From assembly GCA_019192545.1 (NCBI GenBank), contig JAHCMI010000034.1, positions 1 through 64,000 of the forward strand: DNA of 64,000 nucleotides. The letters are read 5' to 3'. The translations under genes and the position numbers were made by a program. A model generated the notes under the pieces. It made no database searches and was not told the DNA's origin. It saw only the letters and a list, made by a program, of their open reading frames with translations. Below are positions 1 to 64,000 of the stretch, in pieces; the stretch's first letter is position 1, and each line of letters opens with the position of its first letter. This DNA comes from Rivularia sp. MS3 (lineage in GTDB: Bacteria; Cyanobacteriota; Cyanobacteriia; Cyanobacteriales; Nostocaceae).

Positions 1-170
<170 letters not shown>

Positions 171-222
171 TTCAAAATTTGTTTATTTCTCAAATGAGAA
201 TTAAGTAATTAGTTGAGACTGT

Positions 223-250
223 CCCTGCCTTTCGGCAGGGATTTTTATTT
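223..250 (+). terminator. Rho-independent terminator of psbD
   Basis: A perfect 7-bp stem (CCCTGCC / GGCAGGG) with a 4-base loop is followed directly by ATTTTTATTTT. It ends the D2 transcript and separates it from the next unit. Confidence 0.9.
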
Positions 251-310
251 TGATTTTTTTGAATTATTCGCTCTGGCGTTTAGATAAGTAGGCGAACAAA
301 AATATTTACC

Positions 311-335
311 GTCATTGCGAGCGAAGCGAAGCAAT
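311..335. repeat. Short dispersed palindromic repeat
   Basis: CATTGCGAGCGAAGCGAAG followed by CAAT is a short imperfect palindrome (ATTGC...GCAAT) that I recognise as a frequent intergenic repeat in cyanobacteria. No function can be read from it. Confidence 0.5.
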
Positions 336-545
336 AACACTGTGTAATTAATCATGTTGAACTACTTAATTCATCTTCAACTCATCTCTATTCCTGAGTC
401 CGAAAATAAAAATACAAAATTGTCAGATAATTGTGGATATTTGCTTCAAAGTCATGCTATAGTGTTCTTAACATACAAAGAAAGAGCAAATTTCTCTATC
501 TTGTTTGAGATTAAAAGCCGCTTAGGCAACAAGGAGGTGATGCCC

Positions 546-617
546 ATGATAGAAAGTAGTATAAGCATGGGTCATCAAGTTGCAGCAAACCGGCTGTGTG
601 CCGGAGCTGTTCTCTAA
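546..617 (+). CDS. Candidate 23-residue small protein
   Basis: An 11-base perfect match to the anti-Shine-Dalgarno sequence (AAGGAGGTGAT, 531-541) sits in front of an ATG at 546, with 8 bases between AGGAGG and the ATG. The peptide is MIESSISMGHQVAANRLCAG plus AVL, then stop. A strong terminator-like hairpin follows at 719. The frame is open upstream to 354, but the SD points at 546 (or the ATG at 540, which overlaps the SD). The product has no signal peptide or membrane segment and one cysteine. I do not recognise the family. The rare quality of the ribosome site is the main argument that it is translated; it could instead be part of a structured RNA. Confidence 0.5.
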   Translation: MIESSISMGHQVAANRLCAGAVL

Positions 618-718
618 AAATTAATTTGACCTTTTTTAAAGGTTAATTTAATTTAAGCGACGAGGCTGAATTGGAGTTCCTTCCGGCAGTCAGGTTGCAA
701 CTTGAAGACCCGACTAGA

Positions 719-768
719 CCGCTCTTACATTAGGTCATCCGACTTAAGTAAGAGCGGATAGTTTTTTA
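719..768 (+). terminator. Hairpin plus T-run downstream of the small ORF
   Basis: A 10-bp perfect stem, CCGCTCTTAC (719-728) with GTAAGAGCGG (748-757), a 19-base loop, then ATAGTTTTTT. It fits a rho-independent terminator closing a short transcript that would contain the 546 small ORF and about 100 bases of untranslated RNA. Confidence 0.75.
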
Positions 769-993
769 TGGGTTATTTTTGTGCCTTGAGTCTGGTTTTA
801 ATTCTATAGCAGCAATGTTGAGTGCTAAAGAAATTATCCCTACAAAAATGCGATGAAAATACTGAAAAAGCCGAATTTAAGCTCGCGCTTCATGTCTTTC
901 GAGCTAATCTCAGGCTTTGCTGATATCTGCTGATATCCTCGCTATTACCAATTTGCTTGATAAATGAATTTAAATGAGTTGATTAGATATTGA

Positions 994-1893
994 TTAGACT
1001 TGGCTCGAATCACATGTAGGTCTTAAACTAATCAAATCTTCAATATTCCGCTTCATCGTATTGCAAATTGCATTTAGCGGTAAATCGTTATCGTCAAAAC
1101 CGAAAGGATTTTCTATTTCTAATCCAATTGCTTCAATACCAAATAACGTAAAGCTAATAACTCCAGTAATTGGGCCAGTTGCCCATCCCAGATTCTCTAC
1201 CAGCTGAAAAGGTAAGAGTAAGCAATAGAGTAACAATAACTGTTTTAAATGAATAGTGTAAGCGAAAGGTATAGGTGTTTTTAAAATACGTTCGCATACT
1301 CCTAAATTATCTATCATGCTGTTGATTAACTCTTGCATCGCAATTAACTGATAATTATCTAAGCGATCGCGATTACGCTGCTGTTGCAAATAATCTCCAG
1401 TCCAAAAAGCTATTTCCAGAGGAGGGTGATTCATGGTTAGCAATTTTATGTACCTGGATTCAATAATTAACTCTTCTAATTCACTGTTTACAGGTAAAGA
1501 GCGTAAGTGTAATTTAGTTGCTACGGCGAAAGCTACTAGTAAACGTAAAGCTGCAACTTTCTCTTTTCTATCTTCTAATGATTTTTCATCTACAGATACG
1601 ACTATTAATCGTGCCAAATTTCTGACATTATTGATAATATCTCCCCATGCTTTTCGACCTTCCCAAAAACGGTCATAAGCTGTATTTGTGCGAAACACTA
1701 GCAGTAAACCTAAAACAATACTAGGGATAACGCTTCCTAAAATAGGTTGGGATACAGGAAAATCCAAATAATAAAGTATAGAAACAAAGCTACCGAATAA
1801 TGCAAAAAATATTACTCGGTTGTAAATTGTGACGATCACTGTACCCTTGACTTGGAAAGCCAATCGTAACCGTCTGAGTCTCTGCGATGCCAT
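994..1893 (-). CDS. Bestrophin-family anion channel (UPF0187 type)
   Basis: A 299-residue membrane protein. The N-terminus is basic (RLRRLRLAF), followed by hydrophobic segments around residues 25-75 and again near 205-260. The block GLLLVFRTNTAYDRFWEGRK (about 62-81) is the hallmark of the bestrophin/RFP-TM family, with the conserved RTN and W-GR elements. Bestrophins form pentameric chloride or other anion channels; cyanobacterial and plant thylakoid members tune the proton-motive force. Localisation here (plasma or thylakoid membrane) cannot be told. The ATG start gives the usual family length. It stands alone, convergent with nothing and divergent from the porin gene across a 0.6-kb spacer. 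Confidence 0.85.
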   Translation of the reverse strand: MASQRLRRLRLAFQVKGTVIVTIYNRVIFFALFGSFVSILYYLDFPVSQPILGSVIPSIVLGLLLVFRTNTAYDRFWEGRKAWGDIINNVRNLARLIVVSVDEKSLEDRKEKVAALRLLVAFAVATKLHLRSLPVNSELEELIIESRYIKLLTMNHPPLEIAFWTGDYLQQQRNRDRLDNYQLIAMQELINSMIDNLGVCERILKTPIPFAYTIHLKQLLLLYCLLLPFQLVENLGWATGPITGVISFTLFGIEAIGLEIENPFGFDDNDLPLNAICNTMKRNIEDLISLRPTCDSSQV

Positions 1894-2425
1894 ATATGTA
1901 CCCGATTAAATATTAATTTTTGTTTCAAATATAAACATTTAGAGTATAAATTAATATTCGTCAAATGGCGTTATTTTGGCAAAATCGTCAAGCTATGTAA
2001 GTATTTGAAATTTTAAGTGCAGACAAATTGACATTTAATTCCCGAACTGGCTATCTCAACCAATACAAAAAAGAAATTATTTCGTTTAGCAGAGAATTAT
2101 CTATCCAAAAGTAAGATGTCGTTGGTGATTCATTAAGCTAGTTTTGATATGAACTTTTAAATATAAGATTGACTCAGAAGTTGCAAATAAACATAATTGG
2201 GAAATGTCAAGTAAAAAAAGTTAAGTTGCATATCATTAGCTTTTAATGTTTTATCTTAATTGTGTGACAGTTAACGATCTGACCATATAATTGCTTTCTG
2301 TTTTACTTATCTTATAATTAAAGGCTATAAAGGATATGTTTATGCATAAGTTAATTACATCGATTTTTACTTAAATTTAATCGGTTATTAGCTTAGCAAT
2401 AACTAAAATTGTGTGTGGGGTGACT
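1894..2425. other. Divergent AT-rich spacer between bestrophin and porin genes
   Basis: About 530 bases of AT-rich DNA between divergent genes. It must contain both promoters. I could not assign a convincing -10/-35 pair or operator, and no long open frame or RNA gene is visible. Confidence 0.4.
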
Positions 2426-2506
2426 ATGCCTCAATCGCAAGTTTCACTATCTAAGTGGATTGTCGATCAAATTTGCAGCAAAGTAGATTATCCGTGCAAG
2501 GTGTGA
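2426..2506 (+). CDS. Candidate 26-residue leader peptide upstream of the porin
   Basis: ATG at 2426 opens a 26-codon frame (MPQSQVSLSKWIVDQI, then CSKVDYPCKV) that stops at 2504-2506. It is preceded by GTGGGGTG. Its stop codon overlaps the ribosome-binding region of the porin (GTGTGAGGAGAAGAGG), and the porin ATG is 14 bases downstream. This arrangement would couple translation of the two frames. The peptide has two cysteines, and I recognise no family. It may be chance; it is in a different frame from the porin. Confidence 0.35.
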   Translation: MPQSQVSLSKWIVDQICSKVDYPCKV

Positions 2507-2520
2507 GGAGAAGAGGAATA

Positions 2521-4290
2521 ATGTCTAATTTTTTGTGGAAATCCTTGGCATTAAGTCAAGCAGTCTTCGGAGCTTCATTGCTAGTTTCAACAACTGCGAT
2601 CGCTGCTCCTAGTGCGACCGAAACTGAAGCTATTGGAGCCGAAGTATCTGTAGCCGAGAAGTCAGATGAAGCAACATCCGTATTTTCAGCTTCTTTTGAA
2701 TCTCAAGGGAAGCAAACGTTAGCTCAAGCTCAACAAAATGAAGTTAACGTTTTAGAACAAGTAAATCAGTACGGTAGTGAAGGGCAAGAAGATGGAAGCC
2801 AATCTCAGGTAACTTCCGTCTCTCAGTTTTCAGACGTACAGCCTACTGATTGGGCTTTCCAAGCTTTGCAATCTTTGGTAGAACGCTATGGCTGTATAGC
2901 TGGTTATCCTAACGGTACCTATCGTGGTAATCGTGCTTTAACTCGTTATGAATTTGCAGCAGGTTTGAATGCTTGTTTGGATAGAGTTAACGAATTAATA
3001 GCAACTGCGACAGCTGATATTATTACCAGAGAAGATTTGGCAACTTTACAGCGCTTGCAAGAAGAATTTTCTGCGGAACTAGCGACTTTACGCGGACGAG
3101 TAGATGCTCTTGAAGCTCGTACTGCTGAATTGGAAGCCAATCAATTTTCTACAACCACCAAGCTTGCTGGTGAAGCAATTTTTGCTTTAACCGATGCTTT
3201 TGGTGATAGCGTAGACGATAACAACAATACCGTTTTCCAGAATAGAATTCGTTTGGATTTGCAAACCAGCTTTACTGGTAAAGATGTTTTGCATACCCGC
3301 TTAGCTACTGGTAATGCCCAGCGTTTAAATACAACCGGCGATGTTTTTGACGGTACTAATTTCCAAACATTTAACCTAACTGGTGACCCAAGTAATAGCA
3401 ATGACGTTACTTTAGATTGGTTAGCTTACTATACCAATCTAGGTCCAGCACAACTTTATGTTGCTGCTACCGGTGGTATTCACAGCGATTATGCAGCTAC
3501 CGTTAATCCTTACTTCGAGGATTACGACGGTGGTAATGGTGCCTTGTCTACTTTCGCTTCTGAAAGCCCCATTTACCGCATCGGTGGTGGTGCAGGTGCG
3601 GCGCTGAATATCAAGTTTGGTGGAGGTAGCGGAATTTTACGTCCTAGCTCTTTGACTGTTGGTTACTTAGGTTCCGAACCAAGCGATCCAGGTATTGGTT
3701 CGGGTATATTCAACGGTAACTACGCAGCACTCGGACAATTGAACTTTAATGTTAATAGCCGCATTGCGTTAGCAGCAACTTACGTTCACGGTTATCACGG
3801 CGCTGGTAGTGCCTTGTTTGATGCTGGTGGATTCGGAGGTGCAAACGTTCCTGTAGTTGGTACCGCACAAGCAAACTTAATTGAAAACCCGGCTTCTAGT
3901 AATTCTTACGGTTTGGCTGCTGCAATCAGACCTAGCAATAAGTTTTCAGTTAGCGGTTTCGTTTCTTATCACGATGTTACCCAATTAGGTAGTGATAATG
4001 ACTATGAAGCTTGGAGTTGGGGTGCTGGTGTAGCTCTACCTGACTTTGGTGGAAGAGGTAATGTTTTAGGTATCTTCGCCGGTGCTCAACCTTATTCTAT
4101 TAATAGAAATTTAACCGGACGTTCTACTGAAGACAGTGATATTCCTTATCACATCGAAGGATTCTATAAGTACCGGGTAAATGATAATGTTTCTATTACA
4201 CCGGGCGTTATTTATCAGACTTCTTCAGGACAAAATGATGATAGCGATGATGCATTCATTGGTACTCTTAGAACAACCTTTACGTTCTAG
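2521..4290 (+). CDS. SLH-domain OprB-family outer-membrane porin
   Basis: The 589-residue product has a signal peptide (hydrophobic to about residue 26, AIA-APS cleavage near 29). A low-complexity Gln/Glu-rich linker follows, then an SLH domain at about 103-162 (FSDVQPTDWAFQALQSLVER, GYPNGTYRG, LTRYEFAAGL) and a coiled coil at about 170-205. The rest, to residue 589, is a beta-rich OprB barrel that ends in Phe (TLRTTFTF). Such proteins are the major outer-membrane channels of cyanobacteria, used for small solutes and in some cases iron; the SLH part anchors to the cell-wall polymer. I chose the ATG at 2521 because GAGGAGAAGAGGAAT lies just before it and the signal peptide starts there; the frame is open 66 bases further up. 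A strong terminator follows. Confidence 0.93.
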   Translation: MSNFLWKSLALSQAVFGASLLVSTTAIAAPSATETEAIGAEVSVAEKSDEATSVFSASFESQGKQTLAQAQQNEVNVLEQVNQYGSEGQEDGSQSQVTSVSQFSDVQPTDWAFQALQSLVERYGCIAGYPNGTYRGNRALTRYEFAAGLNACLDRVNELIATATADIITREDLATLQRLQEEFSAELATLRGRVDALEARTAELEANQFSTTTKLAGEAIFALTDAFGDSVDDNNNTVFQNRIRLDLQTSFTGKDVLHTRLATGNAQRLNTTGDVFDGTNFQTFNLTGDPSNSNDVTLDWLAYYTNLGPAQLYVAATGGIHSDYAATVNPYFEDYDGGNGALSTFASESPIYRIGGGAGAALNIKFGGGSGILRPSSLTVGYLGSEPSDPGIGSGIFNGNYAALGQLNFNVNSRIALAATYVHGYHGAGSALFDAGGFGGANVPVVGTAQANLIENPASSNSYGLAAAIRPSNKFSVSGFVSYHDVTQLGSDNDYEAWSWGAGVALPDFGGRGNVLGIFAGAQPYSINRNLTGRSTEDSDIPYHIEGFYKYRVNDNVSITPGVIYQTSSGQNDDSDDAFIGTLRTTFTF

Positions 4291-4321
4291 ACGATTAAGA
4301 ACAATCTAACGAATTGGTAAG

Positions 4322-4359
4322 TTGCTCCCCGTTTGCAAAGCGGGGAGCAATTTATTTTA
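4322..4359 (+). terminator. Terminator of the porin gene
   Basis: A perfect 10-bp stem, TTGCTCCCCG with CGGGGAGCAA, a 9-base loop, then TTTATTTTA. Confidence 0.92.
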
Positions 4360-4773
4360 AAGGCAAATAAGCAAACCCCGGTGGAGAACCGGAGTATACT
4401 AAAGAGAGTTAGGAGTTATGTAAATAAGAATTTGATATTGGTAATTAGCTTGCTGCGGACTGCAAGTCCCCGCCTAATAGCAAAAGTCATATAAATATGA
4501 CTGAAATAAAAGCCATCAAAATTACTGTAATATTTAACTCCTTATTACTTATGAGACAGACCAGTAGTATTCAATTTCGTTAAAACTGACGGGTTATGAA
4601 AAGCCTCTGGGAGCAGAGGAAGCAGGTGGAGAAAACCATTTTAAGTAAAAATAAACCTATCAAAACTAATGATTTGGACTACTATAAATCAGATGAAGAA
4701 GTATTTTCAAAACTTTTAATATTACCACTCCTAACTCCTAACTCCCAATCCTAAACTTTTATCAAAACAGCTT
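4360..4773. other. Spacer upstream of the Rrf2 regulator
   Basis: A 414-base stretch with no convincing gene. It contains a small hairpin (CCTCTGGGAGCAGAGG near 4605) and a short run of CTAACTC-type heptamers (about 4730-4755) just before the regulator. No known riboswitch fold could be matched by eye. Confidence 0.4.
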
Positions 4774-5214
4774 GTGGAACTATCGTGTAAATCAGAATAT
4801 GCAATTTTGGCGTTATTAGAATTAGCAACCCATTATCAAAAAGGGGAGCCACTACAAATTCGGCAAATTGCAGCTAAACAAAATATACCAGACCGCTATT
4901 TGGAACAACTGCTGGCAACATTAAGACGTGGTGGACTGGTTAAAAGTCAACGTGGTTCTAAAGGTGGCTATTTCTTGACGCGAGAACCTTGGAAAATTAC
5001 TTTATTTGATATTTTTGTATGTGTGGAAGGGCTTGACAAATTACAAAACTGTGAAGAGGATAGTAAACCTAAAACTTCTGATAGTGCTGTTGTAGAAGAT
5101 ATTTGGGAAGAAGCACGTCAAGCTGCTAATTCGGTATTGCAAAAATATACGCTTTTAAATTTATGTGAAAAGCGAGACTCCCACAAGCATTTGGATATTA
5201 TGTATTACATTTAA
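4774..5214 (+). CDS. Rrf2-family transcriptional regulator
   Basis: A 146-residue protein beginning MELSCKSEYAILALLELA, the typical Rrf2 N-terminus, with a winged helix-turn-helix over about 1-80 (IRQIAAKQNIPDRYLEQLLA; RGSKGGYFL wing). The family includes IscR, NsrR, RsrR and CymR. The three-cysteine Fe-S cluster motif of IscR/NsrR is not present as a cluster: the cysteines at about 5, 87, 93 and 130 are scattered. It may therefore work without a cluster, like CymR, which controls cysteine metabolism. Its position directly in front of cysteine synthase supports a CymR-like role, but that is inference. The start is GTG; no strong SD is visible. Confidence 0.88.
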   Translation: MELSCKSEYAILALLELATHYQKGEPLQIRQIAAKQNIPDRYLEQLLATLRRGGLVKSQRGSKGGYFLTREPWKITLFDIFVCVEGLDKLQNCEEDSKPKTSDSAVVEDIWEEARQAANSVLQKYTLLNLCEKRDSHKHLDIMYYI

Positions 5215-5397
5215 GAATTGGGCATAGAGCAAGGTATATATATTAAGTTAGTTATTTAAGGTTTGGTTATATGTTTTATCTAAATGTAAGTTAAAAGTAT
5301 AAAAATCAAACGGTCTAAAATTATTTCATGGAGCATTCGTATATTCCCTATCTAATGCCCTATGCCCCATGCCTTATTCCCTACTCCCGATCAAAAA

Positions 5398-6372
5398 ATG
5401 CGTATTGCTCGTAATATTACAGAACTTGTCGGTCGTACTCCATTAGTTCAACTCAACCGTATACCACAAGCAGAAGGTTGTGTGGCGAGAATTGTCATGA
5501 AGCTCGAAAGTATGAACCCAGCAGCATCAGTCAAAGATAGAATTGGCGCTAATATGATTGATGCAGCAGAAAAAGAAGGTTTAATTACTCCCGGAAAAAC
5601 GCTATTAGTAGAACCGACTTCTGGAAACACAGGAATAGCCTTAGCAATGGTTGCCGCAGCTAAAGGCTATCAACTGGTATTGACAATGCCCGATACTATG
5701 AGTTGCGAGCGCAGAGCCATGTTGCGGGCTTACGGGGCTGAACTAAGATTAACGCCCGGAATTAAAGGCATGAATGGAGCAATTTTGCAGGCACAAAAAA
5801 TTGTTGACACTACTCCTCATGCGTATATGTTGCAACAATTTAGAAATCCAGCTAATGCGAAAATACACAGAGATACAACTGCTGAGGAAATATGGCAGGA
5901 TACAGATGGTCAAGTAGATATGATTGTTGCTGGCATAGGTACCGGAGGAACAATAACCGGTATAAGTGAAGTCATTAAAACACGCAAGCAAAATTTTCAG
6001 GCGATCGCCGTTGAGCCAGCTTCAAGTCCAGTGTTGTCTGGAGGAAGACCGGGGCCTCACAAAATACAAGGAATTGGTGCGGGGTTTGTTCCTCAGATAT
6101 TGAAAGTGGACTTGATTGACGAAGTAATTACCGTTACCGATAGTCAGGCGATTGCATACGGAAGAAGGCTGGCTCGGGAAGAAGGCTTATTGTCAGGGAT
6201 TTCCACAGGGGCAGCTTTGTGTGCAGCAATTCAGGTCGCTAAGCGTCCGGAAAATCAAGGACGGTTAATTGTATTAATTCAGCCTAGCTTTGGAGAAAGA
6301 TATTTAAGTACACCGCTGTTCCAAGATTTGGAAGTTAAGCCGGTTAATAGCATTAGCCGTCCTATAAATTGA
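5398..6372 (+). CDS. cysK: Cysteine synthase (O-acetylserine sulfhydrylase)
   Basis: A 324-residue PLP enzyme of the fold-type II family that makes cysteine from O-acetylserine and sulfide in the cytosol. The PLP lysine is K46 in [11 protein letters not shown]. The substrate loop [12 protein letters not shown], the phosphate-cup GTGGTITG, and the C-terminal GISTGAA are all present. The start was taken at 5398 ([20 protein letters not shown]), where family members usually start. The frame is open to an ATG at 5362, but that stretch is made of the intergenic heptamer repeat (CCCTATGCCCCATGCC). The next gene begins 4 bases after its stop, so the two are one transcript. Confidence 0.94.
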
Positions 6373-6376
6373 AGTA

Positions 6377-7075
6377 ATGTCACAATCCAATCACTACTCC
6401 ATTCTCAATGTAGACAGAAATGCAAGCCAAGCGGAGATAAAGCAGGCTTATCGTCGCTTGGTTAAACTGTTTCATCCAGATGTGAATCAGGAAGCAGAGG
6501 ATAAAGAGCAGATTATTCGTATTAATGCTGCTTATGAAGTTTTAGGTGATATTAAAAGTCGTCAGTCTTATGACAGACAACTCCATTACAGCTTTGAGAA
6601 AAATAGTACTGAAAGACAGCAGCGGACTCAAACAGCACAACAACAATATAAAAAGAGACGTAAGACGGGGCGGAATGCTGACGAACGAATAGAAGAATGG
6701 TTACGCTTCGTTTATCAGCCAGTTAATCGCTTTGTGTATGATATTCTTAATTCTTGGGAGGAGCAAATAGAAAAATTAGCAGCAGACCCTTTCGATGACG
6801 AACTTTTAGAAGAATTTCAAAACTATTTGCAAGATTGTAAAAAAGACCTGAAGCAGGCACAAACTATTTTTAGTTCCTTACCCAATCCGCCTAGTTTAGC
6901 GCGAGCTGCGGCTCATTTCTACTACACATTGAATCAAATTGATGATGGTTTGGGAGAGTTAGAATATTTTCCTCTCAACTATGATGAAAGTTATCTGCAC
7001 GCCGGACAAGAAATGTTTCTGATTGCAACTCAGCTATACTACGAAGCACAAGATTCGATGGGCGCATACAAATAA
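6377..7075 (+). CDS. J-domain (DnaJ-like) protein
   Basis: A 232-residue protein with an N-terminal J domain (about 5-70, HPD at 33-35, YEVLGDIKSRQSYD), a basic Gln/Arg-rich linker (about 75-105) and an alpha-helical C-terminal part of about 125 residues. There is no G/F region, zinc finger or client-binding domain, so it is a type III J protein. It should recruit an Hsp70 (DnaK) through the HPD loop. It starts 4 bases after cysK and is surely cotranscribed. The C-terminal part is not recognised and may choose the client; whether CysK is that client cannot be said. Confidence 0.87.
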   Translation: MSQSNHYSILNVDRNASQAEIKQAYRRLVKLFHPDVNQEAEDKEQIIRINAAYEVLGDIKSRQSYDRQLHYSFEKNSTERQQRTQTAQQQYKKRRKTGRNADERIEEWLRFVYQPVNRFVYDILNSWEEQIEKLAADPFDDELLEEFQNYLQDCKKDLKQAQTIFSSLPNPPSLARAAAHFYYTLNQIDDGLGELEYFPLNYDESYLHAGQEMFLIATQLYYEAQDSMGAYK

Positions 7076-7593
7076 ATTTATGTAATTTATTGATTGATGA
7101 TAGTTCTTGTGTTCGTATTCATCTTGTTTTTATCAAACTAAACTCTCAAAAATTTAATAGTGGTATCATATTTAGAGAATTATTTTAGTATAAAGAAATT
7201 CAAAAAATATTTTTTATTTATAAAGTTTTTGTTACATGTTTATATATTATTTTTTTTAAACATTGTAAGATAATTGTTTGTTTAAATATTATTGAGACTT
7301 ATTTGTAGAAATATACAGAAAATTATAGCTGAGTAGCGTATTCTTAATGATTGTTACGAAAAGTCTGATTCAGGATATACTATTTAATCTACTTGTTAAT
7401 CTACTTGTAATAAAAATATAGACCGGGAAACGCCGTTCACCGCAGGCTCCGTCGTTGCACGGCGGAGTAACGGTGACTTGAGCTAATTTTGTCGAAAAAA
7501 TATTACAAAAAAACTATAAAACTGCGATCGCGCTTGTTAAATTGACAACGTCGGGAATTTTTTAATTCAGAAAGATATTCAATAGCGAATAAG
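7076..7593. repeat. AT-rich spacer with an imperfect palindrome (7433-7479)
   Basis: A 518-base spacer without a gene. At 7433-7479 lies a GC-rich nested hairpin: CACCG pairs with CGGTG outside, and GGCTCCGTCG faces CGGCGGAG inside. It stands out from the very AT-rich surroundings and resembles a small mobile palindrome or a terminator without a clean T-run. The remainder shows nothing else I can support. Confidence 0.45.
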
Positions 7594-8814
7594 ATGAAAA
7601 CAAAAGAAAATCTGATTTTAATTATTGACGATAAAATTGACAATTTAGAGATACTACTTGATGTTATGCAAATGCATGGACATGAAGTGTTAGTTGCTGA
7701 TAGCGGCGAAAGTGCATTAAATAAACTCAAAAATAGTTTACCTGCCTTGATTTTATTAGATGTTATGATGCCGTCAATGGACGGGTTTGAAGTCTGTAGG
7801 CGGTTAAAATCTGACGATAGAACTAAAGATATTCCAGTTATTTTTATGACTGCTCTGACAAATACGGCAGACAAAATCAAAGGATTTAAGCTTGGAGCAG
7901 TAGATTATATCACTAAACCATTTCAGCAAGAAGAAGTACTAGCAAGAGTTAACGTACAGTTGAAATTGCAAGACTTAAATCAGCAATTACAAAAATCGCA
8001 ATTTCAGTTAATGCAAGCTGAAAAAATTTCTTCTTTGGGACAGTTAGTTGCTGGTATCGCTCATGAAGTGAAGAATCCCGTTAGTTTTATTGCTGGAAAT
8101 TTGGAACATACCGAAAACTATACTCAAGAATTAGTTGATTTATTAAAGCTATATCAAAAGTATTTACAAAATACTCCTGAAGAAATTAATCATAAAATTG
8201 ATGCAATAGATTTAGATTTTCTTTTAGAAGATTTACCTAAAATGATTGCCTCTATGAATGTAGGTATTGAGCGAATTAGCGATATTATGCAGTCATTACG
8301 TAATTTTTCTCGTAAAGACGCTACAGTTAAAAAATATGCTGATATTCATCAAGGAATTGATACGACTTTGATGATTTTGTCTCATCGTTTGAAAGCTAAC
8401 GAAATTCATCCTAGAATTGAAGTTATCAAAGAATACGATGATTTACCTCAAATTGAATGCTTTCCAGGACAACTCAATCAGGTATTCATGAATTTACTTG
8501 CAAATGCTATTGACGTATTTGAAGATAAAGCACAAGAAGATGAATCTTTTATTCCTCAGATTAATATTAGTACAGAATTAATCAATAATAATAAGGTTAA
8601 AATTGTAATTTCTGATAACGGTTATGGCATGAGTGAGGAAGTACGAAATAATTTATTTAGTACTTTTTTTACTACTAAACCTGAAGGAAAAGGTACTGGT
8701 TTAGGGCTTTCAATCAGCTATAAAATTATTACGGAAACTCATGGTGGAACTTTGGAGTGTCTTTCTTGTGAAGGTAAAGGCACGCGGTTTGTGATTCAGA
8801 TTCCTATACAGTAA
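7594..8814 (+). CDS. Hybrid response regulator-histidine kinase
   Basis: A 406-residue cytosolic protein with an N-terminal receiver domain (about 6-122; acidic pair D12/D13, phospho-acceptor D56 in LLDVMMP, K108) and a C-terminal kinase. The phosphorylated histidine should be H157 in GIAHEVKNP; the ATPase lobe shows the N box (NQVFMNLLANAID), DNGYGM and GTGLGLSIS. The order REC-HK without any sensor domain is common in cyanobacteria, where such proteins take a phosphate from a partner and alter the kinase. A short coiled linker (about 123-145) joins the parts. No partner gene is next to it and the signal is unknown. The start has no clear SD; ATG at 7594 gives a complete receiver domain. Confidence 0.9.
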   Translation: MKTKENLILIIDDKIDNLEILLDVMQMHGHEVLVADSGESALNKLKNSLPALILLDVMMPSMDGFEVCRRLKSDDRTKDIPVIFMTALTNTADKIKGFKLGAVDYITKPFQQEEVLARVNVQLKLQDLNQQLQKSQFQLMQAEKISSLGQLVAGIAHEVKNPVSFIAGNLEHTENYTQELVDLLKLYQKYLQNTPEEINHKIDAIDLDFLLEDLPKMIASMNVGIERISDIMQSLRNFSRKDATVKKYADIHQGIDTTLMILSHRLKANEIHPRIEVIKEYDDLPQIECFPGQLNQVFMNLLANAIDVFEDKAQEDESFIPQINISTELINNNKVKIVISDNGYGMSEEVRNNLFSTFFTTKPEGKGTGLGLSISYKIITETHGGTLECLSCEGKGTRFVIQIPIQ

Positions 8815-8904
8815 TTCTAAGCTGCCCGCACTTGTTACAGGATTTAGTTTATGCTGGAAGCAGTCAAACGTTAAGAAATCTTAAATTCTGCTTTCTAGAT
8901 GCTC

Positions 8905-9777
8905 ATGCAATGCATTGTAAATCGCCGCGCTCAGTTTTCGGCTAGTCATCGATATTGGTTCCCCGAACTAAGCGAAGCAGAGAATAATGAAAAATTTGGT
9001 GCTTGTGCTAATTTTCCCGGGCACGGACATAACTATGTTTTATTTATCTCTCTCCAAGGAGAGCTAAATGAATATGGTATGGTACTCAACTTATCTGACG
9101 TAAAAAAGGTCATAAAAAGGGAAGTTACCAGTCAATTAGACTTTTCCTATCTCAACGATGTTTGGGAGGAGTTTCAGCAAACTTTACCCACAACTGAAAA
9201 TATTGCACGGGTTATCTACAAACGGTTATCGTCTTATTTACCTATAGTTCGCGTGCAGTTATTTGAACATCCTCAACTTTGGGCAGATTATATGGGAAAT
9301 TCAATGGAAGCTTATCTTACTGTAGGTACTCATTTTAGTGCGGCTCATAGGTTAGCTAGTTCTAAATTGAGTAAGGAAGAAAATTTCGAGATTTATGGTA
9401 AGTGCGCTCGTCCCCACGGGCACGGACATAATTACCACTTAGAGATTACCGTTCAAGGTGAAATTGCAGAGCGTACTGGTATGTTAGTTGATTTGGGCGC
9501 TCTTAATAAAGTTATAGATGATTATGTGGTCGAACCGTTCGATCATACTTTTCTTAATAAGGATATTGCTTATTTTGCCGAAGTCGTTCCCACTGCCGAA
9601 AATATTGCGCTTTATATCAGCAATACACTTCGCGAACCTATTGCTAAATTAGGGGCAAGCCTTTACAAGGTGAAACTAATCGAAAGTCCGAATAACTCTT
9701 GCGAAATTTACTGTAATAATTCGGAATCTAACTTGAATGAGGCAACACAACAACAGCCAGTCTTAGTACGCTTGTAA
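8905..9777 (+). CDS. Tandem two-domain 6-pyruvoyl/6-carboxy-tetrahydropterin synthase-like protein (QueD family)
   Basis: About 290 residues made of two QueD/PTPS folds in tandem. Domain 1 has FSASHRYW, KFGACANF and GHGHNY; domain 2 has FSAAHRLA, IYGKCARPHGHGHNYHLE and the TAENIA/SCEIYC elements. Single-domain members make 6-carboxytetrahydropterin for queuosine or related pterins, using zinc held by three histidines and a catalytic cysteine. Domain 2 keeps the full CxxxHGH motif. In domain 1 the first His of that motif is replaced (CANFPGHGH), so it may be less active or structural. Two-domain versions are common in cyanobacteria. I took the third codon's ATG (8905), where homologues I know begin; the frame has another ATG at 8899. 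Confidence 0.85.
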   Translation: MQCIVNRRAQFSASHRYWFPELSEAENNEKFGACANFPGHGHNYVLFISLQGELNEYGMVLNLSDVKKVIKREVTSQLDFSYLNDVWEEFQQTLPTTENIARVIYKRLSSYLPIVRVQLFEHPQLWADYMGNSMEAYLTVGTHFSAAHRLASSKLSKEENFEIYGKCARPHGHGHNYHLEITVQGEIAERTGMLVDLGALNKVIDDYVVEPFDHTFLNKDIAYFAEVVPTAENIALYISNTLREPIAKLGASLYKVKLIESPNNSCEIYCNNSESNLNEATQQQPVLVRL

Positions 9778-9808
9778 ATTATAAAAATAGGCGGTTTCGA
9801 TAATATCT

Positions 9809-9902
9809 AACCCTAAGAATTTCTGATTGATATAGTAATTGCAATTTATTTCCTACCATTTGTTTATTTGCAATTACTATACGAGAAATATTCTTAGGGT
9901 TT
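9809..9902. repeat. 94-bp nested inverted repeat
   Basis: Outer arms AACCCTAAGAATTTCT and AGAAATATTCTTAGGGTT, inner arms TATAGTAATTGCAA and TTGCAATTACTATA around a central AT-rich loop. It folds into one long hairpin and is followed by TTTTAG. It could be the terminator of the QueD-like gene, but the size and nested arms look more like a small palindromic mobile element. Confidence 0.75.
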
Positions 9903-9935
9903 TTAGTATTTTGTCTGACGGTTTTATCCGTTAAA

Positions 9936-10074
9936 TATAGCGGTTTTCACTTGGGTGCAATACAGTCTAAACCTTACTAAGGAAAGGGGTGTCCGAAGGG
10001 CGCAGCGTGTCCGGAGAACATAGGACGTGGTGAAGTTCTTTTTGTATTCGACTCAACCGAAAACTGCTATATAG
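9936..10074. repeat. MITE-like repeat family B, copy 1
   Basis: It begins ATATAGCGGTTTTCACTT and ends GTATTCGACTCAACCGAAAA then CTGCTATATAG, so its ends are inverted repeats (ATATAGC-GTTTTC / GAAAAC-GCTATAT). A second copy with the same ends and the block TTAGGAAAGG-like core is at 37467-37595. No coding capacity. Confidence 0.72.
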
Positions 10075-10164
10075 TGCTATGGATAATGTTAAAGGTCAAA
10101 GTTTGAAGCTCAAAGGTTTTAGAATCATGGGTTCTGGTTTTAATTAATCTCCTAAACGAAATCA

Positions 10165-10283
10165 AGTTCGGATGATTACTTATGATATAGGTTTCGTAGT
10201 TGCGCTTACAGCCTCAAAAACCTTCAGCGCCCAAGCGCAACTACGAACAAATTTTTATCGTAAGCAATTAAACGAACCCGATA
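10165..10283. repeat. Large imperfect palindrome with TTCGTAGTTGCGC arms
   Basis: The central arms TTCGTAGTTGCGCTT (from 10193) and AAGCGCAACTACGAA (to 10247) are perfect. Outside them, GTTCGGATGATTACTTATGAT faces a partner (ATCGTAAGCAATTAAACGAAC) that matches at most positions. The whole is a roughly 120-bp hairpin. Shorter arms of the same sequence recur at 55270-55332. Confidence 0.65.
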
Positions 10284-10349
10284 TTATTAGAGGCAAGTAG
10301 GAATAAATTTAATCACAGCCCATTTCATAGTCAGGGAGGAAAGGAAAAA

Positions 10350-11273
10350 TCATGATTTTGCAGCTTTTGCAACAATAGTCCGATGACGGGGACTATTAGA
10401 ATTAATTGTGGGATTTTGGAAACCAGCATCAGTCAAAGCTTGTTCCATATTTAAGGTAAAGTATTCATCCAAACAAGGTTCGGTACTTTTTAGTAAAGTG
10501 AATACGTAAGGTGGCATTTTCTGGTAAACTTCAGACTGCGGATTCATGTCCATAATTGCTAAATAACCATTGGGACGCAATACCCTTCTAGCTTCAGTAA
10601 GTATTTTTCGAGTTGCAGATTGTGGCAATTCATGACAGGTAAGAAAAATTGAAACTAAGTCAAATGAGTTGTCGGGTAAACCTGTTGATTCGGCTGCTGC
10701 GTGAACCCAATTAATATTATTTTGTTGTTGTCGAGAACGGTAATTAGCAACTGATAGAAAATAAGGTGATAAATCTAAGCCGGTAACTTTGGCTTGAGGA
10801 TAAATTTTTTGTAGAGCAAAAGTACTTAAACCGACTCCGCAAGCTAAATCTAAAATATCTTTTGGCTCTGGAATTTGCGGTTTGAGAACGTCATGATAAG
10901 AAGCGCGTAATTTTGAGTCTCCCGCTAGTTCACCAGCTTTATTAAAAAGTGTGGAGTGAACAGTTAAAGCTGCGACTTCTAATTCCAAGGCTGGTTTCCA
11001 ACCAAGATTGCCTTCTTCATAAGCATGAAATGAATCGAGATAATAATTGGGATAAGAAATATTGGGATTTTCCACTTGCTTAATTTCATTTTCCCAATTT
11101 ACAGTTTTCATTTCTTCTACTTGTTTTTTCCAAGGAACACCGATTCTTTCACTGCGTTTAATCATCATTTGACGAGCTTGATGCTTGGCTAGATTAAACA
11201 ACGGCTTGATTCCTAGCAATCCATTTATCAAGCGTGTAGAGAGTGGAGTAGTCTTTTTTGTAGCGATAACCAT
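10350..11273 (-). CDS. SAM-dependent methyltransferase (class I)
   Basis: A 307-residue protein with an N-terminal helical region of about 130 residues and a Rossmann-type methyltransferase domain. Motif I is DILDLACGVGLSTFAL (about 140-155), the acidic end of strand 2 is GLDLSPYFL, and the later motifs LPDNSFDLVS and EARRVLRPNGYLAIMDMN are clear. This UbiE/COQ5-like type acts on small molecules. The substrate cannot be named from sequence. There is no membrane segment or signal peptide. It stands between palindromic elements with no operon partner; the DUF3352 gene upstream of it is on the same strand but 330 bases away with a repeat in between. Confidence 0.87.
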   Translation of the reverse strand: MVIATKKTTPLSTRLINGLLGIKPLFNLAKHQARQMMIKRSERIGVPWKKQVEEMKTVNWENEIKQVENPNISYPNYYLDSFHAYEEGNLGWKPALELEVAALTVHSTLFNKAGELAGDSKLRASYHDVLKPQIPEPKDILDLACGVGLSTFALQKIYPQAKVTGLDLSPYFLSVANYRSRQQQNNINWVHAAAESTGLPDNSFDLVSIFLTCHELPQSATRKILTEARRVLRPNGYLAIMDMNPQSEVYQKMPPYVFTLLKSTEPCLDEYFTLNMEQALTDAGFQNPTINSNSPRHRTIVAKAAKS

Positions 11274-11391
11274 CAGTAATATTAATGAATTAAGTTCTTG
11301 ATTTTGGAATTAAGAAAAAATTTGCCTGTAAGGATAATAAGTCTTGAAGGGAATTTTGTTTTAATTTGAAAAGAATATTTAACAGAAGATA

Positions 11392-11510
11392 GACTTACGC
11401 AATCGTTATAAAACTTTGGTTGGTGCCGTACTACAACCTGATTATTGCGTTAACAATTAGTCAGTGTACAAGCACCTTACGAACAAAATATGCGGCGTTG
11501 CAGTTATTCC
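11392..11510. repeat. MITE-like repeat family A, copy 1
   Basis: Ends GACTTACGCAATCGTTATAA and ATATGCGGCGTTGCAGTTAT are imperfect inverted repeats. The inside carries TTGGTGCCGTACTACAACC and GTGTACAAGCACC on either side of GTTAACAATTAG. The same sequence is at 48769-48888 (reverse) and 56513-56625; more distant forms are at 57564-57688 and 27829-27904. Confidence 0.8.
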
Positions 11511-11606
11511 TAAGAAAATGAGAATTGGGGATGGGAAGAAAAATAACTGTGTGGCTACTTGTTACCCCCAACTCTTAACTTCTAACTCCTAATTCCTAAC
11601 TGATTA

Positions 11607-13253
11607 CTATTGGCTGTTCTTTTTCAAGGCTAGCAACATTTCCATTTGGGTTAGGGATTTGTTGGGGCTGGTTGCAGTAACACCTATTCCACGAATTGAG
11701 TTGAGAATGGCGGCTGCTTCTGTTGGCGGTTGAGAGAAGCGAGTGATAATCGGCAGAGCTTTCTCCATGTCTAGGTAAAAGTAACCGCCATTTTCTTGGG
11801 GTAATGTTTCGGTTATACCTTGGAAGCTGGAACTACCGCTAATAGGCTTAAACCCTTTGTCAGTAATTGTTTCAGCTATAGGACCGCCAAGTGCTAGTAA
11901 AGCTGTTTTGTCATCAAGCCAACCGTGGGCTAGTAATGCACCTTGGTTGGGAATTTGCCATTCAGTAATTTGTTTGCCACCGATATTCTTTTGAGCAATC
12001 TTTAATGATTGAGCTTTAGCTAAGTTGTCCAATTTGCTAAAAGTGGCTTCTGCTGTTTTGCGATCGCCTGTTTGAAAGAGGAATGCACCACCGAAACCAA
12101 TTTGCTTTAATAGTCCCTGGTTTACGGGGATTGCAGCGAGACCAAATTCCCCATCCATCCAACCAAATACGTCTTTGTCCAAATCGATATTGACTAATTT
12201 TAATTGTCCGCGTACTTGCTGAAGTAATACATTCAGTTCGGTGGTATCTTGTGCTTGTTCTGTAAAAGCTGTCCACCATTTACTTATGCCCCCTCCACTC
12301 ACAAGGGCAATTGTATTTTGGGGAAGTTGGGACAATATTTTGCCAGATGTTGTTTCGTATTGAAATTTAACTTTTTGCGCGTCTAAGTTGGTATTGGCTT
12401 TGACTCGCAATCCATTGTCGTCAACACCGATGCCTGCTACAACAGATTTCACCTGTTTCAACTGTTCTAAAGTTTGGGGTGGTATTTGCCGAGCTTGGGG
12501 ATTATTGGCAATTAAATTTTTAACCATACTCGAATAATCGGGTACGTAAACTTGGAAGAGGGTATTTTCCAGTTGAAGATTATTTTCTATAATTTGTGAA
12601 GCACCTGTTTTACTTAAAAATGATGGTTCTCCTTTTGATGTATCGATGGCTTGGTTTACAGCATTTTGTGAAGGAGAAAATAATACGCGGTCATTTAGTA
12701 TAGTGCTGTATGTAGGACTTCCTTTACCTTGAGTTCTTTGGATTTTCTGCCCTTTATATTCAATTTCTTCGATTTTGACGTTTTTTTGCTGCTTGAGTTT
12801 ATTGGTAAAATTCAAAGCTGCTACTTTATCTTTGATTCCTACCACCATTAATATATTTGGATCTGTTGAAGATTGAGGTTTATTTTGGGCTGGCTGAACT
12901 GCATTTGGAGGCAATACGGCTACCATTACACCGCCTACCCAGGGTTTTAAATCCTTGTCATAGCTGATGTTGTCATCGTTAGAAAAACTTTTATTAAAGC
13001 TTTCAACCCCCGCAGCGACTATTTTTCGTGCTTCGGGGGTTCCAAATTCTTCTAATTTTGACCAAACCTTTGGATCTGTAGCAATATATGTTGCCATCAT
13101 TGCATCATCTGGCACTAGTTTAGCACTAGCAGCCGCATCAGAAATACCTCCAGATGGGCCGCTTTTCAAGTATAAGTAAGTTGCAATTCCAGCTACGACT
13201 ACTACACCAACACCAATAGCGGGGATTAAAAATTTAGGTTTAAGTTTAGACAT
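11607..13253 (-). CDS. DUF3352 domain protein, membrane-anchored
   Basis: A 548-residue protein with one N-terminal membrane segment (about 9-29, FLIPAIGVGVVVVAGIATYL) and a large domain on the far side of the membrane. The first lines after the anchor (AKLVPDDAMMATYIATDPKVWSKLEEFGTPE) match the DUF3352 proteins widespread in cyanobacteria. Their function is not known. It is rich in beta-like and Asn/Gln segments, has no cysteines in visible pairs and no catalytic motif I can name. The 3' side runs into a stretch of CTAACTC-like heptamers. It is a single gene, divergent from the M1 peptidase across 500 bases. Confidence 0.83.
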   Translation of the reverse strand: MSKLKPKFLIPAIGVGVVVVAGIATYLYLKSGPSGGISDAAASAKLVPDDAMMATYIATDPKVWSKLEEFGTPEARKIVAAGVESFNKSFSNDDNISYDKDLKPWVGGVMVAVLPPNAVQPAQNKPQSSTDPNILMVVGIKDKVAALNFTNKLKQQKNVKIEEIEYKGQKIQRTQGKGSPTYSTILNDRVLFSPSQNAVNQAIDTSKGEPSFLSKTGASQIIENNLQLENTLFQVYVPDYSSMVKNLIANNPQARQIPPQTLEQLKQVKSVVAGIGVDDNGLRVKANTNLDAQKVKFQYETTSGKILSQLPQNTIALVSGGGISKWWTAFTEQAQDTTELNVLLQQVRGQLKLVNIDLDKDVFGWMDGEFGLAAIPVNQGLLKQIGFGGAFLFQTGDRKTAEATFSKLDNLAKAQSLKIAQKNIGGKQITEWQIPNQGALLAHGWLDDKTALLALGGPIAETITDKGFKPISGSSSFQGITETLPQENGGYFYLDMEKALPIITRFSQPPTEAAAILNSIRGIGVTATSPNKSLTQMEMLLALKKNSQ

Positions 13254-13755
13254 TACAGTATTCTCTTTCTTATAACAATGACGATGAAAGCAACAGTTAG
13301 CAGTTAAAAATTAGGGGCTATTAATTATTTCTTCCCAATATTCCCCTTACTTCCCTGAATCTTTAATTTATTCTTCAGCTTTTATACTTTATATTTTCCA
13401 TCACAGATTATCGGTATTTACTGATAAAATTAGTAATTCTACACACTTAATAGTTTTATATTTGACCAAATTTACATTAACAACATAACTATTTGAATCG
13501 CATTAAAGTTACAATTTTTTTCTTCTCTAAAGAATTAATATAACAACTGCGAAAAATTATTCTAATCTATATAGGTCATGCTTCAAGTATTTCTACTCAT
13601 GAAAAAACGAATGAGAATTAGAATAGGTAATGCGTCTTAAAATTTAGGAGTTTGCTTGCACAAGCGTTGCCATTCCAATGTGGTAATCAACCACAAATTG
13701 TTATTTTTTATTAACTACACAAAGATTTTTCCCATAGGAAGGGAGGTGAAAATAG
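13254..13755. other. Divergent spacer between DUF3352 and M1 peptidase genes
   Basis: 502 bases of AT-rich DNA that must hold two promoters. A small hairpin (CAATGTGGT / ACCACAAATTG, near 13677-13700) is visible. The strong SD GGGAGGTGA at 13742-13750 belongs to the peptidase. Nothing else was seen. Confidence 0.4.
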
Positions 13756-16344
13756 ATGTTGCAGTCAAATTTTGATACCGAAAATCAGCGTCACAAATCT
13801 TTTGTTTCGCCAGGTGCAAAACCGCAATACAATCCAGATAGACCGGGACAGGTAAAGCATATTTTCCTCGATTTGAGTTTGGATATACCCGAGCAAACTG
13901 TTCGCGGTACTTGTAAAATTACTTTAGCGCCGATAAGCAATGGTTTAGAGCGCTTACACTTAGATGCTGTCAACTTAAATATTGAGTCAGTTTTAGTAGG
14001 ACAAACTGTACAGAAGTTTGATTATGATGGCGAAGCCCTAGATATTGAACTTAGTTCCCCGACGCAAATAAATCGCCGACTGGAAATTATTATTGCTTAT
14101 TCGGTAGAAAAGCCCCAGCGCGGTATTTATTTTATTCAACCGGATGAACATTATCCTCATAAGCCCACTCAAGTCTGGACTCAAGGAGAAGACGAAGATT
14201 CCAGATTTTGGTTTCCTTGTTTTGATTATCCCGGACAATTATCTACTTCGGAAATTCGTGTCAAAGTACCTAAACCTTTGATAGCGATTTCCAACGGTGA
14301 ATTGATAGATAGCGAAGATGAAGGAGAAAATAAAATCTATCACTGGCTGCAAAAGCAGGTTCATCCTACTTATTTAATGACTCTTGCTGTGGGTGATTTT
14401 GCTGAAATTAGCGATACATGGCACGATAAACCCGTTGTCTATTATGTTGAGAAAGGACGGGAAGCTGATGCTAAGCGCACTATGGGTAAAACTCCCCAAA
14501 TGATGGAGTTCCTGAGCGAAAAATATGCTTATGATTATGCTTTCCCTAAATATGCCCAAGTCTGCGTTGATGACTTTATTTTTGGGGGCATGGAAAATAC
14601 TTCTACCACGCTATTGACGGATAGATGTCTGATTGATGAAAAAGCAGCTATTGACAACCGTAATGCAGAAAGTTTGGTGGTTCACGAACTTGCCCATCAA
14701 TGGTTTGGAGATTTAGTTGTTATTAAACATTGGTCCCATGCTTGGGTTAAGGAGGGAATGGCAAGTTATTCTGAGGTAATGTGGACGGAGCGCGAATATG
14801 GTTCTCAAGCAGCAGATTACTATCGTTTGCAGCAAGCACGACGCTACATTGCTGAAGACAGCAGTCGCTATCGCCGCCCGATGGTAACACATGTTTATCG
14901 GGAAGCTATCGAGCTATATGACCGACATATTTATGAGAAAGGCTCCTGCGTTTATCATATGATCGGGGCGCAGTTAGGAGAAGATTTGTTTTGGCAGGCG
15001 ATCGCTACTTTTGTCAACGATAATGCTCATCAAACTGTAGAAACTATAGATTTATTGCGGGCAATTGAAAAAGCTACCGGTCGTAATTTAACATTCCTTT
15101 TTGACCAATACGTTTACCGTGGCGGACATCCCGATTTTAAGGTTGCTTATGCTTGGGATGGAGATGCTAATTTAGCCAAGGTTACGGTTACTCAAACTCA
15201 GGTAAATGAGAAAGATAAAAATAACGAAAATTTGTTTGATTTAAGAATTCCCATTGGTTTGGGTTATGTTGATAAAGATAGGGATTTAAAAGTTTTTACA
15301 GTCAAGGTTTCTCAGAAGGAACAGAGTTTTTACTTTCCTGTGGAAAAGAAACCCGATTTTATTAGCTTCGATGTCGGTAATCATTATCTAAAAACTTTAA
15401 CTTTAGATTATCCCATTCCGGAATTGAAAGCACAGCTAATACACGATGCAAATCCGGTTTCGCGAATTTATGCTGCTGCTGCTTTAGCTAAGAAAAACAG
15501 CTTGGAAGCTGTAAAAGCCCTATCGCAATCTTTAAAAAATGATGATTTTTGGGGTGTACGTGTAGAAGTAGTTAAGCAGCTAGCAGAAGTTCAGCTAGAG
15601 CAAGTTTTTGATATTTTAGTTGAGTATCTTGGGGATGAAAACCCCTACGTGCGGAGAGCAGTAGCGCAAGCACTTGGGAAAATCAAGACTAATTCTAGTT
15701 ATGAGGCTTTGAAAAAAGTTTTATCTGCTGGAGATGAAAGCTACTACGTTGAAGCTGCTGCTGCTGCTTCTATTGGTTCGATTGCTGCAACCGTAGGTGA
15801 AGACAAACCTGACGAGTCAGAAGTTGTCAAACTGTTGGAGAAAATTTTGCAATCCAAAGCTGGTTGGAATGAAGTAGTACGTAATGGGGCTATTGCAGGT
15901 TTAGCCGAACTAAAAACTAGTGAAGCCGCCGTGAATTTAATCCTGCAATACACCAAATTAGGAGTACCGCAACCTCTACGTTTAGGTGCAATTCGGGCTT
16001 TAGGAAAAATTTCTGTTGCCCAAAGCCGCGCCAGTCTCGAAAAAATTCTCGAAAGATTAAGTAAACTTTCTGGGGAAACTTTCTTTTTAACTCAAATTGC
16101 TGTTGCAACTGCACTCGGACAAATGGAAGATAAAAAAGCGATTGCAGTTTTACGTACTTTAGCCACACAAACAACCGATGGCAGAGTACGTCGTTATGCA
16201 GAAGAAGAAATTGATAAAGTTATGGAGAAAACTTCAACTGATAGTGCGGTAAACGATTTACGTTCCGAACTCGAACAAGTTAAAAAACAAAATCAAGAAC
16301 TTAGAAGTCGTTTAGAAAGTTTGGAAGCAAAAGCGAAGCAGTAA
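13756..16344 (+). CDS. M1-family aminopeptidase with C-terminal HEAT repeats
   Basis: An 862-residue zinc aminopeptidase. The N-terminal beta domain leads into the exopeptidase motif GGMEN (about 275) and the zinc site HELAH (310-314) with the third ligand E333 (WVKEGMASY). After the catalytic part, residues about 560-825 form repeated helical pairs of about 31 residues (for example DDFWGVRVEVVKQLAEV, ENPYVRRAVAQALGKI), which are HEAT/PBS-lyase-type repeats. The end (about 830-862) is a charged coiled coil. The enzyme should remove N-terminal residues from peptides; the HEAT solenoid may hold the substrate or a partner. There is no signal peptide. The start is supported by GGGAGGTGA 6 bases before the ATG. 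Confidence 0.93.
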   Translation: MLQSNFDTENQRHKSFVSPGAKPQYNPDRPGQVKHIFLDLSLDIPEQTVRGTCKITLAPISNGLERLHLDAVNLNIESVLVGQTVQKFDYDGEALDIELSSPTQINRRLEIIIAYSVEKPQRGIYFIQPDEHYPHKPTQVWTQGEDEDSRFWFPCFDYPGQLSTSEIRVKVPKPLIAISNGELIDSEDEGENKIYHWLQKQVHPTYLMTLAVGDFAEISDTWHDKPVVYYVEKGREADAKRTMGKTPQMMEFLSEKYAYDYAFPKYAQVCVDDFIFGGMENTSTTLLTDRCLIDEKAAIDNRNAESLVVHELAHQWFGDLVVIKHWSHAWVKEGMASYSEVMWTEREYGSQAADYYRLQQARRYIAEDSSRYRRPMVTHVYREAIELYDRHIYEKGSCVYHMIGAQLGEDLFWQAIATFVNDNAHQTVETIDLLRAIEKATGRNLTFLFDQYVYRGGHPDFKVAYAWDGDANLAKVTVTQTQVNEKDKNNENLFDLRIPIGLGYVDKDRDLKVFTVKVSQKEQSFYFPVEKKPDFISFDVGNHYLKTLTLDYPIPELKAQLIHDANPVSRIYAAAALAKKNSLEAVKALSQSLKNDDFWGVRVEVVKQLAEVQLEQVFDILVEYLGDENPYVRRAVAQALGKIKTNSSYEALKKVLSAGDESYYVEAAAAASIGSIAATVGEDKPDESEVVKLLEKILQSKAGWNEVVRNGAIAGLAELKTSEAAVNLILQYTKLGVPQPLRLGAIRALGKISVAQSRASLEKILERLSKLSGETFFLTQIAVATALGQMEDKKAIAVLRTLATQTTDGRVRRYAEEEIDKVMEKTSTDSAVNDLRSELEQVKKQNQELRSRLESLEAKAKQ

Positions 16345-16409
16345 TGTAGTAGGCTGCTAGTAGCCTTCTAATAGCTTGGCATTAAAAAACTGTCTGAAAA
16401 AATTCTTTC

Positions 16410-16438
16410 CCCCTCTCTATATATTAGGGAGGGTTTTA
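16410..16438 (+). terminator. Probable terminator of the M1 peptidase gene
   Basis: CCCTC (16411-16415) pairs with GAGGG (16429-16433) around an AT-rich loop and is followed by TTTTAAT. The stem is short, so this is moderate. Confidence 0.55.
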
Positions 16439-17789
16439 ATTAATTATTTACAGGGTTCTATCAGTTTTTTGCGAGCAATACTAATTCAAAAATTCATTTT
16501 ACAAGTATAAGTCTTTTGCAATCGCAAGTAAACTATTATACTGCTATTTTCTGCCCCTAAAATTTTAAACATTTACAATAGTAAATATGGAGTTGAGTCT
16601 GTATTAAAGTTACAGCTAATGACTTCAAGTATTATTTTTAATTTTTATTCAAGATTTTTTTTAGCGTATATTCGCAACTTTAAGATTAACTCACAAATAT
16701 TTTGAAGGTATAACTAACTACTGTCTATTAATATATTTAGCAGTTTTATATGCATCTAATCTAATAGTAATTTGTACTGCTATATTATCTGTGTCACTGA
16801 CAATTATAATCAGATTTTGAATCAAACTTAGATTAGCATTTAATCATCAAATCTCAGTCACGAAGCTTCTTTAAGCTGATTTAAAGATACCTATCAAATT
16901 TAACAACCTACAATCGATAATAATAAATACTGCGGAAATTTTATCAAAGCTAAGCATCGAAGCAATATCAAAGTGTATCGATATTAATTATTTTTAGAGT
17001 AATTGAACGCGCAGCTATTATGATTACTGCTTTGTATTCATCGCCAAAAAAGCTGCATTTTTTTTTGAAGATTACCAGGCTCTCGCTCTAACTCATGCAG
17101 TTTGCTCGCTTCAAAATAAGTCTTAATTACGTTCCCTCTACAGAAGGATATCAACAAAATAATTCTGCATAAAAATAAAAAAACTCAAAATTAATTGATT
17201 TTTAATGCCATATTTGTTACAAGTAATTATTTATATATTATGGTTTATACTTAAATGATTTTTCGCGATATTGTTGTCTTATTGATTCAAAGTAAATTAA
17301 TTGCACTAGGGTTTTTACGGAATGTTATATTAAGGTATCATAAAGTAAATAGGCTTAGCATTAAAGTTTTGTTTTTTCCCTTACAAAAATATTGTATGCT
17401 AACATACATTTTACTATTTCAAGAATTATTTTATACTGTAGGAGTGAAATTTTAATGAAGATTGGGTTAGCTTTAGTGATTTTGCAGATCATTAATATTA
17501 CGATTTGAATAGTGTAATAATTTTTCTATGCACAAATAGTATTTGTTTAACCTACTACTTAGATTGAAAAAAAAATTTCGTACTTGAAATGAACAAAGGA
17601 CTGCTGAAATTGGTGTAAATAATTAATTGTCAATAAGAAATCAGTGAGCGCAAACAAAATATTACTATGGTCTGAGTAAAATTTTTGTTCAAGGAGCTAT
17701 TTTTATATCAAGTGATAGATACCCAAGCGCTATTTTCACGTCACGGTCGAAAAATGCACGTCTAATATTATTGTGCAGGGTGGTTAAGA
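16439..17789. other. 1.35-kb AT-rich leader region of the exopolysaccharide operon
   Basis: No convincing gene in either strand: the best frame (66 codons at 17255) has no ribosome site and odd composition. The region is very AT-rich with T-runs and is probably the promoter and long 5' leader of the glycan operon that starts at 17790. I could not fix a promoter or operator by eye. Confidence 0.45.
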
Positions 17790-19007
17790 ATGCGTAAGCC
17801 TGTTTTAACAATTTTTTATCAATATAATCCCTGGAATACAACTATTGGAGGAATACAAACATTAATTAATACTTTTATCAAGTATGCTCCTTCAGATTTC
17901 AATGTCAGGCTTGTTGGAACAGCTAATAGTAAAAGTGAAACTTTAGGCAGATGGCAGAAAAAACAATTCTTAGATAAAGAAATTGATTTTTTACCTTTAT
18001 TTGTAGTAGAAGATGATAACGTCAGAGGTTTAGTACCAACGACGGTTAAGTATACTCTCGCAATGTTGGGACATTGTTATGCCTCTGATTTCATGCATTT
18101 TTACAGATTAGAACCTACAATAGCCGCTTTTAAATGGAAAGGAGAAAAAACACTATTTATTCAGAACGATATAGAAAAGCAGATGACATCTGCGAATGAT
18201 AAAAATGCAATTTTGTGGCGGCGCTTGCCAGCGGCTTATTTTGCTTTAGAACGAGCTTTGGTTAAACAATTTGACTATATTTATTCTTGCAATAGCGACT
18301 CCATGAAGCTTTATCAACGACGCTACCCGGATATATCGGGCAGGGTAAGTTTGTTGAACAACACTTTTGATGAACAAGTATTTTATCCAGTTTCTCAACA
18401 GGAGCGCGATCGCCAAAGGTGCGAATTAGCTAAAAAGCTGAATTTAAGCGAAGATACGCGATTTGTGTTGTTTGCAGGAAGACTACATCCGCAGAAAGAT
18501 CCTTTACTGCTGATACGCTCAATCAAAGCATTAAAAGACGATAGGGTTCATTTATTAATTGCTGGAGAGGGTGAATTAACCGCTCAAGTACGTAACGAAA
18601 TTGATTTATTAGGAATTGAAAATCGAGTCACGATGCTAGGAATAGTTCAACAAAAACAACTATCCGATTTACATCGTGCTTGTAATGCAGTTGTTTTAAC
18701 CAGTGCCTTTGAAGGATTACCATTTGTGGTTTTAGAGGCTCTGGCTTGCGGAACTCCAATAGTGACCACCGAAGCCGGAGAAACTCCTTCTCTGCTGTCT
18801 CCCTATAGTGGAGTTGTTTGTTCTCAACGAACACCAGAATGCATTGCTTCGGCTTTGCATCAAGTTGTCATGCATCCAGAAAACTATCCAGTTGAAGAAT
18901 GCGTTAAAATTGCCGCTCCCTATGCTGCAAGTAGCGTAGTGAATGGGGTTTACAGTCAAATGTGGCAACGTTGGGAAAAACGATTAAAACAATCAGTCAG
19001 CGTTTAG
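17790..19007 (+). CDS. Family 4 glycosyltransferase (first gene of EPS operon)
   Basis: A 405-residue GT-B enzyme. The N-lobe starts with GGIQTLINTF (Gly loop), and the C-lobe has VLFAGRLHPQKDPLLLIRSI, LLIAGEGELTAQVRNEI and the nucleotide-sugar site SAFEGLPFVVLEALACGTPI, with the E-x7-E pattern of GT4 retaining transferases. It should add a sugar from an NDP/GDP donor to a lipid-linked glycan at the inner face of the plasma membrane. Donor and acceptor cannot be told. It is the first of a run of plus-strand glycan genes; the following gene's true start lies 39 bases downstream. Confidence 0.9.
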   Translation: MRKPVLTIFYQYNPWNTTIGGIQTLINTFIKYAPSDFNVRLVGTANSKSETLGRWQKKQFLDKEIDFLPLFVVEDDNVRGLVPTTVKYTLAMLGHCYASDFMHFYRLEPTIAAFKWKGEKTLFIQNDIEKQMTSANDKNAILWRRLPAAYFALERALVKQFDYIYSCNSDSMKLYQRRYPDISGRVSLLNNTFDEQVFYPVSQQERDRQRCELAKKLNLSEDTRFVLFAGRLHPQKDPLLLIRSIKALKDDRVHLLIAGEGELTAQVRNEIDLLGIENRVTMLGIVQQKQLSDLHRACNAVVLTSAFEGLPFVVLEALACGTPIVTTEAGETPSLLSPYSGVVCSQRTPECIASALHQVVMHPENYPVEECVKIAAPYAASSVVNGVYSQMWQRWEKRLKQSVSV

Positions 19008-19045
19008 CAGTTATAAACTATCTTGAGAGCAAAGACGAGCAAAAG

Positions 19046-20230
19046 ATGAAAATTGCTGTAATTGGTGCAAAAGGTCTACCTCCTAAACAAGGTGGAATTG
19101 AACATTACTGTGCGGAAGTGTTTCCCCGTATGGTAGCTCAAGGTCATAGTGTAGATTTATTTGCTCGTTCTTCTTATAACGATAGTTCTTGGCTAGAGAA
19201 CTATGATTACGAGGGTGTGAAAGTCATTTGTTTGCCTGATGTACGCATGAGAGGTGTGGATGCTTTTGTTACTTCTGCCCTAGGGTCTTTAGCAGCGGTA
19301 GGTAATAAATATGACATAATTCATTTTCAAGCTCTTGGACCTTCTTTGTTTACAGGCTTATCAAAAGTGACAGCAAAATCAAAGATTGTCGTAACATGTC
19401 ATGGATTGGACTGGCAAAGAGCCAAATGGGGCAATTTCTCGACTCGTTTGATCAAAATGGGCGAACAAACAGCAGTACGCTGTGGTGATGGCATAATCGC
19501 TGTCTCGGATGCTTTAAAAACCTACTTTATGCAAACTTATGGAAAAGAAGTTGTATACATTCCCACGGCTCCGGCTAGCTATGCAAGGTCAGATCCAGAT
19601 TTTAGGTATGGTAACAAGCTAGGGCTGGAGAAAAAACGATATGTGTTGTTTCTGGGTAGATTGGTACCCGAGAAACGTCCCGACTTGCTTTTAGAAGCAT
19701 TTACAAAGTTGCAACCACACAATTGGAAGCTGGTTTTAGCTGGCGGTGTGAGCAATACAAAATCTTTTACCTCAGAATTGTTGGAGCAAGTTGCAGATAA
19801 CCGCAACATAATATTTGCAGGAGAGTTGAAAGGGGCGCGTTTAGCCGAAATAGTTCGGGGGGCTGGACTATTTGTTCTACCTTCGGATGTGGAAGGATTG
19901 CCGATGGCGATGTTGGAAGCGATGCGCGAAGGGGTTCCCATATTAGCAAGCAATATTCCACCCCATAAACAACTGATTGCAGGGGGTAGAGGCAGGCTTT
20001 TTGAAGCAGGCTCTTTAGAATCTTGTATGCATGAATTATCTTGGGCTACCGGAAATTCAACCGATATGGCAGCAATGGCTCAAAACGCGCAAAATTATGT
20101 AACCACAAACTATAGCTGGGACTACATTACAAACGAAACCTTGAAATTATACAAAACCCTAACAGGTTCAGTTTCAGAAGTTGACATACAGGCTGATAAA
20201 AAAGGATTAGCAGGAGTTTTAAAAGATTAA
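19046..20230 (+). CDS. Family 4 glycosyltransferase
   Basis: A 394-residue GT-B transferase. The start at 19046 (MKIAVIGAKGLPPKQGGIEH) begins the first Rossmann strand exactly; the frame is open upstream to 18962 but that part overlaps the previous gene. The N-terminal GLPPKQGGIEHYCAEVFPRM is typical of rhamnosyl/galactosyl-type GT4 enzymes. The C-lobe has VLFLGRLVPEKRPDLLLEAF, LVLAGGVS and SDVEGLPMAMLEAMREGVPI. It probably extends the lipid-linked repeat unit. It sits between the first GT4 gene and the Wzc-like gene and shares their transcript. Confidence 0.9.
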   Translation: MKIAVIGAKGLPPKQGGIEHYCAEVFPRMVAQGHSVDLFARSSYNDSSWLENYDYEGVKVICLPDVRMRGVDAFVTSALGSLAAVGNKYDIIHFQALGPSLFTGLSKVTAKSKIVVTCHGLDWQRAKWGNFSTRLIKMGEQTAVRCGDGIIAVSDALKTYFMQTYGKEVVYIPTAPASYARSDPDFRYGNKLGLEKKRYVLFLGRLVPEKRPDLLLEAFTKLQPHNWKLVLAGGVSNTKSFTSELLEQVADNRNIIFAGELKGARLAEIVRGAGLFVLPSDVEGLPMAMLEAMREGVPILASNIPPHKQLIAGGRGRLFEAGSLESCMHELSWATGNSTDMAAMAQNAQNYVTTNYSWDYITNETLKLYKTLTGSVSEVDIQADKKGLAGVLKD

Positions 20231-20321
20231 GGAATTGGGAATGGGGCATTGATTGGAGAGTTTTTTAACCAATACTGTTTAATTTCCTTCCTAGTAAACG
20301 TTATTTAAAAAGGTATATGTA

Positions 20322-22475
20322 ATGGAAAAGGGGATTTCATCTTTGCTAAAAATCGTCATGCGGCGAAGTTTACCCGCGTTGGCTACTTTTGTAGCAGTTA
20401 TGGGTGGGGCTTTTGCTTACCTTAGCGTTACGCCACGTGTTTACGAAACCTCAGCGCGGTTAATGCTTGATGAAAAACAAACTAGTGTTTCGGAGTTGGG
20501 TAGAGATTTAACTCAAATTGCAAATAGTACCCCTGGTGGCCCTAGTCCTTTAGCCGATCAAGCAGAGTTGGTAAAATCTCAAAGGGTTTTAGACAACGCG
20601 ATTAAAATATTTAATTCTCAGTACAAAGTTACAAACGAGCAGAATTTTGGTAAAGACGGCTTAACTTCGGAATACTTGCGAAAAAATTTAAGCGTTAAAA
20701 TAGTTCCCGCAACCAACATTCTGCAAATTAGCTATGAAAATAAAGATCCAGTTTTAGCTGCGAGACTACTTAATGCTGTATCCAGCGCGATGGTAGAATA
20801 CGATATTAAGGCTATAAGTTCTGAAGCTACAAAAGTAAAAGATTTTTTAGAAAATAAGCAACTGCCAATTGCTAGGAAGAAGTTGCAGCAAGCAGAAGCT
20901 GCTGAAAATCAATACAGACAAGCCTCCGGTATTGTTTCCTTTACGGAACAAACCGAATCTTTGGTAGAGAACTTAGCGTCTCTCGAAGAACAGGAACGAA
21001 CCCTGAGCGCTTTACTCGAACAAGTGCGATCGCAAGAAAATTCTTTACGACAAATTACGGATGCTGATACCTTAAATACTGCTTATTCTTCAGTTCGCAG
21101 TGGTGCAGATGAAGAATTAGTGAAAATGCGGGCTAGTTTGGCAGAATTAGAGCGAGAATTTGTAGAAGCACGTTTGCGGTTTACTTTTAATCATCCCAAA
21201 GTAATCGAGTTATCCCAGAAGCGAGATGCTTTTCGTCAAATGTACGAGCAGCAATTAGCTAATGTATCCAATTCAAACAACTCTGTTCCTGCCAATCAAA
21301 TAGCATCTGACGAAATTTCTCAGGAATTAACTTCTAAATTAATTACTAATGAAATCGAACGTTTAGCTATTGAAAAGAAATTAGCAGTTGTGCGGGCACA
21401 AACAGCGGATTTAAAAGCTCGTGTCGCTCAACTACCAATTAAACAGCAGCCTTTAACCGCACTGGTGCGCCAACGGGAAGAATCCGCTTCCACCTTAAAA
21501 TTTTTGCAGAGTAAGTTAGAAGAAGCACGTCTTGCTCAAGCGCAACAAGTCAGCAATATTCGGATTATCGAATCAGCAACAGTGCCGGATTCGCCATCCT
21601 CACCCAAAAAGTCGGTGGTTTTAGCACTTGCTACGATTTTCGGAGGTATTTTAGCAACCGGTATCATATTACTGCTGGAATTAATGGATAACACTTTGAG
21701 AGATGCTAGGGATGCAGAACAACTGCTCAACCTGCCGCTGCTTGGAGTTTTACCCCGCTTGCCAGGAAAAACTTTGGTTTTGGAACCTTCAGACAGATTT
21801 TTGGATCAAGTAGGTTTGGTAGAACCTTATCGAATGCTGTTCAAAACTTTGGAGTTTCGCAATGACGATGAATTGAAAAAAATTATAGTCAGCAGTACTA
21901 TCTCTGGTGAAGGTAAATCAGTGGTTGTTTCCCACTTAGCTGCCGTCTCAGCAATGCTGTCTCGAAAAACACTGATAATTGATGCTGATTTACGCAGACC
22001 GGTGCAGCATACCTTGTTTAATTTGCCACCGAAACCTGGGATTACCGAGATAATAGAAGGCAGAAGGAGTTTTGTTAATGCCATACAGAAAACGGATGTA
22101 GACAATTTAGATGTATTAACCTGCGGCGAACTATACGGAAGGCCTTCACAGTTATTAGAGTCGGCAGAAATGAAGTTGATATTAGAAGAAGCTGCAAAAG
22201 AGTACGATTTAGTAATTGTAGATACTCCTCCTGTAAGTGCTTGTGCTGATGCTGCCACTTTAGGTAAACAAAGTGATGGAGTAGTTTTAGTAACACGTCC
22301 TAGCTTTACCAACAAAGAAATGCTGCAAAAAGCAGTATTAGAATTAACTCGCGATCGCATTCCGATTTTGGGAGTAGTAGTAAATGGAATGTCTAGTCTC
22401 ACAGAAAAATATTACCGCTATCCCGTCAAAAGTTATCAGCCGACAAAACATTTGACTGCTGGGAGAAGAAGGTAG
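20322..22475 (+). CDS. Wzc-like polysaccharide co-polymerase / BY-type tyrosine kinase
   Basis: A 717-residue inner-membrane protein that sets chain length and controls export of capsule or slime. There is an N-terminal membrane helix (about 18-36), a Wzz domain with long coiled-coil segments (about 180-390), a second membrane helix near 430-450 (VVLALATIFGGILATGIILL), and a cytosolic kinase. Walker A is SGEGKS (about 527-532), Walker A' is LIIDADLRRP (about 551), and Walker B is LVIVDTPPVSA (about 629). The tail holds a small tyrosine cluster (YYRYPVKSY), the usual autophosphorylation zone. Having Wzz and kinase in one chain is the proteobacterial arrangement. Upstream and downstream genes are on the same strand. 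Confidence 0.93.
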   Translation: MEKGISSLLKIVMRRSLPALATFVAVMGGAFAYLSVTPRVYETSARLMLDEKQTSVSELGRDLTQIANSTPGGPSPLADQAELVKSQRVLDNAIKIFNSQYKVTNEQNFGKDGLTSEYLRKNLSVKIVPATNILQISYENKDPVLAARLLNAVSSAMVEYDIKAISSEATKVKDFLENKQLPIARKKLQQAEAAENQYRQASGIVSFTEQTESLVENLASLEEQERTLSALLEQVRSQENSLRQITDADTLNTAYSSVRSGADEELVKMRASLAELEREFVEARLRFTFNHPKVIELSQKRDAFRQMYEQQLANVSNSNNSVPANQIASDEISQELTSKLITNEIERLAIEKKLAVVRAQTADLKARVAQLPIKQQPLTALVRQREESASTLKFLQSKLEEARLAQAQQVSNIRIIESATVPDSPSSPKKSVVLALATIFGGILATGIILLLELMDNTLRDARDAEQLLNLPLLGVLPRLPGKTLVLEPSDRFLDQVGLVEPYRMLFKTLEFRNDDELKKIIVSSTISGEGKSVVVSHLAAVSAMLSRKTLIIDADLRRPVQHTLFNLPPKPGITEIIEGRRSFVNAIQKTDVDNLDVLTCGELYGRPSQLLESAEMKLILEEAAKEYDLVIVDTPPVSACADAATLGKQSDGVVLVTRPSFTNKEMLQKAVLELTRDRIPILGVVVNGMSSLTEKYYRYPVKSYQPTKHLTAGRRR

Positions 22476-22480
22476 TAACA

Positions 22481-22567
22481 GCGAGCAGTGAGCAGTGAGC
22501 AGTTATGAGTAAAAAATAAACTATTACCAATTATCAATGCCCAATGCCCAATGCCCAATGCCCAATT
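22481..22567. repeat. Heptanucleotide tandem repeats after wzc
   Basis: Two heptamer runs: GAGCAGT-type units at 22481-22503 and four CAATGCC units at 22535-22562 with a partial fifth. They fill the gap between the Wzc-like gene and the next gene. They match the short tandemly repeated repetitive (STRR) sequences known from heterocystous cyanobacteria. Confidence 0.85.
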
Positions 22568-22592
22568 ACCAACTATCAGTTAAGAATTAAAC

Positions 22593-23987
22593 ATGTTAAG
22601 TAATGGAGAGTTAGGCGCTTCGTTTTATTTGTCAGTCTTGATGGGGTTGATAGGGATTGGCATTGGTATAGCTGTGGGATTTGGGGCTGGTGCAGTACCT
22701 GTTTATGTCGGTTTGCTTTTGGCTGTAGTTGCGGTACTAATATTCTTTTTTGCTCGGTTTGAACAAGCGGTACTAACTTTACTGGTTTTACGCAGTGCTT
22801 TAGATCCTTTTTCTGCACAACAGGTACCTGCTGCTTTTGCAATTGGATTGGACTTGCTAACTATACTTTATGTGATAGTTCAATTATTATTAAGACAAAA
22901 AATTAATACAGATAAATTTTTCTGGTTTTTTGCTGCATGGGTAGCATTTTTGGGAATATGGATAGTGCTACCGCTAGTTGGTTGGGGATTGTTAGGAACA
23001 ACTTATTTTTTAGACGGTATAAGAGAATGGATGCGAATATTCTCTTGGCTGATGGTATATCTGTTGGTAATGCAGTTAAAGGAGAAAATTCATCCAGAAA
23101 AAGCGATTACGGTGCTATTTTTTAGCCTTTTAGTACCTTTAACAGTTGGATTATTGCAACTAGCTATACCTTCAAGTCTTCCTGCTGCTATCAGCTGTAA
23201 TAACTGTCTGAATTCAACTTTAGGACATCCTAGCACTTTCGGGACTTTTTTATTTTTATTTATTAGCTTCACATTATGGAAGCTGGGATATATAAGGGAA
23301 AGACGCTGGTTGTGGCTGACGCTGCTAGGGATTTTGGCATTTTTTATGGTGATGACAAAATCTCTTACTAGTTTGATTATGATGTCAGTGTTCTTAGTAA
23401 GTTTAATTGCTCCAAAATTAAACTTATTAAAACTGATTGGGGGACTTTTGTTTATCGCAATGGTGTTTTATCTATTTGGAAGTACTGAATTAGGAAGCGA
23501 AAAGTTAGCTGCACTTCTAGAAACACCGATTTTTAATCAAGATTTAGATATATCGCGAACAATTTTATTATCATTTGGAGATGGCAACAGTGCTAATTGG
23601 CGAATCGCTCAGTGGACTTTTTTGATAGATGCTTGGAAAGAATCGCCACTTTTGGGATATGGTTTAGGCACAAGTAAATATATTACTTATTTTCAAAATT
23701 ATGCTCATAACGATTATCTTAGATTCCTGGCAGAAACTGGAATTATTGGATTTATAAGTTTTATTATATTTTTAGGAGTGCAGATTGGTTTTCTAATTAA
23801 ATATCTGCGAAATTCTCCATTAGGAAGTCCCCGTCGAAGACTTTGCGTCACAATGATATCTATTTTTGTCGCAGTCATTCTAGGGATGGCAACCGATAAC
23901 GTTTGGAGTCATACAACTTTATTCTTCTACTGGTGGCTGCTATTTGCAATTGTTGGTTGGGGAGAAGGAGAAGGTAATTCGCCGTAA
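22593..23987 (+). CDS. O-antigen ligase / Wzy-like polymerase
   Basis: A 464-residue integral membrane protein with about 10-12 hydrophobic helices. The periplasmic loop between the late helices contains YAHNDYLRFLAETGIIGF, the conserved H-x-x-Y/F-L element of the O-antigen ligase/polymerase family (Wzy_C). In a Wzx/Wzy pathway this protein joins repeat units into the polymer on the periplasmic side, working with the Wzc-like protein encoded just upstream. WaaL-type ligation cannot be excluded from sequence alone. There is no clear SD before the ATG; the start agrees with the first hydrophobic helix. Confidence 0.87.
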   Translation: MLSNGELGASFYLSVLMGLIGIGIGIAVGFGAGAVPVYVGLLLAVVAVLIFFFARFEQAVLTLLVLRSALDPFSAQQVPAAFAIGLDLLTILYVIVQLLLRQKINTDKFFWFFAAWVAFLGIWIVLPLVGWGLLGTTYFLDGIREWMRIFSWLMVYLLVMQLKEKIHPEKAITVLFFSLLVPLTVGLLQLAIPSSLPAAISCNNCLNSTLGHPSTFGTFLFLFISFTLWKLGYIRERRWLWLTLLGILAFFMVMTKSLTSLIMMSVFLVSLIAPKLNLLKLIGGLLFIAMVFYLFGSTELGSEKLAALLETPIFNQDLDISRTILLSFGDGNSANWRIAQWTFLIDAWKESPLLGYGLGTSKYITYFQNYAHNDYLRFLAETGIIGFISFIIFLGVQIGFLIKYLRNSPLGSPRRRLCVTMISIFVAVILGMATDNVWSHTTLFFYWWLLFAIVGWGEGEGNSP

Positions 23988-24104
23988 GTAATTAGTGATA
24001 AATATTGAAAATATTTTACACTCAACTGTGTATCAAATAATTAGCCGAACCTGATATCATATCCTTCGAGCAAATATTCACTGATACATCAGGAGTTCGA
24101 TGGA

Positions 24105-25283
24105 GTGATTCAAGCATTAATTAAATCTACAGGCGATCGCCTAAAAATAAATCATCAAAAGCATAAAAAAGATTCTGACAAAATTACAATTATTCATCCG
24201 AGCGCGGGTGTTAATTGGAGCGGTGGCTCGGAAATTTTTGCTATAGAAATAGCTCGTCGTCTATCTACCTATTTCGAGGTAGAACTTTTGAGTGGTGCTG
24301 AATGCGGAGATTTTTCTCGTATTTCTGGAGGTATACCTCGTGCTTATACTTACGATTTAATCAATCAACCATTAGTTAAAAATTTAGTTCATCGGTTTGC
24401 AAATCATCCCGAAATTGTTATAGAACATTTAACTAACTTTTTACCTTGCTTTATTCATTGTTTAACTAATTCTACAGATTTAATATTTCCCTGTAACGAC
24501 TATGGTGGTTTAGCAGTTGCTGCTGCTGTACGTGCAATTAAAAATACTCCCATAATTTATACAGAGCATAATAGTTTATTAGCCCAAGGAAAATGTTTAA
24601 GAAGAAATTTGCGTTTTTCTCCCGACCATTTAATAGTTCATAATCATAAAACTGCTGCATTTGCGCGTAATATTAAAACCAATCAACAGGTAAGTATTAT
24701 TCCCAATGGAGTAGATTTAGAAAAATTTACCGCTCAAGGTAGCAAGATAGACTTTGGTCTAAATACACCAGTTGTATTGTGTGTAGCTTCTTTAAATCGT
24801 AATAATCATAAACGGGTAGATTTAGCAATTAATGCCGTTTCTCATTTACCTCAAGCAAGTTTAGTATTGTGTGGGGATGGCCCGGATAAAGATTATTTTC
24901 AGTCACAAGGCGATAAATTACTCGGTTCAAATCGTTTTAAAATATGCACTTTCCCCTTTGAAAAAATGCCAGAGGTTTATCGGAGTGCCGATGTATTTAC
25001 ACTTCCTTCTATCAACGAACCTTTTGGTTTTGCTTATATCGAAGCAATGGCTTGTGGTTTACCTGTAGTGGCAACTAATGACGAAATGCGCCGCTATATT
25101 ATTGGTAGTTGCGGTATCTTATGTGATGTTAATAACCCACAAATATATGCACGTTCGTTATCTCAAGTATTGCAAGGAGAATCGCTGCTTCATCCCCGAA
25201 AAAATGCTTTCAGATTCAGTTGGGACACAGTAGCATTAAAATATCGTGATGTAATTTTAAATACTATCAAAAAAAATTTATAG
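24105..25283 (+). CDS. Family 4 glycosyltransferase, copy 1 of duplicated pair
   Basis: A 392-residue GT-B protein. It has HPSAGVNWSGGSEIFAIEIA near the N-terminus, EHNSLLAQGKCL in the middle and FTLPSINEPFGFAYIEAMAC in the donor site. It is strikingly like the product of 26536-27720 over the whole length, differing mostly in the first 30 and last 30 residues. The start is GTG, supported by AGGAG 9 bases upstream; a nearby ATG at 24100 is in another frame. It probably adds a sugar to the lipid-linked repeat unit. It is followed by a GT2 gene, and this GT4-GT2 order is then repeated. Confidence 0.9.
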   Translation: MIQALIKSTGDRLKINHQKHKKDSDKITIIHPSAGVNWSGGSEIFAIEIARRLSTYFEVELLSGAECGDFSRISGGIPRAYTYDLINQPLVKNLVHRFANHPEIVIEHLTNFLPCFIHCLTNSTDLIFPCNDYGGLAVAAAVRAIKNTPIIYTEHNSLLAQGKCLRRNLRFSPDHLIVHNHKTAAFARNIKTNQQVSIIPNGVDLEKFTAQGSKIDFGLNTPVVLCVASLNRNNHKRVDLAINAVSHLPQASLVLCGDGPDKDYFQSQGDKLLGSNRFKICTFPFEKMPEVYRSADVFTLPSINEPFGFAYIEAMACGLPVVATNDEMRRYIIGSCGILCDVNNPQIYARSLSQVLQGESLLHPRKNAFRFSWDTVALKYRDVILNTIKKNL

Positions 25284-25421
25284 GGAAACTCGATAGATGC
25301 TATGATTTAAATCAATCACAAAATTATCTTGACAAAAAATATACCTTTATACAGAAGTAAATATACAAAATACTACATAGCATCTTGTTAAGGACTTATA
25401 TAGCAAAGAGGTTTTATTTAA

Positions 25422-26372
25422 ATGCCATGTTGTTCTATTATTATTCCTGCTTATAACGCCATAACATATCTGCCAGAAACTTTAGAAAGTTTGTTAAATC
25501 AGACTTTTACAGATTTTGAAGTTTTGATTGTTGATGATGGAAGTTACGATAATATTATAGATTGGGCTGCTGAAATTAAAGACCCGCGAGTCAGATTTTT
25601 TTCTCAAAATAACAAAGGTGTTTCAGCCGCAAGAAATTTAGGCATTAAACAAGCTAAAGGAGAATATATTGCATTCCTTGACGCTGATGATTTATGGGAA
25701 TCGACGAAATTAGAAAAACAGTTGCAACTGTTGAAAAACAATCCCTCATTAGGCTTAGTGCATACTGAAATGCTTGTAATTGACGAACAAAGTAAATCTT
25801 TAGGAAGGAAATTTACATCTAACGTGGAAGGTGATGCTCTGAAAAGATTATTAGAGCGAAATACAATAGTGACTTCTTCAGTAATAGTTCGTCATAGCTG
25901 CTTGCAAGCAGTAGGAAATTTCGATGAAAATTTAACTTCCTCTGAAGATTGGGAACTTTGGGTTCGTATCGCTTCACGTTATTTTATAGCGCAAATAAAA
26001 GAACCTTTAGTTTATTATCGGCAACATGCCAACAATACTACCAAAAATTGGCAAATGCTCGAACAGGATTTATCTTCTATCGAGCAAGTGTTTCAATCTG
26101 TTCCTCAAGAATTATCTTATCTAAAACAACGTACTTATGCTTATGCCAATATTTATTTAGCTTGGAAAGCTTTAGAAACTGGTTACTGCGAGCAAGCAGC
26201 CTATTTTCGCAATCAATCCATCAACCATTATTTTAATATCCTCTTTTGTGCTAATTTTATTCGCTTAAGCTTAGCGATCGCGCTGTTACAAATTTTCGGT
26301 AACGACGGTTTTAGCCGTATCAAATCTATGATTTACACGGTACGTCGGCGTTGTTCTACTGTTAAATTATAA
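25422..26372 (+). CDS. Family 2 glycosyltransferase, copy 1 of duplicated pair
   Basis: A 316-residue GT-A inverting transferase. It shows SIIIPAYNAITYLPETLESL, the DDGS site (VLIVDDGSYD), GVSAARNLGIKQAKGEYIAF and LDADDLWE (the DxD that binds the metal and UDP/GDP). The helical C-terminus has no strong membrane span. It is a paralogue of the protein from 28053-29009. It should act on the cytosolic face of the membrane on a lipid-linked glycan. The spacer before it is 138 bases. Confidence 0.91.
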   Translation: MPCCSIIIPAYNAITYLPETLESLLNQTFTDFEVLIVDDGSYDNIIDWAAEIKDPRVRFFSQNNKGVSAARNLGIKQAKGEYIAFLDADDLWESTKLEKQLQLLKNNPSLGLVHTEMLVIDEQSKSLGRKFTSNVEGDALKRLLERNTIVTSSVIVRHSCLQAVGNFDENLTSSEDWELWVRIASRYFIAQIKEPLVYYRQHANNTTKNWQMLEQDLSSIEQVFQSVPQELSYLKQRTYAYANIYLAWKALETGYCEQAAYFRNQSINHYFNILFCANFIRLSLAIALLQIFGNDGFSRIKSMIYTVRRRCSTVKL

Positions 26373-26535
26373 TCAGAGATTTAGATAGAAAAAGTAGAAT
26401 AGTCCAAGGAAAAGGCAAGATATATGGGAGTTAAAGCATTTTAAAGATACTTAACTCCTAATAATTAACTTCTTCGATTTCAGTTTAAAAATCCAATTTT
26501 TTTTCTTTATTTTTTTTTATTCAGAGTTTAACAAA

Positions 26536-27720
26536 GTGATTAGACAACTAGTAAACATAGCTAATAATTCCGGGCAACAGTCGCAAGGCAAACAAAAACC
26601 CTTAAAAGTGACTATTCTTCATCCTAGTGCGGGAGTGAATTGGAGCGGCGGCTCGGAAATTTTTGCCATTGAAATGACTCGTCGTTTATCTGCTTATTTT
26701 GATGTAGAGCTTTTAAGTGGTGCTGAATGCGGCGAATTTTCTCTGAAAGCTGGGGGTGTTTCTCGTGCTTATACTTATGACTTGATTAATCAACCTTTGA
26801 TTAAAAATTTAGTTCATCGGTTTGCAAATCACCCTGAAATTATTATTGAACATTTAACTAATTTTCTACCTTGTTTTAGTCGCTGCCTGATTAACTCGAC
26901 AGATTTAATTTTTCCTTGCAACGATTATGGTGGTTTAGCAGTGGCTGCTGCTGTACGCGCTATCAAAGGTACTCCGATTCTCTATACCGAACATAATGGC
27001 TTGCTAGCTCAGGGAAAATGTTTAAAGCGCAATCTATATTTCTCTCCAGACACTCTGGTAGTTTTTGATAAAAAGACTGCTGCATTTGCTCATGAGATTA
27101 AACCACAACAGCAGTTAAACATTATTTCTAATGGAGTCGATTTAAACAGATTTACTCCTAATGGAACTAAACTAAATTTTGGTTTAACAACGCCGATTGT
27201 GTTGTGTGTCGCCTCTTTAAATCGTAATAATCACAAACGAGTTGACTTAGCAATCAATGCTGTTTCTCGCTTATCTCAAGTGAGCTTATTAGTATGTGGA
27301 AACGGTCCCGATAGAGATTATTTTCAAGCACGGGGCGATGAATTGCTCGGTGCAAATCGGTTCAAAATATCTACTTTTTCCTTTGACAAAATGCCAGAAG
27401 TTTATCGTAGTGCCGATGTGTTTACCCTTCCTTCTATCAACGAACCTTTCAGCTTAGCTTATATGGAAGCAATGGCAAGTGGTTTACCGGTAGTTACAAC
27501 TGATGATGAAATACGCCGCTATATTGTTGGCGATAGCGGTATATTGTGCGATGTCACAAATCCACAAATTTATGCAGATGCATTATTTCAGGTATTGAAA
27601 ACAAACTGGCAGCAAAAAGCGCTTAATAACGCCGCAAGGTTTAGTTGGGATAACATAGCTTTGAAATACAGAAATATTATTTTAGAAACTATTAACAGAA
27701 AAAAGGAGGAAACAGTCTAA
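26536..27720 (+). CDS. Family 4 glycosyltransferase, copy 2 of duplicated pair
   Basis: A 394-residue paralogue of the 24105 product. Shared blocks include HPSAGVNWSGGSEIFAIE, SGAECGEFS, YDYGGLAVAAAVRAIK-like segments and CVASLNRNNHKRVDLAINAV. The donor-site motif is here SINEPFSLAYMEAMASGLP, so the residue after EPF differs from copy 1 (S for G), which could alter donor choice. The start is GTG (weak SD). The N-terminal 25 residues and the C-terminus are diverged. It is followed after 330 bases, including a shortened MITE, by the second GT2 copy. Confidence 0.9.
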   Translation: MIRQLVNIANNSGQQSQGKQKPLKVTILHPSAGVNWSGGSEIFAIEMTRRLSAYFDVELLSGAECGEFSLKAGGVSRAYTYDLINQPLIKNLVHRFANHPEIIIEHLTNFLPCFSRCLINSTDLIFPCNDYGGLAVAAAVRAIKGTPILYTEHNGLLAQGKCLKRNLYFSPDTLVVFDKKTAAFAHEIKPQQQLNIISNGVDLNRFTPNGTKLNFGLTTPIVLCVASLNRNNHKRVDLAINAVSRLSQVSLLVCGNGPDRDYFQARGDELLGANRFKISTFSFDKMPEVYRSADVFTLPSINEPFSLAYMEAMASGLPVVTTDDEIRRYIVGDSGILCDVTNPQIYADALFQVLKTNWQQKALNNAARFSWDNIALKYRNIILETINRKKEETV

Positions 27721-27828
27721 ATATTGTTATTTAAAATACAAAATAATCAAATAGCTATGCACAAAGTATTTATGCTTATATACAAAAGCATGACCACCTT
27801 AGAATATACAATTTAATAAATATAAGAA

Positions 27829-27904
27829 TAGCCGCAACGCCGCATATTTTCTTTGGAGGCTACTGTGACGGAAATATTAGTTTTGTGACAACTGCGGCCA
27901 TTCC
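27829..27904. repeat. Shortened derivative of MITE-like family A
   Basis: It begins GCCGCAACGCCGCATATTTT and ends TTGTGACAACTGCGGCCATT, i.e. both ends of family A in inverted orientation, but the middle part with the GGTGCCGTAC block is gone (about 75 bp instead of about 120). It lies between the second GT4 and GT2 copies. Confidence 0.65.
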
Positions 27905-28052
27905 TGAAATCAACGTCAATTACCAAATAAATCCGAAATTAATCAAATAATTATTTTTTTAACTATCTATTCAACCTTGCGAATCAAAATAAATAAATCT
28001 GAAATTAAATAAAAACAAAACGAAAATAAAACAACAATACAAACATTGAATT

Positions 28053-29009
28053 ATGCCGAAAGTATCTGTGATTATTCCAACTTATAACGCCATGAGGTTT
28101 CTGCCAGAAACTCTCAAAAGTATTTTTAGACAGACTTTTACCGACTTTGAAATATTAATTGTTAATGATGGTAGTTCTGATGATATTGTGGAATGGGTTT
28201 CACAAATAACAGACCCGCGAGTTAAATTGATTTCGCAAGTAAATCAGGGTGTGTCCGCAGCACGAAATACTGGAATTCGCAACGCTCAAGGAGAGTATAT
28301 TGCTTTTATTGATGCCGATGATTTATGGGAAGCAACAAAGTTAGAAAAGCAAGTTAAGTGTATGCAAGCTAATCCCAATGTCGGTTTAGTTTATACCTGG
28401 ACGGCTTTTATAGACGAGTTTGGTAAACCCACAGGAATATCGAAGGTTTCTCATTCTCAAGGAGATGTATGGGAAGAAATTGTGATTCAAGATATGATAT
28501 CTACCGGTACTTCGGCAATGGTTCGTGCTGAATGCTTTGATAAAGTAGGTCTTTTTGATGTAAGACTAAGTATCGGAGAAGATAGAGATATGTGGACTCG
28601 GATTGCTGCCATGTATCATTTTGCAGTCGTAAAAGAATTTTTAACTCTTTATCGGAGACATTCTCACAATACAACTATAAGTAATGATAAAATAATTCCT
28701 CAATTGTCTTTGGTAATTGAAAAAACTTTTGCAAATGCTCCAAAGCACTTACTCTATTTAAAGGATCGTAGCTACTGCTGGATTAATATTTATGCGGCTT
28801 GGTCTTCTATTCAAGAGGAGAAAGACTACGAGCAAGCGGTATTCTATCGCAGACAAGCAGTCCAACATTATCCTCGAATACGTTTTACATCAATGTATTT
28901 ACGCCAGACTATAGCTATAACAATGTTAGCCTTATTAGGAACTCGAAATTACGGTAAAGTGCGGGGGCTTAGAAAAACCTTATTTAATCGGAACAGCGGT
29001 ATTGTTTGA
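28053..29009 (+). CDS. Family 2 glycosyltransferase, copy 2 of duplicated pair
   Basis: A 318-residue GT-A transferase, paralogous to 25422-26372. Motifs are SVIIPTYNAMRFLPETLKSI, ILIVNDGSSDD, GVSAARNTGIRNAQGEYIAF and IDADDLWE. The second aspartate of the DDGS site is kept but the first is Asn (NDGS), which is common in GT2. Divergence from copy 1 is greater than in the GT4 pair, mostly in the C-terminal half. It probably adds a different sugar or linkage in the same repeat unit. Confidence 0.91.
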   Translation: MPKVSVIIPTYNAMRFLPETLKSIFRQTFTDFEILIVNDGSSDDIVEWVSQITDPRVKLISQVNQGVSAARNTGIRNAQGEYIAFIDADDLWEATKLEKQVKCMQANPNVGLVYTWTAFIDEFGKPTGISKVSHSQGDVWEEIVIQDMISTGTSAMVRAECFDKVGLFDVRLSIGEDRDMWTRIAAMYHFAVVKEFLTLYRRHSHNTTISNDKIIPQLSLVIEKTFANAPKHLLYLKDRSYCWINIYAAWSSIQEEKDYEQAVFYRRQAVQHYPRIRFTSMYLRQTIAITMLALLGTRNYGKVRGLRKTLFNRNSGIV

Positions 29010-29131
29010 TAATATCTCTTTAAACTCGTGCGGAGTGATGAGTTATGAGTGTAATGTTAGTGCCTAATATCCTAAATACCCAATGCTCAAATTCATTGCA
29101 AACATACAAATAAAGTATATTTCTTATAAAT

Positions 29132-30517
29132 ATGGGAATACGCAATCGAGCCGTTAAGGGCGGATTTATTATGGTTATTCGTCAAGGTTTGGGTATTTTA
29201 CTCAGCTTGGCGAGCGTTATTTTTATTACAAGAGTTATTGGTCCCGAGCAGTATGGTTTTTTTGGTGCGGCTTCAGGAATTGCTACTTTTCTCTACCGTT
29301 TGGGACCTTGGGGTTTAGATGTTTATTTGGTGCGTAAAACTGAGAACCCAGAGCAGCAAGAATATAATCAAGCTTTTACTATTTTACTAGCCGTTAGTAC
29401 GGTATTTGCTTTAAGTCTGATTTTGGGAAGAGATATTATTGGTAATATTCTCAGAATAGAAGAAGTTTCACCACTTTTATTTACTTTAGCTTTTACAATT
29501 CCCCCTTTCCTTTTAAAAGTACCTGCAACAGCCAAACTCGAACGAGATTTAAATTTTCAACGAATTGCTTTCAACGAATTAATCAGCCAAATTACCTATT
29601 ACATCGTTGCTATCCCGATGGCATTTCAAGGCGCTGGTGCTTGGGCACCGGTAACGGGTTTATTAGTGCAAAACTATATTTTATTTATACTGAGTCAAAC
29701 AGGTGCCAACTTAAAATTCGGTTTGGCTTGGAACCCTAAATTAGCTAAAGAAATAATCGGTTTCGGTTTTACTTTTTCAGCATCTAGCTGGACTTGGGAA
29801 TTACGAACATTAGTTAATCCAGTAATTGTAGGGCGCTTTGCTGGTGCCGAAGCAGTTGCCTTTGTGGCTTTAGCCATACGGTTAGTAGAAATGCTTTCCT
29901 TTGTTAGATATATTGCTTGGCGTTTGGCGATCGCTGCTTTAGCAAAATTCAAAGAAAATAAACCTCGTTTGCGTAGTAGCGTTGAAGAAGGAATGCATTT
30001 ACTAGCTTTGAGTGTGGGTTTGCCAATGGCAGGTTTTTCCTTAGCAGGGCCAATAATATTAAATATAGTCTTTGGTAAAAATTGGAATCCAGTACTAGAA
30101 GTATATCCATTTATAGCAGTTAGCTACATTGCTTATTCAGTCTTGAATTTACATACTTCTGTACTTTACTTACTAGGTAAAAACATGCGAGTTACCTGGT
30201 TTAATTTAGTTCACGTCATACTATTTATAGGTGCGGCGTTTGTATTAGTCCCAAAACTGGGAATGATTGGATATGGATGGGCTGAAATATGTACTTTATT
30301 TAGCTATATTATCCTACATTTATACGTTTCCAAAGAAATTGGTACGCCAAACTATACAACTGCTTTTATTTGGTTTACTCTTTCAATTAGTGTATTAATT
30401 ATCGGCACCCTCGAAAGTCCGTTACGTTATTTTTCTGTATTGTTATTATTGCTTCCTTTAATATCAACAAAAGAAAGAAATAATTTGTGGGGATATTATC
30501 AGATATTAAGGTCGTAA
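29132..30517 (+). CDS. Wzx-like polysaccharide flippase (MATE/MOP superfamily)
   Basis: A 461-residue membrane protein with about 12 hydrophobic helices. The N-terminus (VKGGFIMVIRQGLGILLSLA, then SVIFITRVIGPEQYGFFGAA) is characteristic of the polysaccharide biosynthesis/Wzx family. It should flip the undecaprenyl-linked repeat unit across the plasma membrane for the Wzy-like polymerase at 22593. It is the last gene of the plus-strand glycan operon before the insertion sequence. No strong SD; the ATG at 29132 precedes the first helix properly. Confidence 0.9.
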   Translation: MGIRNRAVKGGFIMVIRQGLGILLSLASVIFITRVIGPEQYGFFGAASGIATFLYRLGPWGLDVYLVRKTENPEQQEYNQAFTILLAVSTVFALSLILGRDIIGNILRIEEVSPLLFTLAFTIPPFLLKVPATAKLERDLNFQRIAFNELISQITYYIVAIPMAFQGAGAWAPVTGLLVQNYILFILSQTGANLKFGLAWNPKLAKEIIGFGFTFSASSWTWELRTLVNPVIVGRFAGAEAVAFVALAIRLVEMLSFVRYIAWRLAIAALAKFKENKPRLRSSVEEGMHLLALSVGLPMAGFSLAGPIILNIVFGKNWNPVLEVYPFIAVSYIAYSVLNLHTSVLYLLGKNMRVTWFNLVHVILFIGAAFVLVPKLGMIGYGWAEICTLFSYIILHLYVSKEIGTPNYTTAFIWFTLSISVLIIGTLESPLRYFSVLLLLLPLISTKERNNLWGYYQILRS

Positions 30518-30910
30518 TGAAGTTAAAGGTCAAAGCTTAAAGGTTAAAGTTTGTATATTTTAAATATACTAATAATGTTTATGATTACGGAAAGATTTGA
30601 GGTTTTGAAATTGTAGGTTAGGTTAAACGCAAAAGTAATGTTTATATTTTACGAAAGGTTTAGTATGCGTCGTAATTAAACATTAACGTTTTATTTTTAT
30701 ATTAAGAGCAAGAATATTTGTATCAGACTTATAAAGTGTTTTAACAACAGCTAAATCGCGATTGCGAATTAATTACTTTTTTCTTAATCAATGGTGCGTG
30801 ACGCTATAAATTTAATTGATTCGTTGATTCATTTTAACTATTTCGCAGCACCACACACCCTGAAAAACTGAATTTTTTGTTTGATTCTATATGGTGATGT
30901 TGGGTTACAT
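30518..30910. other. Spacer between flippase gene and insertion sequence
   Basis: 393 bases without a gene. It starts with a few GGTCAAA/GGTTAAA-type heptamers (30530-30550). The right end (from about 30897) is the left half of the dispersed TGTTGGGTT repeat into which the IS inserted. The target duplication copy TTACAT is at 30905-30910. Confidence 0.45.
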
Positions 30911-33129
30911 CCCACATTCCGCACCCTAAGTTTCAGAAAAAGGCAAAAACAGATTTTTTAGTATTTTAGTACTATTAGGTACAAGTTTTAAAAAGGAACT
31001 ATTAATAATAAATTGCATTAGTGATAATACATAGTTACTAAAAAGATTTTGAGGCTAAATCCTTACTTGAAGTTACATGAAAGAGTAAAAATAATTTATA
31101 ACGAACAAAAAATGTCAAAATGAAAGCAGAAATCTCCCTATTTAATTCTGTTGTGATGTTTGATATCAAAGACGTTGAAATAAAAAACATAGACCATTTG
31201 GGTATAGTCGCGGGGATAGTAGATTCGATTGGACTAGTAGAAATAATTAACGAGTCAATCGGTGTAAATGAAAACGAAAAAGTTAATGCAGGACAAGTTG
31301 TAAAAGCAATGATTTTAAATGGTTTAGGATTTGTTTCTAAGCCTTTATACATGTTTCCTAAATATTTTGAATCAATTCCTTGCGAACATTTAATAGGTCC
31401 TGGAGTAAAAGCAGAATACTTAAATGACGATAAACTGGGTAGAGTAATGGATAAATTATTTATTAAAGGGCTTGATTCAATATTTTTGTCAATTACTTTA
31501 AATGTCATTAAAAAGTTTAAAATATCTTTATCGACATCACATTTAGACTCATCATCTATACACTTGCATGGAGAACATAATTCAAGTTTACCTGAAGTAG
31601 TATTTGATTATCAAAAAGTAGAAAATAGCCTTTTGGAAGAAGAATTAGAGACTAAATCATTACAACCGATAAATATTACATACGGGTATTCTCGTGACCA
31701 CAGACCAGATTTAAAACAATTTTTAATAGAACTGATATGTAGTGATGACGGAGATATACCAATATTCTTGAAATCAGCATCTGGCAATATTGTTGATTCT
31801 TCATGTTTTGGTCAAATTCTAGTTGATTATAAAAAGCAACTACAATTTGATAGTTTAATGGTTGCTGATTGTGCGTTATATACAGAAAATAATATTAAAT
31901 TAATGTCAGATACAAAGTGGCTATGTAGAGTACCTTTGAGTATTAAAGAAGCAAAGTTATTAACATCAACCCTACCAGAATCAGAATTTATTGAAAGTGA
32001 ATTGAAGCATTATTCATATGTTGCGAAAAAAATTACTTATGCAGGTATAGAGCAAAGATGGTTAGTTGTACAAAGTCAAGAAAGAAGGAAAGCTGATTTA
32101 CAGAAGTTATCACAGAAAATTACTAAGAATGAAGAAAAAATTAACAGTGAGTTAAAAAAGTTATCGAAGGAAAAATTCGCTTGTGAGACTGATGCAATTA
32201 AAGAATTATCGAAATTATCTAAAAAATTTAAATATCATCAAATAAATAAAGTTTCTGTAATTGAAAATACCCAAAGCTCGGGAAAACAAGAAAAGTTTTA
32301 CCAAGTATCAGCAACAATTATGGAGGATAAAGATAAAATTAATCCGTCAATCTTAAGTGCAGGAAGATTTATAATTGCGACGAATATCGTAGAAGAAGCT
32401 GAACTTGATAATACGTCTATGATTTATAAATATAAAGCACAGCAATCTTGCGAACGTGGATTTAGCTTTCTTAAAGACCCACTATTTTTTGCTGACAGTA
32501 TTTACTTAAAAACACCTGAAAGAATTGAAGCATTGGCAATGATAATGGGTCTATGCCTATTAGTTTATAAGCTTGCACAAAGGCAATTAAGACTTGCTTT
32601 GTATGAGTCGCAACTAAAAATTAAAAATCAGTTAGGCAAACCTACAGATACCCCAACACTAAAATGGATATTTCAATGTTTTCAATCAGTTCATATCGTT
32701 AACTTTAATAATCAAAAACAAGTTTCTAATTGGAATGAAGAAAGAGATTTTATTCTGAAATTATTACCTAACCATTGTCACTCTTATTATAGTTTTATTA
32801 CATAAAGATAAAATAATTTTTACAATTTTATAGCCATACAAGTTATTTCCATATTTTGTTGATAGCTTATGGATACTCATGTCTCACTTTCTCTTTGAAA
32901 TGCAAATGCATAAATTATTACCTTGCCAAATACAATTTAATATAGATTTTTATCTATCAAACTGAAAGATAGATGGCTTTCATCACTATTGTTTCTTATT
33001 GAGAATCGCTATGATGCCTTTTTCTCAAGATATTCCTGCTATTAAACGACATGAAGTGCTTTTTTATCCTTCTTGAATAGATTTATTTCAGTAATTACCG
33101 ATTACGACAACTTGGGTGCGGAATGTGGG
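30911..33129 (+). mobile_element. Complete IS1634-family insertion sequence (IS4 superfamily)
   Basis: 2219 bp bounded by perfect 16-bp inverted repeats, CCCACATTCCGCACCC at the left and its complement at 33114-33129. Both sides are flanked by TTACAT (30905-30910 and 33130-33135), a 6-bp target duplication. The single transposase gene is intact. Without the element and one TTACAT the flanks join into a known type of cyanobacterial intergenic repeat. The intact ends and frame suggest recent insertion. Confidence 0.92.
31120..32805 (+). CDS. IS1634-family transposase
   Basis: A 561-residue DDE transposase. The first Asp lies in STSHLDSSSIHLHGE, the second in LMVADCALYTE, and the Glu in the block YKAQQSCERGFSFLK, which fits the Y-(2)-R-(3)-E-(6)-K pattern of the IS4 superfamily with Gln in place of Arg. 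Between the second Asp and the Glu a helical, Lys-rich insertion (KLSQKITKNEEKINSELKKL) is seen. The protein is full length for the family. It lies 209 bases from the left end of the IS and 308 bases from the right. The gene is very AT-rich compared with neighbours. Confidence 0.93.
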   Translation: MKAEISLFNSVVMFDIKDVEIKNIDHLGIVAGIVDSIGLVEIINESIGVNENEKVNAGQVVKAMILNGLGFVSKPLYMFPKYFESIPCEHLIGPGVKAEYLNDDKLGRVMDKLFIKGLDSIFLSITLNVIKKFKISLSTSHLDSSSIHLHGEHNSSLPEVVFDYQKVENSLLEEELETKSLQPINITYGYSRDHRPDLKQFLIELICSDDGDIPIFLKSASGNIVDSSCFGQILVDYKKQLQFDSLMVADCALYTENNIKLMSDTKWLCRVPLSIKEAKLLTSTLPESEFIESELKHYSYVAKKITYAGIEQRWLVVQSQERRKADLQKLSQKITKNEEKINSELKKLSKEKFACETDAIKELSKLSKKFKYHQINKVSVIENTQSSGKQEKFYQVSATIMEDKDKINPSILSAGRFIIATNIVEEAELDNTSMIYKYKAQQSCERGFSFLKDPLFFADSIYLKTPERIEALAMIMGLCLLVYKLAQRQLRLALYESQLKIKNQLGKPTDTPTLKWIFQCFQSVHIVNFNNQKQVSNWNEERDFILKLLPNHCHSYYSFIT

Positions 33130-33168
33130 TTACATTTCATTCCACCCAACCTACAAATTATTTATTAT

Positions 33169-34257
33169 TTAATTTCCAATCGGTGGAGCAAGCTTTACAC
33201 GAGGTTTTCCACCACCACCAATACTATTCGGGCTATTGTTGTCTACAATATATAATGATTGAAATAACTTCATAAAATCATCGTAAAATTTGCCGTTTCT
33301 AGTTTCAAAATCATAACCGTATTTTTTCCGAAACTCTTGGGGAACTCCTTTCTCCACTGCAAAGTAATGAGCATCTCCGTATGAATCTTCTACGACGTAA
33401 GCACCGTAATTTTGCAAGGCATCAAATAACTTTTTACCTACTGGTGTTTGTAAATTAAGACTTGTTTTAGTAATTTTTGGCGGAATCGCTAGTAACGAAC
33501 CCTGAACTAAAGCATGATTGCTACCACCATATTCTTTTGCTGCATAGTTATCAGCGCGACTTGCTGGCCAGCGATACCCGCGTATTTTATTATCGTAATG
33601 TAAATATTTTTTCGCCCAAATTACCACTTTCAAAGCATGACGAATCGGCTGATTATTGGTTAATTCGCCTTTACGAATTGAGCCACCAATTGCAGATAAC
33701 CCAGAGCCAAAGTGTGCCCCTCCTATTCCTTCTCCATAAATATCTACGTTGTCATATCGCCAGCCGTATAAAGAACCTTCTTTTTGACAGCGAGCTAAGG
33801 GTGAAAGCTGTACCAATGTTCTGCCGTCTGGCATCAAGAAGGCTGAAGCGTTGTTTGGTGTATGATGTGGTTCTTTTGTCGCATCTGGAATAATTAAATT
33901 ATCGGGAACTGGGATGGCAATGTTCATGTATTTCGTACCCGTACAACGCCCTTCTCCCCAAGCTCCAGGAGCGTAAACTCGACGATAGGGATATTTATCT
34001 TTCAATTTAAAAAAATATTCTTCGTCTGCTGCTGCTTGTTTGGCTTTACCTATATTTGCCTTAACATAATGTGCATTATCCCCTATAGGCATATTCCAAA
34101 TAGATGTAGATAAAAAGGGCTGCAAAAATTTATCTCTTCTAGCAGCTTTACCAAAAGTATTTGTACAATTCCAAGAAATAGCCATAATTACGGCAATTAG
34201 GAAAACAACTAAAATACGCAGCCAAAATAGACTTCTTAAAAATGAAAGGTTTTTCAT
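33169..34257 (-). CDS. Membrane-anchored or secreted protein of unknown function
   Basis: A 362-residue protein with an N-terminal hydrophobic segment (about 11-29, FWLRILVVFLIAVIMAIS) followed by a C (WNCTNTF), so it may be an anchored or exported protein. The main body contains LSTSIWNMPIGDNAHY, PGAWGEGRCTGTKYMNIAIP, GGAHFGSGLSAIGGSIRKGE, ALVQGSLLAIPP and YGAYVVEDSYGDAHYFAVE. I know similar SIWN-PIG sequences from secreted bacterial proteins of unknown function but cannot name a family or an activity. The many Gly, His and Asp residues would suit a carbohydrate-active fold, and the glycan gene surroundings agree, but this is inference. The gene ends only 39 bases from the IS. Confidence 0.65.
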   Translation of the reverse strand: MKNLSFLRSLFWLRILVVFLIAVIMAISWNCTNTFGKAARRDKFLQPFLSTSIWNMPIGDNAHYVKANIGKAKQAAADEEYFFKLKDKYPYRRVYAPGAWGEGRCTGTKYMNIAIPVPDNLIIPDATKEPHHTPNNASAFLMPDGRTLVQLSPLARCQKEGSLYGWRYDNVDIYGEGIGGAHFGSGLSAIGGSIRKGELTNNQPIRHALKVVIWAKKYLHYDNKIRGYRWPASRADNYAAKEYGGSNHALVQGSLLAIPPKITKTSLNLQTPVGKKLFDALQNYGAYVVEDSYGDAHYFAVEKGVPQEFRKKYGYDFETRNGKFYDDFMKLFQSLYIVDNNSPNSIGGGGKPRVKLAPPIGN

Positions 34258-35108
34258 CTTTGTGAGATTACACTCTTATTTCTATTTTTATCACAAATAA
34301 TTAAGAAATAATAAAATTTTCATTTTAATAGCAATCACTATGATATGGTCACTGACCCAAATTAAATACGGCAATCATTAGCTTTGCTGAACTATAATTC
34401 CTTCATTTTTTGCAAAAATAACTTTATAAAGATTATAGATTATATGTATTTTTTAACTTTGATTAGTAAGGCATCAAAAGCATAATTTTGAAGTAAAGAT
34501 GCCTTGCTCAACTGCATAAGTCAATAGATACAATCAGGATTAACAATATTGTAGCAAGAGCCGCAAAGCTTTCAAGCAGGCTTGTTTGCGCCTCCTCTTC
34601 TAATCTTCGACTTCCAGTTAAAAATGCTGCAATCTCAATGGTAAATCCTCTTTTCTCAACCTAATTAGCGAAAAATGTTAATTAAAATGCTTTTAAGTTT
34701 TTTATTGATTTTTGATTCAAATTGATTAATTTTGATGTTATATAAAATACTCAAGCTTATTAGTATTGAATTGTCTCAAATGACTTGAGAAGATTATTTT
34801 AAAAGCTTTTCCAGATAAATTTATTTATTAATTCGTCTGTAAATACTGAAAATAAATAGTATTAAACTTTGCGTAAATACTTAACTTGTCTCAGTATTCT
34901 GATTGTCTGGCTAAGTATTTATACTTTTATGTAGTAATATAAAATAATAAAAGATAAAAAGTAACTTTTAATAAACTTTGGCTAAAAAGTGCAAAGTTGA
35001 GCGGGAAAACATCAGAAAAAAGTTTGTTTAACTGATTGGTACCCGTAAGGTTTTTTTAAACATTGAGTTTGATTCAAATTTTCATAGGTAAAGAGGTAAC
35101 AAAGGGAA
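34258..35108. other. 0.85-kb AT-rich spacer
   Basis: Between divergent genes. No convincing frame, RNA or strong palindrome; a short stem (GCAAAGC...GTTTGC) lies near 34565-34595. It should contain promoters for both sides, which I could not assign. Confidence 0.4.
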
Positions 35109-36818
35109 GTGAATTCACAAACCCTCACACAAAACAATCGTAAGTACGATGCACGTCAAATAGCGCGATTCTATCGCCTTCGTCCCTGGCTGGGTTGGGC
35201 ACGTGCAACCACAATCGTCTTTAACTTCATCTGGTTTATTTTTGGTTTGAAGTGGGATGATTTTCGGGGAGTAGCCGAACGTAATAAATTAAGGCGAGCA
35301 GTTCAGCTACGAAAAATACTGGTAAGTCTTGGGCCAACGTTTATTAAAGTTGGTCAAGCCCTGTCAACTCGTCCCGATTTAATCCGTAAAGATTTCTTAG
35401 AAGAACTGGTCAAATTACAAGACCAGCTGCCACCCTTTGATAATGCTATTGCTTTGAGACAAATTCAAAGCGAATTAGGTCATTCAATCAAAGAGATGTT
35501 TAGCGAACTTTCCCCGGTTCCGGTTGCTGCTGCAAGTTTGGGCCAAGTTTACCGGGGTCGTTTGCATACAGGTGAAGAAGTTGCAGTCAAAGTACAGCGA
35601 CCGAATTTACGTCCAATACTTTCACTTGACTTGTACTTGATGCGGTGGGCTGCGGGGTGGTTAGCTCCTTGGCTGCCTTTGAATTTGGGACACGACTTGA
35701 CGTTAATCGTAGATGAGTTCGGTACCAAATTATTCGAGGAGATTGATTATTTAAACGAAGGTCGTAATGCAGAAAGGTTTGCCACAAACTTTCGCAATGA
35801 CCCCCGCGTCAAGGTTCCGGCGATTTACTGGCGCTACACTTCTACTCGCGTCTTAACTTTAGAATGGCTTAACGGCTTTAAGCTTACCGATACTAAAAGT
35901 ATTATTGCAGCAGGTTTAGACCCACAACAGGTGATTGAAATTGGTGTAACTACAGGTTTACAGCAATTATTGGAACACGGCTTCTTTCATGCTGACCCCC
36001 ATCCGGGCAATTTATTTGCTATGCCCGATGGTAGAATGGGCTACATTGACTTTGGCATGATGGATCAGCTCGACGAAACCACCAAAGAAACTCTTGTAGA
36101 CGCTGTAGTTCATCTAATCAACAAGGATTATGCTGACCTCGCAGGAGATTACGTTAAGCTGGGTTTTCTCACCCCAGATACAGATATTCGTCCGATTGTA
36201 CCGGCTTTAGAAGCATTGCTCGGAGATGCCATTAATCGTAACGTTGGCGATTTCAACTTCAAAACAATAACTGATGAGTTTTCTAAACTCATGTATGAAT
36301 TTCCTTTCCGAGTCCCTGCTAAATTTGCTTTAATTATTCGTTCCTTGGTGACTCAGGAAGGTATTGCCCTATCGTTAAATCCCAACTTCAAAATTGTAGA
36401 AGTGGCATATCCTTATGTCGCAAGACGGTTGTTGATGGGTGAATCGGCTCAACTGCGACGAAGATTGATCAACGTACTGTTTAAAGATGGTACATTCCAG
36501 TGGGAACGTTTGGAAAATATGATTGCGATCGCGCGCACTGACAACAATTTTGACTTGTTACCCACAGCGCAAATGGGTTTGCAGTATTTACTCAGCGATG
36601 AAGGTCAATTTCTTCAGCAACAGTTGATAATTGCACTTACAGAAGACGATCGCCTACATGCTCAAGAAGTACAGCGTTTGTGGAATTTAGTCAAGGATGA
36701 TTTAAACCCAACTCGTTTGTTAAGTGCGGCATTTGGAGTATTAACTCAGTACTCCAGAGAGAGAGTTGCGGCAATCTTGCCTCCATTTAGCACCTCAAGT
36801 TCGATGAAAAACACTTGA
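35109..36818 (+). CDS. ABC1/UbiB-family atypical kinase
   Basis: A 569-residue protein of the ABC1 (AarF/UbiB/COQ8) family. The signature KxGQ helix is FIKVGQALSTRPDLI, the Ala-rich loop AAASLGQVYRGRL replaces the P-loop, the kinase lysine is in VAVKVQRP, the EVD-like element is FEEIDYLNEGRNAERF, and the catalytic HADPHPGNLF and YIDFGMMD motifs are present. Two hydrophobic segments near 45-60 suggest membrane attachment. Cyanobacterial and plastid members act in prenylquinone and lipid metabolism, such as plastoquinone or tocopherol; which one applies cannot be told. The start is GTG with AAAGGGAA in front. Confidence 0.92.
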   Translation: MNSQTLTQNNRKYDARQIARFYRLRPWLGWARATTIVFNFIWFIFGLKWDDFRGVAERNKLRRAVQLRKILVSLGPTFIKVGQALSTRPDLIRKDFLEELVKLQDQLPPFDNAIALRQIQSELGHSIKEMFSELSPVPVAAASLGQVYRGRLHTGEEVAVKVQRPNLRPILSLDLYLMRWAAGWLAPWLPLNLGHDLTLIVDEFGTKLFEEIDYLNEGRNAERFATNFRNDPRVKVPAIYWRYTSTRVLTLEWLNGFKLTDTKSIIAAGLDPQQVIEIGVTTGLQQLLEHGFFHADPHPGNLFAMPDGRMGYIDFGMMDQLDETTKETLVDAVVHLINKDYADLAGDYVKLGFLTPDTDIRPIVPALEALLGDAINRNVGDFNFKTITDEFSKLMYEFPFRVPAKFALIIRSLVTQEGIALSLNPNFKIVEVAYPYVARRLLMGESAQLRRRLINVLFKDGTFQWERLENMIAIARTDNNFDLLPTAQMGLQYLLSDEGQFLQQQLIIALTEDDRLHAQEVQRLWNLVKDDLNPTRLLSAAFGVLTQYSRERVAAILPPFSTSSSMKNT

Positions 36819-36941
36819 ATAGTTGTGGGAGTCTCTGTGTAAGCCTCTCTCCAACGACGAGGGAGGTTTCCGAAAATTCAAGTAAAATGCAATACTTATC
36901 AAATAACCCCTTAGCAACCAGCATATAAATTAGGAGTTTTC

Positions 36942-37316
36942 ATGTACTATTATCCTTCAGAACCACCGTACTTAATTTTAGTTTTAGGACTTTTTATTGC
37001 TATTACTTCTGGTGCAGCATTAGACGGAACTCTAAAAACGATATCCAAAACATGGCGGAAAAAAGGTGCTGAAGATTCTGCTCCTCGTTTTTCTAATAAA
37101 CAGCTAGTAATACCATTTATCGGTATCACAATCGGAATTGGCTTATTTCTTTGCTCGGGTTTAGCAATATTTGGTTTTCCCAATTGGCTTGCTTGTGCTG
37201 TTGGTGTACCAATTACTCTTTTAACTTGCGTCTTAACTGCTTTTCAGCTAGGAAGCATGATGACTTATGCTGAAAGTAGAGGATTTCAATCTTTAGATTT
37301 AGATTCTTTTAGCTAG
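36942..37316 (+). CDS. Small conserved membrane protein, unknown function
   Basis: A 124-residue protein with three hydrophobic segments (about 10-28, 55-75, 78-105) and a hydrophilic loop (about 33-52, KTISKTWRKKGAEDSAPRFS). A good SD (AGGAG) lies 7 bases before the ATG. I do not recognise a named family; a hydrophobic small protein downstream of an ABC1 kinase might be a membrane partner. The Ser/Asp-rich C-terminus (SRGFQSLDLDSFS) is soluble. Confidence 0.75.
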   Translation: MYYYPSEPPYLILVLGLFIAITSGAALDGTLKTISKTWRKKGAEDSAPRFSNKQLVIPFIGITIGIGLFLCSGLAIFGFPNWLACAVGVPITLLTCVLTAFQLGSMMTYAESRGFQSLDLDSFS

Positions 37317-37466
37317 GAAATTATATGTAGGGAATAGGGAACAGGAAGTAGAGAAATCAAAAATTCGTCATTTATAAGTTGTTTTTTAGTAAAACTAATT
37401 TATGAATGACGAATTTTTTTTGGTAATTGCTAAATTCAAAAATTTACTTTTAAAGTACTGTTAGTG

Positions 37467-37595
37467 ATATAGCAGTTTTCACTTCAATGGAATACAAATC
37501 AAATTTATTCTTTCCAGTATCCTTTGATTAGGAAAGGAGTGCGTTTCAGCGCGGGGTGAGGTTCGAGCGTATTCGACTCAACCGAAAAGCGCTAT
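37467..37595. repeat. MITE-like repeat family B, copy 2
   Basis: It begins ATATAGCAGTTTTCACTT and ends GTATTCGACTCAACCGAAAA then GCGCTAT, as in copy 1 at 9936. The block AGGAAAGG-AGTG and the GAATACA near the left end are shared; the middle differs and is about 10 bases shorter. Confidence 0.72.
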
Positions 37596-37625
37596 GTTTA
37601 TGCAAAAATGTTCATAATTAAAAGA

Positions 37626-37663
37626 TTATGGTGCATTGTCGTATTAGCAACAACGCACCATAA
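37626..37663. repeat. Short perfect inverted repeat
   Basis: TTATGGTGCATTGT and its near-complement ACAACGCACCATAA enclose a short loop (38 bp in all). It lies between convergent genes and could serve as a bidirectional terminator, but it also resembles the GCGTAACGCACC-type repeats seen at 56180-56300. Confidence 0.55.
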
Positions 37664-37810
37664 ATTAACTGCTTCTTATTTCCTAGTCTCCTAGTACTGT
37701 TTCGCAGAAGTCAAAAGTAAGAAGTAGGAAGTCAAATTTTTTAGGCTTTTTCAGTATTTTTAATGGTTGCCTTATTTTCGCCGACTTGAACTAGTTTTTT
37801 TCATAATTAT

Positions 37811-38737
37811 TTAATTCTTCAGCGAACGCAACAAAGTTTTAACTTCATTGACATTTTTCTGCCAAAAAGTTTTTTTAGGCTTTTCGGGAAATACTGGTGG
37901 TGGTAATTGTGGGTTCAAGTTGCGGTAATGTTCCCAAATTTCCCAGTAAGGACAACCTGGTTCGATGCGAATACCAGCCCAGTGCAGGTACTGTAAAGGT
38001 TGATTCACTTTCGGATCGATTAATTTATGTCCTTCATGTAGGAAGTGAGAAGTTCCTCCCCAGTTTCCCGGTGCTTTTCCTTCTCTATTGACTATATTGA
38101 AACGCTTGGGAATGCGTTTGAGCAACATGTAGTTAATAATTGGTTGATCTGATGTTTTTTCAGAGAAATCGAAATATTCTGGATGCTGGGCACATTCTGC
38201 AAAAGTATCGTATAAATCCTGTTCGGATATCAAGTTTTTCTTGGAACCCCAAAATCCACCGTTAAATATATCTTTGACTTCGCTTTGTGTAAATACTTTT
38301 TCTTCTAAGACTGTGGGACTAAATACGTTTTTGATTCCACCACTATGTTGGTAATCGCAACAAATGAAGTCAGTTTCTTCTAAATATTTGAGATTATCAA
38401 TAATTTTTTCAAAAACTACAATATCTGTATCTATATACAAAAATTCATCGAAAGGGCCAAACCAGCAAGCTTGCTTGCGAAATTGATTGGGACGAGCAAA
38501 GAATTTACCGCCGAAGGTTTCATATAATTTATTAGACAACCGGTCAATAAATTCTAAATCTTCGTAAACTCTTACTCCATAATATTTACCGAGAGTGTCG
38601 GCAATCTTATGATAATTATCATCATAGGGAATCATCACGACGGGAGTTTCTTTGTCGTGGAGACGAATGCTATTGAGCAAAGCAATAGCATGATCGGTTA
38701 CCTTATCATTGGCAATTATATAAATACCTTTAGTCAT
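37811..38737 (-). CDS. Predicted glycosyltransferase, Npun_R2821/Npun_R2822-like
   Basis: A 308-residue protein with a GT-A fold. The N-terminus MTKGIYIIANDKVTDHAIALL opens a nucleotide-sugar domain. The acidic centre FLYIDTDIVVFE is a DxD-type metal site. The later block FNGGFWGSKKNL and YLHWAGIRIEPGCPYWEIWE is shared with the neighbour. I recall the pair as a cyanobacterial family (Npun_R2821/Npun_R2822) of unproven activity. It starts 3 bases after the stop of the next gene upstream (38741), so the two are translated together. A role in decorating surface glycan is inferred from the cluster. Confidence 0.72.
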   Translation of the reverse strand: MTKGIYIIANDKVTDHAIALLNSIRLHDKETPVVMIPYDDNYHKIADTLGKYYGVRVYEDLEFIDRLSNKLYETFGGKFFARPNQFRKQACWFGPFDEFLYIDTDIVVFEKIIDNLKYLEETDFICCDYQHSGGIKNVFSPTVLEEKVFTQSEVKDIFNGGFWGSKKNLISEQDLYDTFAECAQHPEYFDFSEKTSDQPIINYMLLKRIPKRFNIVNREGKAPGNWGGTSHFLHEGHKLIDPKVNQPLQYLHWAGIRIEPGCPYWEIWEHYRNLNPQLPPPVFPEKPKKTFWQKNVNEVKTLLRSLKN

Positions 38738-38740
38738 GGG

Positions 38741-39745
38741 TTATGCTCCAACTTTTAATCCTAATTTTTTTAAAACTCGTTTGGTTAGACTCGGGGGTGC
38801 ATTGTAAGCTTTTGGCTTAGTTGTAAATATTGGTCGCTTATCTGGTTCGTGGAGATAGCGATAATGCAGAAAAGTTTCGCGGTAAGGAAAATCAATATTT
38901 TCTCCGCTACAAACGCGGCTAAATAGTTTGGAAGATAAGCCTATATAATGCAAATAAGTTAAGCGATTTCCTTTGTCATATACCAGATTATCTTGTTCGT
39001 TAAAATGAGGAGATGTAACGCAACATCCGGTTATTTCATTTTCTGGTAAATGATTGGAAAAATTATAGCTTGGTATTTCCGACCGCATCACCATATAGTT
39101 AAGGATTGTTTGGTCGGGAGCATTTTTGTATAATATTTCTGCTTCGCCAGCCTGTAACTTTGATAATAAATATTTGCGTTTTTCTGCGTCAAATAAGCCT
39201 TTATTCGCAGCGTAAAAACCAGCACAGAATATTTCGCTATCAAGTCGAGATTGTGAAAAAATATCTCGTAGTTGATTAGAGTTAGCGTTGTATACGTGAC
39301 TCAAGTCTTTATACTGAAAATCATACACTACGAAGTCATTCTGATTTAGCTGCTCAAATATATAATCTAGTGAATTCAATACTAAAATATCGGCATCCAA
39401 ATAGATAAATTTATCAAAAGCACCATCAAAACCACAAAATCTGCGATGCATTCCTAAGCGATAAACTCCCGAAATACCTTGTTCTTGCCAAATTTTATAA
39501 GCATCCGGATGTGCTTGCCATATTTGAGCAGAAAAGTCTTCCCAAAGCTTAATGGCAGAAGCATCTGCAAATATTTCGACATTACTTCTATTTTTTATTT
39601 CCTCCCTGACTCTTTCTAAACGGTCATTATAGGGAATAATTGAAACGGGATAGTCTTTAACTGCATTTACTTCAATAGAATTGAGTAAAGCTACTAATTG
39701 GTCATAAACTACATCATTTGCAAGTATGTAAATACCTTCAGTCAT
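38741..39745 (-). CDS. Predicted glycosyltransferase, paralogue of the adjacent gene
   Basis: A 334-residue relative of the 37811 product: MTEGIYILANDVVYDQLVALL at the start, FIYLDADILVLN at the acidic centre, AGFYAANKGLF and LTYLHYIGLSSKLFS later. The two proteins are clearly paralogues from an old tandem duplication, with different middle regions (this one has an HRRFCGFDGAFDK part). The stop of this gene is separated by 3 bases from the start of the next. I infer a glycosyltransferase, not proven. Confidence 0.72.
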   Translation of the reverse strand: MTEGIYILANDVVYDQLVALLNSIEVNAVKDYPVSIIPYNDRLERVREEIKNRSNVEIFADASAIKLWEDFSAQIWQAHPDAYKIWQEQGISGVYRLGMHRRFCGFDGAFDKFIYLDADILVLNSLDYIFEQLNQNDFVVYDFQYKDLSHVYNANSNQLRDIFSQSRLDSEIFCAGFYAANKGLFDAEKRKYLLSKLQAGEAEILYKNAPDQTILNYMVMRSEIPSYNFSNHLPENEITGCCVTSPHFNEQDNLVYDKGNRLTYLHYIGLSSKLFSRVCSGENIDFPYRETFLHYRYLHEPDKRPIFTTKPKAYNAPPSLTKRVLKKLGLKVGA

Positions 39746-39781
39746 TCAAGCCTCCTTAACCTCTCAAACTACTGTTGATTA

Positions 39782-40759
39782 TTAGGAAAATTTCTTTACA
39801 TAATTTGAGAGCCACGATACCAAATTAAGCTTGTGTAATATAATTTGTCTGGCTTCAGCAATTGCTTCTTTGGCTTCATACCAAGCATCCGGCGTAGATG
39901 TGACTTCTTTTATATAAGCCAATCCTTTTTCATCCATACTTGGTAATCTTAAAAAGCTACCCGGAGGTAACAATTTATCGGCAGCAGGGCCACCATAATA
40001 AATAGGTAAACACCAACCTAATAGAGAATCCCAAAGTTTTTCGCTTACATACCAATCATTGTCGATATAGTTCTCTACTGATAAGTTGTAATAGTAAGGT
40101 GCCATACCATACCATTTATTACCAAGTTCTCCGTTTCCTCTTGCCCAATCTGGTAAATTACGTCCGTATACATCTAGTTCTAATTCACTATCGCGGAGCA
40201 TCTTTAAAAATGCTAAACGCTTGCGATGATTTTCGGTACGGTTGATACCTGATGTAACCCAACTTAAAGGCTTCTCTTTGATTGGTGGCGGCATTTCATT
40301 TAACTCTCTAAATGAGTTAGAGTAATACCAAATTGCAGGCATATAATCGGGATTGGGTGCATAATCATCCGGTCCAGAAACATAGCTACAATAGTTTTGA
40401 GCTATTTGATAAAATTTCTTGTTCTTTTCAACGACTTCATCTAAAGGTGGTTCTCGCAACAAATAAATCACCTTATCTTTAGGCATTCCTCGAAGTTTTT
40501 TCTGAAAGGTGTTTTGTACTTTTTCGTAATGTTTTTGTCGTTTTCTATTCTTCCAGAACAATAAATGTTTTTGCGGTGGCTTAGGAAAACTCGTGTAATT
40601 GTACATCAACAGAAAATCTGGTTTTGCATGTGTCGAAACCAGTTGAATATTATCCCAAACGCCAAAATGCTCGGGAGTTTGTTGCCACAGCCAATCGCTG
40701 ACGTTATCCAAAGCGCTGTAGCTGCTCATCATGCCAATTTTGATTTTATTTGTAGTCAT
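39782..40759 (-). CDS. Family 10 glycosyltransferase (fucosyltransferase-like)
   Basis: A 325-residue protein whose C-terminal half carries the GT10 donor-binding signature: LDVYGRNLPDW, then YYYNLSVENYIDNDWYVSEK and LWDSLLGWCLPIYYGG. This is the alpha-1,3/1,4-fucosyltransferase motif (ENS-like plus EKLW plus PV-YG). The N-terminal half is diverged and has no membrane anchor. It probably transfers fucose or a similar 6-deoxyhexose to an acceptor on a glycan chain. The gene is upstream in the minus-strand glycan cluster, 37 bases from the Npun_R2822-like gene. Confidence 0.85.
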   Translation of the reverse strand: MTTNKIKIGMMSSYSALDNVSDWLWQQTPEHFGVWDNIQLVSTHAKPDFLLMYNYTSFPKPPQKHLLFWKNRKRQKHYEKVQNTFQKKLRGMPKDKVIYLLREPPLDEVVEKNKKFYQIAQNYCSYVSGPDDYAPNPDYMPAIWYYSNSFRELNEMPPPIKEKPLSWVTSGINRTENHRKRLAFLKMLRDSELELDVYGRNLPDWARGNGELGNKWYGMAPYYYNLSVENYIDNDWYVSEKLWDSLLGWCLPIYYGGPAADKLLPPGSFLRLPSMDEKGLAYIKEVTSTPDAWYEAKEAIAEARQIILHKLNLVSWLSNYVKKFS

Positions 40760-40837
40760 ATGATTATTTGTATTAATTAGGGAATAGGGAGTAGGGAATA
40801 GGGAATAGAATTTTTATAATTGTTCGCTGTTCAATGT

Positions 40838-42052
40838 TCAATATTCGCTGATAACTGGCTTTAAAGATTCATCAACATAGCTGAGAATCTTCGCGGCTCG
40901 ATTTTCCCAAGAAAACTGCTTAACGAAATCGATACTATCAGAATAGCCTTCTATTTTTCGGGGATGGGTTGCTAAAACTTGGGCTAAGGATGCTTTAAAT
41001 TCGGTGGCACTATCAGGCTCGCACCATGCGGCGATCGCCTTTGTATTTTCAAACTCAGTTAAGGAAGGAATTCTTGTAGATACAATAGGTGTTCCAGAAG
41101 CAAAGTAGTCAAATAGCTTTAAAGGAGAAGTAAAAGTTGCAGCTTTTCCGGAGCAGTGAGGATGAGCTAAAATATCGGCAGCTTGTAATAATGATGCTAA
41201 TTCTTGTTGCAAAATGAAGCCGAGAAATGTAATATTATCAACCTGTTTTTCTTGAGCTAATTGCTGATAATGCTTTACCTGGTTTTCTCTGCCTCCAGCA
41301 CATACAAATTGAACTTCAGGTAGCTGCTTCGCGACATCAACTAAAATATCGATGCCTTTAAATTGTTCTAATGCGCCGGAATAAACTATTAACTTTTCTC
41401 TATTATTTTGTAGTAATTTCTTTCTCCATTCTGTAGCTGCTTGGGAATGTCTTTCCATAAACAAGCGATTATAACCATTATGCAGTTTAATTACTTTTTC
41501 TGGTGGCATTCCATTGGCAATCATGCTTTGACGTACCGTATCACCTACGGTTACGGCAATTTGAAATAATGGATTTTTGACTATTTCTTGAGCAAATGGT
41601 TTGTCTTCGTGGTGATGGTGTTCGTAAATTGCCGGAATACCATTTTTCACGGCAGCTTCGACAAAATTCCAGTCTCGACTGTGAACAATTTGAGTTTGAG
41701 GAAGAATATGGAAAGGAAAATAATATTTAGAAGCAATAGTATTGGAGCTAGTAAATTTGCTTTTTACATAGTCGATGGGGAAAGGCATCGGTAAAGGAGA
41801 AACTTTGAGTTTATCGTGCAGATTATAATATTTTTTGAGTTCATTGGGTGTTTTTCTCGGTCGGAAGGGGCGAATTAAATCAATCGGGTTTAAAGCTTCT
41901 TTTCCTTTGGTAGGGTATATCAATACTGTGGAATAGCCTAAATTTGCTACAGCATTAGCTGCATTTGTAGATTGAACTAAATGAGCTTCTGGCTTAGGAA
42001 TTTCTTCTTTAATAAAGTAAATATAGTGCTTTTTAGAATGATTATTTTTCAT
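40838..42052 (-). CDS. Family 4 glycosyltransferase
   Basis: A 404-residue GT-B protein. The N-lobe carries YIYFIKEEIPKPEAHLVQST and YEHHHHEDKPFAQ; the C-lobe has IVYSGALEQFKGIDILVDVA, VQFVCAGG and a donor site of the form TSPLKLFDYFASGTPIVSTR. The last is a GT4 site with the K-x-x-E/D pattern in a variant order (SPLKLFDY rather than EGxxxxxxE), typical of the GT4 group with LPLKxxEYMAxGxPI sites. It probably works in the cytosol on a glycan lipid. The preceding gene (42103) ends 50 bases away. Confidence 0.88.
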   Translation of the reverse strand: MKNNHSKKHYIYFIKEEIPKPEAHLVQSTNAANAVANLGYSTVLIYPTKGKEALNPIDLIRPFRPRKTPNELKKYYNLHDKLKVSPLPMPFPIDYVKSKFTSSNTIASKYYFPFHILPQTQIVHSRDWNFVEAAVKNGIPAIYEHHHHEDKPFAQEIVKNPLFQIAVTVGDTVRQSMIANGMPPEKVIKLHNGYNRLFMERHSQAATEWRKKLLQNNREKLIVYSGALEQFKGIDILVDVAKQLPEVQFVCAGGRENQVKHYQQLAQEKQVDNITFLGFILQQELASLLQAADILAHPHCSGKAATFTSPLKLFDYFASGTPIVSTRIPSLTEFENTKAIAAWCEPDSATEFKASLAQVLATHPRKIEGYSDSIDFVKQFSWENRAAKILSYVDESLKPVISEY

Positions 42053-42102
42053 AGAATTAAATTAACTTTTTTAATTGTCCATTTATTAATGCTAACTATT
42101 AT

Positions 42103-44349
42103 TTAAGCTTTAATATTGTCTTCAAAGTGCTTTAACTCATTTAACAAGTGCAAAGCTGACTGATAAGCTTGAGAAACGATTTCATCTTCGGATTTAACTT
42201 TATCTTCTTCTTGTTTAATTAATGAATTTAGCAAACTCATGATTGATTCTGTATTCTTGCGAAAATCTTTAGAAATATCTTTTAACGTTTCTTCTGGAGT
42301 TATTTCGTCGCGACTTTCTCCTGCTGCCGCCACCAGCTGCCAGTTTCTTTTTAGACTAAAAATATCCTCAAATACATCAACAAAACTGAGAATTTTCCAA
42401 GCTGATTTATAACATTCTTCTAATAATTCTTGTTTTTCTTGAGAATTATCTGCGGAATTATCGATTAACAAAAGCAGATAACCAATCATAGAATTGAGTC
42501 GAGTTCGCATTTCGTAAGATACTTTCACCAAACTTTGCTGACGGTTAGTTTCTGTTTCTCCTTGCGAACCGAACTGCATCGAATAAAGTCTTTTGTAGTA
42601 GCCACCTTTTTGCAAGAGTTCCTGGTGAGTTCCGACTTCTACTACCCTTCCTTGCTCTAAAACCGCTATTTGATTAGCTTTTTGTACCGTAGAAAGACGG
42701 TGAGCGACTACCAATGTAGTTCTATCGCGGCTCAAATCATCGATAGCTTCTTGTACTAAGCGCTCGGAAACAGTATCTAATGCAGAAGTCGCTTCATCCA
42801 AGATCAAAATCTCGGGATTTTGTAATAAAGCTCTGGCTATTGCTAATCTTTGCCTTTGCCCTCCCGACAACATGACACCGCGATCGCCGATTGTGGTTTC
42901 AAAACCTTGGGGCAGTTTAATAATAAACTCGTAAGCATTAGCACGTTTGGCTGCCGAAATCACTTCTTCGTCATCAGCTTCGGGTGTTCCATATGCAATG
43001 TTGTTTCTTACCGAATCATTGAAAAGGAAAGTGTCTTGAGAAACGATTCCCATTGCTTGCCGCAGTGATTGTATATTGAATTCTCTTAAATCTGTATCGT
43101 CAATAGTGATTTTACCGGTATTGGGGTCGTAAAATCTTGGTAAAAGGTCGGCTAAAGTTGATTTACCCGCACCCGAGCCACCTACTAAAGCAAGGGTAGT
43201 ACCCCGAGGTAAATATAAATCAACATCTTGAAGAATTAATTTATCGTGATTGGGATAGCTAAAGGAAATTGAATTGAAATGTATCCCTTTTTCTAACTTT
43301 TTAAAGTTAACATCGCCGCTACCCATAAATGGTTTGTTTTGGATGTCTAAAAAATCTGCAATGATACTAACGCTGGCAGATGTATTAGCAAAATTACTAC
43401 GTACCGTATTTAACTGAGATAATAATGGCAGCGTTCTTAAAAGCAGTAATAAATATGTTAGTAATACTGCTGAAAGCGAAGAAATCTGGTCGCTAAAAAT
43501 AGAGCGACTGATAAATACAATCCCTAACAAAGCTGAGATTCCCATTACTTCACTAAGCGGTGCAATTAATTCGGAGTTAGCCTGAGATTTAAAATCTGCC
43601 TTTTCTCGATTTTGAATTAATCCCTTAATGCGTAAAAATTCTTTGTTTTCGTTACCAGTAGATTTTACCAAACGTATGCCGTTCAAAGTTTCTAGCATGG
43701 CGATAGAATATCCTTTAGATATTTCGCTTAATTGCTTACCAAATTTTTTAGAACGGATAATTGCATACTGATTTACTACCATTACTAAAGATAATAATAG
43801 AACTGCTGCAATAGTTAACTGCCAAGAAAGCAACATTAATATGCCAGAAAAAACCAAAAGAGTAATTCCTAGAATTACTAGTTTTGTAATGTTACGTATT
43901 GCAGAAGCTGCACGACCACTTTCTATTCCCAGACGGTTGATTAAATCACCGACTTTCATCTTGGAATAATAATCAATATCAACATCTAATAACAGTTTGA
44001 CACCAGCTTGACGAATATCTGAAGTCAAACGACGAGTTAATGTACTAGATGTCAAACTACTCGCATAATTAGCTGCATTTTTTAAACAAATAGTTAGTAT
44101 AATACCTCCCGCCATCAACCCCAACTGATAGTTTTCTGGAAATTCATCGAATGGAGTCATGATTGCTTCCAGAAGTGGCGGAGCATCTTTTAAATCTACG
44201 GTTTGCCCCACAATCCTTAAAATTACCGGTACGATTAATGTAGTACTAATACCGTTAAATAAAGCTCCTGAAAAACCCAATACAATTGTCAATAATATCC
44301 AACCTGGATAGGGTTTTGCAAATCTAACAAGCAGCTTTTTTGTAGACAT
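42103..44349 (-). CDS. ABC exporter (MsbA/HepA type) with extra C-terminal kinase-like helical domain
   Basis: A 748-residue half transporter: a membrane domain (about 1-320, six hydrophobic helices) and an ATPase domain with GGSGAGKSTL, LSGGQRQRLAIARALL and ILILDEATSALD. It should export a lipid-linked glycan or a lipid. Unlike normal members (about 580-600 residues) it carries a further 150 residues after about residue 595. That tail starts SLVKVSYEMRTRLNSMIGYL, closely like the HisKA motif S-H-E-x-R-T-P-L-N-x-I-x-G, but the phospho-accepting His is Tyr (Y612) and the Pro is Arg. A second similar helix, AYQSALHLLNELKHFEDNI, ends the protein. A regulatory dimer helix is the likely role. Confidence 0.9.
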   Translation of the reverse strand: MSTKKLLVRFAKPYPGWILLTIVLGFSGALFNGISTTLIVPVILRIVGQTVDLKDAPPLLEAIMTPFDEFPENYQLGLMAGGIILTICLKNAANYASSLTSSTLTRRLTSDIRQAGVKLLLDVDIDYYSKMKVGDLINRLGIESGRAASAIRNITKLVILGITLLVFSGILMLLSWQLTIAAVLLLSLVMVVNQYAIIRSKKFGKQLSEISKGYSIAMLETLNGIRLVKSTGNENKEFLRIKGLIQNREKADFKSQANSELIAPLSEVMGISALLGIVFISRSIFSDQISSLSAVLLTYLLLLLRTLPLLSQLNTVRSNFANTSASVSIIADFLDIQNKPFMGSGDVNFKKLEKGIHFNSISFSYPNHDKLILQDVDLYLPRGTTLALVGGSGAGKSTLADLLPRFYDPNTGKITIDDTDLREFNIQSLRQAMGIVSQDTFLFNDSVRNNIAYGTPEADDEEVISAAKRANAYEFIIKLPQGFETTIGDRGVMLSGGQRQRLAIARALLQNPEILILDEATSALDTVSERLVQEAIDDLSRDRTTLVVAHRLSTVQKANQIAVLEQGRVVEVGTHQELLQKGGYYKRLYSMQFGSQGETETNRQQSLVKVSYEMRTRLNSMIGYLLLLIDNSADNSQEKQELLEECYKSAWKILSFVDVFEDIFSLKRNWQLVAAAGESRDEITPEETLKDISKDFRKNTESIMSLLNSLIKQEEDKVKSEDEIVSQAYQSALHLLNELKHFEDNIKA

Positions 44350-44415
44350 ATATTTTTGAAATTACTTTTATAATATTATATAAGATGAACTTTAAATACC
44401 TTTTTAATATATAGC

Positions 44416-45606
44416 TTATAAACGAGAAATTACTTTAGATAAAGTCGATGCCATCGCGTCTATACTATAATTTTCAATGCATCTTTCTCTAGCTCTTTTA
44501 CCTTTTTCAATAGCTGATTCAAAATTCTGGAAAATATGCTCTATTTTATTCGCAATGTCCTCGGGATTACTGGAATCTACAATATAACCAGTGTCTCCCA
44601 AAATCTCTGGAATGTCTCCGACTCTTGTAGCCAAAATTGGCTTTGCCATTGACATTCCATCTGTTAATTTTAAAGGGAATTGAGCTAAAGCCGCAGGAGT
44701 GTTTCTTTGAGGAACAACGATTACATCTGCACCTGCAACAATTTCCGGCATTTTATCGGCAGACTGTTTTGGTAATTGAATTATCCAACGCCCCCATTTT
44801 TCAATCAATTGAGCATCATAATTATCATAAGGACTACCACCAACAATAACTAGTTTTATAGTAGAATCATTTAATTTATCCAGAGCCATTAAAACATCTT
44901 CTACTCCTTTGTAAGGTCTTGGCGCACCGGGAAACATTAAAATTTTATAGTCAGAAAATCCATAACGCTTTTTACTTTCTTGAGAGTTATAAAGTTCGGG
45001 ATTAAAAAGTGAAGTATCTTTTCCATTTGGAACGAATATCCCACCGAAGCGTTTTCTCAAGAATTCAGTATGAATAGTAATGACATCAGCTTTATGCGAT
45101 AGATTTTCTACCCATTTTAAATAAAGTGGATGGTCTGGATATCTCAGCACACCTTCGGACTTTAAAACATCTCTACCAAATTGTTTTAAAGAAGGACGAT
45201 ACTTCCACTTTTCCCCACCAAACCAACTTAATTCCCAATCATCAATATCTAAAATTATTGGCTTGCGGGTATTCATTCTTTTAATCAACGACAACCCAAA
45301 ACTAGTAGGTTTAGGTCTCATCGCATAAATAATATCGCCATCTAATTGTTTCAAAAGCTTAGAAGCACTGGAAAGAAATCCTGGATAATTATAACCCTTA
45401 AATGTCGTAATCTTAACTTCAGATTGGGGAATTACCGCTGCTTGTTCGCCGAACACGAATCCTAAAATTTCCACTTGATATTCAAGCTTTTGCAGAGCTT
45501 GTGCAAGTAAAAAACAACGTACTCCACCACCTCCCCATCGACCTTCTCCAGAGGCTGATAGATCGCTAACAACTATAGAAACTTTTAGTTGTTTTTTGCT
45601 TTGCAT
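44416..45606 (-). CDS. Family 4 glycosyltransferase
   Basis: A 396-residue GT-B transferase. The start is taken at the ATG at 45606 (MQSKKQLKVSIVVSDLS), with GGGGAAG just before it; the frame opens 15 bases further up only with TTG. The N-lobe has the Gly-rich GEGRWGGGGVRCFLLAQAL loop. The C-lobe contains ILMFPGAPRPYKGVEDVLMA, LVIVGGSPYDNYDAQL and PLKLTDGMSMAKPILATRVG. It probably builds part of the glycan that the ABC exporter moves. It is the first gene of the minus-strand cluster; its promoter should lie within 45607-45994. Confidence 0.88.
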   Translation of the reverse strand: MQSKKQLKVSIVVSDLSASGEGRWGGGGVRCFLLAQALQKLEYQVEILGFVFGEQAAVIPQSEVKITTFKGYNYPGFLSSASKLLKQLDGDIIYAMRPKPTSFGLSLIKRMNTRKPIILDIDDWELSWFGGEKWKYRPSLKQFGRDVLKSEGVLRYPDHPLYLKWVENLSHKADVITIHTEFLRKRFGGIFVPNGKDTSLFNPELYNSQESKKRYGFSDYKILMFPGAPRPYKGVEDVLMALDKLNDSTIKLVIVGGSPYDNYDAQLIEKWGRWIIQLPKQSADKMPEIVAGADVIVVPQRNTPAALAQFPLKLTDGMSMAKPILATRVGDIPEILGDTGYIVDSSNPEDIANKIEHIFQNFESAIEKGKRARERCIENYSIDAMASTLSKVISRL

Positions 45607-45994
45607 ACTTCCCCACAACAATTAAGTTCTGCTAATTGACAATAAAAAATATTAGTAGAAACCCTGATGCCTATTTAAGTGAAGTTTTAAATCTTCTGAT
45701 AAAACGGCATTTACCCAATGTTTACAGTATAAAAATACGAGTCATAGTCTAACTCTGTATCTACTAGTTATCCTAGAGCGAATCTACTGATAGTTCTAGA
45801 TAAACTCAAATAATTATATCTATGACTAAGTACTATTACGGTTTAGTTCGCATTTGTCAATGTTAAGATAAAAACCTAATTATTTGAACGGAGCTATTCT
45901 ATTCATATTTATGTTTTTATCAGGTTTTAGCTTTTAAAGTGAATTTCGCTAAACTAGTTTTGCGGTGAATAATCAAAATTAGGAAGGCTAAGTT
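45607..45994. other. Divergent spacer between the glycan cluster and gloB
   Basis: 388 AT-rich bases that must carry promoters for both sides. A short direct-repeat texture (TAGTAGAAA, CTACTAG) is visible, but no palindrome or RNA gene. AGGAAGG at 45981-45987 serves gloB. Confidence 0.4.
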
Positions 45995-46768
45995 ATGCAG
46001 GTGTTTCGCTTACCGGCACTTTCAGATAATTACATATTTTTGCTTTATGACGATAAACAAAACATTGCTGCTGTAGTCGATCCAGCCGAAGCCAAACCTG
46101 TTTTAAATAAACTCCAAGAACTCAAGGCGGAATTAATTGCCATTTTTAATACCCATCATCATTACGATCATGTAGGTGGTAATCAAGATTTAATTAAAAA
46201 ATTTCCACAACTAACAGTCTACGGTGGAAGCTCCGATAAAGGCAGAATCCCCGGACAACAAGTTTTTCTTGAAGATGGCGATCGCGTTTCTTTTTCTAAT
46301 CGCACGGGTGAGGTTTTATTCGTTCCCGGACATACCCGCGCTCACATAGCTTACTATTTTGCTCCCGAGAATCACGGAGAAACAGGAGAATTATTCTGTG
46401 GAGACACTTTATTTGCTGGTGGATGCGGTCGGTTGTTTGAAGGAACACCAGGACAAATGGTAAATTCCCTGAGTAAAATTTGCGATCTACCGGATAATAC
46501 CCGAATTTGGTGCGCTCACGAATATACTTTAAAGAATTTAAAATTTGCGATTACGGTAGACGGTGAAAACCCCGAACTTCAACAAAGATTTGAGGAAGTG
46601 AAAGCACATCGCAACCGAAATGAAGCTACCGTACCTTCGTTATTGAAAATCGAAAAAAATACAAATCCGTTTCTTCGATGGCAAGAAGCAGCATTACAAT
46701 CTGTAGCAAACAGTAGCGATGCGGTGGAAACGTTTGCACGATTGCGGGGGATGAAAGATAATTTTTAA
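45995..46768 (+). CDS. gloB: Hydroxyacylglutathione hydrolase (glyoxalase II)
   Basis: A 257-residue metallo-beta-lactamase-fold enzyme that hydrolyses S-lactoylglutathione to lactate and glutathione, the second step of methylglyoxal removal, in the cytosol. The dinuclear metal site is [10 protein letters not shown] with H54, H56, D58 and H59; further ligands lie in [26 protein letters not shown] and CAHEYT. The C-terminal domain has the substrate-binding [15 protein letters not shown] and a family-typical LR end. Length is normal. SD AGGAAGG lies 7 bases before the ATG. Confidence 0.95.
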
Positions 46769-46787
46769 TGATTTGAATTGTTAATCA

Positions 46788-47906
46788 TTAATTTCTTTGA
46801 TATCTCATTCCCGGAAGTTGTGAAATCAATCCCATTAACTCCAATTGCAATAAAGCACTCGAAACTTCTGCTGCGGGCATTTGGGTTTGTTGAATTATAA
46901 AATCAAAAGGCAAAGATTCCGAGGAAATAGCTTTCATTACCTGATGCAATTCGGGAGGTAAATTCGGCAAAGGCTTTTCTACCTCGGATGTAAAATTACT
47001 TACATTATTAACTTGAGGAATCGCACCTAACATTTTTAATAAATCATCTAATTCCTTAAGAATAGGAGTAGCACCTTGAGAAACTAATTTTAAGCATCCT
47101 TGAGAAGAAAAATCATCGAGTCTTCCCGGCAATGCGTAAACATCTCTACCGAATTCGTTGGCGTAGTCAGCAGTAATCAACGCACCAGATTTTTGAGGTG
47201 CTTCCATCACTAATACAGCCCGAGATAAACCTGCAATAATCCGATTGCGTCGAGGAAAGTGGGTTCTATGAGGTTGAGTTTTTGTCGGATATTCGCTGAC
47301 AACAAAGCCTTGATTTAAAATCTGTTCGTATAATTTGCGATTTTTTGCAGGATACACTATATCTACACCAGTTCCTAAAGCTGCAATGGTGCGTCCACCA
47401 GCTTTGATTGCAGCCGCATGTGAAGCGGTGTCGATTCCTTCAGCCAAGCCAGAAACCACCGTAAAACCATTTTGTACTAAAGCAGTGCTGATACGGCGAG
47501 TCCAACGGATACCGTATTCTGTAGGTTGTCGCGTTCCAACTATGGCAACAAGGGGTTTTTGCGCCGAATTTTCCGTTAAATCTAGCTTTCCACAGTAGTA
47601 AAGCACCGGTGGAGGGCTGGGAATTTCTAGTAACAAGCAAGGATATTCTGTATCTGCTGGAGTCCAGAAATTAGGATTTTCTTGTTCGTGCTGTTCTAAT
47701 AATTTTTCTGGATTTATTTGAGAACGTTGTTTAATTACTTTTTGTAAAGTTTGTAAACCAAAACCTTCAACTTCACCCAACTGCGAAGTATCTGCTTCCC
47801 AAGAGGTTTTCGGCGAACCGAAATGTTGGTTTAGCCTTTGCAATAGTATGGGGCCAACTCCTGAAACTCGCGACCAAGCTAACCAGTACGCACGTTCTTC
47901 CGTCAA
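46788..47906 (-). CDS. dprA: DNA-processing protein DprA (Smf)
   Basis: A 372-residue protein that loads RecA on incoming single-stranded DNA during natural transformation. The N-terminal part is a SAM-like/HhH region (about 8-80, GPILLQRLNQHFGS). The Rossmann fold shows VAIVGTRQPTEYGIRWTRRI, VVSGLAEGIDTASHAAAIKA, ALGTGVDIVYPAKNR, HFPRRNRIIAGLS and SGALITADYANEFGRDVYAL. A winged helix closes the protein. The start is TTG at 47906 (no ATG upstream). Convergent with gloB, 20 bases apart. Confidence 0.94.
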   Translation of the reverse strand: MTEERAYWLAWSRVSGVGPILLQRLNQHFGSPKTSWEADTSQLGEVEGFGLQTLQKVIKQRSQINPEKLLEQHEQENPNFWTPADTEYPCLLLEIPSPPPVLYYCGKLDLTENSAQKPLVAIVGTRQPTEYGIRWTRRISTALVQNGFTVVSGLAEGIDTASHAAAIKAGGRTIAALGTGVDIVYPAKNRKLYEQILNQGFVVSEYPTKTQPHRTHFPRRNRIIAGLSRAVLVMEAPQKSGALITADYANEFGRDVYALPGRLDDFSSQGCLKLVSQGATPILKELDDLLKMLGAIPQVNNVSNFTSEVEKPLPNLPPELHQVMKAISSESLPFDFIIQQTQMPAAEVSSALLQLELMGLISQLPGMRYQRN

Positions 47907-48031
47907 TGTTTTATCCTCATCCTTACCGGTTTAGTATTCCCAAAAATTGGATGAGGGGAGAGAAGGCAAAAGAGAGAAGCATTAAGAATGATTCAGAAAT
48001 CAAACCGGATTCCTATATCTACCTTTAACCT

Positions 48032-48688
48032 TCAACCTTTAACCTTCGTTTTTTGACCTTTTAAATATTCAAATACCGATTTATCTCCAATATCGGGAGG
48101 AATTGCCTGTATGGCTTTACGAATTGCGAAAATGATAAAAAATACTGCCCAAACTGCTAATAAAACTTTTTCTGCTTTTACCGGCAGAATATTGGTCATA
48201 TGTCCTAGAAGCAGCAGCGGAACTATGGGGGTTAATAGTTTTGTTTCTAAACGATTGAAGCAAAAAGCTTCTTTAAAATAAATGCCTGTCAATGCTACAA
48301 AAGTAAAACCAATTCCGAATATAGTTAGGGGATAATTATAAACTGTTTGTGCTAGGGTTTCGCTGTTGGAAAAAGCAATAACAATTGCAGAAATACTGCC
48401 AATTGCCCAAAATACTTGTAATGCTCGGTGCAACTCCACCATATAGATATGAATGGTTAACAAACTTATTCCCAGAGCAAGACTAAAACCGGCATACAAA
48501 AATGTGATTAATTGTAAATTGGGATTATCGTTAAATAATACCAAACCGGTACCGACAGCAAAGCAGAGTGCAGCGATCGCCAAACCGGCACGATAGATAA
48601 CTACGCCCAATCGGTCATCTTTTGTAATTGTAAATTCGCCAAATTGACCTTGATAGATTTCTGGTATCGATGCTGTTTGTGTTGTCAT
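48032..48688 (-). CDS. DUF2301 integral membrane protein
   Basis: A 218-residue protein with six or so hydrophobic segments (about 30-50, 58-78, 85-105, 120-140, 150-185). Its N-terminal part, YQGQFGEFTITKDDRLGVVI, and the whole layout match the DUF2301 family of cyanobacterial and plastid membrane proteins, whose role is unknown. The last 20 residues (LKGQKTKVKG) are encoded next to a run of TTTAACC heptamers at 48018-48050. It lies 130 bases behind dprA on the same strand. Confidence 0.82.
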   Translation of the reverse strand: MTTQTASIPEIYQGQFGEFTITKDDRLGVVIYRAGLAIAALCFAVGTGLVLFNDNPNLQLITFLYAGFSLALGISLLTIHIYMVELHRALQVFWAIGSISAIVIAFSNSETLAQTVYNYPLTIFGIGFTFVALTGIYFKEAFCFNRLETKLLTPIVPLLLLGHMTNILPVKAEKVLLAVWAVFFIIFAIRKAIQAIPPDIGDKSVFEYLKGQKTKVKG

Positions 48689-48768
48689 GGCTATTAAAGC
48701 TTAGTAGTTGCTAATCGGTGATTAAAAATACTGTTGAGCGATTATTTGTAATTTTCTTAATTATCTTG

Positions 48769-48888
48769 AGGAGTTACGCAACGCTGCATATTTTATTGTA
48801 GGGTGCTTGTACACTGACTAATTGTTAACTCAATAATCAGGTTGTAGTACGGCACCAACCAGCATTTTATGACAGTTGCGACCATTCC
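48769..48888. repeat. MITE-like repeat family A, copy in reverse orientation
   Basis: The reverse complement matches copies at 11392 and 56513: it contains GTGCTTGTACACTGACTAAT, TTGTTAACTCAATAATCAGG and GTAGTACGGCACCAACC, with ends GGAGTTACGCAACGCTGC and TGACAGTTGCGACCATTCC. The terminal inverted repeats are the clearest of all copies (TTGCGACCATTCC against GGAGTTACGCAA). Confidence 0.8.
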
Positions 48889-49009
48889 CGATCTGAATTA
48901 AACAAAATTAAATTAATTTTATTGTGATATATAAATGCTGCGATTGCTGTGTATTTTAAATTTAAATTTACATTTGTCAACCTATTCCCCATGCCCGATT
49001 CCCTATTCT

Positions 49010-51349
49010 CTATTCCCTACTGCCGAGCAATAAGTAAGTAGTCATTAAACCTTTTCCTTTGACTAAAATTTCTCCCCGTTTTTCTAAAATGAATTTGTCT
49101 TGTAATCTCTGAAAAGTATCTTCAGTTACTTGAATTTTTCCAGGTAAACCGTGAGATTCCATTCTGCTGGCAATATTAACAGTATTTCCCCATAAATCGT
49201 ATGAAAATTTTTGCAGTCCAATCACTCCAGCGACTACGGAACCAGTATGAATTCCGATGCGAATACTCAAATTTAAATTATTTCTTCTGTTAAAAGTTTC
49301 AATAGAATTTTGCATCTCTAATGCCATTGCAGCAATAGCCTGCGGATGATTTGAATTTCGGGTAGGTAAACCACCAACAACCATATAGGCATCACCGATA
49401 GTTTTAATCTTTTCTAAGTTATATTTAAGCGAAAGACGGTCAAATAGTGAAAAAATTTGATTTAGTAAGTTTACCAAAGTTTTAGCGGTCACCGAAGCTG
49501 CAATTTGAGTAAAACCGACAATATCAGCAAACATCACCGTTACATCTTCAAAATACTCGGCGATAGTACCAGGCTCTTGTTTCAAACGATTAGCGATGCT
49601 GGCTGGTAGAATATTAAGCAACAATTTTTCTGTCTGTTCTTGCTGATGGCGTAACGCTTTTTCTGCGGAGACTCTAGCAGTAACGTCTCGAAAAATAGCG
49701 CGTGCAGCGGCGGGTTTTCCTTCGATAAATTTACAGTTGAGATTTCCTTCTAGAAAAATAGTTCGACCATCTTTAGTCATAAATGCAGCTTGAAGCTGTT
49801 CAAAATTACCGCTTGACATGACTCGATAAAAAACATCTCGGCAGCGTATTCTAAAATCTGGATGTACAATATCAAATACGCTTATATTCTCGAGCTCGGA
49901 TTTGCTATATCCTAAAGTTTCTTGCCAAGCACGATTAGTATATAAAAATCTTCCGTAAGGATTAACCGACTGAATCAAATCGTTGGCATTTTCAAATAAA
50001 TCCCGGTATCTTTCTTCACTTTCTAAAAGTGCTGTTTCGGCTTGTTTTCGTTGTAAAAATTGCGCGATTTGACTGCCGATGGAAACCATCATTTGCAGCA
50101 AATCTTCATCTTTGAATAATACTTCTCTACTGAAGAAAATCATTACTCCCAAAATTCTGTTTTCGTTAATAATGGGAAACCCAAAGGCTGCATGTAATTC
50201 TGATTGTTCTACCCGATTATATCGCGGACAAATATCGTCATTCGCTATATCTTCACACCATACAGGGTCAAGAGTTTCCCAAACTTTACCTGCTAATCCC
50301 ACTCCAGGACTTAAAGTTGTTAACCAAGTAATTGCTTCAAATTCTCGCGCTTCAATTCTGCGAGAAGACCACATTTCTACACATCTTAAAACTGGATTTT
50401 TTGTCGCTTTATGGTTAACGCTAAGGTATTGATTCGGAGTCCATAATTCTCCTAAATCCCACTGTAAACTTTCACAAATTGCCTGTAAAATTTGCGGTAT
50501 GGCTTGTTTGACTGTAACTGATTCGGATAAAATATTTGTAATTGTATATTGGGCACTTTTACGCTGCTGACGGCGTTTTTTAGCAGTAATATCTCTACCA
50601 ATATAAACAATATCTTCTACCCCATTAATCTTCTTGCTAATTACCGAACAAGAAAAGGCAATCAATTTTCTTTCTCTTGATTTAGTTCGACAAACAACTT
50701 CTACATTCTGAAAATACTTTTTATATAAAGAGCGTTGCTGAATAGCTTTTTGTAGGAATTTGTTATCGTCGATAATTGAAGAAATCTGTTTATCAATTAT
50801 TTCTTCTTCCGTATAACCTAATAATTCTACTGTTGCTTTGTTGACTCTTTTAATTTTTCCAGCTTTAGTTGTCACAATCAACGCATCTGCCATTGAAGTG
50901 ATAACCTTATCCATATAATTTTTATAAGCAACTAAAGTACTTGAAAGCAGATTAGTTTCATTAACTCTTTGGTTCAGTTTTTGCTCTAAAAGCATTCGAT
51001 TAGTTACATCTTCAAATAAAATGATTAATCGATTTTCAGCCGGTTCGCCGACAATATATATATCTATGTAAAAATCACCTTTGTCTTCATTGCAGCGGTA
51101 AATACCTTCTAATTCAAATAGTTCCTGTTTTTCTTCTAGTATAGATGTCATGACTTTTTCAAGTCCCACAAATTCAGGGAACCCTAAACGGACATCTCTT
51201 TCTAAAATCACTTCTTGAGGATAATAAGCAAAATACCGCACATGCTTAGATAAACGTAAAATAGAAAAACTACTATCTAACTCCAAGCTTTCAAATTTGC
51301 GTGGTGTATTATGTTTATTAAAAATTCTCTCTAACACATGATATTTCAT
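49010..51349 (-). CDS. Class III adenylate cyclase with PAS and GAF domains
   Basis: A 779-residue cytosolic sensor. From the N-terminus: a PAS-like region (about 20-130), a coiled linker, a PAS domain (about 150-255, KAGKIKRVNKATVELLGYTE), a GAF domain (about 275-440), a PAS domain (about 445-565) and the cyclase domain (about 590-779). Metal ligands are D609 (MFADIVGFT) and D653 (IGDAYM). The adenine-selecting residues are K649 (EKIKTIG) and D718 (YDLWGNTVNIASR), so the product should be cAMP, not cGMP. GAF and PAS domains may sense a small ligand or redox state; no chromophore cysteine is obvious. It is monocistronic. Confidence 0.91.
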   Translation of the reverse strand: MKYHVLERIFNKHNTPRKFESLELDSSFSILRLSKHVRYFAYYPQEVILERDVRLGFPEFVGLEKVMTSILEEKQELFELEGIYRCNEDKGDFYIDIYIVGEPAENRLIILFEDVTNRMLLEQKLNQRVNETNLLSSTLVAYKNYMDKVITSMADALIVTTKAGKIKRVNKATVELLGYTEEEIIDKQISSIIDDNKFLQKAIQQRSLYKKYFQNVEVVCRTKSRERKLIAFSCSVISKKINGVEDIVYIGRDITAKKRRQQRKSAQYTITNILSESVTVKQAIPQILQAICESLQWDLGELWTPNQYLSVNHKATKNPVLRCVEMWSSRRIEAREFEAITWLTTLSPGVGLAGKVWETLDPVWCEDIANDDICPRYNRVEQSELHAAFGFPIINENRILGVMIFFSREVLFKDEDLLQMMVSIGSQIAQFLQRKQAETALLESEERYRDLFENANDLIQSVNPYGRFLYTNRAWQETLGYSKSELENISVFDIVHPDFRIRCRDVFYRVMSSGNFEQLQAAFMTKDGRTIFLEGNLNCKFIEGKPAAARAIFRDVTARVSAEKALRHQQEQTEKLLLNILPASIANRLKQEPGTIAEYFEDVTVMFADIVGFTQIAASVTAKTLVNLLNQIFSLFDRLSLKYNLEKIKTIGDAYMVVGGLPTRNSNHPQAIAAMALEMQNSIETFNRRNNLNLSIRIGIHTGSVVAGVIGLQKFSYDLWGNTVNIASRMESHGLPGKIQVTEDTFQRLQDKFILEKRGEILVKGKGLMTTYLLLGSRE

Positions 51350-51631
51350 CGTGGCGCTTTAAAATAAGTAAAAAGGAGAAAGAATAAAAAAAATTAAAAG
51401 TAAAACAGTAATTCAAATTTAATTTTTTTGTTAATCCTGTCTTCCTACTCTTAACCTTGTCAGTTAAATGTAGGCACCACTGATAATTGTATATGTACGC
51501 GATCTATTCAAACATTTATCTTGGAAACTAAAGTTTAAATGGGTTGCAATATTTCATATTCGCTATATCAGCGATGGACATTTTGCTTATTCATGCTTGA
51601 TTGACAATTAGTAGACATACTAACTATTCGT

Positions 51632-52327
51632 TCAAATGTTACCGTAAACAGGAATTGCTGCCCCTCGAATATCTTTTGCGGTTTCAGAAGCTAGAAAACA
51701 GATAACTTCTGCTAGGGATTTCGGTTTAACCCATTTATCGCTGTCTTCAGTGCCCATTGCGTTACGGTTAGCTTCGGTATCAATTACACTAGGGAGAACG
51801 CTGTTAGCGGTAATATTAGTACCTTTAGTTTCATCGGCAATAGCTTTAGTTAAGGCTACCACCCCAGCTTTTGAAGCACAGTAAGCAGCTAATTTACCTA
51901 CAGGTTCTACTGCACCACGAGAACCTATTGTAACAATACGACCGTAGTTATTCTGTAGCATCTTTATCAAAGAATACTTACAAGTAAGAAAAGTCGTATT
52001 TAAATTTAAATCAAAATCGTTTTTCCAGTCTTCAAAACTATATTCATCTGTTTTCCCCATTGAAAAACCACCTACTAAATGAATTAAAACGTCTACCTTT
52101 ACCATCGAATTAACGACGTTTTTTACAGAAGATTCTGATTTTAAATCCGCGCAAACAAATTGAACTCGATTTAAATCAGATGGCGAAATAATTTGCTTTA
52201 AGTTTTCGACATCTTCAGATTTGCGGTAAGGAATTGTCACAAACGCACCTTGTGCCAAAACTATTGGGGTTACACCTATACCCAATCCACCAGTAGCACC
52301 GGTAAGTAAAACTTGTTTATCTTTCAT
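51632..52327 (-). CDS. Short-chain dehydrogenase/reductase
   Basis: A 231-residue NAD(P)(H) Rossmann enzyme. The cofactor loop is LLTGATGGLG near the N-terminus, the NAG-like strand is LIHLVGGFSMG, the active-site Ser is in IVTIGSRGAV and the catalytic Tyr/Lys are in AAYCASKAGVVAL. The C-terminal part is a little shorter than usual and has the NSVLPSVIDTEANRNAMG element of the acyl-carrier/sugar-type SDRs. The substrate cannot be told. It stands alone on the minus strand. Confidence 0.9.
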   Translation of the reverse strand: MKDKQVLLTGATGGLGIGVTPIVLAQGAFVTIPYRKSEDVENLKQIISPSDLNRVQFVCADLKSESSVKNVVNSMVKVDVLIHLVGGFSMGKTDEYSFEDWKNDFDLNLNTTFLTCKYSLIKMLQNNYGRIVTIGSRGAVEPVGKLAAYCASKAGVVALTKAIADETKGTNITANSVLPSVIDTEANRNAMGTEDSDKWVKPKSLAEVICFLASETAKDIRGAAIPVYGNI

Positions 52328-52801
52328 AAATTATTTTTATCAAAGTCTAACTTTAAGATACCGCTTTTTTGTTCGGTATATGAGTCTGTACCTATTTTTG
52401 TTTGCGGTTCCAATTTAGTGTATTTTTGGTGTATGGCTGATGAAAAGCAGTAAAGCAGAAAGGAACCCGAACGATAAATTTGTAAGCTCAGAAGATATTG
52501 AGTAGCCTTTTTGTTAGGTATGGTCAATTTAGTCGTTTATTTTAGGATAATGGCAAACTATAGAAACTGCATTTATATTGAGTGTAAATTGGCTGCTTAG
52601 AGGATGGGCGGAAAAGTATAGTTTTTATCATAATTCTCGGATGATCCCCCTCTCCCCCCTATCCCCAGAGGGGGCCCCGAGTCCCCCCTTAAGAAGGGGG
52701 GTAAAAGTCCCCTAGTTTAGCGGGGGATTTAAGGGGATCTCAAAAGTTTCAAGTATCATTTATAGTGCATCATTACATCCTCTTAATTAAATTACAAACA
52801 A
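52328..52801. repeat. Spacer with C/G-rich hairpin cluster (52643-52739)
   Basis: 474 bases between divergent genes. The first 300 are plain, with no supported frame. At 52643-52739 lies a C/G-rich palindromic block: GATCCCCCTCTCCCC at one end, GGGGATTTAAGGGGATC at the other, and internal hairpins such as CCCCCCTTAAGAAGGGGGG. It is a common cyanobacterial intergenic element. Confidence 0.65.
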
Positions 52802-53620
52802 GTGAATATCAATAAATATAAATTATCTAGTTGGGTTTTAAGTTTAATTGCTGGAACTGTGGTTTTTTTATTGTGTTTTCAGGCACGGGTTAAAGCCGAT
52901 AATCCTAACGGTATCGATAATAAATCAGAGCCTGGTTGGAGTTTGTGGTTGGAAAAATATAAGGCGAAATATGCAGATTTTGAGGGAGCATCCCAATTTT
53001 GAACAAATATTTTACCCAACACCCTGGAAGGGTGGGGCTATATAAACAAAGCCCACCTTCGTGGGCTAAGAGGTTTCTAGCCCACGAAGGTGGGCTTTGT
53101 AATATTAGCCCCAGACTTATAGTCTGAGGGCTTTTTGCAAAATTGGGATGCTCCCGATTTTGATTCTGGTTTCTCGAATTTAGAATTAGGAGGATATCTT
53201 GAATTTGAAAATGCTTGTAAAACGTCTTCTGGGCTACCAGAATCTGAAATAGAATATTGGTTTAGATTAAGCAATCGGGTGAATCGTATCGGTACCGGAA
53301 AGGTTGAATACGCTTGCTGGAATGGAAAGCGTTTTTTACATACTCATGCGAGTACTGCGATTAAAAGCAGCGCGGGATTTGTTGATTGTCTGCGCGTTAA
53401 ATCTGCTGCTGGCGGCGTATTAATTATGTCTGAGCCAACAAATCAATCAACAATATTAAGAGTAATTGCTAATGGCAAAACTGTGAAGCCTAGTTATTCT
53501 CCGGCGATAATTAGCAATCAAGGCAATCGCATTTGGATTAGTTTAAGTTCCCCTGTGAAAGGATGGGTTTCTGATGGAGTTTTTTCTAGTAAAGGTAATT
53601 TAAGGTTGTGCAATTTATAG
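52802..53620 (+). pseudogene. Secreted SH3-like protein gene, broken by a MITE-like element
   Basis: The 5' part (52802-52983) encodes an N-terminal signal peptide (SSWVLSLIAGTVVFLLCFQA, cleavage near ARVKA-DN) and the start of a mature protein ending KYADF. The 3' part (from 53156) continues DSGFSNLELGG and runs to a stop at 53620; near the end it carries GNRIWISLSSPVKGWVSDG, as in bacterial SH3-like cell-wall domains. The 172-bp element plus one 8-bp target copy is 180 bp, so the frame is kept, but a TGA at 53000 stops translation. Removing the insert restores a 212-residue protein. The second part also opens with a TTG inside the element (53135). Function of the intact protein is unknown; a periplasmic or cell-wall role is likely. 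Confidence 0.82.
52984..53155. mobile_element. 172-bp MITE-like element with 18-bp ends and 8-bp target duplication
   Basis: Ends are the perfect inverted repeat GGGAGCATCCCAATTTTG and its complement (52984-53001, 53138-53155). The flanks are GATTTTGA on both sides (52976-52983, 53156-53163). No coding capacity. The interior has a perfect 23-bp palindrome (53046-53068 with 53078-53100) and a second hairpin with AGCCC-AGACT / AGTCT-GGGCTTTTT at 53107-53136. The mobilising transposase is not in this window. Confidence 0.88.
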
Positions 53621-54057
53621 TTGAAATATATCATATAATGGGTCTGAAAGTAATTCATAAAAATCGAATATTTCAGTTGTTTAAATCAGGCTGAAGAGAG
53701 ATAAATCTCGACTTATAAATATCTTTTCAGCAATTAAATTTCATATTAATATATAGCAATTTGATATGAGTTGTGAGAAAAATAAATTTCAGTAATCCGG
53801 TTTTTATCAAAAACCGAGTTTCTCAAATTTAAAAAATAATTTAGGAATGCAATAGCGTTTTAAAGATAATTATGCAATATATACATTTGTCGAATATTTT
53901 TATGCGAAAAGAAATAATTAACATCGCCTATTTGTTTGCCCTAGCGCTCGGTTAAAAGATAAAAATCCCGAGTAAAAAAAAGGTAAATACAATTTATCAA
54001 TCGAATCTACTCACAAAGCAAGATAAACTGGGATGGGAATTAATGATTTAATTCTTA
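53621..54057. other. Spacer upstream of the AbrB-type transporter
   Basis: 437 AT-rich bases; no gene, RNA or strong palindrome was found. Confidence 0.4.
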
Positions 54058-55230
54058 TTGTCAATATTTGTCTTAATAAATAGCTTCGTGATTTATAAAA
54101 TTCGATTTTTACAAAGATATGATTTTGAGGAATGGCAGCAGCAGTTAATTTCCTATATTCCTCAATTACAAATAATTGCATCTCAGCTAGCTTTAGGAAT
54201 TTTTGTTGGTTTTGTATTTAAGTGGTTGCAAATTCCTGTAGGCTGGCTTTTAGGTTCGATGATTGGGGGAATTGTCTATTCGGCTATTCAAGGTAATCCC
54301 CAGCCATTGCCGAAATTTTTCATTACTTTAGGTAAAGCTTTTATTGCCCTTGCGACTGCTGCACGTTTTTCTTGGGACACTATAAATGTTGCTGCTACTT
54401 ACGCAGTGCCTTTGCTGTTGTGCGTATTTATTTCTGGAATTTTAAGCTTGTTTCACGGATATCTATTGTCTCGCTGGTCTGGTATAGATAAGGTTACGGG
54501 TTTAGTTGCGTTTATTCCCGGTGCTGCTTCTAGCATTGTCCCTATTGCCGAAGAAATGGGGGCGGATGCTGTCGCCGTTGCAGTGTTTCAATATTTACGT
54601 TTATTACTAGTAGTACTACTGATACCTAGTGCTGCCGGTTTTTTCTTTCCAGTCGATTTGAATGATTCTATATCAACCGCGATCGCAACAACAGCGGTAA
54701 CAAATAGTTCTTCATTTCCTATGTGGTTGAATTTAATTGTATTAGCTGGATGTTGTGTTGTAGGAGTTTGGGGTGGCAATCGTTTGGGTTTACCAGCTTC
54801 TGGATTTTTAGGGACTTTTTTAATCGGACTAGCTGTGTTTTGGAGTTGCCCCTACGACTTAGTTGTTCCTCAATGGTTATTTGCTACGGGATTATTATGT
54901 GTAGGGCTTTCGATTGGAGTTAAATTTGATATCAAAACCGCAAATAAGCTTTTGAAAGCGGTGTTAATCGAAATCGTTTTAGTAATTTCGTTGATTCTTT
55001 TATGTCTTGGTGTCGGTTACGAGTTTCATGCATTTACCCACGTTGACACCATTACCTCTTTGCTAGGATTTACGCCAGGGGGGTTAGAAGCAATGGTTGC
55101 TACCGTCATGCAGTTGGGTGGTGACACGGGTTTAGTATTAGCAATGCAGTTAACGCGAATGTTAATTATTATCGCTTTGGGGCCTTGGTTAGTAAATTTA
55201 GCGATGAAAGCAGCAAGCAGCGAGCAGTAA
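54058..55230 (+). CDS. AbrB-family membrane protein (putative transporter/regulator)
   Basis: A 390-residue integral membrane protein with about 10 helices arranged as two halves. Each half carries the family motif: GLVAFIPGAASSIVPIAEEMGAD in the first and LLGFTPGGLEAMVATVMQLGGD in the second. The family (PF05145, once named for ammonia monooxygenase) probably moves small molecules; the substrate is not known. The frame begins with TTG at 54058 (MSIFVLINSFV), and no ATG lies before the first helix, so the start is uncertain. The C-terminus (KAASSEQ) is encoded by the GAGCAGT-type heptamer that fills the intergenic space. Confidence 0.84.
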   Translation: MSIFVLINSFVIYKIRFLQRYDFEEWQQQLISYIPQLQIIASQLALGIFVGFVFKWLQIPVGWLLGSMIGGIVYSAIQGNPQPLPKFFITLGKAFIALATAARFSWDTINVAATYAVPLLLCVFISGILSLFHGYLLSRWSGIDKVTGLVAFIPGAASSIVPIAEEMGADAVAVAVFQYLRLLLVVLLIPSAAGFFFPVDLNDSISTAIATTAVTNSSSFPMWLNLIVLAGCCVVGVWGGNRLGLPASGFLGTFLIGLAVFWSCPYDLVVPQWLFATGLLCVGLSIGVKFDIKTANKLLKAVLIEIVLVISLILLCLGVGYEFHAFTHVDTITSLLGFTPGGLEAMVATVMQLGGDTGLVLAMQLTRMLIIIALGPWLVNLAMKAASSEQ

Positions 55231-55269
55231 GCAAATAAGTGGGGAAGCGGGGGAGCAGGGGGAGAGGGG

Positions 55270-55332
55270 TTCGTAGTTGCGCCGTATTCACCAAATATGT
55301 AGCATAAGAAGGTGAAAATGTCGCAACTACAA
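55270..55332. repeat. Hairpin with GTAGTTGCG arms
   Basis: GTAGTTGCG (55273-55281) and CGCAACTAC (55322-55330), inner TTCACC / GGTGAA. The arms repeat those of the large palindrome at 10165-10283. Confidence 0.6.
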
Positions 55333-55382
55333 ACTTTGATTACCCCACATACTCCCTTCCCGGCAGAAGATTACCGTTTGGG

Positions 55383-55423
55383 GTTGAGTGAGAGAGTGAG
55401 AGAGGGAGGGAGTGAGGGAGAAA
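55383..55423. repeat. GA-rich simple repeat
   Basis: GAGTGAGAGAGTGAGAGAGG and GAGGGAGTGAGGGAG form a short purine-only tract. Confidence 0.6.
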
Positions 55424-55486
55424 TTTTCATAGGAAATCTTAGAGCGGAATGGGAGTAAGTTATGAGGGGTAAGCGAAAAAGCAGCT

Positions 55487-55553
55487 AAATCATATATTCG
55501 GGCAGGGATGCCCACCCTACAAGAGTTGTAATAATGCCGGATTATATGATTTA
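55487..55553. repeat. 67-bp element with 18-bp near-perfect terminal inverted repeats
   Basis: AAATCATATATTCGGGCA at the left and TGCCGGATTATATGATTT at the right; three mismatches in 18. It may be a tiny MITE. Confidence 0.6.
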
Positions 55554-55571
55554 AATGCTCCACAGCTTAAA

Positions 55572-55616
55572 GCAATGGAATTTGTAGGTTGGGTTGAACG
55601 GAGTGAAACCCAACAC
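55572..55616. repeat. TAGGTTGGGTTGAACGGAGT-type dispersed repeat
   Basis: TGTAGGTTGGGTTGAACGGA then GTGAAACCCAACACTTTG is a palindromic repeat common in cyanobacteria. The reverse complement matches the site split by the IS1634 element at 30900/33130. Confidence 0.7.
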
Positions 55617-55859
55617 TTTGGTTTTACTAGCTTATGCAGCGCTTAAAATGAAAGAAGAGCGGCTTGAGCGGAATCAGAACTACTTGCGTAAAACACAACG
55701 TTAAATAAATTACAATTTAATAAGCTAGCTTCAACATTCTATTTATTGCTTTGTGTTCCCCATGCCCTTTCTAGATAATGTTTCCCTGACTTAATTGTTT
55801 CAATATGTTTCTAAGTAATTGACTGTAAATTTAATTACATTTAGATTATTCACAGAGTT

Positions 55860-56055
55860 GCGATACATCAAAATCGACGCATCTCGCCAGAACCTTGAAA
55901 ACCCTATAACTTCGTTGAGATGCGTCGATAGCTTATGCAGCAAGGCTTTCAGACGACAAAATTGGCGATTTACTCGGAAAATTTTTCCATTTTTTCGAGA
56001 TGCGTCGATTGGGGTATTCCAAACCCCTGCTGTGTAAGGGTTCTAGAAGTGAACT
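55860..56055 (+). promoter_or_regulatory. Probable CRISPR leader with repeated GAGATGCGTCGAT motif
   Basis: The block just before the first CRISPR repeat has three copies of one 13-base motif: inverted at 55873-55885 (ATCGACGCATCTC), direct at 55917-55929 (GAGATGCGTCGAT) and direct at 55997-56009. It ends in TAAGGGTTCTAGAAGTGAACT before the repeat. Cyanobacterial CRISPR leaders have such conserved, motif-rich layouts. The leader role is inferred from position and orientation. Confidence 0.6.
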
Positions 56056-56159
56056 CTTTCCAAACCAACTCCCCTCAACGGGGATGGAAACTGCTAGCAA
56101 GATTCGTTCCTCTGATGGTTCTACTTTCCAAACCAACTCCCCTCAACGGGGATGGAAAC
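56056..56159 (+). CRISPR. Minimal CRISPR: two 36-nt repeats and one 32-nt spacer
   Basis: Two identical 36-nt repeats, CTTTCCAAACCAACTCCCCT then CAACGGGGATGGAAAC (56056-56091 and 56124-56159), flank a 32-nt spacer (56092-56123). The repeat has an internal stem (CCCC / GGGG) and the GGAAAC end that gives the crRNA 5' handle, the familiar cyanobacterial type I-D/III repeat class. So the array reads on the plus strand, from leader to the right. No cas gene is in this window. Confidence 0.88.
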
Positions 56160-56336
56160 ATTCAATCCCCAATGATGGGGATTTGGACACTGCTGTTGTG
56201 TTGTCGCATTAGCAAAGCGTGACGTTAGTCATAGCGCAACGCACCATTTCACAAGGTTTTCGGTGCGTTAGACTTGCGTCGTAACGCACCCTACTGGACT
56301 GACACGCTGTGCTAACAATTTTCAAATCGGATTTCT

Positions 56337-56456
56337 ATAGCGTTTGTTAAGCAACTGAGGTACGGCGATTACCTCACCCTCAACCCTTCTCCTTATCAAT
56401 AAGAGGGGTTGGGGGTGAGGTTTTTATATGTATTTGGTGGAGACTGGGAAACGCTA
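56337..56456. repeat. Inverted-repeat element with TATAGCGTTT ends
   Basis: CTATAGCGTTTGTTAAGC at the left and GGGAAACGCTATAA at the right are inverted ends. Inside is a strong hairpin: CCTCACCCTCAACCCTTCTC against GAGGGGTTGGGGGTGAGG. It is a distinct element from family B. Confidence 0.65.
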
Positions 56457-56512
56457 TAATCCTATTCTCAGAATAGACTCATAATCTATTCAGGTTTGTC
56501 ATTCATAATAAT

Positions 56513-56625
56513 AGGACTTACGCAATTGTCATAATATCTGGTTGGTGCCGTACTACAACCTGATTATTGAGTTAACAATTAGTCAGTGTACAAGCACCCT
56601 ACGAGGAAATATGCCGGTAGCGTCC
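56513..56625. repeat. MITE-like repeat family A, direct copy
   Basis: ACTTACGCAATTGTCATAAT then GGTTGGTGCCGTACTACAACC, TTGAGTTAACAATTAGTCAG and GTACAAGCACCCTACGAGGA. The right end is degraded (ATGCCGGTAGCGTCC instead of the GCGGCGTTGC end). Confidence 0.75.
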
Positions 56626-56729
56626 AAATTTACTTCACTAACCTGAAATATGCTGTAAATCTTTGACGTTAGCTTTTCATAGCTTTATAGTGGCATTTTA
56701 TTAAAAGTTTTTCCTGTATTTATTAGAAC

Positions 56730-57491
56730 ATGTACAAACAAACAACTCTGAAAAAACAAAAATGTTTGCTTTCAAGAAATGATAATACAAACACATCCAC
56801 AGCTAAAATTTCGATTATTATTCCTACTCTCAATGAATCGCCAAATCTTAAAGCTACCTTAGCTAGTACCCAAACAGGTACGAATTTAGAAGTGATTGTT
56901 GTTGATGGTGGTTCTGATGATAATACAGTTAATATTGCTGAGTCTTTTGGCGTGAAAGTAATTTCAGGTTATCAAAATCGCGCTTGTCAAATGAATGCGG
57001 GGGCAAAAAATGCAGAAGGTGATATCTTATTATTTCTTCATGCCGATACTCTTTTACCTGCTAATTTTGACGAGATGATTCGTACTGCAATGCAACAACC
57101 ATCAACTGTAGCGGGTGCGTTTGCTTTGCGAATAAATGCACCAGATATAGGTTTACGATTGGTTGAATGGGGAGTAAAATGGCGTTCAAAATTATTTCAA
57201 ATGCCTTACGGCGACCAAGCAATTTTTATTACAAGGAATAAATTTGAACGTATCGGCGGTTTTCCCGAAGTGCTTATTATGGAAGATTTTGAACTAATAC
57301 GTCAATTAAAGAAAGCAGGTAATATTACTTTAATCTCTGCATCAGTAATTACTTCGCCACGTCGTTGGTTAAGAAAAGGAATATTGCAAACTACTTTAAT
57401 AAATCAGATTGTAATAATTGCTTACTTTCTGGGAGTTTCACCCGCAAGAATTCGTAGTTGGTATCGTGGAGAAAAACTAATAAAGCATTAA
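56730..57491 (+). CDS. Family 2 glycosyltransferase, TIGR04283-like
   Basis: A 253-residue GT-A transferase with SIIIPTLNESPNLKATLAST, VIVVDGGSDDNT, NRACQMNAGAKNAEGDILLF, LHADTLLP, GAFALRI and PYGDQAIF. This matches the TIGR04283 group, found next to arsenosugar and selenodomain genes. The C-terminal hydrophobic segment suggests a membrane association. It may act in lipid or small-molecule glycosylation rather than in EPS. It is followed by a MITE copy and two TVP38/TMEM64 genes on the same strand. I infer that they form one unit. Confidence 0.86.
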   Translation: MYKQTTLKKQKCLLSRNDNTNTSTAKISIIIPTLNESPNLKATLASTQTGTNLEVIVVDGGSDDNTVNIAESFGVKVISGYQNRACQMNAGAKNAEGDILLFLHADTLLPANFDEMIRTAMQQPSTVAGAFALRINAPDIGLRLVEWGVKWRSKLFQMPYGDQAIFITRNKFERIGGFPEVLIMEDFELIRQLKKAGNITLISASVITSPRRWLRKGILQTTLINQIVIIAYFLGVSPARIRSWYRGEKLIKH

Positions 57492-57563
57492 GCTGATTCT
57501 CAGGTTAGTAGCTTAAGTTAGAAATTAAGAGTTAGGAATTAGGAATTAAAAGTAACAAAATCA

Positions 57564-57688
57564 GGAGTAGCCGCAATTGTCACAATGTGCTGTCGGTGCG
57601 TAACACCGAAAAAGTTATTACTGCGTTCAAAAATAGTTAAAGCGTCACAGCACCATACAAAACAATATACGGCGTTGCGGGCACTCCC
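57564..57688. repeat. Diverged member of MITE-like family A
   Basis: Ends GGAGTAGCCGCAATTGTCAC and ACGGCGTTGCGGGCACTCC are inverted repeats of the family A kind. The inside differs (GTCGGTGCGTAACACCGAAA), so it is a related subfamily. Confidence 0.65.
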
Positions 57689-57740
57689 AAAATTTCACCT
57701 TTGACCTTTAATCTCTAACCTTTAACCTTTTGAGATTCCC

Positions 57741-58445
57741 ATGAAAAACCAGTATAAACGCTTTCTTAAACCAGTATTGATAAGTTGCTTAATCGCAATA
57801 TTAATCGTTGTTGGCAATCATTTTAATTTACAAAGGCATTTGAATCAATCTTTATTATGGGTTGATAGCCTCGGGTGGTTAGCACCGGTTGCATTTATAG
57901 TTATCTATAACGTTGCCACATTGCTATTTATTCCAGGTTCCTTATTAACTTTAAAAGGTGGCTGTTTGTTTGGTTTGCTTTGGGGTTCGATATATGTTTT
58001 GATTGCAGCAACTATAGGTGCAACATTTGCTTTTTTAGTGGGACGTTATATATCTCGCGATTGGGTATATCGGCAAATAGGTAGTCAGCCAAAATTTAAA
58101 GCCATAGATAAAGCAGTAGCGAGAAATGGATTTAAAATCGTTTTTTTAACTCGCTTATCTCCAATATTTCCGTTTAATCTATTAAATTATGCTTTCGGAG
58201 TTACCCAAGTATCTTTAAAAGATTATATTGTCGGCTCTATTGGTATGATTCCTGGAACTGTAATGTATGTTTACATGGGTTCAATTATAGGTGATATTGC
58301 TATAAATAATCCATCGATTCCAAAAAGTCAGGAAGTACAATACATGCAGTCAATTTTACAAATATTCGGATTTATAGCTACGATTTTTGTAACTATTTAC
58401 GTTGCGAAAGTTGCTAAAAAAGCTTTAAAAGAAAGTATGAATTAG
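57741..58445 (+). CDS. TVP38/TMEM64-family membrane protein
   Basis: A 234-residue protein of the DedA/VTT superfamily. Four to six hydrophobic helices; the re-entrant motif is LFIPGSLLTLKGGCLFGLLW, the central one GATFAFLVGRYISRDWV, and the signature FLTRLSPIFPFNLLNYAFGV. Members are thought to scramble or move lipids; a role in membrane lipid or undecaprenyl phosphate handling is plausible. It is a paralogue of the next gene (58558), with a basic N-terminus instead of a signal peptide. The ATG follows a TTTAACC-type repeat stretch. Confidence 0.9.
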   Translation: MKNQYKRFLKPVLISCLIAILIVVGNHFNLQRHLNQSLLWVDSLGWLAPVAFIVIYNVATLLFIPGSLLTLKGGCLFGLLWGSIYVLIAATIGATFAFLVGRYISRDWVYRQIGSQPKFKAIDKAVARNGFKIVFLTRLSPIFPFNLLNYAFGVTQVSLKDYIVGSIGMIPGTVMYVYMGSIIGDIAINNPSIPKSQEVQYMQSILQIFGFIATIFVTIYVAKVAKKALKESMN

Positions 58446-58448
58446 TTC

Positions 58449-58490
58449 GGTCAAAGGTTAAAGGTCAAAGGTCAAAGGTTAAAGGTTAAA
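58449..58490. repeat. Six tandem heptamers (GGTCAAA/GGTTAAA)
   Basis: Exactly six units of 7 bp: GGTCAAA, GGTTAAA, GGTCAAA, GGTCAAA, GGTTAAA, GGTTAAA. They lie 4 bases after the stop of the first TVP38 gene. Confidence 0.9.
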
Positions 58491-58557
58491 TATTAACTAG
58501 TTGGAAATTACTCTTCGTTCGTAACTGTTCAATTTTATTACTATTAACTGAAAAATC

Positions 58558-59298
58558 ATGAATAAGTTTTCTCGGCTGAGTTTGTTTGCTGTGGCTGCCT
58601 TTGCTATTGTAATCTTATTGAATACTAATCCAGCTTTGGCTCAGGAAACTGGTATTATTGCACAGGGTTTCAATCCTCAAATATGGCTAAAAAATGCCTT
58701 GGAATGGATTAATAACCAAGGTGCGGTAGGTGGAATTGCCTTCATGTTACTTTACATTGTTGCTACCGTTGCTTTTTTACCAGGCTCTATTTTGACTTTG
58801 GGTGCGGGGGTGGTTTTTGGTGTCTTCCTAGGTTCGGTGTACGTTTTTATCGGTGCAACAATTGGCGCGATCGCAGCATTTTTGGTTGGAAGATATATTG
58901 CTAGGGGTTGGGTTTCCAAGAAAATCGCCGGAAATGAAAAATTTGCCGCAGTTGATAATGCTGTGGGCAGAGAAGGTTTAAAAATTGTTTTATTAACTAG
59001 ACTTTCTCCAGTATTTCCTTTTAACTTATTAAACTACGCTTATGGCGTTACCGGAGTTTCTTTGAAAGACTATATTTTAGGAACTATCGGTATTCTTCCG
59101 GGAACTGTTATGTATGTTTATTTAGGTTCTTTAGCTGGTAACATCGCCACAATCGGAACTGGAGATCAACCGAGCAATCCTACTGTAGTTTGGACAATTA
59201 GGATAGTTGGTTTTATCGCTACAGTTGCAGTGACTTTATATGTAACCAAAGTTGCAAGAAAAGCTTTGAATGAATCAACAAGTATCGGTGAGCAGTGA
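58558..59298 (+). CDS. TVP38/TMEM64-family membrane protein, second copy
   Basis: A 246-residue paralogue of the preceding protein with an added N-terminal signal-like segment (FAVAAFAIVILLNTNPALAQ, possible cleavage ALA-QE). The core has FLPGSILTLGAGVVFGVFLG, AAFLVGRYIARGWVSKKI and LLTRLSPVFPFNLLNYAYGV. Its last codons (GEQ-stop) are made from the heptamer GTGAGCA repeat. A gene pair of TVP38 proteins next to a MerA-like flavoprotein is a layout I know from cyanobacteria; the purpose is not established. Confidence 0.9.
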   Translation: MNKFSRLSLFAVAAFAIVILLNTNPALAQETGIIAQGFNPQIWLKNALEWINNQGAVGGIAFMLLYIVATVAFLPGSILTLGAGVVFGVFLGSVYVFIGATIGAIAAFLVGRYIARGWVSKKIAGNEKFAAVDNAVGREGLKIVLLTRLSPVFPFNLLNYAYGVTGVSLKDYILGTIGILPGTVMYVYLGSLAGNIATIGTGDQPSNPTVVWTIRIVGFIATVAVTLYVTKVARKALNESTSIGEQ

Positions 59299-59363
59299 GC
59301 AGTGAACAGTAAGCAGTTACCAACTAACAACTAATAACTAATAACTAATAACTAATAACTAAA
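59288..59363. repeat. Heptamer repeats spanning the gap between TVP38 and the MerA-like gene
   Basis: Four GTGAGCA-type units (59288-59315) overlap the TVP38 stop. Six AACTAAT-type units (59122-relative block at 59322-59363) follow and end directly at the ATG at 59364, leaving no purine-rich SD. Confidence 0.88.
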
Positions 59364-60908
59364 ATGTCTAATTCAATATCTGAAAGAGTAGTCATTCCTC
59401 CGATGGATGAACACAATCAAAGATTGATTGCGAACTTACATCCTAATGATTGGAAAAATCCCGAACCTGCTGATTGTTACGATTTGGTAGTAATTGGTGC
59501 GGGTGCAGGAGGTTTGGTGACTTCTGCGGGGGCTGCGGGTTTGGGTGTGGGTTTGAAGGTAGCTTTGATTGAAAAGCATTTGATGGGCGGGGATTGTACT
59601 AATGTAGGTTGCGTTCCTTCAAAAAGTTTGATTCGCTCTGCTCGGGTTGTGGGTGAAATGTGGAATGCGAAGGAGTACGGAGTTGTTGCTCCTCAAGATG
59701 TAGAAGTCGATTTTCCCGCAGTTATGGAAAGGATGCGACGAATCAGAGCAGATATCAGCCCTATTGATTCGGTTGAGCGCTTTACTAAAATTGGTATGGA
59801 TGTATTTTTGGGTACGGCAAGTTTTACTAGCGGGGATACTATTGAAGTTGCTGGTAAAAAAATTAAGTTTAAAAAAGCTGTAATTGCTACGGGAGCTAGA
59901 GCTACACAACCGGATATTCCCGGTATGAAAGAAGCAGGATATCTTACCAACGAAACTGTATTTAACTTAACCCAATTACCGCGACGTTTGGCAATAATTG
60001 GTGGTGGCCCCATCGGTTGTGAATTAGCTCAATCTTTCAATCGTTTCGGCAGTGAAGTTACAATTTTGCATCGCGGTTCGCATATTTTAAATAAAGAAGA
60101 TAGCGACGCTGCGGAAATTGTGCAAAAGGTATTTCAAAAAGAAAAAGTTGGCTTAATTTTGAGTTCGCAAATAGAGCGGGTTGAAACAACTTCCGAAGGA
60201 AAGAAAATTTATTACAACAGTAATGGCATCAAAGGTTTTATTGTCGTAGACGAAATCTTGGTAGGTGCGGGAAGAACCCCAAATGTAAGCGGTTTGAATT
60301 TAGAAACTGTTGGAGTTGAATATGACAGTAAAGGGGTAAAAGTTAACGATAATTTGGTAACAACAAATCCTAAAATTTTTGCAGTGGGGGATATTTGCTT
60401 AAGCCAGAAATTTACTCACATGGCAGATGCTACAGCCAGAATTGTCATTCAAAATGCTTTGTTTGCTCCCTTTGGTTTGGGACGTAAGAAACTCAGCGAT
60501 TTAGTTATACCTTGGGTAACATTTACAGATCCAGAAATTGCTCACGTCGGGATGTACGAAGACGAAGCGCGGGAAAAGGGTTTGGAAGTCAATACAGTAA
60601 AAATAGATTACGAAGATGTAGATAGAGCAATTACCGACGGTGAAACCGAAGGCTTTGTTAAAGTTCATCTCAAACAAGGTACCGATCAAATTATTGGCGC
60701 AACTATAGTATCTCCTCATGCTGGTGAAAGTATTTCCGAGGTGACTACAGCAATTGTTAACGGAATTGGCATGAATAAATTAAGCGGCGTAATTCATCCT
60801 TATCCTACCCAAGCCGAAGGAATTAAGAAGGCTGCGGATGCTTATAAGCGGACTAAATTGACTGATGGGACGAGGAAGCTTTTGGGATTTTTGAATAAGT
60901 TTTCTTAA
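59364..60908 (+). CDS. MerA-like FAD-dependent pyridine nucleotide-disulfide oxidoreductase
   Basis: A 514-residue flavoprotein of the mercuric reductase/dihydrolipoamide dehydrogenase family. The FAD site is DLVVIGAGAGGLVTSAGAA, the redox-active disulfide is GGDCTNVGCVPSKSLI, the NAD(P) site is RLAIIGGGPIGCELAQSF, and IFAVGDIC completes the FAD site. The C-terminal dimer domain has the HPYPTQAEG motif with its active-site His. The N-terminal HMA metal-binding domain and the C-terminal vicinal Cys pair of true MerA are missing, so mercury reduction is not assured; it could be a general disulfide or quinone reductase. It ends in FLNKFS, like many cyanobacterial members. It follows the two TVP38 genes on one transcript. 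Confidence 0.9.
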   Translation: MSNSISERVVIPPMDEHNQRLIANLHPNDWKNPEPADCYDLVVIGAGAGGLVTSAGAAGLGVGLKVALIEKHLMGGDCTNVGCVPSKSLIRSARVVGEMWNAKEYGVVAPQDVEVDFPAVMERMRRIRADISPIDSVERFTKIGMDVFLGTASFTSGDTIEVAGKKIKFKKAVIATGARATQPDIPGMKEAGYLTNETVFNLTQLPRRLAIIGGGPIGCELAQSFNRFGSEVTILHRGSHILNKEDSDAAEIVQKVFQKEKVGLILSSQIERVETTSEGKKIYYNSNGIKGFIVVDEILVGAGRTPNVSGLNLETVGVEYDSKGVKVNDNLVTTNPKIFAVGDICLSQKFTHMADATARIVIQNALFAPFGLGRKKLSDLVIPWVTFTDPEIAHVGMYEDEAREKGLEVNTVKIDYEDVDRAITDGETEGFVKVHLKQGTDQIIGATIVSPHAGESISEVTTAIVNGIGMNKLSGVIHPYPTQAEGIKKAADAYKRTKLTDGTRKLLGFLNKFS

Positions 60909-60931
60909 ATCAGAATTTTTCTGTTGTAAAA

Positions 60932-60998
60932 AAAGGAATGCCCTTGTTATATCAGGCAACCGTTATGGATGTTTTTGCATATTTAAGGGAATTCCTTT
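60932..60998. terminator. Inverted repeat between convergent genes
   Basis: AAAGGAATGCCCTT (60932-60945) and AAGGGAATTCCTTT (60985-60998), one mismatch, with a 39-base loop. Between convergent genes it could stop both transcripts, but the loop is large. Confidence 0.5.
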
Positions 60999-61068
60999 AA
61001 GCATATGAATGCTCGTGTAAAGCCTACGCAGTTGCAATTCAAACTTCGTAAGTTTTATGGGGGCTTAT

Positions 61069-63198
61069 TTAGAATCTGCCAGGGTTATCATCGAGTGCAA
61101 GCAAGAAATTAATCAAGTCTTTCTGCTGTCTGTAATTAAACCCAGCCTCTCTATCTACATAGAATTCATGACCTGTACCATCGAGGTTACTCCGTTCTGG
61201 ATCTAAAGCGGGGTTAGCTTTGTTGGCTTGTATAACTTGTTCGCGGAGTTCCCGGTCTAATAAAGCACGCAAGCTGCTTGCAGCATCAGCAGGTAAACCT
61301 TGACTGAGGGTGCCAGTTAGCCCTAAACCACTAGGATGGACAACTCTAAATCTGCCATTACGGGCAACTTCCAGGCTTCCTTGCCGCACTGCAACACCAC
61401 CATCATGTAAATAGGGTGCGCTCAAATAAAGCCCTCGTAAGGAAGTAGTTTTATAACCACCATTCGGTAATATACCCTTGGGCAAAGTTGTGGGAGTATT
61501 TGAGACACCTTCTGTTGGTACGTCCAGTACTTCTGCACCGGCAGGTATGGGAACGGGAGTATCAAAACTATATAATTTGGGTTCCACTAACAAGTCATTG
61601 AGTGCCAACCGAGATTTAGCACGGGCTGAGTTGGTACGAATTTCATTAATGGGATGAATTTGGTTGTCTGTAAAGAAAGGTGGAATATGGCAAGTTGCAC
61701 AATTTGCTTTCTTAAATACTCTTGCTCCTCGCTGTACCGAACCCCTTCTCAAGGCTTGCCAATTTTCCTTTGTGCGGTTAGCAGGTGGTACTAAGCTATT
61801 TTGGAAAGCAGACATGGCATTGTTAGCAAAGAAGAATTTGCCACTAGCAATGTCATCAAAGTTTTCACTATTGGGGGAGAAGATTAAACCATTGTACGTA
61901 ACTAAACTAGGACGCAGATTGGGATAATCACCTGCACCAGGAGCAGGAATTTGGTCTTCTAATTCTGCAAATACAATTCCCAACTCTTGCTGTTTTTGTC
62001 GCAACCAATCCGAGGGTTTTACAGGCTGATTTGGTAAACGCAACCTTGGATCTAAGGCATTTTGCAGAAATGTACCAATATAAACTTCTGGATCGATTCC
62101 CAAGGTTTCTTCACTCAATTGGGCAGCTGCTAACAGATTAATTTCGGAAGAATGAACTGCACTGTTGAAAACACTCAGTCCTTCAAAAGGTCCGACAGCG
62201 AATTGTCCATCAAACCCATAAGGATGATTCTGAAACGTAAAACCACTGGGAATTTGAGTGGTGTTATTGATTCCATCTGGCGAACTCTCAAAATGACCAA
62301 AAGGTACGTTTAACACTGCGTCATCGAAGGCTGTTTCCAAAAGAACAGGGTCAGGTAATTCTACTGATTGACCCTTGCTATCGATAATAGTCTTACCGTT
62401 ACCCTGGTATTGTGGATCTAAGGGGTTAAAGTTCAACCTTGCAAACCCCGCAGATGTATTTGGTGACAATGCAATTAACAAAGAAATGTTAAGTTCACCG
62501 TTGGGGACTCCCAGCAATCGCTCACCTTCATCTGAGAGGATGGCATGACATGCCGCACAGGTAACACCTATTGCCCCGGTTTGACTGTCACGAACAAATC
62601 CCAAGGGAAAATTGCCTCCCCTTTCCACTTTTAAACCCGTATTTACAGTTGTTCCAACGGGGAAAGTCCGACTGCCTAATGTGATATCTTTTTCAAGAGT
62701 AATTTGTAAGTTGTTGGTTGGTTTACCACCCAACTGCCCAATTGCCGTTCTGATTTCTGGCACGATGGTAGAAAAACCTTGGGCAAAACCAAATACTGAT
62801 TGCAAACCAAAGTTATCACCAATCTTGCGATTGAGAAATATATCTTCTCCTTTGTCGATTAATTCTTGAGTAATTTCTACAGCACCTACTTTTTCGTAGG
62901 AAATGGGATCTCGTGGATCTAATCCTTCTTTTCTAACTAGTCTGGCTGCTCTTCTAGGGCTAAGCAGTTCGCCAAAATAGTCATAATAGCCTATTGGCTG
63001 AGTTGGAGCAGGTTGTAGAAGTCTAAAGCGATTTTTAGGAAACGTAGCGAAAGCTGGCTGGTTTCCCATCAAACAATTTGATAGCAAAATACCAGCAAAA
63101 GCCATGATGAAAACAGTAATTAACAGAAATACCCTGGCTTTCTTTGCATATAATCTCCTAAATACATTTTTTTCCAGGTTAACTTTGTATGATGCCAT
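61069..63198 (-). CDS. Large di-haem cytochrome c, cytochrome c peroxidase-like, exported
   Basis: A 709-residue exported protein. An N-terminal anchor or signal segment (about 22-42, VFLLITVFIMAFAGILLSNC) is followed by a body with two CxxCH haem sites, CAACH at 214-218 and CATCH at 500-504. The second half (TSLRGLYLSAPYLHDGGVAV, LLDRELREQVIQ, DLINFLLALDD) resembles the di-haem cytochrome c peroxidase/MauG fold with its LRNVALTAPYMHDG-like motif. At 709 residues it is about twice the size of CcpA. The first half is not recognised. It might reduce peroxide or oxidise a substrate in the periplasm; the electron partner is unknown. The C just after the anchor (SNCLMG) leaves open a lipoprotein. 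Confidence 0.83.
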   Translation of the reverse strand: MASYKVNLEKNVFRRLYAKKARVFLLITVFIMAFAGILLSNCLMGNQPAFATFPKNRFRLLQPAPTQPIGYYDYFGELLSPRRAARLVRKEGLDPRDPISYEKVGAVEITQELIDKGEDIFLNRKIGDNFGLQSVFGFAQGFSTIVPEIRTAIGQLGGKPTNNLQITLEKDITLGSRTFPVGTTVNTGLKVERGGNFPLGFVRDSQTGAIGVTCAACHAILSDEGERLLGVPNGELNISLLIALSPNTSAGFARLNFNPLDPQYQGNGKTIIDSKGQSVELPDPVLLETAFDDAVLNVPFGHFESSPDGINNTTQIPSGFTFQNHPYGFDGQFAVGPFEGLSVFNSAVHSSEINLLAAAQLSEETLGIDPEVYIGTFLQNALDPRLRLPNQPVKPSDWLRQKQQELGIVFAELEDQIPAPGAGDYPNLRPSLVTYNGLIFSPNSENFDDIASGKFFFANNAMSAFQNSLVPPANRTKENWQALRRGSVQRGARVFKKANCATCHIPPFFTDNQIHPINEIRTNSARAKSRLALNDLLVEPKLYSFDTPVPIPAGAEVLDVPTEGVSNTPTTLPKGILPNGGYKTTSLRGLYLSAPYLHDGGVAVRQGSLEVARNGRFRVVHPSGLGLTGTLSQGLPADAASSLRALLDRELREQVIQANKANPALDPERSNLDGTGHEFYVDREAGFNYRQQKDLINFLLALDDNPGRF

Positions 63199-63382
63199 AT
63201 CAAGAAACCTTTAAGAGATTTTTCTTCTTTTTTAGCAAAAAATCAGTGATAATACTGGAAATTAATAAAAATTTATTTTATAGTTATAAATTATGGCTTT
63301 CGCAAATATTTATTCTGTATTTCTAACAGAGTCGTACCTAAATTATTTAAATCGCAGCGAAAAAATACTTAATTCGTAATAT

Positions 63383-63814
63383 TTACATTTCTTTATCTCC
63401 ATCCAAAGCCCCCTTCAAAGTATGCCAAGCTAAAGTAACGCATTTAACCCGCATCGGAAATTTAGATACGTTTTGCATAATATTCAGCTTTTCTAAAGGT
63501 GGTTTTAAGGTATTTTCACCCATCACCATATTACGAAAGTCTTCCACCATTAATAATGCTTTTGATATATCTTTACCTTTAACAGCACCTGCCATTAAGT
63601 CAGTTGAAGCAAGGCATAAAGCACATCCGGCAGCTTCAAATTTAATATCTTCTATTTTTGTTTCTGTTTCATCTAGCATTAACGTTAATTCAACTTTATC
63701 CCCGCAGTAAGGATTTTCACCTTGATTTTGGCGGTGTATGGGATTAGTTTTGCCTTTATGTTGCGGTTTTCTAGCGTGGGATAATATTATTTGTTGATAA
63801 CGCTGTCTTTCCAT
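63383..63814 (-). CDS. sufU: SufU-type Fe-S cluster scaffold or sulfur carrier
   Basis: A 143-residue protein of the IscU/SufU family. The three cysteines are C37 in NPYCGDKVEL, C64 in AAGCALCLAST and C124 in MRVKCVTLAWHTL, with D39 close by. The insert between the second and third Cys (about 72-118) is longer than in IscU, which marks the SufU type. SufU takes sulfur from SufS to build clusters. Cyanobacteria usually use a separate SUF operon; here sufU stands alone. The start is ATG at 63814 (MERQRYQQIILSH). Confidence 0.9.
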   Translation of the reverse strand: MERQRYQQIILSHARKPQHKGKTNPIHRQNQGENPYCGDKVELTLMLDETETKIEDIKFEAAGCALCLASTDLMAGAVKGKDISKALLMVEDFRNMVMGENTLKPPLEKLNIMQNVSKFPMRVKCVTLAWHTLKGALDGDKEM

Positions 63815-63848
63815 TTGGGATTTTAGATTTTAGAGTTTGGATTACTGC

Positions 63849-64000
63849 TCACTGTTCACTGCTCAGACGTTTCAAAATAAATAAACTTCCATCTCCGCCT
63901 CTGCCGATTCTCAAAGTTTCATCTAAGTAGGTAACGTCAAGAGTAGGAATTCTACCTTGAGGATTATTAGCTTGCACAACTTTAAAGGGATTTAGTTTTG
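63849..64000 (-). CDS. PAP/fibrillin family protein, C-terminal fragment
   Basis: Fifty codons of a minus-strand frame run off the right edge of the window and stop at 63849-63851. The stretch GRIPTLDVTYLDETLRIGRG, then GDGSLFILKR, is the conserved C-terminal motif of plastid-lipid-associated proteins (fibrillins), which stabilise thylakoid lipid and quinone bodies. The last residues (LSSEQ) come from the GAGCAGT-type heptamer repeat of the intergenic space. sufU starts 34 bases downstream on the same strand. Confidence 0.75.
   Translation of the reverse strand, partial: KLNPFKVVQANNPQGRIPTLDVTYLDETLRIGRGGDGSLFILKRLSSEQ

Follow-up and report, generated by a model that had tools for sequence, protein, structure and literature searches.

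A MITE with ISKra4-type ends and a REP-like body in the gene for a putative secreted protein of Rivularia sp. MS3

Introduction

In the cyanobacterium Rivularia sp. MS3, a short gene that appears to encode a small secreted protein is divided into two parts by 172 bp of DNA. This raises the questions of what the inserted DNA is, what moved it and what became of the gene. The stretch analyzed here, referred to as the window, comprises 64,000 nucleotides (positions 1–64,000 of contig JAHCMI010000034.1, assembly GCA_019192545.1). A sequence-only reading of the window had taken the insert for a young, non-autonomous element, a MITE. Judging from the excerpts of PMC10969869, MITE-made gene loss is a known and ordinary process in cyanobacteria, and the insertional inactivation of microcystin genes in Anabaena is cited there. 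The present locus is like that case in that a MITE ends a gene; the gene is a different one, and the two are likened by their effect on the gene only. The interest of the locus beyond this known process lies in three points that the sequence-only reading did not contain: the composite body of the element, the apparent lack of its helper in the host assembly, and the fact that the gene was struck twice.

Results

The interrupted gene and its intact homologs

A base-by-base check places the broken gene on the forward strand, from a GTG start codon at 52802 to a TAG stop codon at 53618–53620. The 5′ part (52802–52983) runs from the GTG through a hydrophobic N-terminus to the residues KYADF and the left copy of the target sequence, and the 3′ part (53156–53620) runs from DSGFSNLEL to the TAG, with an SH3b-like C-terminus. 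When the element and one copy of GATTTTGA are removed by script, KYADF and DSGFSNLEL become contiguous in one frame of 212 codons plus a stop, the length that the sequence-only reading had given for the restored protein. The insert and the duplication together measure 180 bp as claimed, and the frame is kept. The same reading had placed "a stop" inside the insert; its presence holds, but not the count, since the in-frame stops are three (TGA at 53000, TAG at 53078, and TAG at 53120).

The uninterrupted state of the locus is found in another genome of the genus (G006). The orthologue there is syntenic, with neighbors shared on both sides, and contains a single GATTTTGA and no insert; window positions 52808–52990 align with its residues 2–62. 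Across 211 aligned codons, the joined window gene is 86% identical in nucleotides to that of G006, with a dN of 0.093 and a dS of 0.43, that is, a dN/dS of about 0.21. This low ratio fits a gene that was under selection until recently, as a comparison of two sequences and therefore not polarized. Among seven other genomes of the genus that were searched, only G006 gave a match, so the gene is patchy in its distribution. With the G006 protein as the query, 30 genomes, the own one included, in a sample of 388 from the order matched at E ≤ 1e-8; G006 itself is absent from the rows of this sample, presumably because it was not drawn. Twenty homologous loci were tried, of which 19 have an ORF (L239 was left out as it has no usable one) and 18 span the site, and the insert is present at this place in none of the 18. 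Thus, the uninterrupted gene does exist in relatives, syntenically in G006 and also in all the more distant spanning homologs, and neither of the findings that would speak against an insertion, namely an insert shared with relatives or the lack of any intact homologue, was made. The Richelia intracellularis homologue (L150:3001-3456, 52% identity) has an open piece of just 104 aa and may therefore be broken too.

Inspection of the homologous proteins by eye reveals a hydrophobic N-terminus, four conserved cysteines, and an SH3b-like C-terminal part. The Pfam model SH3_3 scores above its cut-off in four of ten homologs, and below it in the window piece (E 0.14) and the G006 protein (E 0.13). 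Judged by eye, the broken gene would encode a small secreted SH3b-type protein, whose function was presumably lost through the insertion. A phage search with the gene region gave no match.

Anatomy of the element

The element occupies positions 52984–53155 on the forward strand. Its length of 172 bp, its 18-bp perfect inverted ends, and the 8-bp duplication around it, all as given in the earlier reading, were reproduced base by base. The left terminal inverted repeat (GGGAGCATCCCAATTTTG, 52984–53001, forward strand) and the right one (53138–53155, reverse strand) are perfect complements over exactly 18 bp. The copies of GATTTTGA that flank them lie at 52976–52983 and 53156–53163.

Between the ends, a small hairpin, CACCCTGGAAGGGTG, lies in an inverted REP-like unit (53020–53034). 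The central palindrome (53046–53100) has perfect 23-bp arms (53046–53068 with 53078–53100) and a 9-nt loop, and its arms carry compensatory changes among the copies of the element. A terminator-like hairpin, AGCCCCAGACTTATAGTCTGAGGGCT, in a REP-like unit (53107–53136, forward strand) is followed by TTTTT. The latter two structures had been noticed in the sequence-only reading, and both are as described there. As RNA, the element has a folding energy of −107.3 kcal/mol against a mean of −48.4 for shuffled sequences (z −15.3; none of 200 shuffles as low). A consensus scan of 52500–53700 gave five terminator-like sites against 1.3 expected from shuffles, three of which lie within the MITE or at its end. 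None of the listed ORFs of at least 50 aa lies wholly within the element. Rfam gave ten matches at E ≤ 1, all below their gathering scores, which we took as hairpin look-alikes and set aside.

The copy family and the age of the insertion

With up to two mismatches, the own genome contains the end sequence 31 times and a reversed control pattern not once. With up to one mismatch, it occurs in 26 of 41 genomes (own included), where the reversed control has one match overall. Within the own genome, the whole MITE as the query gave at least 74 matches (E ≤ 1), with the palindromic body counted on both strands; the number is a lower bound, as 40 of 80 first-look candidates were scored. The own loci that were fetched contain 15 distinct copies of 60–300 bp bearing both ends (≤2 mismatches in the first 12 bases and ≤7 in 18), two of which have another body. 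The target duplications of these copies agree at 8/8 positions in nine, 7/8 in four, 6/8 in one, and 4/8 in one, and the duplicated 8 bp vary in sequence. In a search of plasmids, only the body (37–148 of 172) was matched, on three Tolypothrix/Microchaete plasmids. By its sequence, the element would be classed as a MITE: it is short and non-coding, has terminal inverted repeats (TIRs) and a duplication of constant length, is multicopy, and has a counterpart with the same ends in an autonomous element elsewhere.

The nearest full-length copy is 92% identical to the window MITE. A shorter copy of 115 bp (C120:93426-93540, L006) with its own duplication (7/8) is identical to the window MITE at 115 of 115 bases; the central palindrome is lost from it by an exact 57-bp deletion between 5-bp repeats, GGGCT. 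Its flank has just a 50-bp match in G006, which is too short for comparison with an empty site. Since this copy is identical apart from the deletion, the lineage of the window MITE probably moved recently. The perfect ends and duplication, the 115/115 copy, and the low dN/dS together support the young age proposed earlier, for an insertion that is undated. Both further copies of the ends and an insertion sequence (IS) with the same ends, which that reading would lead one to expect, exist, and the latter is described below.

The REP-like body

The interior of the MITE is an inverted dimer with 41-nt arms that are 83% complementary. The arm core occurs 25 times at 20 places in the own genome. 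A MITE-type end (0–2 mismatches in 12) is near at seven of these places, with both ends at five and one end only at C90:84k and C126. At the remaining 13, MITE-type ends are absent (3–6 mismatches, as in shuffled sequence). As the REP-like module is found free of these ends at most of its places (13 of 20), the MITE looks composite. Several free units read GTAGCCC...GAGGGC. Judged by eye, the GTAG tag is present in free units (L183, L253, and L254) and in the MITE copies at C97 and C153; the window copy reads TTAG and ATAG.

A consensus structure was derived from ten copies, namely nine of the 15 and the copy at C90 (L193), leaving out L006, L013, L017, L021, L054, and L136, which have shorter or other bodies. 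In this structure, 96.6% of the cells pair and eight pairs changed on both sides. None of 500 shuffles reaches the observed percentage paired, number of both-side changes, or covariation score; 126 of 500 reach the observed value for further pair types, and the RNAalifold covariation term is slightly unfavorable (+1.57 kcal/mol). Since one alignment served both to derive and to score the structure, and since its copies are related to one another, these statistics are support for kept palindromes and not a probability.

In L017 (1501–1662) and L021 (1501–1651), near-identical ends (1–3 mismatches) enclose unrelated palindromic bodies of the type TTGTCATTGCGAG.... Given these other bodies, the dimeric interior, and the free units, the most fitting description of the MITE is REP-like cargo enclosed by ISKra4-type ends. 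The copies L010 (1301–1518) and L197 contain a further nested repeat, GCGCCACTTGC...AACGCAGTGGC, next to their first hairpin. We suggest tentatively, and with some reserve, that ISKra4-type ends may act as a carrier for REPIN-like cargo, one transposase spreading palindromic repeats that occur alone elsewhere. The other bodies of L017 and L021, the loss of the palindrome in the C120 copy, and the nested repeats bear on this idea.

A second MITE in the leader

The leader of the broken gene contains another, unrelated MITE of 183 bp (GAGGATG...CATCCTC, 52600–52782, forward strand), which lies between the upstream gene and the GTG and ends 19 bp before the start codon. It is flanked by TTA at 52597–52599 and 52783–52785. 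The element is absent from G006, and its joined site differs from the G006 sequence at one base, beside the TTA. Thirty loci of the family in the own genome were scanned, of which 21 gave a boundary pair and nine gave none of their own; an exact TNA duplication (TTA, TGA, or TAA) is found in 19 of the 21. Matching duplications are lacking in nine of the 28 boundary rows, seven of which are alternative boundaries of matching loci, the other two being L173 and L174. We take a TNA duplication to mark IS1031, which would make this an IS5/IS1031-type MITE. With one insert in the leader and one in the coding part, the gene has been hit by two unrelated MITEs, in an order that seems unreadable from the sequence.

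The matching insertion sequence

In the genome of another species of the genus (G005), one pair of MITE-type ends lies 1768 bp apart and encloses a transposase of the ISKra4 family (NF033572, E 1.5e-80, 271 bits against a cut-off of 205). The ends of this IS are identical to those of the MITE at 17/18 and 18/18 positions, and at one side the identity runs on, the right terminal repeat of the MITE and its adjoining 5 bases matching the IS at 23 of 23 bases. Beyond the ends, the best match between the two elements is 11 bp (E 0.23). No ISKra4-type transposase was recognized by eye among the open frames at the lone end matches in G005 and G006 (L096–L104), which were dropped as autonomous partners. 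G005 and G009 contain many related end pairs that are unequal (AATTTTG on one side and AAATGTG on the other), like those of several of the 1.77-kb ISs described next.

With the G005 transposase as the query, relatives at E ≤ 1e-60 are found in 47 of 217 genomes of the family. Seven of the ten closest loci (L201–L210) have both ends about 1.77 kb apart. Exact 8-bp duplications flank four of these seven ISs and none flanks the other three, the G005 IS among them. In a sister group of 1.17-kb ISs (L211–L222, 12 loci), the duplication is 8 bp in nine, 9 bp in one, and absent in two. In a third group, with ends in TTTTT, it is 9 bp in L225, L229, L110, and, by eye, L109, and is absent in L227. In six of the seven 1.77-kb ISs, two transposase frames are joined by a −1 shift, and the seventh (L208) has internal stops. 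An A6 run, a candidate slippery site, is seen at the frame overlap in three of the six. After the transposase, five of the seven have an extra open frame of 144–163 codons, stop to stop (L095:1079-1510, L202, L205, L206, and L208); that of L095, the one examined, has no family match above cut-off. Because of this extra frame, we name the IS ISMich2-like and do not file it in the ISMich2 group.

The own assembly, a draft of 174 contigs, gave no match to the G005 transposase at E ≤ 1e-3, and the ISKra4 family model found one distant member only (C164). The MITE looks orphaned, since no transposase of its subgroup was found in the host assembly, and the source of the transposase is accordingly deduced from the relatives. 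The helper IS appears to be missing from the host; in a draft of this kind, an overlooked IS is still possible.

Discussion

Origin of the broken gene

We conclude that, very probably, a non-autonomous element with ISKra4-family (ISMich2-like) ends split the secreted-protein gene with help in trans from a matching IS. This conclusion draws on features that can be read in the sequences themselves, namely the ends, the duplication, the empty site, the copy family, the matching IS, the 8-bp duplications of its relatives, and the stops. The element would have transposed into codons 59–61 of the SH3b-type protein gene, duplicating 8 bp, and would thereby have ended the reading frame after 66 codons, leaving the remainder of the gene stranded. 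Most likely, the element was moved in trans by the Mutator-type DDE transposase, encoded in two frames, of a 1.77-kb IS that shares its ends. The hairpins of the element may stop transcription. The REP-like dimer would have come into the element at some stage, by a way of entry that is conjectural, and the second MITE, of another type, has inserted 19 bp upstream of the start codon.

The source of the transposase might instead be sought in the own genome, in its one ISKra4-family IS (C164, L126, 1979 bp between the ends). This IS has an open frame of 476 aa and perfect 18-bp ends, GGGAGCAACGCGATTTTG, that are identical to the MITE ends at 15 of 18 positions, and an internal stretch of it, 17 bp long, shares 16 bases with the region of the MITE end (E 0.015). 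However, three of 18 end positions differ, the bases adjoining the ends do not match, the transposase is distant (67.7 bits against the cut-off of 205), and this IS copy has no target duplication, which together make it an improbable mover. It is even less probable that the element is not a TIR-type MITE but a REP or REPIN mobilized by a RAYT-type transposase. The occurrence of the body modules without TIRs at 13 of 20 places, several with the GTAG tag as in published REPs according to the excerpts of PMC3733652, is consistent with that idea, but duplications of 8 bp outside the TIRs are typical of a whole unit, TIRs included, that moved by DDE transposition.

The fate of the gene can also be read in other ways. 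The leader MITE, which lies 19 bp upstream of the start codon between TTA duplicates and has no counterpart in G006, may have silenced the gene earlier, the coding insertion being a later, neutral hit. This course of events is compatible with transposition by an ISMich2-like IS as set out above, and we regard it as possible though rather unlikely. Since the coding parts carry no further lesion and compare with G006 at a dN/dS of about 0.21, any delay between the two hits was short. That the insert is tolerated or regulatory, with both halves still used through readthrough or a restart at TTG 53135, is hardly credible. The insert and its duplication are indeed a multiple of three in length and a TTG-led ORF of 161 aa lies downstream, but three stops stand in frame, a restart product would have no hydrophobic N-terminus, and the 18 spanning homologs have no insert at this place.

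Relation to known elements

The excerpts of PMC3942029 describe the ISMich2 group of the ISKra4 family as prokaryotic Mutator-like elements (p-MULT 4), with a −1 shift between two transposase frames and direct repeats of 8 or 9 bp. The IS matching our MITE is like this group in its 18-bp ends beginning with GGG, its 8-bp repeats (4/7), and its −1 shift (6/7). The window element differs from the group in having no transposase. Five of the seven 1.77-kb ISs also have a further open frame, whereas all TEs of the ISMich2 group are said in the same excerpts to be ISs. Nezha, for which ISNpu3-like elements are the proposed movers (Zhou 2008, via excerpts of PMC3049150 and PMC3733652), is likewise a cyanobacterial MITE with a proposed IS helper, and is set beside the window MITE by description only.

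According to excerpts of PMC3733652 and PMC3116915, the GTAG tag is a feature of published REPs, and in A. variabilis, GTAG-15 dimers lie inside longer palindromes. The body of the window MITE is similarly an inverted doublet of short palindromic modules, several free copies of which appear by eye to be GTAG-tagged. Unlike those REPs and REPINs, the doublet in the window is bounded by ISKra4-type TIRs, outside which stand 8-bp duplications. The titles and abstract openings in the open-licence PMC literature searched describe no REP-carrying ISKra4-type MITE, the excerpts of PMC2246112, PMC9679502, and PMC4369082 contain nothing decisive on such repeats, and the end sequence of the MITE matched, in the text covered, only a paper on a pig virus by its title.

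With its empty site, duplication, copy family, near-identical sister copy, and matching IS, the locus is an unusually complete case of gene loss through a MITE. Its composite body offers a concrete test of the exchange of parts between REP-like repeats and TIR-type MITEs in cyanobacteria, and also bears on the reason why the assembly retains the dependents of a helper transposase that it seems to lack.

Two further observations concern the surroundings of the gene. On its 3′ side (window 53627–53897), about 270 bp stand against about 113 bp in G006, which may reflect a third insertion or mere divergence. Farther downstream, at window 55935–56222, ORF translations such as FQTNSPQRGWK hint at a short repeat array of CRISPR type, and similar translations are also found near the MITE copy at C1:455k (L012).
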